Below are positions 1 to 64,000 of a stretch of 64,000 nucleotides of DNA, piece after piece. The stretch is from Apostichopus japonicus (lineage: Eukaryota; Echinodermata; Holothuroidea; Aspidochirotida; Stichopodidae), in assembly GCF_037975245.1 (NCBI RefSeq), contig NC_092574.1:19189713-19253712 (forward strand). The letters run 5' to 3'. The notes under the pieces were generated by a model, which was not told the DNA's origin, made no database searches, and saw nothing but the letters and a program-made list of their open reading frames with translations. The position numbers were made by a program, and so were the translations under genes. How positions within the stretch are numbered: the stretch's first letter is position 1; every line of letters begins with the position of its first letter.

Positions 1-609
1 GATGGGGCTTTTTACTAAACTCAAATAAATAGTTATCAACTTGATTGGTTTGTTTCATTTCAAATAATGAAGAGAAAGTTTTAAAAATTTGTGGCTGACA
101 TTGTGTATTCATCATTTTTCTCTGGTCACATTTTAAAAATTAACTTTTTCCTATCATGCCATTTAACTTTACAGATATAAACCCCCACCCCCCCCCCCTT
201 CACCAAAAAATAAAACAACTTTGGATAAGCCTGGTACATTAGCAACGCCTGTTTGTAATAGTAGGTTTGATAAAATTGATACTGGTGACCAGATACAAAA
301 AGCAGCTTTGTAATATAAGATACTACAGATTAATCAATCAGAAGTGACTGAAATTCACAGACCACTTCCATTAATGCAACTTTTTTTACTTAATTTGGTC
401 AATTTTCAATAGCATCCCCAAATCCCACAACAACAGTTTGTTAAGCTTGACTTCTCAGACCTGTTTCTTTTCAACTAGTGAAGACCAAAAGGCTTTTCAA
501 TCAATGTGACTGGATATCCACTGTTGTTTGATTTAATCTGGTGACCATTATACTTCAGTTTCTCAAAAGCAACAGTAACAATAATGTAATGATAACTGAG
601 TATAGTAGA
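1..609. other. No gene seen; AT-rich sequence
   Basis: No coding exon or named repeat is recognised. It has a poly-C run near 187-199 and otherwise AT-rich unique-looking sequence. If the NIPA-like gene continues leftward on the minus strand, this may be intron of that gene, which is inference. Confidence 0.4.
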
Positions 610-1040
610 GTGTGTTACAGTTCTGTTATAGTACGGTACAGTACAGAACAAAACAGTTCAGCACAGCTACAGTACAACTCAGTACAGTATGGTATAGTAC
701 ATTAATGGTACAGCATAGTACAGTAATGTATAGTACAGCATAGTACAGTGCAGTTCTGTATTGTACAGCATCACTTTGGACAGTTCTATATTGTACAGCA
801 TAGTAAAGTACAGTTAGAACTGTATAGTACTGAACAGTACAGTTAAGTACAGTTAGGTACAGTACAACAGAGTAGTTATGTATGGTACAGTGCAGTATGG
901 TACGGTACAGTACAGTTACTGTATAGTACAATATAGTGCATTAGAGTTACTGCATACAGTACAGTACAGTACTGGTACAGTACAGCACTGATTAAACTAC
1001 AGTGTAGTACAGTATACTTATAGTACAGTACTGTATGGCA
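610..1040. repeat. GTACAGT-rich simple/tandem repeat
   Basis: About 430 bases are built from irregular short units such as GTACAGTACAGT, with interruptions (GTATAGTACA, GTTCTGTA). Apparent reading frames here translate to low-complexity Tyr/Val/Thr strings and are a by-product of the repeat. Confidence 0.85.
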
Positions 1041-2640
1041 TTTTAAATGTTCCTTGGGATATCAAACATCTGTTGTGACAGTTTGTGCTACAGACTATAA
1101 ATACCATATGTGCCATATCTGATTGCCTAAATGTGTTTATACATTGCAAACAGCACCAGCTAAAGTCTGCATATGTACCATGACTTAACTATGTTCACCT
1201 TTTCAGAGTTCATAAACAGTCATTTAGTAACAATATTAGGTATCTCTAATGAGGCAGAAAACAGTGCTGTTATCTGCTTCATGTACATATACCGCTCGGT
1301 ACATGAACACTTCCAAGCTTACAGTGTACAGATAGCTAAGTTAGACATAACTTAAAGGTGACCTTTGTATCTACTAACACTACTATAGATATCAACTACT
1401 GTATTGTCAGGCAAACAATTTATGAGTGAAATTTACCAAGCTGACATTGTTGCAAAAACACTTTAGACAGAAGGGTTTTTAATAAATTAATGCATGTTTT
1501 GCAAATTCTGAGATAAAACATTGATGGGAAGGGGGTGGAGGGGCAGGGACAAAGGAAAGGATACTACTATAGATCTAAATATTTATCATTAAAGATTCAA
1601 AGTAATAAAGTGTGCAAATTAATGTGTAGACCTACTTCTCCATTCAGGAGTTCATCAAAACAAGTAGAAATGCAATAAAGTTAAAGGTAGAATCTGAATA
1701 TAAACAACCGACAATTGTCCATCAGTGTAAAATGTTTAAATGCAGTCTAGTCTGTATGATGGTTGGTCTGTAAACTTATGATCTGTACTTTGTTCTAAAT
1801 CTCCCAAGATCAAGATGTGTACAATGCAAACATGATATACTGCACTTGAACGTCTTTTCACCTTCGACATGATTCTCTGAGTCTTCTCTTCATGCCCTCT
1901 TTAGGATTAAATGACAGAGATGTTACTCTAAGTGTTTATAAATTTCATAGGTAATTCTTGCATTTACTCTTTAACTTGTTGTGGTGGACTGATACACAGA
2001 TCGGTTCAACCAAGATGCTCCAACGCTTTACATGTAGATTCTTAAGATGAAGATAATTTTCTGTAAATATTAACAAATACTAATTGTCCATCTTTGATTA
2101 ATACGTACAGGAATTTCTGTTCAGTTTCACTTTGTTCCGTACAGATTACATTGCATGAGCCTATAACACATGGAGATATTGTGTAAAATTCTTTGTAGAA
2201 AACTTTGATAAATTGCAGTTATGGGTCAAAAGAATGTTCAGTCTTTAATTTTTTTTTACATTTTTTATTTTTTTTAAGTTTGTATTTTTTATATTTTTTT
2301 TATAGCAATGCTATGCACTATCAAACATCAGAATGATCATTCTTCGAAGTAAAATAATTTGTCAGGGTTTTATCTGTATTACTCTCTCACTGGTTAACTG
2401 AATACACTGTAGGTTCCCTTAAACAAACAAATCAATTAGCTATGTTGGGTCTCTTGTTAGCACTAAAAATTTTTACGTTTCTAATAAAAATCAGTACGTT
2501 AGAGATGACACTTTAATTAAATCAGTAATGAAAACATCTAATTAATGTTCACATGGTTAGTGTATGCATGCTTAAAGACTAAACTAATCTCGACATAAGG
2601 GCAGGTTGACCAAAGTACAGTTGTTATAAAGAGAGAACAA
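1041..2640. other. No gene seen
   Basis: AT-rich sequence with T-rich runs near 2250-2300. I see no exon of the NIPA-like gene and no recognisable mobile element. Probably intron or downstream sequence of that gene. Confidence 0.4.
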
Positions 2641-2699
2641 CTACTCCATGCAATTTCCCAATAGGTGGGGCCGCACACAGAGGTTCCACACTATAGCAA

Positions 2700-3085
2700 T
2701 GTCCGATCCAATTTACCAGGCACAATTATGTAAAGTAGCTCAATGTAGTTGTCTCATTGGTTGACCATCATGTACATTGGGAGAAATGTTAGTCATCCTC
2801 TAATTCTAGGATGGGACTTTATTAAGATGTACGTGAACTCCATCAATGTCGATCGTGGGACTATGACCATTCTCAATAAAGAAATTCCAATGCTAAGAAA
2901 GAACAGGGATTCTCTGTTGTGTTGCAACCTCATTACCAATCGAAATGAGAGGATTCCACCTGAAACACAAGTCTTTGTCAACGCTAAACCAGAGACTTCG
3001 CCATTTCAACCAGTGCCATACCAGTACAGAGGAAAACTGGAATCGCAATATTTCCAAGATGAAGACATTCGCTTACACATATAAG
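2700..3085 (+). mobile_element. Ty3/gypsy-like retroelement protease-end remnant
   Basis: An open stretch from 2749 to 3084 encodes HPLILGWDFIKMY followed by a beta-strand-like GTMTIL segment. HPLILGxDF is the typical C-terminal flap/helix signature of a retropepsin in Ty3/gypsy polyproteins (family knowledge). The catalytic DTG triad is not visible upstream in frame, there is no reverse transcriptase and no LTR pair was found, so this is a short dead fragment. The following residues (about 75-110) look like the linker after the protease. It lies in the presumed NIPA-like intron, opposite in orientation to the gene. It could be a domesticated protease fragment, but nothing supports that. Confidence 0.55.
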
Positions 3086-3640
3086 CTCCACAAAGTTGAC
3101 CGACCAATTGACCAGACTCAGTTGTCTCTATCATTCACAGTAGCCCCAAGAAACTGACATTTCAATACCTACATCTGATGCTTCTGTACAGCTTTAACAC
3201 ATCACCATGGCAACGTTTCCAACTTACAGCTTGATCAAACATTATTATGGGTACTTTAATTGTAGCAACAGGACTGTCAGCTGACTACCCACCTCTTTCA
3301 AATCTTTCAATAGACAGATTACAGGTCATGTGTTCCCTGACAAAATTTCCCATCACTCGTTTCAATTGATAAATTTTGGATTTAAAGAAAAATTAAGAGT
3401 GGCATTCTAAATATGCAGGTACACGTTTTACAAACTGAATATAAAAACAGCTACAACACGATTCTTTATAGTTGATTAAGTATTAAAGGTAACACAATGA
3501 AAGGCACAACAGTAAAATCAGCATATTGCTTGAATTAATAAAATTATCGAAATGTATGCCCTCCACACAGCGAGCTTAATTTTCCCTTTCCCAAATTTCA
3601 AAATACTCAATCAGTGAACTGAACGTAATAGTTTACTTAC

Positions 3641-6600
3641 GCTACAAGGACACTGAGGGCCCCTAAGGGTGTCACAAGGGTGGCTGGGGCAAATGCATAC
3701 GCCATAAAATTGCATAATTCTCCAAGGCCCACTGAAAATGATAGAAAAGAAGAGAAAAATATTTCATAGGAGAGTTCCAAGCAACAGCATGTCTAAATAT
3801 AACATGATATCAGCCAATGTAAATATGAATGATTTTTGTTATTATGTGCATTTTATAAGTATTAACATCGTCAAATGTGTAAGCTGCACAGATTCCCACA
3901 ACTTTTAAAACATTCTTCGTGACTAGCAACCCATGTCCATCATCTTGTCATTTCCTCGGTTGTCAATGCATCCTCCATTTTGATGTCATGCCAGTAGACA
4001 CCCTAGGCCTAGACATTGCATTAATAAAACTGCTGAACTTACGTACAGTTTAGAGTGCAAAAAAGAAACTAAAACAACAACAGCCCAGACTATGCATACA
4101 CAAGTAGAATATTGGAGGCCAAATTTTGAGTCAAATTGGAAATTTCAGTCAAATTGATTTTGAGCGTTTAGGACAGTTAGTGCAATCAGAGGATTTCAAA
4201 CATGTCCATGTGATGTCTTGTGTCATGGAGACTTAAAACCTTTTAATGACAAGCTCAAAATTATCTTGGAGTATACACTAAACTTGCCTTTCAAGCAGCA
4301 TTTTAAGTTTGGCCACCAATATTACCCACAACTACAGAGTGTTACTCAAAATGAGATTCCAAGACTTTTGTCACCAAATAAAGAATATTGAGTGAGTCAT
4401 TCATGAATTACTGAGTTACTAAAGTTAGGCAGATGAGAGGGGGGGAGCAAAAGTAAACTAGACACAGGCAAGAGATGAAAAAAGTAACTTAATGAATTTG
4501 TTTCTTTCTCATCTTTTGGTCGCCAAGACACTTTTCACACCTGCATTATGAACCCCATGAATAAACTGAATGGAAGCCTTCAAACTTTCCGACTCTGACA
4601 TACCAACATCCAAGACGAGCCTTGCTTAGTCAAACTACTGAACTACAATGGTATGATATGTCTGTTTGGAAACACATCAGAAAGTTTTGTCAAATTCTAC
4701 TCAAAATCCTGATTTAAATTACAACTCAAATTTTCCCTTTGCCTTTAAAAGTGATTTACGAGGAAGTATTAGAGTTATTTCAAAACTTCAACTGCCTTAT
4801 GGATTCACCCCTTAACATCATATCTTGTGACAGACATACTGCCACTTGTGTGATAATCAATACTCCGTGCGACCACCTGAGAACCACATCCCAATATTTT
4901 GTTGAATATTTGAGATAAAATGTAACATATTTGGAAACTATATTAATATGTGCCACATTTGCATTCATCTACCTAGGATAAAAAAGAAAAAAACAAGTTA
5001 TAGCAAGTCACTATTTCTACCTACAGACAAGACACAAATCACTTTTGCTAGCAAATTTTGTAATGATTCTCACTCTCTCATTTCTGTAAAATTATTTTAG
5101 TAGCATTTTAGGATCGTAGGTTGTGTTGATTCCACAAATAGTGATAATCTTTGATGAAATTCTCCTGAAATAACAACAGAGGTATTCACACTTACATAAC
5201 AAGAATCCAGCCCACCACATCCATTCTTTCAAATAAGCATGGCCGCCATCGCCTGTAAAGGTTAAGAGGAAAAAAGAAAATGACAATGATTTTCAATTTG
5301 AGAGAAACAACATCAGCCATGACATTTTGACATATTGTAGACACATCAATGCAGCCCCTACAGATAGATGGATTGGATATAGGTGGATGGATGGATTGCT
5401 ATACAAATAATGAATGGTTATGAGAATATAAGTGCAATAGTGCAAATATTTCATGAGTTGAAAGATGGAACGTTCCATACAACGAGGCGCAGCCGAGTTG
5501 AATGGAACAAATTACATCTTTCAACGAATGAAATATTTGCACTATTGCACGAATGGAAACCATTCATTATTTGTTTTATACAACATATTATATTAAGATG
5601 GGTATAATGCACTCATGCAACAGATTGTTTTGAACAGACAGGTTTCTCTGCTCTCTTACCATTGAAAAAAGTGCTACCAAAAAAGTACAACCCATAGTTC
5701 TATTTCATAGAGTGGAATAGAGCGGATTTTGCATGCAATCAACGAGCAATTGACCAATCAAATGACCAGTGTACAATTAGGTGTTGTATAAAATGGTGTA
5801 TAATTTGCTCTTCTTGGAAAGCCATTTTGAGCTAAACTGTGATGATGAAGAAATGGAACAAACAATGACCAATCCCCTTCTCTAACAAAGGAATCAATGA
5901 TGCAATCGTGAGAGTGACAATCCCCTTGGTAACTTGAATATTAATGACTGTAGCACTAGAGCCCGCAGTTTATTTATTTGGTCCCTTGGAAGTATAGTAT
6001 TAGGATGTTAAAGAGGTCTGCAGAATGACATCACAATTAAGAAAAAAACAGACAAAACAAGAGGGTAATCCATGGAGTTGCAGATCTCATCTACTCAAAT
6101 GACAAAAGTGATGGTTGGGTTACTTCTGAATTCATTTTGCTGCAATCTTTGTTAATAGGCTGGAATCCATTTTTGTAATGTATTGTTTTGTTCAAAGTTT
6201 AGAAGAAAAGGATATTACCGAAACCATCACTGTTGTTTCATGCAAGGCATCAAATTTGGGCCAATTTAGGCCTCTGGCCTACATTGTCCTTTCAATCTCC
6301 AGTAATCCCAAACATCCAAAAAGGAATATTCTAGTATTTGTCTCATGATTCTCTATATATGATGTGGTTTATTGGCTTTTCCTAAATGCTGACAAGCAGA
6401 TAATGGCTAAAAACCAATTTTTAGGTTTTCAACCCTTGACCTCTGACGTAAGACCTATTACACCAGGCACCTACCCACCAAGTTTGAACTTGATCGGAAT
6501 AACAGTGTAGGAATACGCAACCCACCTTTGCAAACAATTTTGGATAAATTGACCTCTGCCCTCGACCCTAAACACCTAAATCTGTCCTTTTTAAAATTCA

Positions 6601-8137
6601 TCTCATCATTCTCTACATATCATGTGGTTTAATGCCGGTTCCCTACATGTTGACAAGCAGAAATGGCTAAAAACCAATTATTAGTTGACCTTTGACCTCA
6701 TCAATCACACAGTCATGTGTTTACATGGTCAGGCACCTAACCACTAAGTTTGAACTTGATCCGACTTACGACTTACGGTCTAGGAGTTTACAACACACTT
6801 TTTTGTGCAAATTAGACGATTTTAACTGTTGACCTCAATTGACCTTTGACCACGGCCTAAACACCCAAATCTGTCCTGTTTTTAAATTTAGTCTCATCAC
6901 TATCTACATATCATGTGGTTTAATGACTTTTTCATACATGCTGACAAACAGAAAATGGCCAAAAAAAAAATTTTTTACATTGCTTGACCTTTGACACCAT
7001 AAATCATGCAAATTTTGAACATGAAAGGACTTAAATGGTCTAGGAGTATGCAACTCACTTTTTGCTCACTCACACACAATAACTCACACACGTACTTCCT
7101 CACATTTCTGATGTGGGGGTGAAGTACAATATCTCAGCTCTGTATACATTATGTGTAGGCCTTTTACAAAAATTTATGGTGTGGAAAATAGCAAAGTAAT
7201 TGGGGTGTGATCCCAGATTACACGGTGTGCACAGTACTTTGGCTTCTGACTGGCACCCCTAGCTAAGAAATGGCTATATACAGGGATTGCCACCAACTCA
7301 GGGCTACACAGCTCAGTTGGAAGAGTGTACTGGGATCGCAACCCTTGTTCTCGCTATAAATTTCTGTGCTCTTTACCATTGTCTAAAATGTCCCAGCTAA
7401 TTTTCTATTATTCATTTACTTACAAGAGATTATGGTGTGTTAGTATTATGTGAAAAATGTCAAACTACAGTGGAAGGGAACATCTGTCTAACTGTTTAGT
7501 CTTTTCCTGACCACAAGCTTTTTAAGGTGGTCAAAGGATGAAATATTTAACAATACTTTTAAATATTTTGTTTTGTTTTATTTTATTTATATTTTATTTA
7601 TTTATATTTTATTTATTATTTTTTTATATATATTTTTATATATATTTTTTATATTTTTTTATTTTTTTATATATATTTGTTATATATTTTATATATATTA
7701 TTTATTTATATTTATATTTTATTTATATTATATTATATTTTATTTTTTTAAATATATTAAAATAAATTAAAATATTTAACAACGTCAAGGTCGCACAAAT
7801 TCTGCACACACACCCGTCACTGATCAGCTTCAATATGAAGACTAACATGAAAAGACTAACCAGCTCTCGTTGCATACGCAGATATTTTGATGAGTGCTTT
7901 CTTCTTGACTATGAAACTGGTTCCGATAAATACGCTAGACGAGACCGCTAGGCTCAGACCAATGTAGAAATCTCTCTGATAGTAGAGCGGAATCGGTGCC
8001 GTGGCAGTCTCCAGGCTGTCTGTCGTCAACATGGTTGTCACTCTCGAAGCCGTCGTCGTTATGAAATCAGCCGTGGTCACATCCAGCGTTGTGACGTGCT
8101 GCGTTTCTGCTGTACTGTGTGTTATGTTTGACATCTC
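3641..8137 (-). CDS. NIPA-family magnesium transporter, N-terminal part (3 exons, runs off left edge)
   Basis: NIPA proteins are multi-pass membrane transporters for Mg2+ and other divalent cations. Three minus-strand exons join in phase: 8137-7861 (start codon at 8134), 5252-5196 and 3731-3641. The visible 142 residues begin with a Ser/Thr-rich segment (1-50, with an N-glycosylation sequon at residues 3-5), then a first membrane helix around [16 protein letters not shown], a basic KKK patch, [15 protein letters not shown], and a second helix region ending in [19 protein letters not shown], the most conserved block of the family. An in-frame stop lies two codons before the ATG, and the bases before it form a polypyrimidine tract with AG, so a 5' UTR exon is probably spliced on from further right. 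The last visible donor (GTAAGT, phase 2) predicts more exons beyond the left edge. NIPA1/2 or NIPAL membership cannot be decided. Confidence 0.9.
3740..5190. other. Intron of NIPA-like gene, no other gene
   Basis: This lies between coding exons 2 and 3 of the NIPA-like gene. AT-rich and unique-looking; no exon or clear repeat seen. Confidence 0.6.
5399..5792. mobile_element. MITE with adjoining palindromic core (copy 1)
   Basis: Two joined parts. Bases 5399-5575 form an imperfect hairpin whose arms read CAAATAATGAATGGTT and its complement, with a GC-rich turn (GAGGCGCAGCCGAG). Bases 5576-5792 form a 217-bp element bounded by inverted TTATACAAC ends. Both parts recur at 62868-63005 and 63287-63512, with the 217-bp body clearly alignable (shared ATGCACTCATGCAACAG and GAGCAATTGACCAATC). 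No coding capacity. The superfamily is not determined. Confidence 0.75.
6290..7060. repeat. Tandem repeat, three diverged units of about 260-290 bp
   Basis: The block containing ATATCATGTGGTTTAATG, GCTGACAAGCAGA, AATGGCTAAAAACCAA and a TTGACCTTTGACC string occurs three times, starting near 6341, 6601 and 6892. Units differ by substitutions and small indels, so this is an old tandem array. It lies in the NIPA-like intron. Confidence 0.75.
7285..7350 (+). mobile_element. Possible tRNA-like SINE fragment
   Basis: The string CAGCTCAGTTGGAAGAG resembles a tRNA D-arm/A box (TRGCNNAGYNGG). No B box follows at the usual distance and no folding cloverleaf is seen, so this is at most a degraded tRNA-derived repeat and not a tRNA gene. 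Confidence 0.3.
7545..7770. repeat. T/A-rich low-complexity tract
   Basis: Over 200 bases consist almost only of T and A (TTTATTTATATTTT type). Reading frames through it give Phe/Tyr/Ile strings and are not genes. It lies 90 bp downstream of the first NIPA-like coding exon. Confidence 0.9.
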
Positions 8138-10419
8138 CTATATTAAAGAGAGAGAGAAAAAGTAAAGAAATCATAAAAAAAAATTAAAAATTGACGACAG
8201 AATCAACACAAAATGTCGATTAGAGTTACCACTCAATGAGCTGTACAATCTGAAGAAATAATTTAACTTAACAAAGACTAGGCCTATACATTTGTGGTGA
8301 TAGGGTACAAAAGAAGCAGGGAAGACCCAAACCAACCCAATTGTATCATTCCTGAAGGGAATCACAAGAACAATTAACATTACAGTATCTATAACATGAA
8401 ACAAAAAGGACCCAGGTTCCATAAATCACAGTACGGTTCTGTATGCAATCTGTCTTTAAGTTTCTTGTAGATATCGCATCTGTTAACATTTCAATTTGAC
8501 AATAATGATCTCTGTAGTGGCTACATTTTCCTCTAAATGAAACAGATGGTTTAATGCCTAACCATAACTTCCTAAATCGAGGCAGCTATATATTGTCTGT
8601 CTCTGTAGTAAACTTAGTGAAGAGACAAAGATCTCTTTGTGGTCCAGGATTAACTAATTGAGAGAATCAGAGATGACAAAAGCTTTCAGTTTCACCAATA
8701 CTGGTCTATACTGTACCAGTACATTTATGCATTGTATTCTAGACCACACAAAAGATTTCAATAAGGGATTTAGAGAAACAAATTTAGTTGCCAAGAGATA
8801 CAAAATGGACTTACAGGTAATTTAAAACTAAAGAAATCAGCTTAGACATACATACTTTTACATGGTCAGTTGCCTATTGTTTGCAATAGGGGTGAAAGGT
8901 TAAATCCTTGAAATAATGGCAGGTTGAACTTGTGGAATACCACAAACAACCCCCAACTAGAAGACCCTTAAAATCGAACAGCCTTTTGAACTTGTCTAAA
9001 ACTACCACTCACCTTGCGTCTTATTTATGTGTGTTCAGCTTCTGATATTAAGTGCATATTAAGTACATCTGATATTGAGTGATAATGGCACACACTATTT
9101 ACCTAGATGCTTAGTTGGCACTACGGTGAGCTGCAGTCAGTGACCACCTCCACAACGGTCCAACTTTTTTGTATTGTGTGTTTTCCTAGGTATTCTACTG
9201 ATTTGAGAGTAGTTTCCTTGTTTACTCATCTTATTATGGTAACATTAGAAATGATGAATTTACACAAAGCAGACATCCTTCTCGTCATGGAGAGCATCAG
9301 TTTTTAAGTCTGTTGATTATTTCTTACCTAAGATCGATTACGTGCAGATCCGATTACTTAAAAACACATGATAAGAGTGACGTACTGTATAAGGCAAATA
9401 CCTTACGTAGTTTGCATGCGCATGGAATGGATGATTGCAATATGTTTGCTTAAAATTTAACAGTGGTAATTTTTCTCTTTGCACTAACCGATGACGAAAT
9501 GAGGTAAATACAGCACAAACGACTGTAGTTTAATTAATAGAATTTAATTACTGGTATGGACATATGTGAAAATAAATTGTATCAATCCAGTGGTGATAAA
9601 TCATATATGCGATCTATTAGTTGACATTTATGCATATATGTACTGTACAATATAGGATCTCGACAGGTAACTGAGTTAGGAATGAAGTATATCAGCATAG
9701 TGTGGGATGATAATAAGGTTGAACATCAGTTTTTCAGGAAAATTGTACAAAAACCAAGAATATTACAAGCATGATATACTGTACACACCGAGATTATGCA
9801 CGCAAAGGAATGCAAAGTGAAGTAACAAGACTTACTGCTTAATGGTACCAAAAATTCACTGAGAACTAACTGCCTTTTCTATGACATCACCATAAAACTT
9901 GGAGCCGGCCCCCCCCCTCCCCGAAAAAAAAAAAAATGTCACAAAATTATAAATACCATGTGAATTTATAGATATTCTGAGGCTGTTCAAATATTTTTCC
10001 TTTAAAATTTTCAACAATTTTTTTCACAAGGTTAACATAAATCTACTGTAACATTTTCTGTATCAGTAACAAGTATAATTTAGTTTTCAAAGTTTGAGTA
10101 ACAGATTGTGAAAGCTCTGAATTTTGTCTCATTATAATATGCTATATAATAATAAAATAAATATATGTACACAGTTCCCATATAACTTACACAACCTGCT
10201 ATCTAAATACATCTTTGCGCTTGTATCTAACAATTTGCTCATTTCGTATTCACTTTACCATGCAATGCTGGATAAATTATTCCCTATCAGTATATAATCA
10301 TTTTTTCAAAGTTTCTATAATTATTTGGTGAAAAGACAGGGCAGAAGAAGTGAGGGAGCAATGTAATATAACTTCTGCTGTGTCATGTCAGTATCTAAAT
10401 ACAAGCTTTTAATTGACTT

Positions 10420-10420
<1 letters not shown>
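8138..10420. other. Upstream of NIPA-like first coding exon; no gene assigned
   Basis: Presumably 5' intron, 5' UTR exon(s) or promoter of the NIPA-like gene, because its first coding exon starts at a splice acceptor. I could not place the UTR exon. A poly-C/poly-A junction sits at about 9908-9936. Confidence 0.4.
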
Positions 10421-10421
<1 letters not shown>

Positions 10422-10492
<71 letters not shown>

Positions 10493-10503
10493 ATATATAT
10501 ATG

Positions 10504-10562
<59 letters not shown>

Positions 10563-10565
10563 TTA
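10422..10565. repeat. (AT)n microsatellite
   Basis: About 140 bases of nearly pure AT dinucleotide with GTATGT interruptions. The long frames across it encode alternating Ile/Tyr and are artefacts. Confidence 0.95.
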
Positions 10566-13500
10566 ATGCATATTTGTGAACAAACAGAGCCCCTTCCGCC
10601 CGGGTCCATCCTGATCCCAGACAAAATGAACAAACATAGTTGCATACAACACTATATGTATCACATTGTGTGTTTTGATAATTGTTCAGACCACCAATTC
10701 TATTACACTACTACTTCAGTTAACTGTACAACACGCAATGGACATCTGGTCTATAGCATAGGACTTTCACACTATACCAGACCAAGCAACAGATTACAGT
10801 ACAGTTAATACCTGCATCTACAGTATGTATATGTGTACAGCACATGTACCTGCATATTATCAAAAATAGATTTTAAGGTCAAAAGCCAGCCACCAGTCAT
10901 CCAACAATGAAAGTTAATTACCACAATGGTATTTTAAAAGGCTTATATATATTGTGTTCAGTGTAACCTCCTCTTTACACAGTACATAAATGTACGTACA
11001 ACACTAACGAGTAAAAGTCTCTGTTGAATTATGCTGACTTCTAATACAAAAAGTAGCCCTACCTCAAGACAAGAAATATATAATCCATTAACTCCACACT
11101 GAAGAATGAAATCAATGTCGACAGCATATAAAAGGTTATAGGTACATCTCTAGAATGCCATGAGCATATATCTGATTCCAGCTTTCTCACAAAGAAATGG
11201 CTAACCATAACAAGTTAAATCTTAATCTTTTTTGGTGGCAGTTGATGGCACTCACTAACTCTGATGGAAATAAAATCACACCACCAACCGGTTTACTAAT
11301 TTTCCCAACACATCTGACGTTATAAGATGAACAAAGAGTTTCTGTTTAATCCAGTATTGAAAAAGATAAAGAGGGCAGCTTCAGTAGCTCATTTAGTTTA
11401 TTATTTAGAAAGAAAGGCACAATTAAACAAGTGTCTCAAATGTGTAATTTATTTTATTCTAATCTGTCTGATATCAAAGAAAATTTGATGAAAATGGGCA
11501 TTGTATGGTCAACAGGTACAACTTTACAACAGCAACATTTTCTATAAAAATTTTCTCCCAAGTGGCACCTATACTACAAATTTTTATTTTATTACACAAT
11601 GTCTATGGTTAACAAAGCTAAATGGGCCCTGGAAGAGATGTATATATATTACTGTCTTCAATGTTTGTTATTCTATTTGTATATAACTCTTGAGGGTTCT
11701 GGTAAATATCCTTAATTGCAACCATCAATACATCAGTCAATAATACAAAAAAAAATATAAACCAACTAAATATTAATAATTATTCTTGAAAGGAATTGTC
11801 TGGTGGAAGATTTTGATACATTGTCCTTGTAGTTATTATTTTTCTCTTTCTAACCATGTAAAAATTGTCCCCATTCGACGTTTTCTTCGTGTAGAAATCT
11901 GGTTTTCAAATTCACCAGTTTCTCAGCAAAAGTACCGTTTGTTCGAACGCTTCAATATGGTGATTGACGTAGTGCTTGCAAATAGGCAAAACAGGCGACT
12001 TGAAGTTAGCACTCCCATTTCCGCAGCAAATAAACTCTCACGTGTAAGCACATGTGATTGCCATATAACGTACATACTCGCGAACGAATATCCTATGATG
12101 CCCAGTTTAAAATACTGCATTCCTATTCTAATTCTGATTGACCCTGCAATCTAACAGATACTTTAAATCATAAAATGCAGATACAAACTAAAATCTCCTT
12201 CATCTTTGGTTTATATTAAGCCCCATCCCACCAGCTCCCTGCCCCACATTTTTATCTTTTCTTTCACCCTTCTAACAGATGCACCCAAAACTGAGATAAG
12301 GTGAGATAAGGTTTCTCATCATGAGAAACCAAATAAAGAACAACAGCTGTGAAGAATATTGTCTACTTCGGTTCTAATTACTTGACAAGTTCTACACCAC
12401 GTGTGTATGCATGCATGCATACATAGTACATGTGTACAGTCTGCAATCCATGCACCAATCATATGATAGTGATAATTCTACGTATTCTGCAAATTTTCTC
12501 AAACATTATACTGTACCTTAGCTTTAACTGACACAGTTATACAAGACATGTATAGCTCAGCTCACAATATGGCCCACTGACAAAAGAGCAATGACCGATT
12601 GAATGAATATCTATGTATAAGTGTCTGCCACGTATTGCAGACGGACAGAAAATTCTGAATTTTCAAATACAATTAAAGTCCTTTTTTGATGTTTCTCTGT
12701 GTGGTGGGAATGACATGTTCACTTTGTCGTGGTTTTGATCGGGTACTGTATGCATTAGCTATCTGACCAGCTTACTAACTGTACATTGGTGAGGTTGGCC
12801 TATACAGCTGTTAGCACTTGTCTTGACTGAGTCTTAGATACACACACTAAGATATATAGCTGGGTCACTTAATTGCAATTTCTGCTTCGGTCAAGTTCTT
12901 GCTACAGTCAATAGTGTAAGTTTACAAGGGTCATTGATGAAATGAAAATAACTTTCATTAGTCAGAGTTCCGTTCTGTAAATACCTTAAAAAATTCATTC
13001 AAAAATGAACCTTTCTGTCTTTATGCATCTTTTCATGTAGATGGACCACACAGCCCAATTTTATATCAGGTTTTTGCGATGATCACTAAATGAAAATAAA
13101 CCCAACTTGAAGGGAAACAATGATTGATAATAATTAGTGTTCCGCAAATACATATAAAGTATTTCAAAGTATTGCTTAATGATCATGTCATAATTTGGGG
13201 TGGGGGGAGGGGGGACTCTTCAAATGTGTTTAATATTAAAACACAACATTTTTACAATTGCTTTTTTTTGCAAACATGACTTACAGACTTATCATCACAT
13301 ACTCTCTACATAAACTGTCTAATTGGCTGCTATACTTTGCGGTTCACCAACTTTAATTTGCACATACTGTACCGTACAGTATATATGTACAATTAAGCCT
13401 TTACGCGTCGGCGGTTAATCCTACATGCACACAGACTATATATTTATACTGGTACAACAGAGTGACACAGATATATCATGTGCTACAGTCCTGTAGTTGT

Positions 13501-14390
13501 CCAAGCTTTTTAGTAACTGTAGTACAATCTTCTGGGTTTTGAGTGTATAGTGTGGTGTTGTTGACTATAAGCTCAGCTAAAAGTGCTGGTAATGAGTCAC
13601 TGCAGTGTGGAGGGAGTGGAAGCTCTTTCTACATTCCATACTCTACAGTACTACCATACATATATATACATATTCATGTGTGAACATCCAGTCCATAATA
13701 TAACACTTTAACTACAGTATTAACTTCAATTATTACTGTACATATGTACATATCACATGATTATAGACCTTTGCTAAGAATTTATATTATTTTGAGAAAC
13801 AATGTTTTTATCACATGATGGAAACTTAAATTGTTCAATTGGGTGAGTCAGAGAAAAGACATCAGAAATTATTGGCACTTAAATTATGCTGAAGTATTAG
13901 ATTGGCAGAGAATTCGGGTGTTTGCTAGTTACAGTAAGCAGATGTATTAATAATTTAGAAAGCAGCAAAACAGGTGTTTCAGAGCTCAAGGATGTTTTAT
14001 CGGAAGCAACAACTTCTTCTGCACAAATTACACATGCACATCCTTTCACAAGCCTGGGAATAATTATGATCTTTTTGAGCTGTGAATTTCATTCCTTATA
14101 GAGTGCTAACTTACACCTGTATTTATATAGTGAATTTTTGCCCATTTTGCTTGGCATTTTGCTATGCCATACCAGACAAAAAATGTATTCCCTACATTTC
14201 AACTATTCAAATGTCATCATATATAATGCTTTCTGCAAGATCATCCACATGTGACTTGAATTCATTGTAAGAATTCTTCAACCTTATAGTTTCTTATTTA
14301 ATTTGTCAAATTTAACAAATAAATATGTTCAAATTAAAAAGCTACAGCTAAGCTTGAAAAATGATTTATATTATAAGGTGTATCAAATCC
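10566..14390. other. No gene seen
   Basis: Contains short TGCATGCATGCATACAT repeats near 12405-12422 and a G-rich run near 13195-13215. A 122-codon frame at 11786-12154 has no recognisable domain. No exon, RNA gene or clear transposon end is visible. Confidence 0.35.
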
Positions 14391-14394
14391 ACAC

Positions 14395-14635
14395 TTACAA
14401 CAGTATCCTACATACAATAGTATCCTACTTACAACAGTATCCTACATACAAGCTTAGTGAGTAGTGAGTAATTCATACATACAACAGTACCCTACTTACA
14501 ACATCATCCAGATTACAATAATATCCTACAAACAACAGTATTCTGTTTCCAACAGTATCCTACTTAAAACAGCATCCAGATTACAACAGTTTCCTACATA
14601 GAACAGTATACCATTTATGACGGTATCCTATAACT
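14395..14635. repeat. Minisatellite, about 18-bp unit
   Basis: Imperfect repeats of ACAACAGTATCCTACATA, about a dozen copies, interrupted near 14450-14480. Unit variants swap ACATA/ACTTA and CAGATT. Confidence 0.8.
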
Positions 14636-15084
14636 TACACACACTGCCAGTCTTCCAAACAGCTATAGGCCTACTATACTGCAGTACTTTCCACCTATGT
14701 TTACACGTTGTATATATGCCAACTGTGATATTTAACCAGTGTGCAAATTTTCTTGATTTTAGTTAAGTATTTTTAGTATGACCCAGTGGCCAGTTGCTAT
14801 CACTTTCTCCTTTTTTTACGATCTACTAGAAGCCGAAATGGCCCAGGTATCGCATGATCTGAAAAAACAAGTTATTAAAAAGAGAAATCTTCTGCAAAAG
14901 AGAATTGAAAGTAAGATATGATCCTACATGAATATGTATTATAAACACATATAAATATGAGCTAATTTACAGTAGCACTGTGCTTGGAAAATTATCAACA
15001 ATACTTAGTTATGTGAGGTCTGTCCAAAAGCTCTAAAACACACATTTAAACTGAAACTATCTACAAACTTTAAACTAAATGTAT

Positions 15085-15645
15085 GTGCACAAGTAGTGCT
15101 TGAAATTAGCCTAATTAAAACTTGTTGAACAACTTCAGCACTGTTTTGTTTAATAATAAACTGGGCTTACGGTAGATTATGTACATTTACTAGACCACTA
15201 GTACTGTATGAAGTGCTACACAACAGTGTTGAAGTAGACATGTTTCTTAGTATACAAATAATTCTCACTAACAACTTCTCACAAAGAACTGAATACTTTA
15301 TGTCAACATATCTATCGCTTTTTGCCTATATTTAATATGTACAGCTAGTGCATCATGATTGCTGGTCCCGATCCTAACACTATAGTGAACAATGTCCAGT
15401 GTCAACTAGAGACTACATTTCTATCAGCAGGTAACTAGGGAAATGATAAAAAGAATCACTTCGATGAACAAATATCTTCACAAATGTGGCCCAAATAGTG
15501 CCTAATTAATACCTGTTGAACAACATCAGCACTGTTTATTTTTAATAGACTGGGCTTACGGTAGATAATGAACCTATATGAATACTAGACTACTAGTAGT
15601 CTGTATGAAGTGCTACACAACAGTGCTGAAGTAGACATTCTTTCT
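15085..15645. repeat. Direct duplication of about 155 bp, copies about 400 bp apart
   Basis: Bases about 15090-15245 and 15490-15640 share AACTGGGCTTACGGTAGAT-like text, GAAGTGCTACACAACAGTG and AAGTAGACAT. The copies are roughly 85-90% alike by eye. This is either a segmental duplication or two copies of an unnamed repeat; no coding content. Confidence 0.7.
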
Positions 15646-16139
15646 ATTTTCTTGAAGGTGTGTAGTACTCAGCAAACTTTCTAAAAATACATTATTTAAA
15701 GTGTCAGTTGTGACACTTATCATTGAAACTGATGATATAAATATTTTTTTTGGCTCATCAAATTTTAATATGAAAGGGATCTTACACTAATAAGTACACA
15801 ACCATGCAGAGTTGCATAAAACAGCTGACATCCTAAAGTCTCACACGTATCAACCTACTAACGGTAAAATTTTGTGAAAATCTCAGTTCCAAGGACAAAA
15901 TGCTTCAAATTATGTTTACATATGCTGTCTTCACTTTCATTCATACAATTTACAGTTCTACAGATCAGACATTGACAATAAAAACAAGAAATTCTGTCCA
16001 ATTTCTAGCCTCCAAAATATTGAATAGGTCATGTGAAAGGTGGCTATGTGGAGAGATTTTGCAGGATCTACACTTTTCGATGCCGATCAAGAGCTTTATA
16101 ACAGCTCTCAGCAGTTGGTTGTTGGTGTCTGGCCATTTT

Positions 16140-16468
16140 AATAATAATAATAATGATAATAATAAAGTTATTTCTCCGACGCTTTAGCGACCACAAATGT
16201 GGGAGAAACCTACAAGGGCTTAAGGATTACAACTTACATTTCCGGTGGCATCGAATTCAACATTTTTAACTCAAATTTGGAATCTTTTCAATTAAGAAAG
16301 TCATTTCAGAGAATCAGATGGGAAAACCATAGATTGCTCTTGGATGAAAAACCCACCTTACTATTACCCGGCTGGGTATCAAAACCCGGAAACCTCCCGA
16401 TTGCTAGGCCTCCTTGCTTCAAATGCCACCGCCCTTTATCCACTTGGCCACAGCACTGGTATCTTTTT
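16140..16468 (-). mobile_element. tRNA-headed SINE (copy 1)
   Basis: Read on the minus strand from about 16468, the element starts GTGCTGTGGCCAAGTGG, an A-box-like string of tRNA-Ser/Leu type, followed about 65 bases on by GGGTTTTGATACC, a degraded B box. The body includes a hairpin-like TTCTCCCACATTTGTGG and ends in a (TTA)n/(ATT)n tail at 16141-16170, as expected of LINE-mobilised SINEs. The body matches the element at 43338-43610. No target duplication was found. Confidence 0.7.
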
Positions 16469-16910
16469 GACCAACAATCTCAGATGAGAGCTGCTAAATA
16501 ATTGCCCAAATAAGACTAACAATACCCTTCTCATTTGTTTCATCATATGTTCATGAAAATGTGTGAATAATCAATGACTCCATTCAAACAATACAACAAG
16601 CAAACAAACATATTTCAAATGGCAAGTAGCTACATTAACACAAAATAGGGTATATTTGAAATGAAAACAACATTCCCCCATCAGCTGTGAAGATTAAATG
16701 TTCCCCCTTCTGGTTCTTATTTTCTTTCATGTGAACTATCCTTAAGTCTCTGACAGTCTAGAAAGTCCTGCAGACACAATGTACATGTAATAATTGCTTT
16801 TTAACATCAAATCAAATATGCCGATCATACATAATATATAATAATATAATATATATAATATATATATATATAATAAGAGTATGCATAATACTTGATAGAA
16901 AACAAGAACA

Positions 16911-17475
16911 AATTTGGGAGAAAGCAAGACTATACTTGATAATGCAGGTTGAAAGTAAAAAAGTGATAACATAATATACAGTAATTGCTTTTTTTTTTAC
17001 TTTGTTAGAAAACAAAATAAATTTACATTTTTAAGTGGGATCTGCAAGGGCGTTTGTTGCAGGGTTTTTTTTTTTTTGGTTTTAAAGTTATATGCTCGAT
17101 TCATTGCACATACTGTAAGTTCTGTTCATTCAAGAACAGTGCTCAGTATACCACAGCATACATGTGTGTCCTTCTGTTACATATGGGCAGAGAAATTTGG
17201 GAGAAAGCAAGACTACTTGATAATTCAGGTTGAAAGTAAACAAGTGGTAACATAATATAATTGCTATTTTTTTTTACTTTTTTGAAGAATAGAAAAAAAT
17301 TACATTTATAAGTGGGATCTGCAGGCCTATCACTGTATGTTGCAGTTTTTTGTTTTTTTCTGCTTTTAACATTATTGGCTCGATTCATTGCACATGCTGT
17401 AAGTTCTATTCATTAAAGAGCAGTGCTCAGTATACAACAGTATATGTGTCCTTCTGTTACATATGGGCAGAAGGG
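16911..17475. repeat. Tandem duplication of about 283 bp (two copies)
   Basis: Copy one runs from about 16911 and copy two from about 17195. Both open with AATTTGGGAGAAAGCAAGAC and share AAGTGGGATCTGCA, GCTCGATTCATTGCACAT and CCTTCTGTTACATATGGGC. Poly-T stretches differ in length. No coding content. Confidence 0.8.
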
Positions 17476-20400
17476 ATTGAACTGTCAGCCAAGGCCCAAT
17501 GTCACTACTAATGTATTTCAATGAGTGGCAAGAAGCAGTCCTGCCTCTAACTCATCAAACGTCAATTTCAATTTCTCTGATTAAAGATACCTTGGAGGAC
17601 TTATTAGCCGAATTTGATTGCACTGTAAGCGGTTGAGATGGCATATATGTTTTCCCAACGATTGGCCATTTTTAATTGAAGATATGCTTTGAATCTGCAC
17701 ATAGGGAGTGCGCTTTTGAGTGGCAGGTGGGCCTAAAGCTGTTTTTTCAGTCAATAATTTACGATTTAAAAAATTCACCAAGTGGGCCTCTTGGTCTGAC
17801 TTTTGCTTGTAATTGATATATCCTAACATTTAAGCTATAAAAGGAGACTACCGTAACTTACTTATATGGAGTTATCAATGTCAGCAAGTCATGAAGAAGA
17901 GAGAGTACACAGTAAAACTGCTGTTTGTACAGATTCTGCAATTAACTGTTTGACGGTAATGTTAACCGCTTATATGAATCCCATCAAAAATAAGTCGTTT
18001 GGATTCATTAGCCAAGTGTCATTTCATGAAAGAAACCAAGTGCTCTGCGAAATTTTAAAAAAAAAAAGTTGAATTTTGCTTTCTCTTATAAATGTTCACT
18101 AATTTAGTATATGCAAAGGTGTAAAATTTCTAAAATTGAATTATATCACTAATTAGTTGCTAAGCTTATTATTGGTGTTAACATCTCTTCCAGTGTCTTA
18201 CTTTAGCAAGGTTGATACATAAATAGTCCTTGGAAGTTTGATAGAATAATCAGGACAAACTTTGCAACCAAAATAGCAAAAAGCTACTTTTCATGTATTT
18301 CTACAGTACAGTACTTCCATTGAAACCTCAAATCTCACCTGTGATTAAACAAGGTAAATGCTATATTGCACTAATGTAAATGGATAACCTTAATTGGCAC
18401 CACGTACATCTATGCATATTTAATATCTAAAGAGGAATGTATACATTTATGTGCTATGTATGTACTATTGGTACTGTACTCCACAAGAAATGAAATCAGC
18501 TCTCATTGGTTCTTCAAACTATTTTGTGCAGGAATTTTAATACGCTTTTAAAACTCTAGACAACACTGATACAAAGTATGTCACCCCCCTTCCCCCCACC
18601 TCATACCCTGTCATGAACAGCACAAGGGATAATTTAGGGGTAACATTTTGCATAGCACTTTTCAGGTTCCATCTTAAATTGTTAATTATCAAATTTATAC
18701 AGATTTCTGGTTTCTTGTACAAAAACTACTTTAAGCACATTTGTGAAACTTCAAATTCAGTTAAACATGGTTACTAAGGTACTACTTAGCTTAAATAACT
18801 GTAATGTATTGTATGTCATAAATTATTCATTTATATCATCTTTTAAAGCAAGATCCCGGTTTTTACTCAATTTCAAAGCATCCTGATGAGAGGGATACAA
18901 AACGATGATAGTAGTGATGATAGTTTCCAAAGAAATGTGAAAATATTCAGTTGAGATTTAGTATGACAGATTGACAGTGCTAGAGTGAGTCTGCTGTTCA
19001 GAGAATAGAATTTCAAATGTGTTCATTGTTTTCAAATGTTGCACAGCAGTTTTTATAGGCTCTTAACTTTGCAACCTATAAAATACTATGTTTCCGGAGT
19101 ACAATAACTACTGGGTATCTTCACACAGTACGTGTATACTAGCATTTGGCCCATTTTGGAGAGCATTTTGCGATGTTATACTGGAATACTGGATAAATTA
19201 TTCCCGCTGTTGTTTTTAGCATTTTTCTTGCTATTGAATGCTGAAACTGCAAAATAGTGACATCGAAAAGATGACTTCTAGTGCAAATGAGAAACACTAC
19301 CAGTGTTGTTTATTAAAGAATTAAAAATAATCTAATATACTGTAGGTAAGGCAAAAAACTGAGTTTCCTTGCCAAACTTGGATCATGTCTATATATACTG
19401 AACAGTAAGCAATAAATTCATAAACAAAGAGTATACTTACAATGTTTAAGAAACTATGAAAATTGGTCATCTGTCATTATAACTTGAAAATAATTCAAAA
19501 ACACTGTCTTTTACAGACTAAGAGCGCTCAATTGTAAATTTCTTTTTCAGATCTTGTTCCATACGACAAATCTTCAAGTCTCCTGTTACTAACATCAATG
19601 AATACAGTAGCTGAGCACTGCTTTTCTCTTATTTTTCATTTTTAATGTTATTTCCATATTACTATTCTTTAATTTCTTTATCTCTTTCACTCTTCATACC
19701 TGAATATGCCTTTCAATTTTCTCTTTGGTCATGCACATTCTTTCCCACTTTCTGTCATTTTTTTCTTCTTACATATTATTCATTTCAATCACTATCATCT
19801 TTTCTACAAGTTTTTAGGTTTGACTTATCTTTCATTCCTATTTGTGTGTGCAACATTTATCTTTTTACCTACTGTGTAACCTGTTTGTCTTTGGTTATTA
19901 TAACCAGCTTTAGAAACAGAACTATATCTGCTATCCGTACATATTTCCCACCGTGGTCATCAAATGATTGATTCCATACAAACATATAGCCTAGCTATGA
20001 GGAATATGTAGTAAACCTGCATTTAAGTATATTTTAGGTTGCACCTTTAACATAAAAAATGCTAGAGTAATAGACAAATATATATATTTTTGTTAAATTT
20101 AAAAAATATATGTTGTAGTTACTGTCATTTTAAATATATATCCTAATACCACTCTATACTCTTCCCATATAATGCTTCAAAGCACTCGTACTGACAGTAC
20201 AAATAGTTCCTATCCTATTTCTGATAGAATCTGGATATCCTTTTCATACTGTCAATGTGAGTGCATTGAAGCAGGACATTAAAGTACAGTATGTAAACAA
20301 AAATTCCCCACTGGGTGAATCTGTACGTAGACAGTTGACTTATTTGAATATTTGGAGCTTCAAAGAGATAAATGAATTGAGGACTGTACTGAACAGGACT

Positions 20401-23400
20401 TTTGATTCTCAGTATATTTAACAAATTAACAGTGCTAACGAACAAATTGTCCAAGACTAAATAAAACTATTTCAGTTTTTAAGCTTCAAGGACAGTTATG
20501 TTCTGCAATGACACATAACTACTGCAAACAATTAAGTATTGTTCACTGCTATGGCCACCCACATATATTTGAAGGAGAGATGAAAGATTTGGAACAAATG
20601 AATTGATCTAGAAGTAAATAAAAGAGAAAGTGAATTGCCAGGGAAGAATGAGGAAAAGGAAGTTATTTGTCAGGAACTTCAAATGACTAGTTTTAGTACA
20701 GTATTTGGTAAGGACTTATAATACGTACTGCACAATACAACTTTCTATGAAACATCATGCAGTTTGTTTATTCTGTACTATGTGGTGTGCAACATGGTTT
20801 TACAAACACATGTATACATGACTACAAAATTGAAAGCTTCGCAATGGGAAAGCTGGGGTCAACAACCCACCTTATATACAGTACCTCCCAAAACTTTTCA
20901 ACAAGGATAAACTAGAATTTCCCTCCCCACCTCATTAAACTGATGTATACTACCTTGATGCTACGTAATTCTGCATATAAATAAGGGCAGAAATTATAGA
21001 TGGGAAGATAACATTTCTTGAAAAGTGGCCTAAGGTTCTGGAAACCTAAACTTAGTGGTTGAAATATTCCGACATGCAATAAAATTATCATCTCTTACCA
21101 AACCTTACTGAACTGATTGCCTGCCAACCTCTAAACACAGGATATGAAGATAAGTAGGCTACAGTTTTAACAGAAATCCAAACAGATTCATACCAAAATA
21201 TAACTCATAAATATTTATTTTAGAGGAATGACTTGAAAATGGTAACATTATATACATTTATTTTGCAACAATGAACATATTTTGGAGTTCTGCTTTGACC
21301 AAAGCATTCTATATTGCAGCTAGCACAGCAAGATTTTGTGTAGGCTATAGTCATAAATGTCATTTTGGCTGGCTGTACTGGAAACACGAGCACAAGTATT
21401 TCTTTTTCATAAAGTAAACATACAATCCTCATTTCTAGGGCAATCCTAATTAATTAATACTATTGTTAGACCATTCAAAATATAAAACAGAACATCTCAA
21501 GCTGACAGTCTGCTACATTTATTGCGCATTTTACATTTGTGACGATGGACACTTGCCATAAATATTTTGGTCTATATACGTAATTCTTTAAATAATGGCA
21601 TGACAAGAAGTCAAGTTGAAATAAGAAAACGGATTGAACTTTAAGTCAACAGCAAGATTGTGACAGTAATTTCTGTTGACAATGCTTTATTTGGCATGCC
21701 ATATTGTATTGCTAGTGGAACTACTGTAGTTGCCTAACTAGCAACTGCGATTTCTTACTATATATAATCACTATGTGGGCAGACGCAAAATACATTTGAA
21801 TTGCACACAGTCGATATTAGCTAGGCTAGGATTAAAAACTGCAGTCTATCTTCTCACCAGTTAGAGTAGACAGCACATGGTAGCCTACAGTAATAAACCC
21901 AGTGTTACTGTTAGTATATAATGCATTTGCACTGGTATCACCGCCAATTACAAGTGCTGAACACAGATCGTCCTATGCAGTCTACGATAGATCATTTAAT
22001 GTGTGGACTTAAATTGATTGTAATTTTGTAAGAACATGCAAATGACGACAGCAGATGAAGCACAAAACCATGAGACGTTGTGTATATTACTGTTTATCTG
22101 GAAATCATACCCTTATGTAGGCTCCATCTTGGTCTGCTTATATCCGATAAAAAAATCCCCGGTCTCCAGCTCAATTCAGACGGCAAGAATTTATAATCTT
22201 ATAGACCATATTGCGAGACTTTCGATATGCTAAATAACAGTATGGATGTAGTTGCTAAAGTGTGGTGTAATTGTCAAATACGACGAGAGCGTTGCGGGGA
22301 AACTTGTTGCAAACCTTCGCCCTGAACCGGGCAGGTTCTCAAAAACTCAACTCTCATGTTGGGTAGTTGTCAAATAATGCATTTTGAGACTTAAATATTT
22401 ATTTAGGAACCGCGCCTGATATGAAATGGAGACAAACGTGTAAGACTAAAAATTACAGTGTAGGCTATATAAAGCTTTCAGACGTTCTTTCCTGCTGTAA
22501 GTTCTGAACCTCCCAAGTCTAATTAGGTGTGGGGCGAGGACTTGAGACTGTGTAATAAGATGTTTCAATGAGATTGAGGAAAATGATTTGAGGGTGGCTA
22601 GAAATGCTTGTTGAATTTTAGTTGGGAAACAGTGACTTAAATCTCCGAGCATTGATTCCAATGACGACTCCATGTCTCCAATTTTTATCACCATTTTCGG
22701 CTATAATTAAACTTAACTCATTAAATTGGCCAGCAAGGGGAATGATCAGGCTCAGGTACACACCTTTCCAACCAACTTCTCTCCACCCACCCCCCCCCCC
22801 CCTCTACGAATGCATGGAGCAATTTATGTGCCTGTTACTTGTTTGTGAATTATTTAAAGTAGTGCCATAGCAATCCCAACCATTACAGCTCAGTAGCAAG
22901 TGTGTTGGAGTTGTTTTAATATGCAAGTTTACATCACCACATGAAAATATTAAACTATGGCTCAGAATATATTTTACACAGAGTCACAACACAAGACATG
23001 AGAAAACATGTAATCTTCAACCAACTTTTATTTATCTGCTCAATGAAGCAACTTAAGAAATGAAATATATATAAGAAATAAAATACATGAAGAAATGACT
23101 TAAATAAAACAATATTTTCACCAACATGGAACAAACAAAACATACAGACGCTTATTGAAGTGTTGATGGAAATGTCATTTCTTTAAGTCCTATTGTACCT
23201 AAGGAATGTTGAACCATGCATCGTTCTAGTGTTCAAAAGAAGAATTAGAAGGTCAGCCATATTGGACCCAAATCTTAGCATGGTAAAATTGCTAAATCTT
23301 GTCAAACATACTTTTTTGGAGGTTCTGACCATCCACGTTATTCCCAGACATTGAGGAGTGCTAAACTAGACGAATAACTGTCTTTATGAAGGTAGATGTT

Positions 23401-26007
23401 TGGCAGGAGGAAACATGCTTGTTGAAGCAAAGTTGACCATTATAGACTTTCTAGAATATTTCGAGGCAAAACTGATGACCTCAAAATAACTTGGGACCAA
23501 CCCAATGAATTATGCAAATGACCTTGATGATCCCTCATCATGTGAGCCTAACTTGTATAGCCCTCTACCATGTGTTACTCTACATAGCTGTACAATAATG
23601 ACTTGCCCCTCCTCTTTCCACCGCATCAACCCTATCCCCCCCCCCCCTTAAAACAATCTTCCCCCCATACATACACCTAGCGAACACTACACATTGTACC
23701 CCTTTGACATACAGTAGGTACCAAACATGTGTGTCTGCACTAGAATATTAAATGTACACTTTCTTACAAGTACTTCCAAAATGGATGCAGAAATCTTAAG
23801 ACTAAATGCAACACTCAGGTTGACCCACAAGCAATATACAGTAAAACAGTAAGCAGTATACATTGTCAAAAAAATGTCATTTTATAAAATTGAAGGCTGC
23901 CTAATATGGTGTGCTTACATCATCCTGGTAGTTGGTTAAACAAGTTCACTTTAGATTGGGATCACACTTGTACTGATAGACAAGTGAGGTAGTCAGTACT
24001 GTACAGACTTGAAGAAGTTATATCCGTTACCACATAACAACCTTGAAGGTACGAGTTCAAATGTTTGAAATGTACCTAGCTATTGTAAAAACTGAAGATG
24101 ACCTATTTTGTTGTTGCAGGGTAAAACTCAACTGTACTCTTCTTCAGTGACATAAATAAGTCCCAATTTTTCTATTTACAAAACTTGAAACATTCAACTC
24201 ACAATCTCTGCTTGTGTTAAATATGAAAAGTGGACAACAGGGATATATATACGGTACATGCCACACTAAAATTCTTCAACATGACACATATAACATACAA
24301 GCCAAAGTTAACTGAAATTTGAGAAAGTTTGGGGATTTTTGGAGTAACTTTCTAATATATAACCTGATAAATGGAAGTGAATGACATAATTGTAGATTTC
24401 TTGAAAGGTTTGATTTAGCTTTGTGTGCCCCAAGGGCTAGAAAGCCATGTAGTAAGTCCTTTGACACGTTACTTGCATGATGGTCGTTGGAGACCCCTGG
24501 ATAACCATCAAGCCCTCTTCTTTGGATTCAAACAGTGCAAGCAGTAGCAGACAAGTCTGCTCTCACAACTGCCATTTAACTTCCCATCTGACAGACGAGA
24601 TTATGCCCCACCATCTGGAAACTAACTTGCCTTATTGAATGTTTATCACATTTCTACTTTTTTACTTCACAGACTGTGTCCGTTTTATGTTCTCCAGTTG
24701 TTGCAAATGATGATGATGGTCATAATTTGAAGATATCAACATAATACCATAGTGTATCAGACAGCTCTAGTAATGTTCAACCTGAAATGCAAACTCCTCA
24801 ATTCTTCATTGACAAGAGAAAGTATGTATTCTACAACACAAAGCTTAGGAAAATATATAATAAAGATACAGTAGCTTTGCATAATGGAAGCCTGGAACAC
24901 TGTTATTATACTCAGTTATAATGAAACAACCATCTTGTCTTTTTTTTACCTTGTTCTGCCTGGTTGTTAATAGCTTGAATCAACCGCAGTGCATTTTCAA
25001 GGGACATAAGATCTAACAGGCAAACCCTTTAAACCTTATTTTGACACTATACAAACAATCTTTCCAAACAAATATATATTGTACTATATACTACAAACCA
25101 AAAACACATTCTACTTACAGTACATTATAAAATGCACTTCACAAACATGTGATGCTAAACGCTGGTTTCAACTGTGTCGGGAAAGAAAACAGCTCCTTAC
25201 ACCATTATTCTTGCTTTACGAGCATAACAATATACACTCTAAAAAGCTTAAATTCTAAACAAACTGTCAACATAATAATGAAAACCTATACTTTGAAGTC
25301 TCTTCCTCAATCCTTCCTTTCAAACATTATGAAAGATGAAATTCCAGAACTGTTGAATATATGGATACATTGGAAATTTGCCATCAAAACCACGCCTTGG
25401 TCGGTAACTATAGTGTATGTTCGAGGAATTGTATCAATTAACAATCAAAACTTTGTATGGCAGGCTCCAATTTCGGGGTTGCTTATTTTCATCATGTGAC
25501 GTCATACTTTCTGATTTCATAGAACATCTCAAGTAATACACATACAACGTTAATTATCTTTCATTTCACCTCACAGGTAAGAGTCAAACTTAAATTCTGG
25601 TCACCTTCTGGTCCTTCAAAGCTTAACGATAAAATTAAAACACTGCAACATCTCGTCTATACCTCTTGAGATAGTTCACTCATCTTGTAACATCCAAGCA
25701 TTGGAATGTAGAAAATGTTATCATTCCATACTGTAATTAATATTTTCTTTCTTTACCTTGTAATGCATTTCTGTAAGTTGAATGAAACCTTTTTATGTTG
25801 CTTGAAACGTGAATACACCATGCATTATAATAGTACAGATTCTTGCAGTACTGCACGTTCTGTAATAACATTCGGCTGGTTTGGAGTACTTTGAATAAAG
25901 TTTTTTTACACATACTACCTTGCTAGTAAACACTGACATATCATCACACACGGTACTTCATATATACAACGAAACAGCCGAATCTTCAACATTAATGTGG
26001 AATGCTC
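17476..26007. other. 8.5 kb without a supported gene
   Basis: No exon with both splice sites and a recognisable protein was found. Poly-C runs occur near 22790-22802 and 23637-23648. The part next to 26007 should hold the centrin 3' UTR, but no convincing AATAAA on the minus strand was located close by. Confidence 0.35.
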
Positions 26008-29000
26008 TTAGTATAGGCTGGTTTTCTTCATAATCCTTAGGAACTCTTGTTCGTTGATTTCACCATCACCATCTCTATCTGCTTCATCTATCATCTCCTG
26101 CGAAAGAAATTAATCAGATTTCCGATCAGGCTGTGTGACGGTTCAAATAATCACTTGATTCAGATTCCAATGTGAAGAAACTGATGGAAGACAACCCTCT
26201 CTGAAAAAATATACTGTATCTTTATCTGTAGAAATGTTAGTTTGAATGGAGGACCACAAAAGGAGCTTCATGTAAATAAAGTTCTTCCCAAAACAGGACT
26301 CTTTTATCCATGATTCTACAAGGTTCAGTCTGCCACGATTCCAAAACGTTTCAAAACTAGGCATTATCTTAAAACAAGACTACATGACCTTACCTGTAAC
26401 TCTTCATCGGTTAAATTCTCTCCCAGCTCTTTTGAGACCCTCTTCAAATTCTTGAAGGAAATCTTCCCTGTTTCATCATCATCAAATAATTTGAAAGCCT
26501 TTGCAATTTCTTCTTTGGAATCCTTCTCGCTCTGAAATTCCAGTAAAGATGGGAGTATTTATTACTTAGTCTTGGCTGGGCAATTTTTATTGAGGCAAAA
26601 ACATTTTACAAATATGATATCTATTAAGACCTTGAAATTCAGATGATTTACTTACTACTTGTCATTCAACTACAACATTACAATACAACAACATGTATTG
26701 GGTCTATGCATTGCATCTTTCTTGCTGCTGTAGTTGTTGACAAAGGATGTAACAACATAATTTAGTTTTTTTAGCAAATTGTTAATTAAGTAACAATGCG
26801 AGTAAGCAAATTGTGAAAAGTTAAACACTTGCATTTTTAGCAAGAGGAAAAATTATCCAATGTCAGGCCTGATCTATTTTGAATTCACAATAGCACTTGC
26901 ATTAACAATTTTGAGAGCAAAACTTGAAATTTGTGGATGTCTGGATGGTCGCACACATTGAAGACATTAAACTCACTAGACTGCAGAGAAAGCTTAATCT
27001 AGAGAGAAATTGCAGAGAATGAGTGACATGTCCATGAGTGAAGAAAAAACACAGTGGTCTCATGAAAGAAAACATCAAACATAAGGAAAGTGTGGTGTCA
27101 AGGCAGGTTAAGATTATCACAAACCATTTTAGATGTCATCAAAGTGAGGAAATCATTGAAGTCGATTGTTCCAGATCCTTCTCGATCTACATCTTGAATC
27201 ATCTTCTTGATTTCCTCTTTCTTGGGTTCGAAGCCAAGAGCCCTCATAGCAACCTGATGGAAAGAATTGAAAGATAGTGTCAATATAATCCAAGATTTAT
27301 TAGAACACAAACAGTACAAGAAATGAGCCATCCAACTCTCCAAGGAGATCAAAATGACAAATCAAGAAAAAAGATTTCAACTTTTGAATGGTAGCATTGG
27401 ATGGCAGCTTAGACAGAGGCATTTGGCTTAGACAGAGGCATTTGGCTTAGACAAAGGTTTGTCAGACTCAGTGGATGGAAAGCACATTTGTGAAGAGGAG
27501 ACAGATACAAATGGACTGCATCTATTTTGCTTGTGTGATGGAAATATAGATTAGAATATGGATCAATTTGAAGTTGTGAGGAAACTGTTACCAGCTTGTG
27601 AAAGACTGAGTATGGCATTGGCTCTGTATTTTAATCATGAGAACGTGCTCAGGGTTTTTAACATTTCCCATCGCAGAGTAATAATTTTCATCCACACTTG
27701 TACTTACATTGGCAGATTCATTTCATTTCATTCAAGTTCATTCAAGTTCAGTCCCAGTTCAAGTTCAAGTTCATTCAATTCATGATTCCAATTATGTTGA
27801 TAACATGATCACTCTGTTGTTATAATAAGAACCCATTTGAACAATTTGAAGAATCTTACCCTAGATAGAGACAATTGTTAAAATTTCCTTAACATAACTC
27901 AAATGTGAGTCATCAACCATGACACTGCAGTACATCAGGGATGTGCCCACGCTGGTCGGCACTGGGCGGCCCCGCCAAGCACTAAAAATTACCACCCAGC
28001 ACTGTCTTAAATATCGTGAATCCCGCCCAGCACTATTTTCATCTAAAATCCTGACATTCCTAACAATATATTCAACATAAATTGGGCCTAGCCTATGCCA
28101 AAATTATACAGACTAATAATGCATTAGTTACACAGGCGAGAAACATTACTTACGGCTCTCAATCGGTCCCTTGTAAAATCTCTTTGAAACAAACTAATAA
28201 CTTTTACTAGGTAGGCAACGTAATATATTCCACTCAAAATAAATAAAAAAATGTAAATTGTTAGCAAAACTGGTACTTGTGTATGTGCTTAAAAAGCTAC
28301 ACAAGTGCCAGCATTTGGCATCTGAGCACCTTCAAAAATCCGGACATCCCCTCCCCCTTAGACCCCTACCCCAGGACGGCGATCAGTATACTCAGGAAAT
28401 CCTGGGCACATCCCTGTACATGATATTTTGTAACAAATAATTTATCTGGTATCAAATTGCACCGGAAAGTGCTATCCAAAATTGTCAATCTGCGATAAAA
28501 TTCCAAAGATGTATAGCCATTTTTTTACACAGGAAACATAGTATTTAATAAGAGCCTTCAAAACTGCTGCACAAAAGTTGAAAACTTAATTATTTCCTGA
28601 CTGGACCTGTAAATTACACTTGCCTTCAATTCTTTAGCATCTATTGTTCCAGTTCCATCTGTATCAAACAGGTCAAAGGCATCTCTTATTTCTTGTTTCT
28701 GTTCTTCAGTTAATTCTGGTTTTGGACCTGTCTTCTTCCTACCCATTCCTCCTACGGTTGTTTTGTTGTAGCGAGAAGCCTGAAGATGAAAGTGAAATCC
28801 AAATCAAGAATTTTTAACTGTCAGTTCTGGGGACCATAAGTTACAATAAGATTAGTAAAATGTAGATGTGCATGTTGTTAACATGTTGCAAAAGCTAGAT
28901 AAGCCTAACGTTAGGCCTATGTAGAAATTAGAGGAATTTATTTGAAAATTGCATGATCGAAATCTTTAAGTTTCATCTTGCATTCAGTCTCAGAGGTCTA

Positions 29001-30891
29001 ACCAATCTTAGTTTTGTGACCAAAGTGTAGTATATAATCACAATCATAATTACGAACTTTTTCACGTTTTTTTTCCCATTAACACAGATCTTGCAAATTC
29101 AAAAATTCAAAAAATACCATTCCCAGTTGGGTAACAAAAAATTCCAAAGTCATTAAGTAAGTTCTGGAATATGTACTGACTTGTATGTTCAAAACTGTTC
29201 AAGTAAGGCTATATGATGCGGGACGTATTTTGCCCATTTACTATGCAACCATTCTGTAATGTCTTTCTCTCTCAAATAATGCTTCCAAAGCAGAGCGAGG
29301 ACACATTTACCATCATATGCCCGTTGTCTCATATCATTGTTCTTCACTGGCAGTCTTTTCTGTGATTAAACTGAATCCATCTACAAGTGTTCACTGTGCA
29401 GCCTACATTGTTCTTAAATATTACGTGAGACCTACAGTTAAGGCATTCCCTCCCGCATGGGTCCAACTAGGCTAACATCTTGATATGATCGTTGTGTTGA
29501 CACACACAAGGGTAATGCAATGTATGAAGTTGAAATGTGATTGGTCTCTACAAATGGGGCAAAACTTTGGCAAAAGAGTACATCGTCTCAATTGTGTGAT
29601 TGGAAGCTGGTCACTTCGCCCAACAACCATTTCGCCCAACTGCCATTTCGGCCAATATTACCATTTCGCCCGACCTTGTTGGTCATTTCGCCCAACCTTG
29701 TTGGTCCTTTCGCCCAACCTTGTTGGTCATTTCGCCCAACCTTGCTGGTTATTTCAACCAACATTGATTAAGTATTATACTTCAATAAAACGGACGGGGA
29801 TACTTCTATGGGTTTGGTCAATTTAATAAGGAAACGTTCAGGAATTGTTAACTTTACCCCATACGAACCTAATATTAAGGAAACTTGAGTTCCTGGTTAC
29901 AGTTGGATCAGTGTTTTAGGGGTTAAGTTTGATAGGTTTTTATGGAGACAGATTCCCCTTTGTTTGTATAACATTAGATTAACACTAGGTAGAAATAGAT
30001 TAACACCTAACTGCTGTGAATAATATCCTTGATTAACGCCTGGCAGACTTGATAAACGCTTGACGAATTCATCAAGCAGAACAATAGCTGTGGATTAATG
30101 ACCCACGAACAAGGGAGGGATAAAAGCTCTGCCTTTGTCACATTTGGGCACAGTACGATGTGAACTGATGTTCGGAACATCAGTTCACATCAAGATTCAG
30201 CTCCATCAGACCTTCAGGTTGGGCGAAATGACCATGCTGGTTGGGTGAAATGACCATGCTGGTTGGGCGAAATGACCATGCTGGTTGGGCGAAATGGTTG
30301 TTGGGCGAAGTGACCAGAAAGCGTGTGATTACTCCCTAGGCTGCACAACAGTACCTACACAGAGGGTAGGTTAGACTTAGGGAACGCTTAGGCCTAACAT
30401 TAAACTAGTTTGTGTTTAAAATGGAATGCACAATGTGATTTTTCAGTCATACTCAGCCATAGGCTAATATTACTAATTTAACCCATCATGCTTCTGTTGT
30501 CTGCCATCTTTTACTTGCTAGCATATTCATAAGTTCTGAACGTGTAACCTAATTAAGTTTCCTTCCCCCCACAAATAAATAGGCGAAAAGTTCTAGGTTC
30601 GGCCGTACCCTAAGTAAATGTTACTTGTTAGGCAAACCTACGCCTAAGCCATAACCTACCTAGTAGTACCTTAGCTAATATCAGTTATCGGTTGTTAGGG
30701 AAGCCGTGGCATAGTTTTCTTACACTATACAGATTGTAACAACTGTAGTTGGATTTAGCCTAATGTTACAGTTGTAGTTACAGTAACGCGAACAAATAAC
30801 AAAACATAAGCGTTTGTAATAAACATCTTCAGCGATTTCGTTCTAATAAAACTGCACGCAATGAAACATGATTAAAATGCCTTCTTACCAT
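26008..30891 (-). CDS. CETN: Centrin (centrin-1/2 type EF-hand protein), complete, 5 exons
   Basis: Centrins are calcium-binding proteins of centrioles and basal bodies, and also act in DNA repair and mRNA export. Minus-strand exons: 30891-30889 (only the ATG), 28779-28624, 27253-27125, 26531-26394 and 26097-26008. All phases agree and give 171 residues, the usual length. Four EF-hands are visible: loop 1 at 40-51 ([12 protein letters not shown], canonical), loop 2 at 76-87 (final Asp, weak), loop 3 at 113-124 (final Asn, as in other centrins), loop 4 at 149-160 ([12 protein letters not shown], canonical). [20 protein letters not shown] and the C-terminal KKTSLY are family hallmarks. Intron 2 has a GC donor (AAG/GCAAGT). 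Intron 1 carries a foldback MITE and intron 2 a hAT-like MITE. The centrin-1/2 clade is clear against centrin-3, but one-to-one orthology is not resolved. Confidence 0.97.
27936..28416. mobile_element. hAT-like MITE in centrin intron 2
   Basis: A 481-bp element has inverted ends CAGGGATGTGCCCA (left) and its complement (right), flanked on both sides by TACAT. The CAG start is typical of hAT elements. The duplication readable here is 5 bp, short of the usual 8. It is GC-richer than its surroundings and has no transposase. Confidence 0.75.
29602..30322. mobile_element. Foldback MITE with CATTTCGCCCAAC subterminal repeats, in centrin intron 1
   Basis: Left arm 29607-29760 carries repeated CATTTCGCCCAACCTTGTTGGT units; the right arm 30215-30317 carries the same in reverse orientation, and both arms end in CTGGTCACTTCGCCCAAC or its complement. 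The 8-bp string GTGTGATT lies at 29594-29601 and again at 30323-30330, a plausible target duplication. The middle has a perfect 17-bp inverted repeat at 30157-30191. No transposase. Frames through the arms are repeat artefacts. Confidence 0.8.
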
Positions 30892-31095
30892 TTGACAAAT
30901 GAAGTTAAGAAACGCTTAAGCACATAACAGTGTCTGACTTGGTTGCTCTCGATTCTTATCCGGCGGGTATCTCGAAAAACAAATCGAAATTTTATGGACT
31001 TGCTACAAGTAGGTTTCACGGGACGGTGCTTGATAGAGATGGTGTTCGGGAGAACTGCTATCGGTAATTGTAACTCACTGCTAATAATGTCTATT

Positions 31096-31286
31096 ACTTT
31101 TTAAGAAAAAGTCGCCCAGGAAAGAACCTGGGCACGAAATCCAAACTACCAAAGACTGATCCGCTCTCAACCCCAGTCCCCTTGCATTAGGACTGTGACT
31201 GTGTGATCATCGTCGGGTGTGCATCAACATTCCCCTCGAAATGAAACACTACTACACATGATCTTAGCCAAAAAGCCGAGAAGCGA
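31096..31286 (-). mobile_element. Retroposed element headed by the 5' end of U2 snRNA (SINE-like)
   Basis: On the minus strand, 31287 onward reads ATCGCTTCTCGGC, TTTTTGGCTAAGATCA and GTGTAGTA, matching the first 38 or so bases of U2 snRNA with two mismatches and keeping the GUAGUA branch-point-pairing bases. Downstream the sequence is not U2: there is no branch-loop/Sm-site region. It ends with a hairpin GCCCAGG-TTCTTT-CCTGGGC and a short GACTTTTTCTTAAAAAGT tail. The 14-bp string TAATAATGTCTATT lies directly at both ends (31082-31095 and 31287-31300), a target duplication that shows LINE-mediated insertion of an RNA copy. U1/U2-headed SINEs (SINEU) are known from crocodilians; a one-off template-switch chimera is the alternative. 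It lies about 200 bp upstream of the centrin start codon, on the same strand. Confidence 0.8.
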
Positions 31287-31775
31287 TAATAATGTCTATT
31301 GTATGGAGCGTTCATGTGTGAAAACGGACTCAATGTATGACGGACCCAAAGTAAAATACAGGATCCCAAACAGCCACAGTACTTTCATCGGTACATTATG
31401 AAATAATATAAACAGTTGTACGAAGCACTGAAGTTTGTCTTTTGCTACCGACTCGTCCACTCGATAGTGGTGTGGAATGCGGACTGGACAAACACACATG
31501 AAATTCCTACTGATCCACTCCTGAATATTTCTATTACTTTTTGTTAATGACCAATGCGGTAAGAATCAAGAACAAATAACTTCCTCATCATTCTTGTAAG
31601 AACAAATGATATTCAGTCACTTTCACTGTACGGTAGCAGGCTATTCTCGCGTCAAGTTTACATTGCCACATCATGATATTTCAGTTCAGGGGCGCAACCA
31701 CATAGCCACATATACTCACCCCCCCCCCCCCACTCCTCCCTCTTCTTCCCACTGTCACACTGGTTATAAAAATTT

Positions 31776-31820
31776 AGCTTCATTTATCCTCAAGTTTTCG
31801 AATTCTTCCTCAAAATGTTG
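31776..31820. repeat. 45-bp direct repeat flanking the transposon nest (left copy)
   Basis: TAGCTTCATTTATCCTCAAG and the following 25 bases recur in the same orientation at 36190-36234 with one mismatch. Subtracting the inserted transposon, the two copies would lie about 310 bp apart, so they look like an older tandem repeat split by the insertion. Confidence 0.75.
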
Positions 31821-33247
31821 ATACCTTTGTCCGAATTCAGAATTCTTCCTAGTAGTACATAATGTACATGGTACATAAATATATGACATGTATATATGCG
31901 GTAAACCCTTAACAGTCGACTCAATTCTTCATTTCTTCGTTTCAAAACGGTTGCAAAAACAGACGCCATTTAGGGTGTTACTAAAACGAATGACAATTGC
32001 GTTACACATAACGAATGACAATATGTTTGTACACACTAAAAAATTGCGTTGACTAAAACGAATGACAGTAATGGCAGCACAGACATTTGCTTCAACCGGA
32101 TATCACAGTTCAGACTTCCCCTTACTCAAAATCCATATCTGGCCCATATATGGCAATTTGTATCTGGCCCATATCTGTGCCATATATGGAATTTATATCT
32201 GGCCATATCAAGAATTGGGCAGATATAACTTTATATAAGATAAAGGCCATATCTGCCTCAGATAAAACTTTATATGGGTCACTTTATATCTGGACCAGAT
32301 ATGGTCCATATATGGCAAATCCATATCTGGACCATATATGGCAAATCCATATATGGCAAATCCATATCTGGTAAATCCATATCTGGCCCATATATAGCAG
32401 ATCCATATATGGCCCATATATGGCACATCCACATCTGGCCCATTAATTAGAAATCCATATCTGGCTCATATATGCCACATCCATATAAATTGCCCTTGGC
32501 AAATCCATTACTGTCCCATATTATGATAAATCCAGATTAAACTAGTTAAAAAAAATGGCTTCATCTGTGCCAGAACTTTATTTGGCGATGTAAAGAAATA
32601 TAATTTGAAACCAAATAAGGGCAATATATGGCGCAGATAAAGCAACTCTTTATTTACTGCTTAATTATCTGACCATTAATTACATTTCCTGTTTGATCCA
32701 TCAGCAGGTATTTTTCTTTTTCTTGTTTCACCTTATACCCACAGTATGTCCAAGCCTTTACAAATAAAAAACTAATATTAAAAAAGGGTCTTCTGCAAAC
32801 GATTATGAGGCAATATAACCGTCAGAACAAAAATACATGGTTAAGAGAATAAAATATTCTGGCATGATAAAATGCTCCACGAATAAATTGGCACTTGAAA
32901 GCCTGCTTCATGACAAAATGCCCATCACTCTGCCGTCTCTAGGCTGTCTTCAGTCTCTGCAAGGTCTGCGAGTCATTTCATCGACACAATTTTCAATGAC
33001 GATGACGAAGGCATAAAGTTGGGATTACTTTATTCCCAGCACATTCCAAACCCAATTGTGTACATAACTTTTTTGTGACACATAGTTTTATTTATGACTC
33101 ACAATGTTTCCAACTAGAAAGAGATTTCAAAGTCATTTCAAATTGTGTCTGAAAAAACCCATCTCCAGGCAATTAGACCAAAAAAAGCAGGGCTAAATTG
33201 GAGGTAAAGATCAACTTATCTTGGACTTAAGAATCTGCAGTTTTGGC

Positions 33248-34354
33248 CAGGCGCGGCGGAACGGAAAAATTATTGGGGGGCTAATGTGTGGAGACTATCT
33301 AAGCGGAGCGCCACCATCGGTAGGCGCGGAGCGTACAAGAAAATTTGGGGTTTTTTCAAACCCCCAGATGGCCGGAAACGGCACTTCCCCAGTGTTTTAT
33401 TCTGCGAATACCTAGCCCTAAAATATGGGTCTCAAGTCTGCAATTTCTCAGATTGCACGTAAAAATCTGTAAAAACATTCTAATTTGTATATTCCATGGT
33501 GTTTTAAGAGAGTAGCTATTACTCGTAGTGTACTCGCATAGACGTTTTTGAGTGTAGTAAGGGCAGTGGCGCAACCAGGGGTATTGGTCAGGGGGGGGCA
33601 AGTATGGTATGTAGGGGCGCTTTCGACACTATCTAAGCGGAGCGCCACCACAGGTTGGCGCGGAGAGTACAAGAAAATTTTTGAGTAAAGATACTCCCTA
33701 TATTGCAGGAAATGACCCTTTCCGGGGCCTTGCTAATTTGCAGATAAACGGAGAATAAAGAGGTGTCGTCGCCATTTTGTCGGAAAATTACACCAACAGA
33801 ATATGACAAATGTCAATAGGTATATGAGAGCGCAATAAAATAGTCAAAAATCGCGAATGAGTAAAAAGTAGTGAAAAGCTGAATTCAGCTTTTAAAAGGG
33901 CGCCAGCAGTCCATTTGAGTCCGCCGGGGGGGGGGCATCCGCCCCCTGACTGTATATATGGACGCTCCGCCACTAAGTAAGGGGATGTTGGAGAACTGGC
34001 TGAAATGAGGCAAGTCATTGGCCTAACACGAAGTTGTGTTACGCTTACCGGTACTCACACTCACTGCTTCCACTTTTCACGAGGCGTGAAGACGCGGTTG
34101 GGGTGACAATGTGGTCTATAGCCAGGGGACGGGCCGAGGGTCCCCCAGCAATTACTAAAATTATTACACCTATAGAGTATACGTGTGCATCGGACAGATC
34201 GACAAGTATGCATTGAAAAATGGGCAGATGCACGTTTCGGAGCCTTGGTAAATATTGGGGGGGGGGGGCTTATCATGCATTTGCCCCCTCAACTTTTTTA
34301 TTGGGGGGGGGCTGAGTCCCCCCAAGCCCCCCCCCCCCGGTTCCGCCGCCACTG
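33248..34354. mobile_element. hAT-like nonautonomous element, third nest level
   Basis: TIRs are CAGGCGCGGCGGAACGG (left) and CAGTGGCGGCGGAACCGG (right, complement), and the perfect 8-bp duplication GTTTTGGC lies at 33240-33247 and 34355-34362. CAG ends with an 8-bp duplication are diagnostic of hAT. Long G runs lie inside both ends. It carries no transposase and is interrupted by a related element at 33564-33975. Confidence 0.88.
33564..33975. mobile_element. hAT-like nonautonomous element, innermost nest level
   Basis: This 412-bp element starts CAGTGGCGCAACCAGGGG and ends in the complement of TAGTGGCGGAGCG. The perfect 8-bp duplication AGTAAGGG lies at 33556-33563 and 33976-33983. It shares an internal block (ACTATCTAAGCGGAGCGCCA, then GGCGCGGAG.GTACAAGAAAA) with its host element at 33294-33345, so a family member inserted into a relative. 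Confidence 0.88.
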
Positions 34355-36235
34355 GTTTTGGCCTCAAACATTTCACTCAAAAAGCTCCTTGCTGTTACCT
34401 AATCCGACTGCTATGGTCATAAAATGACCGCTGTTAAAAATAGTACTTGAAGGTTGAGTTCTTTATTCTTCTGTGGTCCTGTAGAGGTTGATACTAAATT
34501 GCATTGTGCTATTCCTTTATTTAATGTATTTGGTTTAGTAAATAAGTTCCAGGAGGGCGATATATGTTCCATTCAGTATCGAAGTTCAGTCCCAAAATAT
34601 GTTGTTTCCATCCGTTCCAAAAAATTTCTTCCTTACTTCTGACTATTCAGTTCACTATAGAATCCTTTGCCAATGTCCTAACTCAATAGGTTATATTTTG
34701 CGAATCTCCATCACCCTTCCTTAATGTACCAATCCTTTCTATTAAATTTCCTTCTGTTCTCTACCCCTACCATGTGTAAACTGTTTTTCCTATATTTCAC
34801 TCCCAGAGTATCAATACACATATGTCCTTTGTTCCAAAGAAGGTTTTCACACCATGGAGGTCTGTTTTTACCTCCATGTTCACACTTAGTTACCCTCTGA
34901 GTCATCCTTTTTCCATTAATGACCCTGTGGTTACCTAGCAACCCAGATAGATCAAGTAGCTTTATACCCCTTTGACTTAGTGTCCACTGTAAGTGCTTTA
35001 CCATTGAAATATGTGCAGTACCGCAAATTCAACAATATCAGTAGGGCAATGTAAATCTTTATGAAAATACACTAAGTAAGAGCATACAGTCTTACATGTA
35101 TATCCAGTTATATCTGTCTTAATATGGCCAGATAAAACTTTATCTGCATATCTGGATAGACTCTATGTCCAGTTATATCTGGCTTTATATCTTTATTAGG
35201 CCAGATAAAACTTGATATGCCTATCTGGATTGACTCTATATCCAGTTATATCTGGCTTTATATGGCCATATCAAACTTGATATGGATATCTGGCTTACAA
35301 TTATATCAAGATATCTCTGGCTTTATATGGCCATATCAAACTTGATATGCATATCTGGCTTACAATTATATCGAGATATATCTGGCTTTATATGGCCATA
35401 TCAAACTTGATATGTGAATCTGGATTACAATTATATCAAGATATATCTGGCTTTATATGGCCAGATAAAATGTTATCTGCATATCTGGATTGACTCTATA
35501 TCCAGTTATATCTGGCTTTATATGGCCATATCAAACTTTATCTATCCAGATACAGCCAGATATAAAACCAGATATGGAATTTGAGTAAGGGTCGTGGGTA
35601 TCTAGATCTAGTAAAGTACGGACAAGATAAAAACGCACCTTATAGTAAGCGAAATTGTTAGTCTGATTTTAAAAAGTAAATTTAACGTCACTTTTCCGAT
35701 ATTAATTGTTAGAAACTAACAATACCATAATCTTGAAATGGCTTCAGTTATCTTTCTATATAAATCTACAGAGGTAAAAAGCACAGCACACAAGCGCAAT
35801 ATCACACAAAAACTTTCCCTGTGGTTTCTATCCGTAAATTACACCAAAACCTTGCAACCACGTGATGCGATTTTCCTCAAATCATTTTTGCGCAGAAAAC
35901 CAATAACCGCATTTACTCCACTCCGTTAATCATTCTATCTCTTCTCACCACTGTCCTTCGTTGTCATTCGTTGTCATTCGCTGTCATTCGCAAATGATAA
36001 TTAACCCTGTACAAAGTCAATTGTCATTCGGTCATTCGCTGTCATTCGTTTTAGTTTGTCCCGCCATTTAGCATGTAAGTACCCTCAACTTTGACAAAAT
36101 TTACTTGAACGGAAGGGTACACCCGTTGATTTAGTTTAGGTTTTCCTAAGGGGTCATGTGAAAAACCGGGCAACAGCTTTTTCTAAAAGTTAGCTTCATT
36201 TATCCTCAAGTTTTCGAATTTTTCCTCAAAATGTA

Positions 36236-37047
36236 TCGTACTCGGTTTGTCTCGGGCCAAATTTATACTATTTCTCGCAAACTCGACTCTTCTTCTTGAA
36301 TTGTTAACCTTATGATGTACTATAATGTACTTTCTTCCAAAGTTTGACTATATCATTATCACCAAATTTCAAATTGTTTCGACACTAAATCAAATTTTAT
36401 TCTAGAAGTCATCATATTTACACCTTTTCTATTTCATACTTTCGTCTGTATTCGACTTGTTTCCGGATTTTAGACTGTTTCCATTGAAATGTTTTTCAAT
36501 CGTTCTTCGAAGTTACTACTTTTTTAATGGAAATTAAGACTTTACTCGAACGTTTGACTTTCCATCTCAAAATATGGAGCTTTCCTTCTTGAAGTTCGAC
36601 TTTTTAATATCGAAATTTCTACTAAATCCCTCAAAATAAGCCGTTTCATGGAATCTGATGTACCGGAACTGCCCCATGCAAAACGACATGCAGCAAGTCG
36701 AGATATATTCCACATGTTCACCGTGTACATTTAAATGTATCTTCCTACTAAAGTAAGGGGGTTAAAATTTATATAGGTAAATAATGCACCGTTATTTATA
36801 TTAAAATAAATAAAAAGGTTTGTTTTATTAAATATTTTCGATATAAAAAATAAATTAATACAAAATATGTACCATTTCATTTAATAAATAAATATTGCTC
36901 CATAAATATGAAAGTTCCCTCCCTGTTTCTCCTTTGTTCTAATTATCCGCCGTAACATGTAAAGACGATCGTGCAGTCTCTCCACCCAAGCCTCCTCTTA
37001 GCACTCTGTTATACCTATGATTGCCACATTTTTGTCTGTGATATCTA
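36236..37047. other. Upstream of the NDP kinase gene; no gene seen
   Basis: AT-rich, with loosely repeated TTCGACTT-type strings between 36250 and 36620 that may be a decayed tandem repeat. The NDP kinase promoter should lie at the right end; no TATA box is obvious. Confidence 0.4.
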
Positions 37048-37055
37048 CTCTTTTC
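37048..37055 (+). promoter_or_regulatory. Possible polypyrimidine (TCT-type) initiator
   Basis: CTCTTTTC ends 9 bases before the start codon of the NDP kinase gene and fits the YYCTTTYY initiator of highly expressed translation-linked genes. If used, the 5' UTR would be only about 15 bases. This is a motif match only. Confidence 0.25.
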
Positions 37056-37064
37056 GGAGGAAAA

Positions 37065-40000
37065 ATGGCAGCAAATGCAGAACGTACGTTCATAATGGTC
37101 AAGGTCGATGGCGTAGAAAGGGGTATAATTGGCGAAATCATGACACGGTTTGAGAAACGCGGTTTCAAGCTAGTTGCAGGAAAATTGACCAAGGTAAAAC
37201 CCTACCTAACGAAAAAATCACGTAGTAAGCTATGTCGCTGCATGGTTAGGCCTAATAATGTTTCATGACGTGTGCAGTACCGACTAGGTACAAGTCAGCG
37301 TCGAAAGTACTTACTGCAGCTTGGTAACCCGTGCCCATGTTCATTTAGTAATTATTATACTATGATCTCTAGGCCTATATGTTTCAATTTAAACAGTTAT
37401 AACTCATACTTCTTGTTGCTACATACTAGGCTAGGCCTAAGATTAAGAATTTCCATTCAGTTTTGTGTCGTATAGTAAGTTAAACTTTTAATGGGTAATA
37501 TTAATTAATTTATCACAAGATTGTGTTGGATATCTCTTCTGTTACATTGTTAGTTTGCCTAGGCTAGTTCCTCCTGATTAATCCAGTGGGTCTAGTTATA
37601 TTTTATCATTTAACAAGAGCATTTAATTCCCTGGAACAGGAATTGTAATTTAAAGATATGACAAAGAAATTAGAAGGTATATAACACAAGTCTAGTTGTG
37701 GAAGAAGCTAGTAAAATATTTTTGTTAAAACAAGATGTCAGGATCCACAAAACATTTTTAACCTATAACATATATGTTATGTTGCAAGTTGCTGCAGTGT
37801 TGCTTTGGGGCTTTCATTGTACATAGCAGAATATCATACTGTACAGTGTATATGAAAATTCAAGGAATAGTAGAAACATGTTTAAAGGGTTTTCACATGC
37901 AGGTTCACATTTAACATGACACATGGATAAGATTTAGATCGTATACAGCCGCAGTGTTAATTGAACCTGCTTTGTAGCATGATACTTTCCACAACAAAGA
38001 TGGGAAGTTTTGTACGCAAATCTGACATTGGCCTAAATTGATGTCTTAACATGTTTTGCTTACAGCTAACTAGGCTACAGCATGCCTACTGCAGGTGCTA
38101 TTATATATAGGATTTAAATTTGGTAACCTTTTGAGGTAATGGGAGATGGGGGGAATCAGTACATAATTTGAACAGTTTTACAGTTGAACAGATTACAAAA
38201 CATTTTGAACGAAAAAAGGACAATGAAATTGCAGCCATTCAGAATAGACGTGGATAAAAGAGACTAACAATCTCACAAATACATTAGCAAATTATGAAGC
38301 ACATAAGATATTTTTAATTCTAATGGTTATAATTTTTTTCTTCTTTTTCTTTCAGGCATCAGAGGAACATATCAAGAAACATTATGAGGATCTCTCAAGT
38401 AAGCCATTTTATTCAAAACTGTGCAAGTTTGCATCATCAGGACCAGTGTTTGCCATGGTAAGTCTTGTTGTACTTTGAGTTAAGTTCTCCATCATGGGTT
38501 GGAGTACCTCTGGTATATGAATCCTTGACAATGTTGCCGGGTTGCACGTGCTAAAATGCACACACTGTCATTGGGTGTTGTCCGAAGTAAACCTTCTGTG
38601 TTAATTGTAAACAGCTGCTTGCTGGGATTGAAATAATACATGCTATAACATTATCTAAATAGTTGTAAATTGTCAGTTATTACATCAAACTATAAGACAT
38701 TAGCAGGAAATATTTCAACGGGTATTGCAAAGCAAAATGCAACTTCAAGCAAAAGGGGCTTTTTACAAATTGCTATACAAGTGCTTAGATGCAACTCTGC
38801 CTTACAGATTGAGCTGTATAGATTCTGAACACTTGATAGTTCCCTGCACTGATTGGTCTCTTGAAGTGAAGATGGAGTGTTCTCAACTTGATCAAAGTTT
38901 CCACACCTTTTGACGATGGTGTGTGATGCCCGCCCATCTGTCTAGTAATGACTTATTCTTTCAATCTATACTATAACCGCTGAAAGGTATCTCTACCTAC
39001 ATGTTTCTGAAATAATTTAGTGTTCAAAGCTTGTCTGATAGTTTTGAAGACTGAACTTTGTCTCATATAAAAAAAACTAAAAATCTACATGGGTCCTGTG
39101 CTGGAGGTTTCAGTACAAGTTGACCATTTTGTTTAGCTTTATACAATATGAGATAAAAAAAGATGCCACACTGATTTTTTTCGAAACTGCTGACATTTAA
39201 ACTAGGGAAATGCAAGTACTTCTTACTTCTATACTGCTTATTGACATGGTTATATGGGTATCTGAAATCTTATGCTAATTCATGCTAATCTGAATTTGTT
39301 TGTTTAAAGTTTTTCTGTTTATATGGATGATACACAGATAGATCTGTATCTAACTTTCACATCAAGTTTTAATTCCATAATTTCAACATCATTGCTTGTA
39401 TCAACAGGTTTGGGAAGGTCTTGTTAAAGATTTTCTGTTAATATTGATGATACACAGATAGATCTGTATCTTACTTACACATCAAGTTTTGATTCCATAA
39501 TTTCAACATTATTGCTTGTATCAACAGGTTTGGGAAGGTCTTGATGCAGTGAGGACAGGTCGTGTGATGCTTGGTGAGACAGACCCGGTAAGTGCTGTGA
39601 CAACTATCCTCACATTAACCAAAAAAAATGATAAGATTTGACAGAAAATAAAGCCAACTTTGACCTGTCCTGAAATACTCGTTACAATTTCAGTTGGGAC
39701 GAACATCATTTGTGGTATTCGTAAGCCCCTTTGGAAGGCACCATTGTGCTGTTGTTTATAGGTATGTCAGTGATAGCTTCATACTTGCTCCTTTGTCTGC
39801 CTCAGATCTATCATTTGCTTGTAGTGATATCTCATTTAAAACTATCAAAGCCATATATTTCTCCAGAATATTTCATCAAGCTCACGTAGACAACCATTAG
39901 CACCTTTTCATGTTGCTTATTGACAAGGTCCTCAATATTTAGTGCAAAGACCTTGCTATATACGAAGGTCAACAAGTGTTCAAATGTTGAAAATCTTGTG

Positions 40001-40415
40001 TCAAAGGTTAACTAGATGTGTCTTACCCATTGCAAAGCTTCAAGTTGGTCTAGTATAAGCTATGCCACATGTAAAGATGAATTCCTTGAGGATGGAACAG
40101 TATCTCTGTGAAAGCCAGCTTTTGTGGGCCTGAAAATGACAAGTTTGTATGGACCTAATGTTAAACACCGGTCTACTACATCTACGAAGCACTGATGACT
40201 TGCCAAACATCATGCCAAGTAATGGCTCTTGTATTTCTTTCCAGTTGAAATCGGCTCCAGGTACCATCCGGGGTGATTACTGCATTCACATTGGCCGCAA
40301 CATCGTTCACGGCTCCGATTCAGTGGAGAGTGCCAAGAAGGAGATCGGTCTGTGGTTCAAAGATGACGAGCTTGTCGACTGGACCCCCACATCCCATACT
40401 TGGATATATGAATAA
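37065..40415 (+). CDS. NME: Nucleoside diphosphate kinase, group I (NME1/NME2 type), complete, 4 exons
   Basis: NDP kinase transfers the gamma phosphate of NTPs to NDPs through a phosphohistidine. Exons: 37065-37193, 38356-38457, 39528-39587 and 40245-40415, all GT/AG and in phase 0, giving 153 residues, one more than the human group I enzymes. Active-site residues are present: Lys13, Tyr53, Arg89, Thr95, Arg106, Asn116 and the phosphorylated His119 in RNIVHGSDS. The usual Lys-Pro-Asp-Gly motif reads Lys-Val-Asp-Gly (residues 13-16). The chain ends TWIYE, matching the family tail. AATAAA overlaps the stop codon (40411-40416); a better placed signal is at 40932. A 120-bp tandem duplication in intron 2 copies the exon 3 acceptor. 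The gene faces the SNX25 gene tail to tail. Confidence 0.97.
39303..39542 (+). repeat. 120-bp tandem duplication copying the exon 3 splice acceptor
   Basis: Two units, 39303-39422 and 39423-39542, are nearly identical and share GATACACAGATAGATCTGTA and ATCAACAGGTTTGGGAAGGT. The repeat spans the true acceptor (AG at 39526-39527) and the first 14-15 bases of exon 3. The upstream unit therefore holds a decoy acceptor at 39406-39407. Confidence 0.93.
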
Positions 40416-40931
40416 AGTGTAGCTCACATTTATCTAGAATAATGTATGTCGGATCAATTTAATGTCTTGTCACAGAACTATCATGTCCTATCCACATAAA
40501 ATGCAAGTTGATGCTTTAAATTACACATTGTTTTTCTTTGAAAAATATCATTCTTCATAAACACACATTCTTTCAATACGGCCGGTGTAGTAGAATCTCA
40601 AAAGGAACTCCTAAATCATTGTAGACACATGTGTTTGTGATGGATTGACCTTGGACCAACACGCCTTTATGTCATTATTGCGAGCAAGTTAAGCAGAATA
40701 CTCCATCTGCTTTTCAACCCCCCCCCCCCCCCTCGCGTTTGCAAGATGGGGATTGATCGATTCGGCAATTGAAATATCTTGACAGGTGTAAAATGCCTTA
40801 ATAAGGAATATTCATATTTTACTTAAAGTAGACATCTCAAAGAGTTGATAAGATTTATAAATTAGTGTATGTACACTTTCGGTCACAGGTGTTTAGCATC
40901 CCAGAGAATCATGGAACTTGATGATGTGTCA

Positions 40932-40937
40932 AATAAA
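40932..40937 (+). promoter_or_regulatory. Candidate polyadenylation signal of NDP kinase gene
   Basis: AATAAA about 520 bases after the stop codon. A second AATAAA overlaps the stop itself and is less likely to be used. Confidence 0.35.
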
Positions 40938-42789
40938 ATTTGAAATGAGCACAACTTGATATGTAAACACTCTTCTGTTCTTATATGTGTAATGTGTTTC
41001 TTTCAGTTTGGTCCATTCTTAGTCTCCCTGAAGGGAAATTGTTTTGTCGTCTTTGAAATATTTCTTCCACAAGGTAATGCCAAAATGTGTTTTGAGCTTT
41101 GTGTATGAAAAAAATTGTTCAAATTACATCAAATTTCCTTTGATATAAATGATAAAAATGCTCTTTTATTTGAACATTATATGTGGATGTGAAAAATTGT
41201 GTAAGGTTTCAATTTGCTTCTGTGTGGATGTTAAATTTAGAAGATTCAGAAGTGGAAACAAGCACAAAATAAACACAGATTCAAATGTATTGTTATATCT
41301 GCAGAAAACTTAACAATTGCTTATACATGATTTTGGAACAATTAGAAGAAATTAGAGCTTAAATAATTTAAACACTAACAGATAAAATAATATGGAAAAT
41401 AATTTTTTAAGCTAACAAATGAAAGCACAATGTGTGGTACTGGGCAAACAGAAAAAGAATGCTAGTATAAAACCAAAAGATAGCGATTACACTAGAATAG
41501 TGTAATAAACATAAATATAATTTCTAATAACATTTATGGAACATTGCAATCCCTGTGTGAGGGAATGGATATAAGTATATAAAGCTGCATTGCTTTGTAA
41601 ATTTGGCATTGAAATAGTTATGTTGCGAGTAATATAGCTCCTGTAAGAATAGTGGTAGTCACAACCCATGGCATGTCACTAAATAGAAGGCATGTCACTA
41701 AATAGTATATGAATGAAAGAAGATCTGATTGGTCTTTAGTCTCTTAATGAGGTCCTGGAAAAATTCTCTTTGTGAACCAGGACAGGGTCACCCAAACATT
41801 CAGGGGCTAGGAGTGGGACCCAATGCATTCAGTAGCTGTGAAATTGCTTCCTCTGGCTGTATATACCCAAGACTATTATTGCAGTAAAACTTTGGGGTGG
41901 AGGGAGGGGGAATGGTACCTTCCCAATCTGCAGTATGTTTACACCTAGCAGCTGTTGATGGAGGAATTCTACACATTCTATGGATTCTCTTTTATCAGAT
42001 CTTTTAGTCAAAGAGGTTCATATCTTCCAAACAGACATTTCAACAATAACAAAAAATTGTAACTTTTCCTGAGATCATCATCCAAAACTTCTTTCCTACA
42101 ACAGAATGATCCTAACCTTTACAGGTGCTTATTGCAACAACTTAGGAATAGACTCGAGCAACTCCCAGTTGTGAAAATTGGTTTATTTTAACTAATATCA
42201 AAGCAAAAATAGCCCAAGTATGATTAAAATTAACAGCTGATGTTTAACTATTGAAGATGCAGAGAAAGTATGTATAAAGTTATTGCCAGATACTGCTTCT
42301 GTTACTGAGTACAGTAATTGCTAACTGGACATTTCTTAATGTGAATTACATGAAGACATTTGTACACAAAACACAAAAGGAGCAAATCGTGGAAGAAAGT
42401 ATATCTGAAATGCTAAACGAAAATTATGCTACACTATTAAAATGTAGTATGTTCCTTTAACACACAGATTGCACACAAAATAAAATGAGACAATATCATT
42501 TCTCACGTCAAAATCAATATTTATGTAAGTCTATGATATTTTATCTCACTTTATATTCATGGGCAATCAAAGTTGCCAGTCCATCTACAATGTAGAATAT
42601 CAGATATGAATTTACTTAACAACAAATAAATACAAATCAAACTTGAGATTTATAAAAAAAAATAACTGATAGGTCAGCGATAATTGCCTCAAATAATGGT
42701 CTTACATGAGCAAACTTAAAATTTCATAATTTTCAGCAATCTTCTCAAATTTCTTCCTCAATTTGACATTCCATCTTCTAATTGAACAA

Positions 42790-43115
42790 TCTTAAATATA
42801 ACCAAAATTTTTTGCGCTCCGTACGCGTTCAACGTCTTAATGTGCATATCATATAGGCATTCATCGGTAATAACATCACATGCCAATACATACAATTATT
42901 TGCCGTGTTATGACCCTTCCATATTGGTTATAATTATAGGGGAAGTCGTTACAATAATAATGATCATAATACTATCAGTTTAACGATTGAAAAAAACATT
43001 GCAAATTACTTTTCTTTCAGTAGGTGCCCGAAAAATTCTCAGCAAATTGACCAAATTTTCACAAACATTTTTTGGTTGGGGGGGCTGCAGCCCCCCCCCC
43101 CCCGCCTCCTACGTC
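42790..43115. mobile_element. Probable fragment of a nonautonomous DNA transposon
   Basis: GC-rich ends (TTTTTTGCGCTCCGTACGCG on the left; a G7/C14 block followed by GCCTCCTACGTCTATG on the right) bracket AT-rich sequence. The right end resembles common nonautonomous element ends seen in marine invertebrates. No matching TIR pair or target duplication was confirmed. Confidence 0.35.
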
Positions 43116-43337
43116 TATGCAAATAAAGTCAAATTATGAAATTTTTAGGTCCACTTCCCCTAAGGAACTCTGCCCTGATCTGCTATATAGTTCCAGAGTA
43201 ACTTTGCCAAGGCAACCGCTTCACAAACTTTATGTTAATTTGTCTTCTTCCTGAGTGCATTGTCTGCCACTGAAATATCCCCTTTATGGATTTTCTGCTA
43301 TTCCACATTCATAGTACACATAGAACAAAGGGACTAG

Positions 43338-43610
43338 AGGCAGTGGCATTAGTAGCAATGAACTGTAGCATCTGGGAGGTTGTGGGTTCCATCCCTGGCT
43401 GGCTGAAATAAGGTGGTTTTTGCATTCAGGAAAATGCCACTGTTTCCCACCTGAAATTTCCTTCCAAAATATAAAAGTAAAAAAATAGCAAAAACTGTAA
43501 ATCAGATAGCCACCTGACGTGAAATGAACATAATATGCCATTGGCTTCTCCCACATAAATATATGTGGCTGCTTGAGGCTGAAAATAACTGCCCTTTCAG
43601 GCCGATTATA
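43338..43610 (+). mobile_element. tRNA-headed SINE (copy 2, 5' truncated)
   Basis: GGCAGTGGCATTAGTAGCAA through GGGAGGTTGTGGGTTCCATC aligns with copy 1 at 16140-16468, and the B box GGGTTCCATCCC is better kept here. TAAGGTGGTTTTTGCAT and TTCTCCCACAT are also shared. The A-box part of the tRNA-like head is missing. The tail merges into AT-rich sequence near 43600. Confidence 0.65.
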
Positions 43611-44573
43611 TATAGACATTAAATATAACTTACAAAAGATATAGAAAATAATCATTTTGAGCTGTGGATATTTTTAAGTACATAGCACTTTCAACACAAT
43701 GGTTTCAAAAGTCTTGAGAAATGAGACCAAATGGAAATATAAAAGTTTGATCATATTCATTTCCCCTTCAACATGATTGTCTTCTGACTGATAAATACAT
43801 TTTAATTATTTTAAATCTACTTTTGTCTATCAGACCAAACAATAACTGGCTGAAATAGACATCAAACCAGGTCTTAAAGGGAGTGAAGACTCGCGCACAA
43901 AGAAACGTCTGATGCCGGTAATTTGACCTAGTTTCGAATGAGGTGTAACAGAAGTGTTAGACACCACCATCGATCTCAGAAAATACACACACAGCTTGCT
44001 AAAGTCGGTAATTAGACACTAGTGTACAGTCAATATATACAGCTACGGTCAATACCCACAAATTAAAGTGTACATAGCAGCGATGGACATCCAGATAAAA
44101 GATAACAAGGTATCACGTTTCATTACTGTCTGCATTTTGTAGTGACAAGAAAAAACTTCACTTGCAAGCAACGGAAAGTTAACTTTTTTCAGAGGGCAGT
44201 ACACGGTTTTGGGGCGAGTCTTCAATGCCTTTTTATATCTACTATTATTATTAATATTATTTTCTTTTGAGCTGTACAAATCTAAGACAGATCAAGACTG
44301 GAATGCAGTTTAAGAAATGCAGAAAATGCCACAAAACTATTCAAATCAGATCAAAACTTCACTGATATTTTTTTTAAACAGTTTGCAAACATATGCATTA
44401 ACCTTCGATGTTGAGAGAAAAAGTCATAAATACAACTAATACAGCTCATACACTAGTAAAAAATGAAGGATTATATTTGTCACAATAAGCAGATTCCCTG
44501 AGGTAGAGAGCCTTCACACATCTGAAGAAATATAACAGTAGAATGATCAATTATAAATGTTGACAAAATCGTC

Positions 44574-44579
44574 TTTATT
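44574..44579 (-). promoter_or_regulatory. Candidate polyadenylation signal of SNX25 gene
   Basis: AATAAA on the minus strand about 1.1 kb after the SNX25 stop codon. Other variants occur nearer (ATTAAA near 45200), so the true site is uncertain. Confidence 0.25.
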
Positions 44580-45697
44580 TTATAAAGACTCAAATATCTG
44601 ATATCCAAACATTCCTGTGCAATTGAATCACAAACTGAATTAGAAAATGTTTCATACACTACTTGTCATTTCACAAATAACATTAAGTGCTTGCTTCTGA
44701 GACAGAGCTTTACCTTTATACCTTTAAAATGTTATGTATAATGTTTGGTATTACAGCACACATAACTTGAACTAAGTTTGCTGACAGAAAACTTTAAAAT
44801 GCAGGTTTGTCAAATTTGTTATAATTACTGCCCTGAAATATTGTGCAAACATAAATTTAGTCACAATACAGGATAACTCAATAAAAAATTTCCAAAACAA
44901 AACAAACAATTTTTAGAAAAAGTGTATCCAAAGACTCGACAATGTCCATCACGACCTATGATTTGAGTAAATACTGAAATAGAACCAAACCAAACTCATC
45001 AAAGACAGTCAAAGACTTGAAATTCAACTTCAAGTTGCTCTTTAACAAAAAAGCACACATTTTGAATGTTCCAAAATTTGGAGTAATCTTTTTTCTCATC
45101 CTCTTCAAGAAGTTGGTTATGTTTCCATGTGATCGTCCCTCCTGATCAAATGAAGCCCTCCAACGGAGATACACTTAACACTGGTTGCATTAAAATATAC
45201 TTTAATCTTTATAAAGATTTAAAGATTGAATTTTCACGTGCAAAAAGGAATTGTAATAGTCTTCAAGGTAAGTGTGATATTTCATTGACATAGATTTTAT
45301 CCCTTTAAATTTTTTCACTAAGTGTTGTAACTTTGAAAACAACATGGCTTTGGTTGGTTACCACAAGGTGAGCTTTTCATACATAGGTTCCATTTGAAAT
45401 GGATATTCCATCTTGACAAATCAATTTACAAAAAAACGGGCTCAACTGTTAATTGGATACCTGATGAGAAATCTGAGCTGTATTGGACTTTCTCTCCGAG
45501 AATATTCAGCTGCTTAGCATCACAAAATAACTACCTGTCTGTCAGGTCAATAATTATGACCACGTATTAACAGAGAGATGATATAAAATAAACGACCGTT
45601 CCAAAATACTTCCAATACTTCAAAACCAGTACTGGATATGAATCGCGTGTAATCCCTGATTGTTTGTGGTGTAAAATGCTGCGTGGGGCTGATTACT

Positions 45698-48600
45698 TCA
45701 GCCTTCTTCTGCGATTAATGTCTTGACATTCCTCTTTCTAACTTTTCCATCTTCCTCCGTTCTTGTCCCTGTTCCGTTGTCTTCATCCTTGCAAGGAGGA
45801 TCTTTAATATCTTCCGTCTCCGATTTGCTCCCCAAATCTTCGACCTCTCCCACAACTCTCTCCATCACTGGATTTTCCGTTTCTGGAGAGGAATCTGTTG
45901 ATGGAGAAGACTTCTCCCCCGAGCTGGCATCTTCCTCTCTCCTCTTGCCCGTTTGTTTTGACGCAAGCTTCCGTTGATCTTGCTCTTCTAATTTCTTTAG
46001 CAGTTTTGGGTCCCTCAGTTCTGGACACAAGTGTACCAGAAGAACTTCAATAATATTCTAGAAGTAAATATTGTAGGAAAGTTAGTGTAGATAATTGAAA
46101 AAGTTACATCAGAAAATTTGTCTTCTTTAGTTTCTTCAGAAAGAGGAATATTAAAGTATACCCATTAAAATTGCTCTGAAGTGCTACATTGCCTTTCTCT
46201 GAGATATCAACATCTGAAGTTGATAATATTGTGACTTGTCAGTGGAATAGCAAGGAACAACCTTCTGATTTTAATAATTCAATTGGTGATAATATTTTTC
46301 GGTCCTTGACACCCAATTGGGCCCCGGGATTTTATCACTAGCCTAGTAACAACAATGCATATCATACAAAAGTAATGAACAAGAAGCAAACAGGTGTGAC
46401 ATGATCTGACATCATTTCTAAACCATACTTTATTTCAAATGTACAGATCATATAATGGCAGACATGAGCTACAGTTTCGCCTTCATTTCAGACACCCCAC
46501 TCTGGACATTAGCCTCCATTCCAGACACCCCACTCTGGACATTCGCCTCCATTCCTGACATCCCATCCTGGACATTAGCCTCCATTCCAACCACCCCACC
46601 CTAAATATAGCCTCCATTCCAGACACTCCACCCTGGACATTTGCCTCCATTGCCGACCTTTCATCCTGGACATTCATCTCCATTCCAGACACCCCACTCT
46701 GGACATTAGCCTCCATTTCAGACATCCCACTCTGGACATTAACATCCATTCCATACACTCCACCCTGGATATAGCCTCCATTCCAGACATCCCACCCGGA
46801 CACACATTAACCTCCATTCCTGAGCTTCCATCCTAGACATTCGTCTCCATTCCAGACGCCCCACCCGGACACACATTAGCCTCCATTCCAGACCTTCCAT
46901 CCTGGACATTCATCTCCATTCCAGACGCCCCACCCTGGACATTCATTTCCATTGCAGACATCCCATCCTGGACGTTCGCCTCCATTCCAGACACGCCACT
47001 CATTCGCAAGTGCAAATCCCCATTCCGAGGCTAGATGAGAGGTACAAGTCAAGTTAAATTGCTAGATCTTTCATTTTCTACTCCTCATGCAACAAATAAC
47101 ATACTCACATAAAACATGTGTTTATTAGTCCGAGAATCTTGGAATGCATCAAAAATTTTCAGAGCACCCAGACGGCTATTCTTCTTTCCGAGGAGATTTT
47201 GCAGAAAGTCTGAAGATGAGAAATTGAAGCTTTAGTGGAAGTAACTATTAATGGTAAAACAATGTCCCAGTTTGCTTCAAGAAATTCTGTAAAGAACTTA
47301 CATACAATTCAAGTATAAACATGAAACATTATCACATTGAATAAACTGTGAAGAGAAGATATCACACAGTTTCAAGAGGAACATGGCAAGGAGATGGGGT
47401 ATAATAACGATTAAAAATAGGGGAAGGAGATGTGGATAGTAATGGATAAAGAGATAGGGGATGGTGGAAATTTGGGGGAGGGGGTTGGAAGGGGCAGGGT
47501 TAGGTGAGTGAAAAAAGAAAATCAAACATAGAATAGGTGTCTGAATAATCCTAGCTTTCTGTATTACAAAAAAAAGGGGGGCTAAGTCTAAAGGAGCTTC
47601 AAAAAACATGTGACCACTCAAGTAATCCCACTCATGGTTAACATAGAAAATGTCATTGTCAATATACCTGGCAGATTTTCCAAGAATTTTTGCCTCGCCT
47701 TCTTCCTGGTTTCAGTAACTAATTCTTTACTGGGGGAGCCCCTTGCATTACCCTTCCAATCTCCCTCTGGCCACATAGAATCTTTGAAGATCTGCACATA
47801 GTAGAGAAGCAACGGCTCCGAAAAAATCCAGTCGATGCCCTTTTGTATCTCTCTGTCGCGAGAAAAGAAAACGAAGAAGAGTCGTTTAGCATCATAGAAT
47901 TCTACAAAAGAGTCTTTTTGCATTACTAACAGTCAATGATATATTTCCCAACCCCGCTGTGGTTGATAGAAACAGAGCACACTACCTTCTTAACAACATT
48001 AATATGCTATTAACACATTCAATTACAGTAGGAAAGTCTTTTCTTACAAAAATGCTTAGCCTATTACCAGGAATTTTGCTTTGGGTGGGTGCAAGAATCG
48101 GAGCGGGTTAAAGTTCTTGAGAACTTTTTCACAGACTGTCAAGATGTTTGTTTAATACTTGGAACATTCCTTCAGCTTTTCAGAAGACCACAGATGTCAG
48201 AAGGAAGACATCATAAGACTTTTGTTATCTTAATAACATGTACATTTGTTTTGTAACTTTGTCAGGGCCTTTTACATTACTGTATGCCATTTCTGGAATG
48301 TGCTATTGTTCATATGAATCTAGAAGAACATTTTGTGACAGAGCTTTTGAGATTGATTAGGGCAAAGGTCCGACAATAATTACAGGTGTTTGATTGTTCT
48401 CGTGAACATCTGAGGGGACGTCACTGCATATGAGAATAAGAATGAGAACCCATCGAACGAACATTGTCAGGAGATATTTCTTATCTTACTTGTTGATTGT
48501 TCCCCCGAATGTTGCTTGTACGAATATGATGAGAGATCTTCGTAACCATTTAAATGTACCGTGGAGTTCAAAGATCTCACTGATTAGTTCGTAAAGTGGT

Positions 48601-51455
48601 TCAGCGATGGAATCTTTTCGGTCTGAACTCCTGAAATATGAGAGTAAATAATAGAATCCTGTCACTATTGATAGCCCACAAAAAGAGTACCTATTCCTTC
48701 ATACAGACAAAAACTCTTTTACATAAAAATCTGGATGCCTGGCCACTGATATCCGAGAGAGCAACTTTCATACAGCGTCCTGCAGATGTTCTTTTGCCAC
48801 TGTAAGAGTTGCACAAATTTCCAAACCTTTAACACTTAATGGCTGATAAATAACTTAATCAATTTACAGGAACACCAAAGGAGTCTAAAATTAATCAAGA
48901 AATATTTAGGACTAGCAGTAGGGTGCTGGTGGGTCACCGCTTAGTCCAAAGTAATATCCTGGCAAATGGAACTAAAAGTTTGTGGACTACTGTTCTGAAT
49001 GATGTAAGGGGCCCTTAGCGACCTTTATCCTAACATGCTTGAAACACAACCTAACCAACTCTGGGTGACCACAATTGGAAAGACACCAATACATCTGAAC
49101 CAATACTTTTAAATCTAGGTATGGTGCTCTAAAGGTAACTTACATTACCTGATTATACCCCTTTCAGTTTTAGTCCACGGAAGAGATCAATATCGTAGAT
49201 GTAGATATCTTTATGAAGTGTGAAAGATTTGGAATGTTCGCTTAGTTTTTAAAGGAAATTTGTCAGCATGAATGTTATCTTCCTCTTTTCCGGAAATGAA
49301 GATTAAATTAAAACAAAATAAAGACACTTTCAGCTCAACTGGCATGATCATGTCCATTCATTCCGATATTAATGCAAGATTAAAACAACATACAGTTTGA
49401 AATAATGAACCTCTCATAGCAGAATATCACTTAAATAAAGGTACCAAGCATAACCACATTGAGAATTTTTGTTATTTAGACACAAGACTATAAACGAGCC
49501 TAGATGGATACTCACCCTTCATCTTCCTCCTCATCTTCTGCATCCTCTTCCCGCAGAACATTGCTCTTGAAGATACTTGATAATGAGAATAAACTCCTTT
49601 TTTGTGCTACCCTGTCATATTTGAAGAGAAAAGAATAGAGCATTGAAAAGTGGAAAAGAATAAAATGGGGTGATACAAGATGCAATGACATCTTTATGTA
49701 CTTACTAACATACATACACGCATACACACATAAATGCATACATGTATTCATACATACATACACGCATACATACATCCATGGCTATGCACTTGCTTCATTC
49801 ATCTTGGACCAATAGGCATTACTCTATGACATGAAATATACATCAATTCAATACAAACATTAAAAAAAAAATTCATGACTTCACAAAATTAGCATCTTCA
49901 GGTAGAGCGCTTACGTTATGAGAGGATTCCAGAAAATGTTAATTAAAAGAAATGATACAAAGCAAGATACAGGCTTGTTACAACTTTTGATTTTACTTGA
50001 ATTATTTTATAACAGTTTGTGACATGCTCATACTATCTACATATGCTTGTGTATATTTACATGAATCTGATTATTTACATATTCATGTAGATATAAAAAC
50101 CACATGAATATATTTATTTTGTTTCTGTCCTCTATTCCTATCATTGCCTATTCCATCCATGTATAGCCTCTCATTTTTGCCTAAACTTGCTCTATTCTTT
50201 GTCCAATTGTCCAATTCAGCTGTCTGTCCACATGTCCATCTGCCTCATTTGAATTTGTCCTTAGTCTGTTTTCAGTTTAATATATCCTCTAAAGAAGGTC
50301 CTGTTAGGGTCAAAATGTTGGGCCCTCTTAACTTTTATATATATTTACCTACACAGGATTTTTTTTGCTGTAGATAAGCAATTTGTTAGCACTTTTTTGC
50401 AGACAGACTCTTGTTTTGTTTCAAACCTTGTTGATAAAGATATATAGCTAATCATTTGTAAACGAAGCAACCAAACAATAACTTACGGGGGAGCATCCTT
50501 CAGTAATTTTGGAGTTGGAATGATGAGAGAAAATAAAGCTTCACTTTGTCTTAATGTGTCATCTTGAAGAACAGCCTACATTGTGGATCAAAATGAGAAA
50601 ATTAATGTAACTTTTTGGTTAAAGGTTAAAAAGTTTTGTAAAATTTCACTGAAAAGACAGATTATTAATTATCTTACAAGCAGAGTGATTCACTTGGAGG
50701 GAGGGTAGGTCCATGAGTTAAATGCTACATCATTCTTTTTTATTGCAAGATAAAATTAACGTAACAGTTTCATAGCAAGATCTTTTCTTTTAAACTTCCT
50801 ATAATATTGAAATCAGAATGTTGACATACCGAGAGGAATCTCTGAAGCGAATCCTTCATCTTCTCCAACTCTTTCTGGTCTAAGGATCTAGAAGACCGTT
50901 TGCTGATGGAAGGCAGCTTGGCTTTCTTAACCCATTTACTGCACTGAGAAACGCAACACAATTCAACATATTGTTAACAACATTTGAATTGAGAGCTATT
51001 CCTTGATGACGATATCTTTAAGATGAGTCTCTACACAAAAGATGGGATGGGAGAGTTGGGGTGGGGGATTGGGGGGGAGGGGTTGGAAAAGGAGCAGGTG
51101 GAGCAGACAGAGGAGGGTAAGAAAAGGAACAGAGGGTCCCAGGGGGTCTATCACAGTTGATAAGTTCCATTTGGAATACTATATTCCAGCTCATTTTCAA
51201 GAAATCTATCTTTAACCTTGCTTCGGGACAAGGTGGGCAAAGAGCCCACATGTCACCATTTGTTTTTAATCTGCTCCCACTTTTTCATATGCTTTTATAA
51301 ATATACTGCTCTCTCTCTACAAGCAGTATTTAATATGTAAACAATAATCAGTTTCATCTTTAAAATCTTTCTTGAAGATATAATAAATCTAACTTGTGCA
51401 TCCCTTTGTCTCTCTCTCTCTGTCCTCTAAATCTTCCCAATGCATCTTTGTTATG

Positions 51456-51500
<45 letters not shown>

Positions 51501-54500
51501 TTCCACAAGCATTTCTGTATCATGCCAAAACGAGTGTTGAACACTTACATCTTTGAGTCTGTCTTGTAAGAGGTGAAAGTCCTCGAGTTTACGAAGAACC
51601 ACCCATCCACACGTTTTGATAGAAGGATCGATTGGATGGATAACCAGCTTAAAATGGAGGATAAAGTTCTCAAGATCTTTTGGAACCTGCAGAGAAGTAA
51701 AATAATATCATATTTATCATATACCATAAGAGACCAACTTTTCATTCCATTAATATTTCAACCGACTGAGCCTACCGTACACTAAACTAAAATCTTACTG
51801 AAGGCAGTCATGGCAACCGCACCTGTGTGCATATATACCAGAATCAAGTCAAGAAATGAATTTGGTAATCAAATCTGGTCAATTAACCATGTATGTCTTA
51901 GCAAGCCAATTTGATAGGCTAATTAATAGCTGCATTGCAAAGACAAATGTAGCATTGACTTGATGCAAAACAACAACCTTGCAAATTATAAATTGAAGCT
52001 GGTGGGGGAGGGGGGGGGGTTAACTAGGGATATGGATAATGAAACACAATGACTTGTTTCATGACCATGCATGCCACCTACCTCTACCCTTCTACAAACA
52101 CCTTCCCACACAATCCCCACCCCCCCCCCCCTTCCTCACCAACCCAGCCCATCTTCTCCCAGCCTCTTTTATTCTTACACAATCATTCCTTACTCTCCAA
52201 TCCCTACATCTCTGCACACGGAAAAAACAATAACGAGGAAGGAAATTACTTCTGTCGAAAATAAAAAATTGCATCGCTGACATCACCTGATCCAGAATTC
52301 AGTTTTCATTTTCATGATATTTATTAAATATAGAAATAGTTATGAAGATGGAAGTAAAAAAGAAAAGAAAAAAAAAGCCAAAAAACATCATTAACAGAGA
52401 CACCTTGAACAGCTATAGCCTTACCTCTGGTAAACAGATATCTGTCCTCCACTTTCCAACATGTTCCCACCATAGATCTATCCTTTCGATATATAATTCG
52501 AGAGATTTCTTCTCATTTTTTAAGTCTTCAATTTCTGATTCCACACCCTCTTGCATCTGGGAAAGAGGAACCATGTAGAGTAAAGTTTTTGTTGAGTTGC
52601 ATCATAATCAGATCATTAAGCAGTAAATGGAAGAGTATTGTTTCTCAAAAAAAAAAAAAAACACAAGGCCAAACTTGAGGATTCAACAGGCCCTGCTTTT
52701 GTGACTTTCGATAAGGTGGACCTATGTAATGCTTATTTTACATACAAAAATCAGGTGGAAGTTAATATTGTCCATAAGAGTTACAGGTTATTACTGAGCT
52801 AGCTCGAGTGTGTTTCAGTTCATAGATGTATAAACTTCTAAGAAGACTCGAGTAAGAAGTGGATTATGATTATGAAATTTTCGGAAATGAAAACTAACCA
52901 GATGCGTTCATGAGTATTCTGTTTGCTTTGGTCTTGTAAGCAGTAATTCGCAAATAAAGCGCTGAAGTTCCACAGCAAACAGAGCATTAATTGTATTTCT
53001 CTTCTACGGGGGTACAATTAGTTTTACGGACAAACTGTAACTTTGTATTCTTTTCTGGTATGTTACAATGAGGAGACTAAAAGCACCTACCAAGGTCTAT
53101 AAATACCAGAGAATCTGAAGCAAAGATACATGTCGTATTCTGGAGGTCATTGATTCCAATCCAGTTGCGCTTTTGAATTACATGTAAATTGTACCATACC
53201 AAACAGAATGACCATAAAGTAAACAGGATTTGAATAATAACAAACCTTTGCATCGGCGCTGTGCGATTTCTTGAAGTTGACGACAGCTTGTGTCTTTTGT
53301 TTTAGTTTGTCTTCCAGCTGCATCAGAGTGGCCTCTATTCGATCGCTCTGGTCCTGCATGCTATGCTGCGAAGATGAATCCATAGCATCGCCGACAACGG
53401 GCTGGGAAAGAAGAAGAAGACGCAGGCTGAATCAAGTCCGTTTACTTGCTCATAACTTGTCTATGCAAAGATATGACTTTATTTAATTCAAGTGGAATAA
53501 TGTATAAAATGGACGCTAGAAATACAGATAAACTGTTATCATTTTGTAGGTGCAAACTTTGACCCTTCACCCGTAGTCTAATACATCCCTGAATCTCCAT
53601 TTTAGCATTTTATCCTTTTTCACCTTACTACATATTGCACATGAATGCATCATTAATCAACTTCAAAAGTCATCTGTTAAACGGATATTGAATTTGTTTA
53701 TTAAAATGAGACGGGGAAAAAAATAGAAGGGTCAATAAATACCTCATAATTCTTTGTGACCTCTGACCCCGATTCAATCTCTGAGTTATCTTCAATGCCT
53801 AGTTTTTCCATTAACTTTTCATAGGTCTCACTGACAAGGAATGCTGGATAAAATTCTTCATCTAAGGATTGGTAAATCTGAGTTTGGGCATCGTAGAAAG
53901 CTTCTGGCCCCTAGGAGAAAGAGATTGATAGACACACATGATCAACTACATACCATTCAGCAATGAAAGCATACTGAACCAGTTGGTCCTTATACTGGCT
54001 TTCAAGCTGAAGGAGAGATCGTTATAATTGATGCAGTAGAAAGCTTCTGGACCCTAGTAAACGAAGGAGATGGATACACACACAGACACACACACATACA
54101 CGCAATCAAGTAAATCCCATTCAGCAACATAGACTTTCAAAGCTGAAGAGAAAAATCACTTTAATTCCTCCATTTAATATGGTGATTATATCTGTCAGCT
54201 GCCTGTAATCACATGACTTGCACATGACCCTCGCTTTTGTGAAGAAGTTAAAAAGTGCTGTTTCGTTGTTCTTTTTCATAATTGCTCTTTCAATGAGAAA
54301 CATTCAAACATTCCAAATTGCACAGAAGATTCATATTGTTGGGACATTTTGAGGTGTTGCTCTGATTTGCCCCCTCAAATCAAAGACAAATGTCCCACTG
54401 TACCACTGACAAGTTTGCTCTCCCCTCCCCCCACCCCCAGAGATTCAATCCTCTGTCACCATTTCTGTTACCATGAAAGTGCAGGAGATTTCAACAGAAT

Positions 54501-57500
54501 GCTTTCAGAATTAATAAGTACAAAATACCACCAACGACAGCACTAACATCACTGTCACCATTACTGCCAACAATGACATAACCACTGACTAGCTAGCTGC
54601 TATCACAACCACTACACTATCACTGCCACCAATATCAGCAGGAACATCATGACTTAATCTTGTAGGAGCACATGAGAATATTGTTTACTCACCTTGTTGC
54701 TGACTAGATATTCCCCCATATCCTTTGCTATCTTTTTATCTACATCTATGATACTCTTGGAAGCAATAAATGTTTGGTAGATATCTGTGGCCTTCATGTG
54801 TTGGTCCTGGGGCTGTACAAACAAAACAAGCACAGGAACAACAATTGAGCTGGCTACAATCTTTATGTTGGTTTTATGGTGATCTATCCACTAAAGGAAA
54901 ACAACATTCTCACAAAAACTTTACTATGAATTTTGACAAACTTTGCATGTAGTTAATTGACAGCTTTTAGCAAACAAACCAATATTTATATATTTTAAAG
55001 AAGAAATCAAGACCAAGAGTGTAAAAGGAGAGTAAGGAATTCTGACGGAAGGCCTTGACAGACCACCTACTGTGATCTTCTGTAGTGAAAAAAAGCGGTT
55101 AAAACTTTAATCTGTTTTTGAGAGCGAAAGAAGGGATTATTTGCTACATCGTTTGGAACAAAATATTGAGATAAGGTTTCAATGAGTAGCCTAGGGAGGA
55201 CTACTTTAGTCTTTCCCCCTTCAAGGCTAACATTGCTTGCCCGTGGAATTCCTGTTTAATAATGAGTTCATTTATAATTTGTGCATTCTTGCAAAGAATG
55301 CAAAACCCTGGTAAAAGAAGTACTTTCATTTGAGAATATGCTGGTTGGCTGCGGGGCAAGGATGACTGAGGTGGACGGGGGAATAGTTGTCGCTTAGTCA
55401 AAGTTCATAATGAAATACAGTTTGAATTCTAATGGCCTGGTTTACAATACATTACATAACAAAGAAAATCAAGTCGTCGGATCCTGGGAGTGAAAGACAT
55501 GAAATCTAGAGTTGTCAGTCAGTTTTCAATTATTCCCATCTTATCACATGTACATGTATCACATGTACCGTCATGATCGGGATTTCACAGCGAACGGAGG
55601 GGGACTAATTACGTATATTTCCAAGGAATGGGCTATCGGTATTCCCAAGGTTTGTCTCACTCTCTCTGATCCGGACATAGAGTTACTCGCTGTGAGAACC
55701 CGGCCACGATTCCTTCCTAGTGATATATCGAATATCACTATTGTTAACGTTTATATCAGGCCATCAGCGGTTTTCTCTCTGGCCGATGTGAAATTGAAGA
55801 GAGCAGTGACAGAAATCATGAAGGAGAACCCGCGTTCCAGCATAATACTATTGGGAGATATAAATCGAAGCAACATCGCTTTCCTTGAGACAATGGGCTT
55901 TCAAAACCTTGTGGACTTTGCTACCTTCCCGCGATCTGGTTCCATATTAGACGCTGTATATGTCAACAATCATTACTACAGGGCAACAAGACGCCATCCC
56001 ATCGGATCGTCGGACCACTACTCAATTTGTATCATGCCTAAGTATACGGAAAAGCACAGAGAGACCAAGCAGAGGCCCAGGAGAAGGGAAAGGGACATTA
56101 GAGACAACAATTTATGTATTCTTCGTGAGACCATAGCCTCTACGGACTGGAATATCTTCACGGAAACCTGCCCTACACTCAACGAACTGACTGAAGTGGT
56201 TTCGTGTTATATTCAATTTGTATCGGACATCTGCGTTCCAACTAGAACTGTACCAACTGCGGAAATGATGAAGAGATTACCGGCCGACGATAATATTAGA
56301 CTAATGGAAGAACGAAAAAAGAAGGCAATTGAGGTGGGGAACAACGCAGAACGGAATAGGTTGCAGCGGACTATAAATAGATACATCTATAGGAAGAGGA
56401 GTGAACACTTCGAGAGGATAGCGACGGATTCCACGTCATTATGGAACTTTCTGAAATCAGTGCGGAATCCTCACAAAAAATGATAACAAGGTCACCATAT
56501 CGAGGGAGCTTGGATCTAAGCTAGACACCCACTTCGGCCGATTCAACAGTGCGGTTATAAAGGACATTACTCTGAACTTACCGCACCGCTCTGTCAATGA
56601 CACTCCTGGAATAGAACGAGATCAGGTTAAAAGACAGTTTGGACTTGTCAAGCGAGGTGTCGCATCAGGTATTGATAACATACCCTGGTGGGTTTTTAAA
56701 TATTGCTCAAATGAAATTGCTGACATTTTCACAGTCATTTTCAATAAAAGTATTAAACAGAGTATTATTCCATCTGACTGGAAACATGCCAAAACTACTC
56801 CTGTGCCCAAAATTTGCAGTCCTGCTTCAGTAAATGATTATCGCCCAATTGATATATCAAGCATAGGGTTCAGTTGTTTGCAAAAGTTATTACTTTCGTA
56901 TGTCACACAATCCATTGATGAACATGGTGATCCAAATCAGTTTGCGTACAGAAAAGGTATCTCGTGCACTGATGCAATCCTCACCCTTGTCCATGGCATA
57001 GTGTCTGGGCTAAACTGTAAACAGACGACAATATCTAAAGTCCTATTTCTGGACTTTTCAAGTGCATTTAATACAGTCCTGCCCAATCGTCTACTAAATG
57101 ACCTGTGTAACTTCATCGATGAGCCATGGCTCATTCATTGGCTTAGGGATTTCATGCAGGGATGGTCGAGACAAGTTAAACTAGACAAAGGCTATACAAC
57201 AACTTCTGAAATCAGAGTAGGAGTTCCACAAGGTGGCCCTCTATCAGCCCTATTGTTTACTATTTATACAGATTGCATTCGCTCTAATTCTAATTGCTCA
57301 GTAATTAAATATGCTGATGACACTGTTTTATCGTGCAATATCACCAAAGGCTCCCACCAGCAAAATCAGCATGAGTATCAAGATTTTATCACTAGTATAG
57401 TTAGCACTTGCGACCAGAAGAACCTACTTCTCAACAAAAAGAAGTGTAAGGAAATGGTTTTCGAAAACGTCAATATTAAGCACAGGGGTTTAATCGAGAA

Positions 57501-60500
57501 GAGAGACGAGAGGACAATTATTCACAATACATCCGTTGAACGTACTTCCAGTACAATGTATCTAGGAGTCTGCATTGACAACAAGCTGACGTTTTCAAAT
57601 CATATTTCGAAGGTATTAGCCAAGGTGTATCACATTGTCGCCACACTCATGTATATTGCTCCTCACTTTCCTGTCCATATACGGGAACGGGTGTTTGAGG
57701 CCTCTATCTTGCCAAATATAATATATGCTGTCCCGGTCTGGTATCACTTTGTCCAAATAAAAGATAAGAAAAGATTATTAAGTTTCCTGAGATACTGTGA
57801 GAGAATCTTTGGATTAAATCATAACCTACTTAAAGATAAAGTTAATACGGCTGCTAGGAAGGAATTTGAGAGGCTACTAAATAACATCCAAAGAAATGAA
57901 GGACACCCACTCCATTGTGCAATAAACTCTCTGTGCAATAAGACAAACTACAATTTGAGGAATGCTGCAATAACTCCCAGATTCAGGATTGAACTTTATA
58001 GGAATTCTTTTGTTTATAGGGCGTCCATGTTCATACAGCATGGTGCTCTAGAACCATTGTTGTGATTTTGTTTTTCAGTGTTTTGTCTAGTATTTACTAT
58101 TTTATATCTTTATCATAATTTTATTTATTTTCCTATTTATAAATTTTTAATGATTTATACTGGAAATAAAGAATTGAATTGAATTGAATGGACTGCCATT
58201 CCTGCAGCCTCTTCACAGGGGAATTCAGGCATGAAATGTCAGTACTACATACCTTTTTACATGTCTTCATGGATTCAACGGATACCCAAAAGCTGAAAGA
58301 AATGGCAGGGTCAATATTGAAAAACAGACAGTGTTGCAGTGGTCATTAATCTGACAAGTTATTATTTGAGTAAAGTAAAAATAGGATCATGTAAAGTGAG
58401 CAACAAACTTGACAGAATGTTGCACTTCAGATGTTATTTTTTTAGCAAAGAAACATTGCAGGAAATGTTAATTCTTATGAAGTGAATGTGATAAGTATGC
58501 GGTAAGTATTTTAATATTCAATATTGATATCTTTAGTATACTTATAATATTTTCAAATTTGACCTCTAACTAATCACTGTAATTATATGTTTCCATTATG
58601 TATTTCTTTTCCGATTTATAAATTTATATTTATACTGGAATAAATATAAAAAAATATATATATAATTCACATCAATTTGAAATTTGAAAATAATGTCTTA
58701 ACATGCTCAGTTGGTAGAAAACAGGACTTGTCATCCTTGTGGTGAATGATATGAATCCATTTCTAGCTTAAAATTCCTTTGCTCTTTTTGAAAATCTGTT
58801 TATAATTCCCCCGCCAGTTTTTCCATTGTTAAGTTGATATTTCACTTCTGACAACAATAATCACCACTCACTGTAGTAAGTCCTCTTTCCCTTCTTTAGT
58901 CAGGAATATTTTCAATGAATCTCTTCCCATTTCGTCCGCCAATATTTCATCCAGGCTCAACAGTCTCTGATGAGGTTTCGGCCCTGTCTCTGTTGATGAG
59001 GTGGTAAAGTAAGACCCGTAGGCTGCTCCCCCGACAAGCTGCACCCGCTTCTCGCAATGAGTCTTGGCAACTTTGCACTGGAAGAGTTGAAGAGGTTTGA
59101 GTCACAATACAATAAAATATCTGTCAAAATCGTTCTTCCTGGAGGAAAGTCTGAATTCACCACCTCTCAGCAAAGGAAGAGGGTGATGTGAGGTGGAGGT
59201 GGGGGAGGGGGAGGGTTGGAGGAAAATATAAATTATCAACATTTGGGGAGGGGTAGGGAGAATAATGATGACATTAGTTAGTTCCACGGCTTAGGTGGTG
59301 ACTTGACATGCTGTAGTGAGAATGGAGGGGAGTAGGAGGGGGTGGGGGGCTTACTCTCCTCTGTTGGTAATCAAAGAAATTTATATGATTAATGCAAAAG
59401 CCTTTTTTATGGTTACCTGTTTTGTAGTATGCACATGCTGTGTTTCTTAACATGTTTAATTTATTGCAAGTTTTCAACAATAACATGAACTGTGTTATAC
59501 CAGCTAATAACCCTGGTATGTATTGACTAACCAGATTGTAACTCAAGAAAAGGTAAGGAGGTATTTTATAAACTGATATATAAACAACAGCCATGTTTGA
59601 TGCATAGGCTTCAGGGCCCCCAACACCAGGGGGAGGGGGAAAACAGATCCCTCCCCAATAATTTTCAGAGTGATGATTTTTCACATGGGTATGTTGATGC
59701 AATAGGCAGCAGATGCAACACCACTGTAGTTTGGTCTGACACCTGCTCACCCCCTCCCCCCCCCATCTCCAACCTTTGTCAGGGTCCCTGGTTTCACTGC
59801 CTTCAAAAGTATATTAAACCAGCTGGAACTCACAGGACTTATGCTGAAACTGTTTTAAGTTATCTAATGAAACAATGATACGCCCAATTTTAATCCTAAC
59901 ACGTCTCTTTACCTGATTAATATATCTCCTCAGGTTTCTAGCTCTCAGTAAATCACTCTTACTGTTTCCCTTAGGAATCTTATCTGCCTCTAACTTTCTG
60001 GTTTTCTTCAAATCATCTAAGATGGTTGCATGCATGATTTCAGTCAAAATATGGTACCTGATTCAAAAGAAATGACAAAATGGCTAAAAGAAAGTTTTCT
60101 TCAAGAACACTAGAAATGATGAGTTGCATTGCAATGAATGTAATATATTAATACATAATCTATTGTGGATACTACCTTGAACAATGACATAACTAAAATA
60201 CATTGGTTAATTCATGTAAATGGGTTAACATAGTCCTCATAATTTATTTGAACATAATCCTGATAAATTTTGTAATAGTTAAAGACATTTATTGAACAAT
60301 TTTCACATAGCACAAAAACCACATACATGAAATTATCCATAACACCCCAACCCTGCAACTACACCTCTCTCCCCACTATCCCCCCCCCCCACCCCAACAC
60401 ACACCTGCCCTTTGCTGTTTATGCTGGCACCATCACTCAATAACTATATTTATTGCACATAAATACCTCATTTGTAATAATTCATCGATATCGTTGCACT

Positions 60501-63500
60501 CTCCGATCATTTGAATAAAATCCTCGTAAGATGCAGCATATGCATATTTCTTCTTGTGGCGTTCAGCAAGTTGCACTCGATAATCAAGATATGACAGAAA
60601 AGTTTCGTTGATATAATGAGGGTCACAGATTGCATCCACAGCAGGTCGAAAAACTAAACAGAGAAAGAAAAAGAATGACCATAAATTATATTTTCCTTAT
60701 CATACTAAAACATTTTCTCTTGAATCCTTTCATGTAGGTAGTGTTTAGCTAAATGAGAATTATGTTCAAGTACAGTAGCGTATAGTATTTCATTCTGTAT
60801 TGAGAAAAAGAAAAAAACACTAAAGGAACATGTAAAAACATAGAAAAGGAGATATAAAGCAAATTTTTTTGAAGACAATATTATTAAAACTTCTGGCAGG
60901 AGAAGGAAGTCAGGCTATCAAACATTGCCTCGGATTTATTAATTATTTATTATTTCAACCCCTGACAACATATGATACCCTAAATCTCCCATCCCACAAT
61001 CTCTTCCCACCCGGCCTCTCTTCTAATACAATTTACAATTGATGCCTGGATGAGTTGCATAAACACCTGTGCATGTAAAAGCCTCCCTAAGGAGATGCCT
61101 TGCTGTTTCACAACCAGCCAATCTTTCAGGCAGGAGAAGAACAAGGAGAACTTCCACGGCCTCTCTCAGAAATTCTGTCTCCGTAGCTTCTGTCGCTAAG
61201 CAAGGATGAAGATAGAATGGTTTTGGTTCCTCTCCTTCTCTGTTTTGCAATGAAAGCAATATACAATGAAATTGTTTAACATAAATGTTTACTATGAAGG
61301 ATAGAGAAAAAAGCAACACTCTATGTACGACAATAGCAAACGGCTACCGATCTCTCATATTCATAGCTTATCTAGCTGCTGTGATGATAGATATCTTCAT
61401 ATTCTGGCTTGGAAAAATATATTCTAGAATAATTTAAAATGAAACATATGGACTATATATCAGTTATCTTCTTTTTCCTCTCTTCTATATTTCTGGCATG
61501 ACTGGTGCTTATTGATCAATTAGATCCATTCTTATATTCCTCTGTCACGATTAGAAGACAATAAAGACACTTGTTGGCATAGTGGCTACATGATATCAAA
61601 GATTATTCTGCCAAACATACAATAAAGACACTTTTTGGCATAGTGGCTACATGATAGCAAAGATTATTCTGCCAAACATACAATAAAGACACTTGTTGGT
61701 ATAGTGGCTACATGATATCAAAGATTATTTCTGCCAAACATACAATAAAGACACTTCTTGGCATAGTGGCTAGATGATATCAAAGATTATTCTGCCAAAC
61801 ATACAATAAAGACACTTATTGGCATAGTGGCAACATGATATCAAAGATTATTCTGCCAAACATACAATAAAGACACTTGTTTGTATAGTGGCTACATGAT
61901 ATCAAAGATTATTCTGCCAAACATACAATAAAGACACTTGTTGGCATAGTGGCTATATGATATCCAAGATTATTCTGCTAAACATACAATAAAGACACTT
62001 ATTAGCATAGCAGCTAGATGATATCAAAGATTTTTCTGCCCAAACATACAATAAAGCCACTTGTTGGCATAGTGGTTACATGGTATCAAAGATTATTCTG
62101 CCAAACATACAATAAAGATGCTTGTTGGCATAGTGGCAACATGATATCCAAGATTATTCTGCCAAACATACAATAAAGATGCTTGTTGGCATAGTGACTA
62201 GATATGATATCAAAGATTATTCTGCCAATTATGTTTGGAACAGGTAACAAACTGTTGTTCATTGTTGATCCTTATCAAGAAGCAAATTTTCATGTTTTAC
62301 TTTTCTTATTATAAAGTTTAGTTGGTGAATACAAAACCCAAAAGTATAGGGGAAATGAGATTTAAAAAAATATTAAAATCTGATGGAGTGATCTTTTTGT
62401 ATCCTAGATGAATGAATTATGATCAAATTTCTACAGAGACAAAGGCTTACATGTAACTAGTCTCTTTGAGCATCTGAAAATGTTCCAAAAGTTTGAGCAC
62501 AATGTCACTTGTGAGGAGATGTACCTGAAAAAAAAAAATATGTAACATACTTTGTCAATAAGAATGAGGCAAATTTGAAAACCTAAAACAAATAATTTTA
62601 AGATGAATTTATAGTGTAAATGTACCACAGTATGCTATGTGTACCACAGTATGTTATATATGTGCTACAGTATGCTATATATTTACTAAAGTATAGTATT
62701 TATGTACTACAGTATGCTATATACTGTATGTACCACAGTATGCTGTGTGTACCACAGTATGCTATATATGTGCAACAGTATAGTATATAAGTGCTACAGT
62801 GTGCTACATATATGCTATAGTATAGTATATATGTGTTACATTATACTATAGTATACAAATAATAAATGGTTATGAGTGCAATAGTGCAAATATTTCATTC
62901 GTTGAAAGATGGAATGTTCCATTCAACGAGGCGCAGCCGAGTTGAATGGAACAAATTACATCTTTCAACGAATGAAATATTTGCACAATTGCACGAATGG
63001 AAACCATTCATTATTTGTATACTATAGTATAATGTAACACATATATACTATACTATAGCATATATGTAGCACACTGTAGCACTTATATACTATACTGTTG
63101 CACATATATAGCATACTGTGGTACACACAGCATACTGTGGTACATACAGTATATAGCATACTGTAGTACATAAATACTATACTTTAGTAAATATATAGCA
63201 TACTGTAGCACATATATAACATACTGTGGTACACATAGCATACTGTGGTACATTTACACTATAAATTCATCTTAAAATTATTTGTTTTATACAACACCTT
63301 CGAAATTTGGATATAATTGGATGTAAAATGCACTCATGCAACAGATTGTTTTGAACAGACAGGTTTCTCTGCTCTCTTACCATTGAAAAAAGTGCTATCA
63401 AAAAAGTATAACACATGGTTCTATTTCATAGAGTGCAATAGAGTGGATTTTGCATACAATCGACGAGCAATTGACCAATCAAATGGCCCGAATATTATTA

Positions 63501-63986
63501 GGTGTTGTATAATAGTATATACTGTATGGTCACGATCATAGGTAAATATTAATGGGGATCTCAGCATTTCTACACAGGGCACTTTCATATCGGTCCTAAC
63601 AGAGCCGTAGGTAGGGCCATGGATCCTAATGCGCATGATCTATATTTACAGATTTTGTACAGCACTGTAACATATCTCAATCTATGTGCTAGTTGTGAAA
63701 ATATGTTTCATAAATATCAACTTCAATAATTACAAGAAGAATCCGGGTATAAGTGCAGTATACATCCATGTAGGAGACTTGGATAAACTTTTAATCAGGC
63801 TCAAAGCTTAAACTTGGAGGCGTTTAGCGAACACGACTGAAAATAACTCAGAGAAGCTTTCTGATCGGTTGACAATCAGACATTTGTTAAGTTGCTCTCA
63901 CTGAATAAACTATGTTGTAAAGTCTTACTTTGTCGACGTTTCTTAATCTTCGCTGTAAATTATCTACAAACTCCCAAACATCCTCC
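45698..63986 (-). CDS. SNX25: Sorting nexin 25 ortholog, C-terminal 893 residues in 19 exons (5' end off right edge)
   Basis: SNX25 belongs to the PXA-RGS-PX-Nexin_C sorting nexins (with SNX13, 14, 19), membrane-linked proteins of endosome/ER traffic; human SNX25 is tied to TGF-beta receptor degradation. Minus-strand exons: 63986-63929, 62524-62451, 61239-61067, 60653-60467, 60057-59913, 59077-58872, 58292-58253, 54812-54693, 53910-53743, 53401-53246, 52556-52425, 51686-51549, 50943-50830, 50575-50487, 49611-49516, 48630-48490, 47852-47668, 47209-47109, 46057-45698. Every junction keeps phase. Visible residues: PXA about 1-170 (DPHYINETFLSYLDYR; RARNLRRYINQ), RGS about 235-360, a charged helical linker about 395-470, PX about 455-600 (VVLRKLEDFHLL), Nexin_C about 635-790 (IFELHGTFKWLRRSLI; IDWIFSEPLLLYYVQIF; VLLVHLCPEL), then an acidic Ser/Glu/Asp-rich tail of about 100 residues. 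The match to SNX25 is better than to SNX13/14/19 throughout. Confidence 0.95.
46480..47020. repeat. 33-bp minisatellite in the last SNX25 intron
   Basis: About 16 imperfect copies of a 33-bp unit containing CCATTCCAGACACCCCACTC then TGGACATTAGCCT. Because the unit is a multiple of three, the minus strand stays open and encodes an 11-residue repeat of the SGMEANVQ type. No splice sites connect it to SNX25 exons, so I treat it as noncoding. Confidence 0.9.
49700..49785. repeat. ACAT/ACGC-type microsatellite
   Basis: Interrupted CATACATACACGCATACA units in an SNX25 intron, directly downstream (gene sense: upstream) of exon 49611-49516. Confidence 0.8.
51459..51497. repeat. (TA)n microsatellite
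   Basis: About 38 bases of pure TA dinucleotide in the SNX25 intron after exon 51686-51549. Confidence 0.95.
53880..54170 (-). repeat. 143-bp tandem duplication copying an SNX25 splice acceptor
   Basis: TAGAAAGCTTCTGG followed by CCCTAG begins at 53894 and again at 54037; CCATTCAGCAA and TTTCAA-AGCTGAAG follow in both units. Unit one covers the true acceptor and the first bases of the exon 53910-53743; unit two, upstream in gene sense, is a decoy acceptor with about 20 bases of exon-like sequence. Confidence 0.85.
55540..58190 (+). mobile_element. 5'-truncated non-LTR retrotransposon (CR1/L2/Rex1-like LINE), antisense in SNX25 intron
   Basis: The first open stretch (to 56483) encodes the C-terminal two thirds of an APE-type endonuclease (GGGLITYI, ILLGDINRS, GSILDAVYV, final SSDHY) and a linker. 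A one-base shift in an A run at 56475-56480 separates it from the second, which is open from 56479 to 58065 and encodes a reverse transcriptase with LDFSSAFNT, GVPQGGPLSALLF and the catalytic YADD. The 3' end is short, with AATAAA and a GAATT tandem tail (58169-58190), typical of CR1/L2 relatives rather than poly-A L1. The N-terminal endonuclease and any ORF1 are missing. Apart from that and the frameshift it is intact, so it is fairly young. No target duplication was identified. Confidence 0.92.
58697..58765 (+). mobile_element. Possible tRNA-like SINE fragment
   Basis: TGCTCAGTTGGTAGA resembles an A box and ATATGAATCC, about 40 bases on, a degraded B box, with an anticodon-stem-like stretch between. 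The acceptor arms do not pair, so it is not a tRNA gene. Confidence 0.35.
61559..62228. repeat. 61-bp minisatellite, 11 copies, in SNX25 intron
   Basis: Eleven head-to-tail copies of a roughly 61-bp unit (CAATAAAGACACTTGTTGGC, ATAGTGGCTACATGATATCA, AAGATTATTCTGCCAAACAT). Units differ by a few bases; the last four carry more changes (AAAGATGCTTG, AAAGCCACTTG). Each unit contains AATAAA on the plus strand. Confidence 0.95.
62584..63289. repeat. 706-bp near-perfect palindrome in SNX25 intron
   Basis: From TAAAACAAATAATTTTAAGA at the left end to its exact complement at the right, the two 353-bp arms read as nearly identical inverted copies centred at about 62936. The outer 280 bp of each arm is an AT-rich array of TACCACAGTATGCTATAT-like units; the inner part is the same core hairpin as at 5399-5575, with the turn GAGGCGCAGCCGAG. 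Confidence 0.92.
63287..63512. mobile_element. 226-bp MITE (copy 2)
   Basis: Bounded by perfect 13-bp inverted ends TTATACAACACCT / AGGTGTTGTATAA and alignable along its length with 5576-5792. It abuts the palindrome directly. No coding capacity. Confidence 0.8.
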
Positions 63987-64000
63987 CTGCAGAGAAAGAA

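What the first reader, a model, noticed from the sequence alone, without database searches (positions are those of the whole stretch)
31082..31300. U2 snRNA-headed retroposed element with a perfect 14-bp target duplication
Seen: about 38 bases of the U2 5' end with two changes, then unrelated sequence ending in a 7-bp hairpin and short tail, bracketed exactly by TAATAATGTCTATT. Known: SINE heads nearly always come from tRNA, 7SL or 5S; U1/U2 heads (SINEU) are described in crocodilians. Inference: this is either a member of an undescribed invertebrate snRNA-headed SINE family or a template-switch chimera between U2 and another RNA. The head keeps the branch-point-pairing GUAGUA, so a transcript could in principle compete for branch points.
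Basis: partly seen in the sequence, partly recalled or inferred. Interest (0 to 1): 0.78.

Follow-up and report, generated by a model that had tools for sequence, protein, structure and literature searches.

The report
U2 gene-resident, U2-headed SINE-like family
The window holds one of more than a thousand copies of a small jumping element, probably from a sea cucumber, that also sits inside the animal's own U2 splicing-RNA genes, which probably explains why every complete copy begins with the first 45 letters of U2.

Summary
The element (minus strand, 31287-31095) is one copy of a dispersed family: 1,275 genome places keep the U2/body junction and 159 a second junction type, controls zero. 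Copies have target duplications (20 of 40, against 0.7% of 1,560 mismatched pairings) and 5' truncations. The 195-nt consensus head equals host U2 nt 1-45 exactly. The host is most likely Apostichopus japonicus.

The decisive result: the same body lies inside U2 snRNA genes of a tandem array on C16, at U2 nt 38/39. Three kinds of LINE with long open frames use the same site. The region upstream of the invaded U2 genes is intact. The head is thus the 5' part of the target gene: 38 nt plus a 7-nt duplication.

Best explanation: a non-autonomous passenger of U2-specific LINEs, transcribed from the U2 promoter, which re-enters U2 genes and spills over elsewhere. Anatomy is shown; transcription, LINE partner and array-to-genome direction are inferred. 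The main dispersed junction type was not found in the array.

The parts
31095..31287 (-). whole element (consensus nt 1-195, 193 nt here)
   Evidence: alignment of the window copy to the 40-copy consensus: 184 identities, 9 mismatches, 2 gap positions
31244..31287 (-). head: U2 nt 1-45 (nt 39-45 mutated in this copy)
31138..31243 (-). body, not U2 (consensus nt 46-152)
31095..31137 (-). 3' end: G+C-rich hairpin, T5 run, A/T hairpin, ending AAAAAGTA (consensus nt 153-195)
31082..31095 (.). target duplication TAATAATGTCTATT, copy 1 (last base shared with the element's end)
31287..31300 (.). target duplication, copy 2 (first base shared with U2 nt 1)

Best explanation
The element is a non-autonomous retrotransposon whose home is the U2 snRNA gene. 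Shown: its body is inserted in U2 genes of the C16 array at nt 38/39, a site that LINEs with an APE-type endonuclease also occupy in the same array; the complete unit reads U2 upstream region, U2 nt 1-38, TCTGTTC, body, AAAAAGTA, then U2 from nt 39 (TCTGTTC again). Inferred: the U2 promoter makes an RNA that starts at U2 +1, so the RNA carries U2 nt 1-45 as head. A protein of a U2-site LINE nicks a target, starts reverse transcription at the AAAAAGUA/UCUG point and inserts the cDNA. In a U2 gene the head can pair with the upstream half of the target and give a seamless join, or the cDNA stops early and leaves a shortened body with a longer duplication. When the nick falls elsewhere, at loosely A|TCT-like sites, the head is left there as foreign sequence; the window copy is one of these. 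Dispersed copies carry no recognised promoter, so amplification probably depends on few U2-resident sources.
For: Head identical to host U2 nt 1-45 including the host-specific T30. 45 = 38 + the 7-nt duplication TCTGTTC seen in the array units. Body in U2 genes: 4 insertions in the 41.7 kb of array read; 8 SINE/U2 3' junctions genome-wide, 6 of them in the array, reversed-pattern control 0. All 6 array junctions have the same 3' point, but 5' ends differ: seamless after nt 45 (ARR2-4), U2 to nt 53 with the body from nt 72 (ARR1), body from nt 124 with a 15-nt duplication behind a LINE end (L119), two copies in one gene (L120). 400 nt upstream of four invaded genes differ from an intact gene by 0, 0, 0 and 1. 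LINEs A, B, C end at the same U2 point; frames of 410-510 and 1,153-1,162 codons; RVT_1 and Exo_endo_phos. Array junction variants CCCTTA and CCCCTC recur at other chromosomal places. Dispersed sites weakly resemble the U2 site. No B box within 3 mismatches and a T4-T5 run inside 67 of 67 copies read.
Against: No RNA data. The main dispersed junction type (CCCTTTCGAGGGG, 1,275 places) was not seen at the 6 array junctions; only a decayed U2 copy on C20 has a similar type beside U2 nt 39-190. ARR1's junction has no dispersed copy. The variant CCCTTC is common elsewhere but not in the array insertions seen. Shared 1-2-base junction variants could be recurrent mutations, and flanks of those 159 places were not read. 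The hairpin is not shared with LINE A, B or C. The site resemblance is weak (4.46 of 13 against 3.43) and the A at -1 is ambiguous with the element's last base. Array turnover can multiply one insertion, so ARR2-4 may not be independent.
Confidence: 0.74

Rival explanations
1. The U2 head was captured once by template switching or RNA ligation between U2 snRNA and a body RNA, as proposed for U6/LINE-1 chimeras. The headed family then spread from some other source gene, and the copies in U2 genes are secondary landings, not the source.
For: Such chimeras are described for LINE-1 (PMC13174262, passages). The main dispersed junction type is missing from the array insertions seen. ARR1 has no dispersed progeny.
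Against: It does not predict that the head ends exactly at 38 + 7 nt of the U2 site used by the LINEs, nor single-headed seamless units in U2 genes. It leaves the promoter of the dispersed family unexplained.
Confidence: 0.2
2. An ordinary SINE transcribed by RNA polymerase III from an internal promoter, whose head happens to resemble U2.
For: An A-box-like stretch, TGGCTAAGATCA, with 2 mismatches lies in the head.
Against: No B box within 3 mismatches in the consensus; all 67 copies read pass through a T4-T5 run near the 3' end; the head equals host U2 over 45 nt.
Confidence: 0.04
3. A U2 retropseudogene, a divergent U2 gene or a one-off chimera.
For: A dispersed copy passes the Rfam U2 cut-off, 53.1 against 46 bits.
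Against: Over a thousand places share the non-U2 body or junction; nt 46-195 do not align credibly to host U2.
Confidence: 0.01

Closest known systems
SINEU (Kojima 2015, snRNA-headed SINEs)
   Same: Short retroposed family whose head comes from a U1 or U2 gene (title and citing passages seen; the paper itself is not held).
   Different: Recalled, not read: SINEU is crocodilian, with heads added repeatedly and a Tx1-type LINE targeting a mariner element. Here the host is an echinoderm, and body-bearing copies lie inside U2 genes at a LINE target site.
Keno and Utopia (U2-specific LINEs)
   Same: Same insertion point, U2 nt 39 being the first base downstream (PMC4640811, section 4 part 1, section 8 and passages). 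The array LINEs have an APE-type endonuclease as stated there for Keno.
   Different: Those encode proteins. This element is 195 nt without coding capacity and disperses widely. The array LINEs were not placed on a tree with reference Keno sequences.
R2 elements cotranscribed with rRNA genes
   Same: No promoter of its own, expression thought to come from the invaded host gene (PMC2881922, passage).
   Different: R2 lives in rRNA genes and encodes its protein. Non-autonomous R2 derivatives and R2's use of upstream 28S sequence for the 5' join are recalled only.
U6/LINE-1 chimeric insertions
   Same: snRNA 5' part joined to retroposed sequence (PMC13174262, passages).
   Different: Those arise as separate chimeric events; here one fixed chimera is a multicopy family.

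Membership tests
SINE (general) | short, non-coding, dispersed copies with target duplications | tested here: met
SINE (general) | head derived from a small RNA gene | tested here: met
   host U2 nt 1-45, identical
SINE (general) | internal Pol III promoter (A and B box) | tested here: not met
   consensus scan: no B box within 3 mismatches, one A-box-like stretch in the head; T4-T5 run inside 67 of 67 copies. Hence 'SINE-like' is used.
SINE (general) | 3' end shared with a partner LINE | tested here: inconclusive
   only AAAGTA-type ends shared with array LINEs B and C; hairpin seen with other upstream sequence at one place, a truncated copy; LINEs elsewhere not searched
SINEU | U1- or U2-derived head | tested here: met
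SINEU | common descent with crocodilian SINEU bodies or tails | not tested
   no SINEU sequence at hand; paper not held
passenger of U2-specific LINEs (Keno/Utopia type) | insertion at U2 nt 38/39 | tested here: met
   6 array junctions; site from PMC4640811
passenger of U2-specific LINEs (Keno/Utopia type) | U2-site LINE with endonuclease and reverse transcriptase in the same genome | tested here: met
   LINEs A, B, C; pieces of A and B and the whole ORF2 frame of C were scanned
passenger of U2-specific LINEs (Keno/Utopia type) | mobilised by that LINE's protein | not testable with these tools
   needs a biochemical or cell assay
U2 snRNA gene or pseudogene | U2 homology beyond nt 45 | tested here: not met

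The most novel reading that the evidence does not exclude
A SINE-like passenger of U2-gene-specific LINEs that uses the host U2 gene in three ways: as promoter, as homology arm for seamless re-entry, and as the source of its head. It would be a non-autonomous element at home in snRNA genes and a concrete birth route for snRNA-headed SINEs, in which the head is the upstream half of the target gene and not a captured RNA.
Probability: 0.68. Interest if true: 0.85.

Novelty: new variant of a known kind. Interest (0 to 1): 0.77.

Why it matters
snRNA-headed SINEs pose a puzzle: U1 and U2 genes have no internal promoter that could travel with the head (established knowledge, recalled). Here a headed family and body-bearing U2 genes are found in one genome, next to LINEs that use the same site, so the source of head and promoter can be tested directly. 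It also touches annotation. A dispersed copy passes Rfam's U2 cut-off, and the published A. japonicus annotation lists 996 spliceosomal RNAs called with Infernal/Rfam and 159,644 bp of SINE (PMC10344927). The 1,275 junction places at about 190 bp each would come to about 240 kb (my arithmetic, assuming near-complete copies), so most of this family cannot be in that SINE class. How the animal keeps enough working U2 genes while several elements share one site is a further question.

Tried and rejected
Tail shared with another element: the only place with the hairpin behind a changed upstream (L106, one mismatch allowed) proved to be a truncated copy inside another repeat, because relatives of its upstream part stop where the tail begins. 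An origin at the Utopia/Keno junction first seemed excluded, since the head is 45 and not 38 nt; the 7-nt duplication in the array resolved this. Dispersed progeny of ARR1: none; the only match is ARR1 itself. The head/body junction in viral contigs: none. Body from another known RNA: in a cmscan of one copy, L010, at E up to 10, only U2 reached its cut-off. A search for headless bodies by a negated-upstream pattern never got an answer. Instead, of 40 places scored by body alone, 27 not yet held were fetched, and 27 of 27 keep at least head nt 35-45; the other 13 came from the search with the headed window element.

Literature: ten searches ran. In the listings and passages I saw there was no U2-headed SINE other than SINEU and no non-autonomous element in U2 genes. 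The library holds only open-licence PMC papers, and most listed papers were not opened. Kojima 2015 on SINEU is not held; what I say of its content beyond the title and citing passages is recalled.

Corrections: notes imply more array insertions than there are; the stretch read holds 4 (note 102), and the later junction search gives 6 for the array. Of the 67 copies read, two pairs share flanks and are probably duplicated segments: L040 with L094, and L034 with L045; they were not removed before the counts.

Full report
Observation. The 14-bp repeat TAATAATGTCTATT brackets the feature at 31082-31095 and 31287-31300, and the minus strand begins with 38 nt of U2. The window has no Rfam match at the gathering cut-off and no tRNA.

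Genome of origin. The window lies in a 671,581,487-base, 35-contig assembly. A 16,099-bp contig reads COX1 through with the echinoderm mitochondrial code. The published Apostichopus japonicus assembly has 671.60 Mb, 34 scaffolds, 23 chromosomes of 18.21-46.02 Mb and scaffold N50 29.65 Mb (PMC10344927, passages and section 14); here C23 has 18.20 Mb, C16 46.04 Mb and C4 29.64 Mb. The species name is inferred from these.

A family. The window element matched 49 places, with 40 of 2,158 candidates scored. The body alone (nt 46-195) gave 2,295 candidates, and one of the 40 scored is identical to the consensus over 150 nt. The U2/body junction TCTGTTCCCTTTCGAGGGGAATGGTGATG occurs 1,275 times with up to 3 mismatches, reversed-pattern control 0. 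A second junction type occurs 159 times, control 0. I read 67 copies: the window copy, 39 chosen by similarity to it, and 27 chosen by body. The 39 and the 27 diverge from the consensus by about 2% on average, the window copy by 4.7%. These are top-scoring copies, so the family as a whole is probably more diverged. Target duplications score 8 or more in 20 of 40 copies, against 0.7% of 1,560 mismatched pairings. With the later criterion they are clear in 28 of 67, median length 14; the other 39 of 67 gave no clear duplication. 47 of 67 start at nt 1-5 and 20 later, down to nt 35. Two pairs of the 67 share flanks and are probably duplicated segments.

Head. In a search with human U2, 40 of 1,064 candidates were scored: 36 on C16, in an array with 645-bp spacing, and 4 on C15. 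The host U2 genes read have T at nt 30 where human U2 has A. The element's consensus has the same T and is identical to host U2 over nt 1-45; beyond that only patchy, non-credible alignment appears. The predicted RNA is strongly folded (-75.8 kcal/mol, z -4.3).

The element inside U2 genes. Host U2 loci contained the body. The unit is: U2 upstream region, U2 nt 1-45, body, AAAAAGTA, then U2 from nt 39. The 41.7 kb of array read holds 4 such insertions and 17 uninterrupted U2 genes. The 3' junction TTAAAAAGTATCTGTTCTTTTCAG, up to 2 mismatches, occurs 8 times in the genome, control 0: 6 in the array, one beside a decayed U2 copy on C20, one on C5 where a copy is nested in the head of another dispersed copy. 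The 5' ends differ. ARR2, ARR3 and ARR4 are joined after U2 nt 45 (ARR4 with one U2 change). ARR1 has U2 to nt 53 and the body from nt 72. L119 has the body from nt 124, bracketed by TCTGTTCTTTTCAGC, behind the end of a LINE. L120 has two copies in one gene, the outer one shortened. One 3' point with several truncations speaks for repeated target-primed insertion, although array turnover can multiply single insertions. The 400 nt upstream of four invaded genes differ from an intact gene by 0, 0, 0 and 1.

LINEs at the same site. Inserts of 5.0-5.3 kb (LINE A twice nearly complete, B and C once each, plus end pieces of A) end at the same U2 point. Frames between stops are 410-510 codons (ORF1) and 1,153-1,162 codons (ORF2). 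ORF2 carries RVT_1 and Exo_endo_phos (whole frame for C, 973- and 955-residue pieces for B and A). PMC4640811 gives the same U2 site for Keno, with an APE-like endonuclease, and for Utopia, with a restriction-like one. It says that only Keno and Utopia had been reported for U2, and that crocodilian Utopia lands at U2-like sites elsewhere. 'Keno-like' here rests on site and endonuclease type, not on a tree. LINE B and C end in AAAAGTA and AAAGTA before TCTG, like the element; LINE A ends in AAAAGAAA. The element's hairpin is in none of them.

Array and dispersed copies. The 6 array junctions all have T at nt 176, a minority base in dispersed copies (11 of 40). CCCTTC is common elsewhere but not in the array insertions seen. 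The main dispersed type is not among them; the C20 copy has a similar type. Lost sources are plausible because U2 arrays turn over, but that is inference. ARR1's junction has no dispersed copy.

Dispersed sites. The base after the element is followed by C in 33 of 67, and flanks start with TCT in 9 of 67 against 2% in the window. Over 13 positions, 28 sites match the U2 site at 4.46 against 3.43 in background (p 3.5e-4); part of that is the A at -1, which is ambiguous with the element's last base. The window's own site is not U2-like.

Promoter. The consensus has an A-box-like stretch in the head and no B box within 3 mismatches. 59 copies have a T5 run and 8 a T4 run near the 3' end, which the copies pass through. 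This fits Pol II better than Pol III, but no RNA data were available.

Mechanism. Site, head length, upstream integrity and co-resident LINEs are shown. Transcription from the U2 promoter, mobilisation by a U2-site LINE, pairing of the head with the target, and the array-to-genome direction are inferred. [quoted passage not shown] R2's use of upstream 28S sequence for precise 5' joins is recalled.

Known and new. SINEU is the only class of snRNA-headed SINE that I met in ten searches, through titles and citing passages; the original paper is not held. What appears new is the residence of such an element in U2 genes beside U2-site LINEs, and the origin of the head that follows from it.

Noticed in passing
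L107, L108, L109, L110 (C16:31058600-31131018): Three kinds of U2-site LINE with long open frames coexist in one U2 array, some next to each other or with the SINE-like element in one gene.
   Followed up: partly
L010:401-477: A dispersed copy scores 53.1 bits with Rfam's U2 model (cut-off 46); such copies may be counted as U2 genes in annotations.
   Followed up: partly
G000 C3:3635243-3635784, C6:8389828-8390011, C16:11765835-11766018: Junction copies at exact spacings of 171 bp (C3) and 153 bp (C6, C16): short tandem arrays made of the element.
   Followed up: no
G000 C5:11042418-11066020: Eight junction copies about 3-4 kb apart, all in one direction: probably carried in a larger tandem unit.
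   Followed up: no
L126 (C5:22560555): A copy inserted at the GTA/TCTGTTC point in the U2-derived head of another dispersed copy, so heads serve as new target sites.
   Followed up: partly
window 55512-58065 (+): Two long frames, one with endonuclease-like and one with reverse-transcriptase-like sequence by eye: a damaged LINE.
   Followed up: no
G000 C29 (31,219 bp): COX1 in five pieces with TGA codons: mitochondrial DNA in the nucleus or a misassembly.
   Followed up: no
L040 and L094; L034 and L045: Pairs of copies with the same flanks, about 0.2 Mb (C15) and 0.07 Mb (C17) apart: duplicated segments.
   Followed up: no
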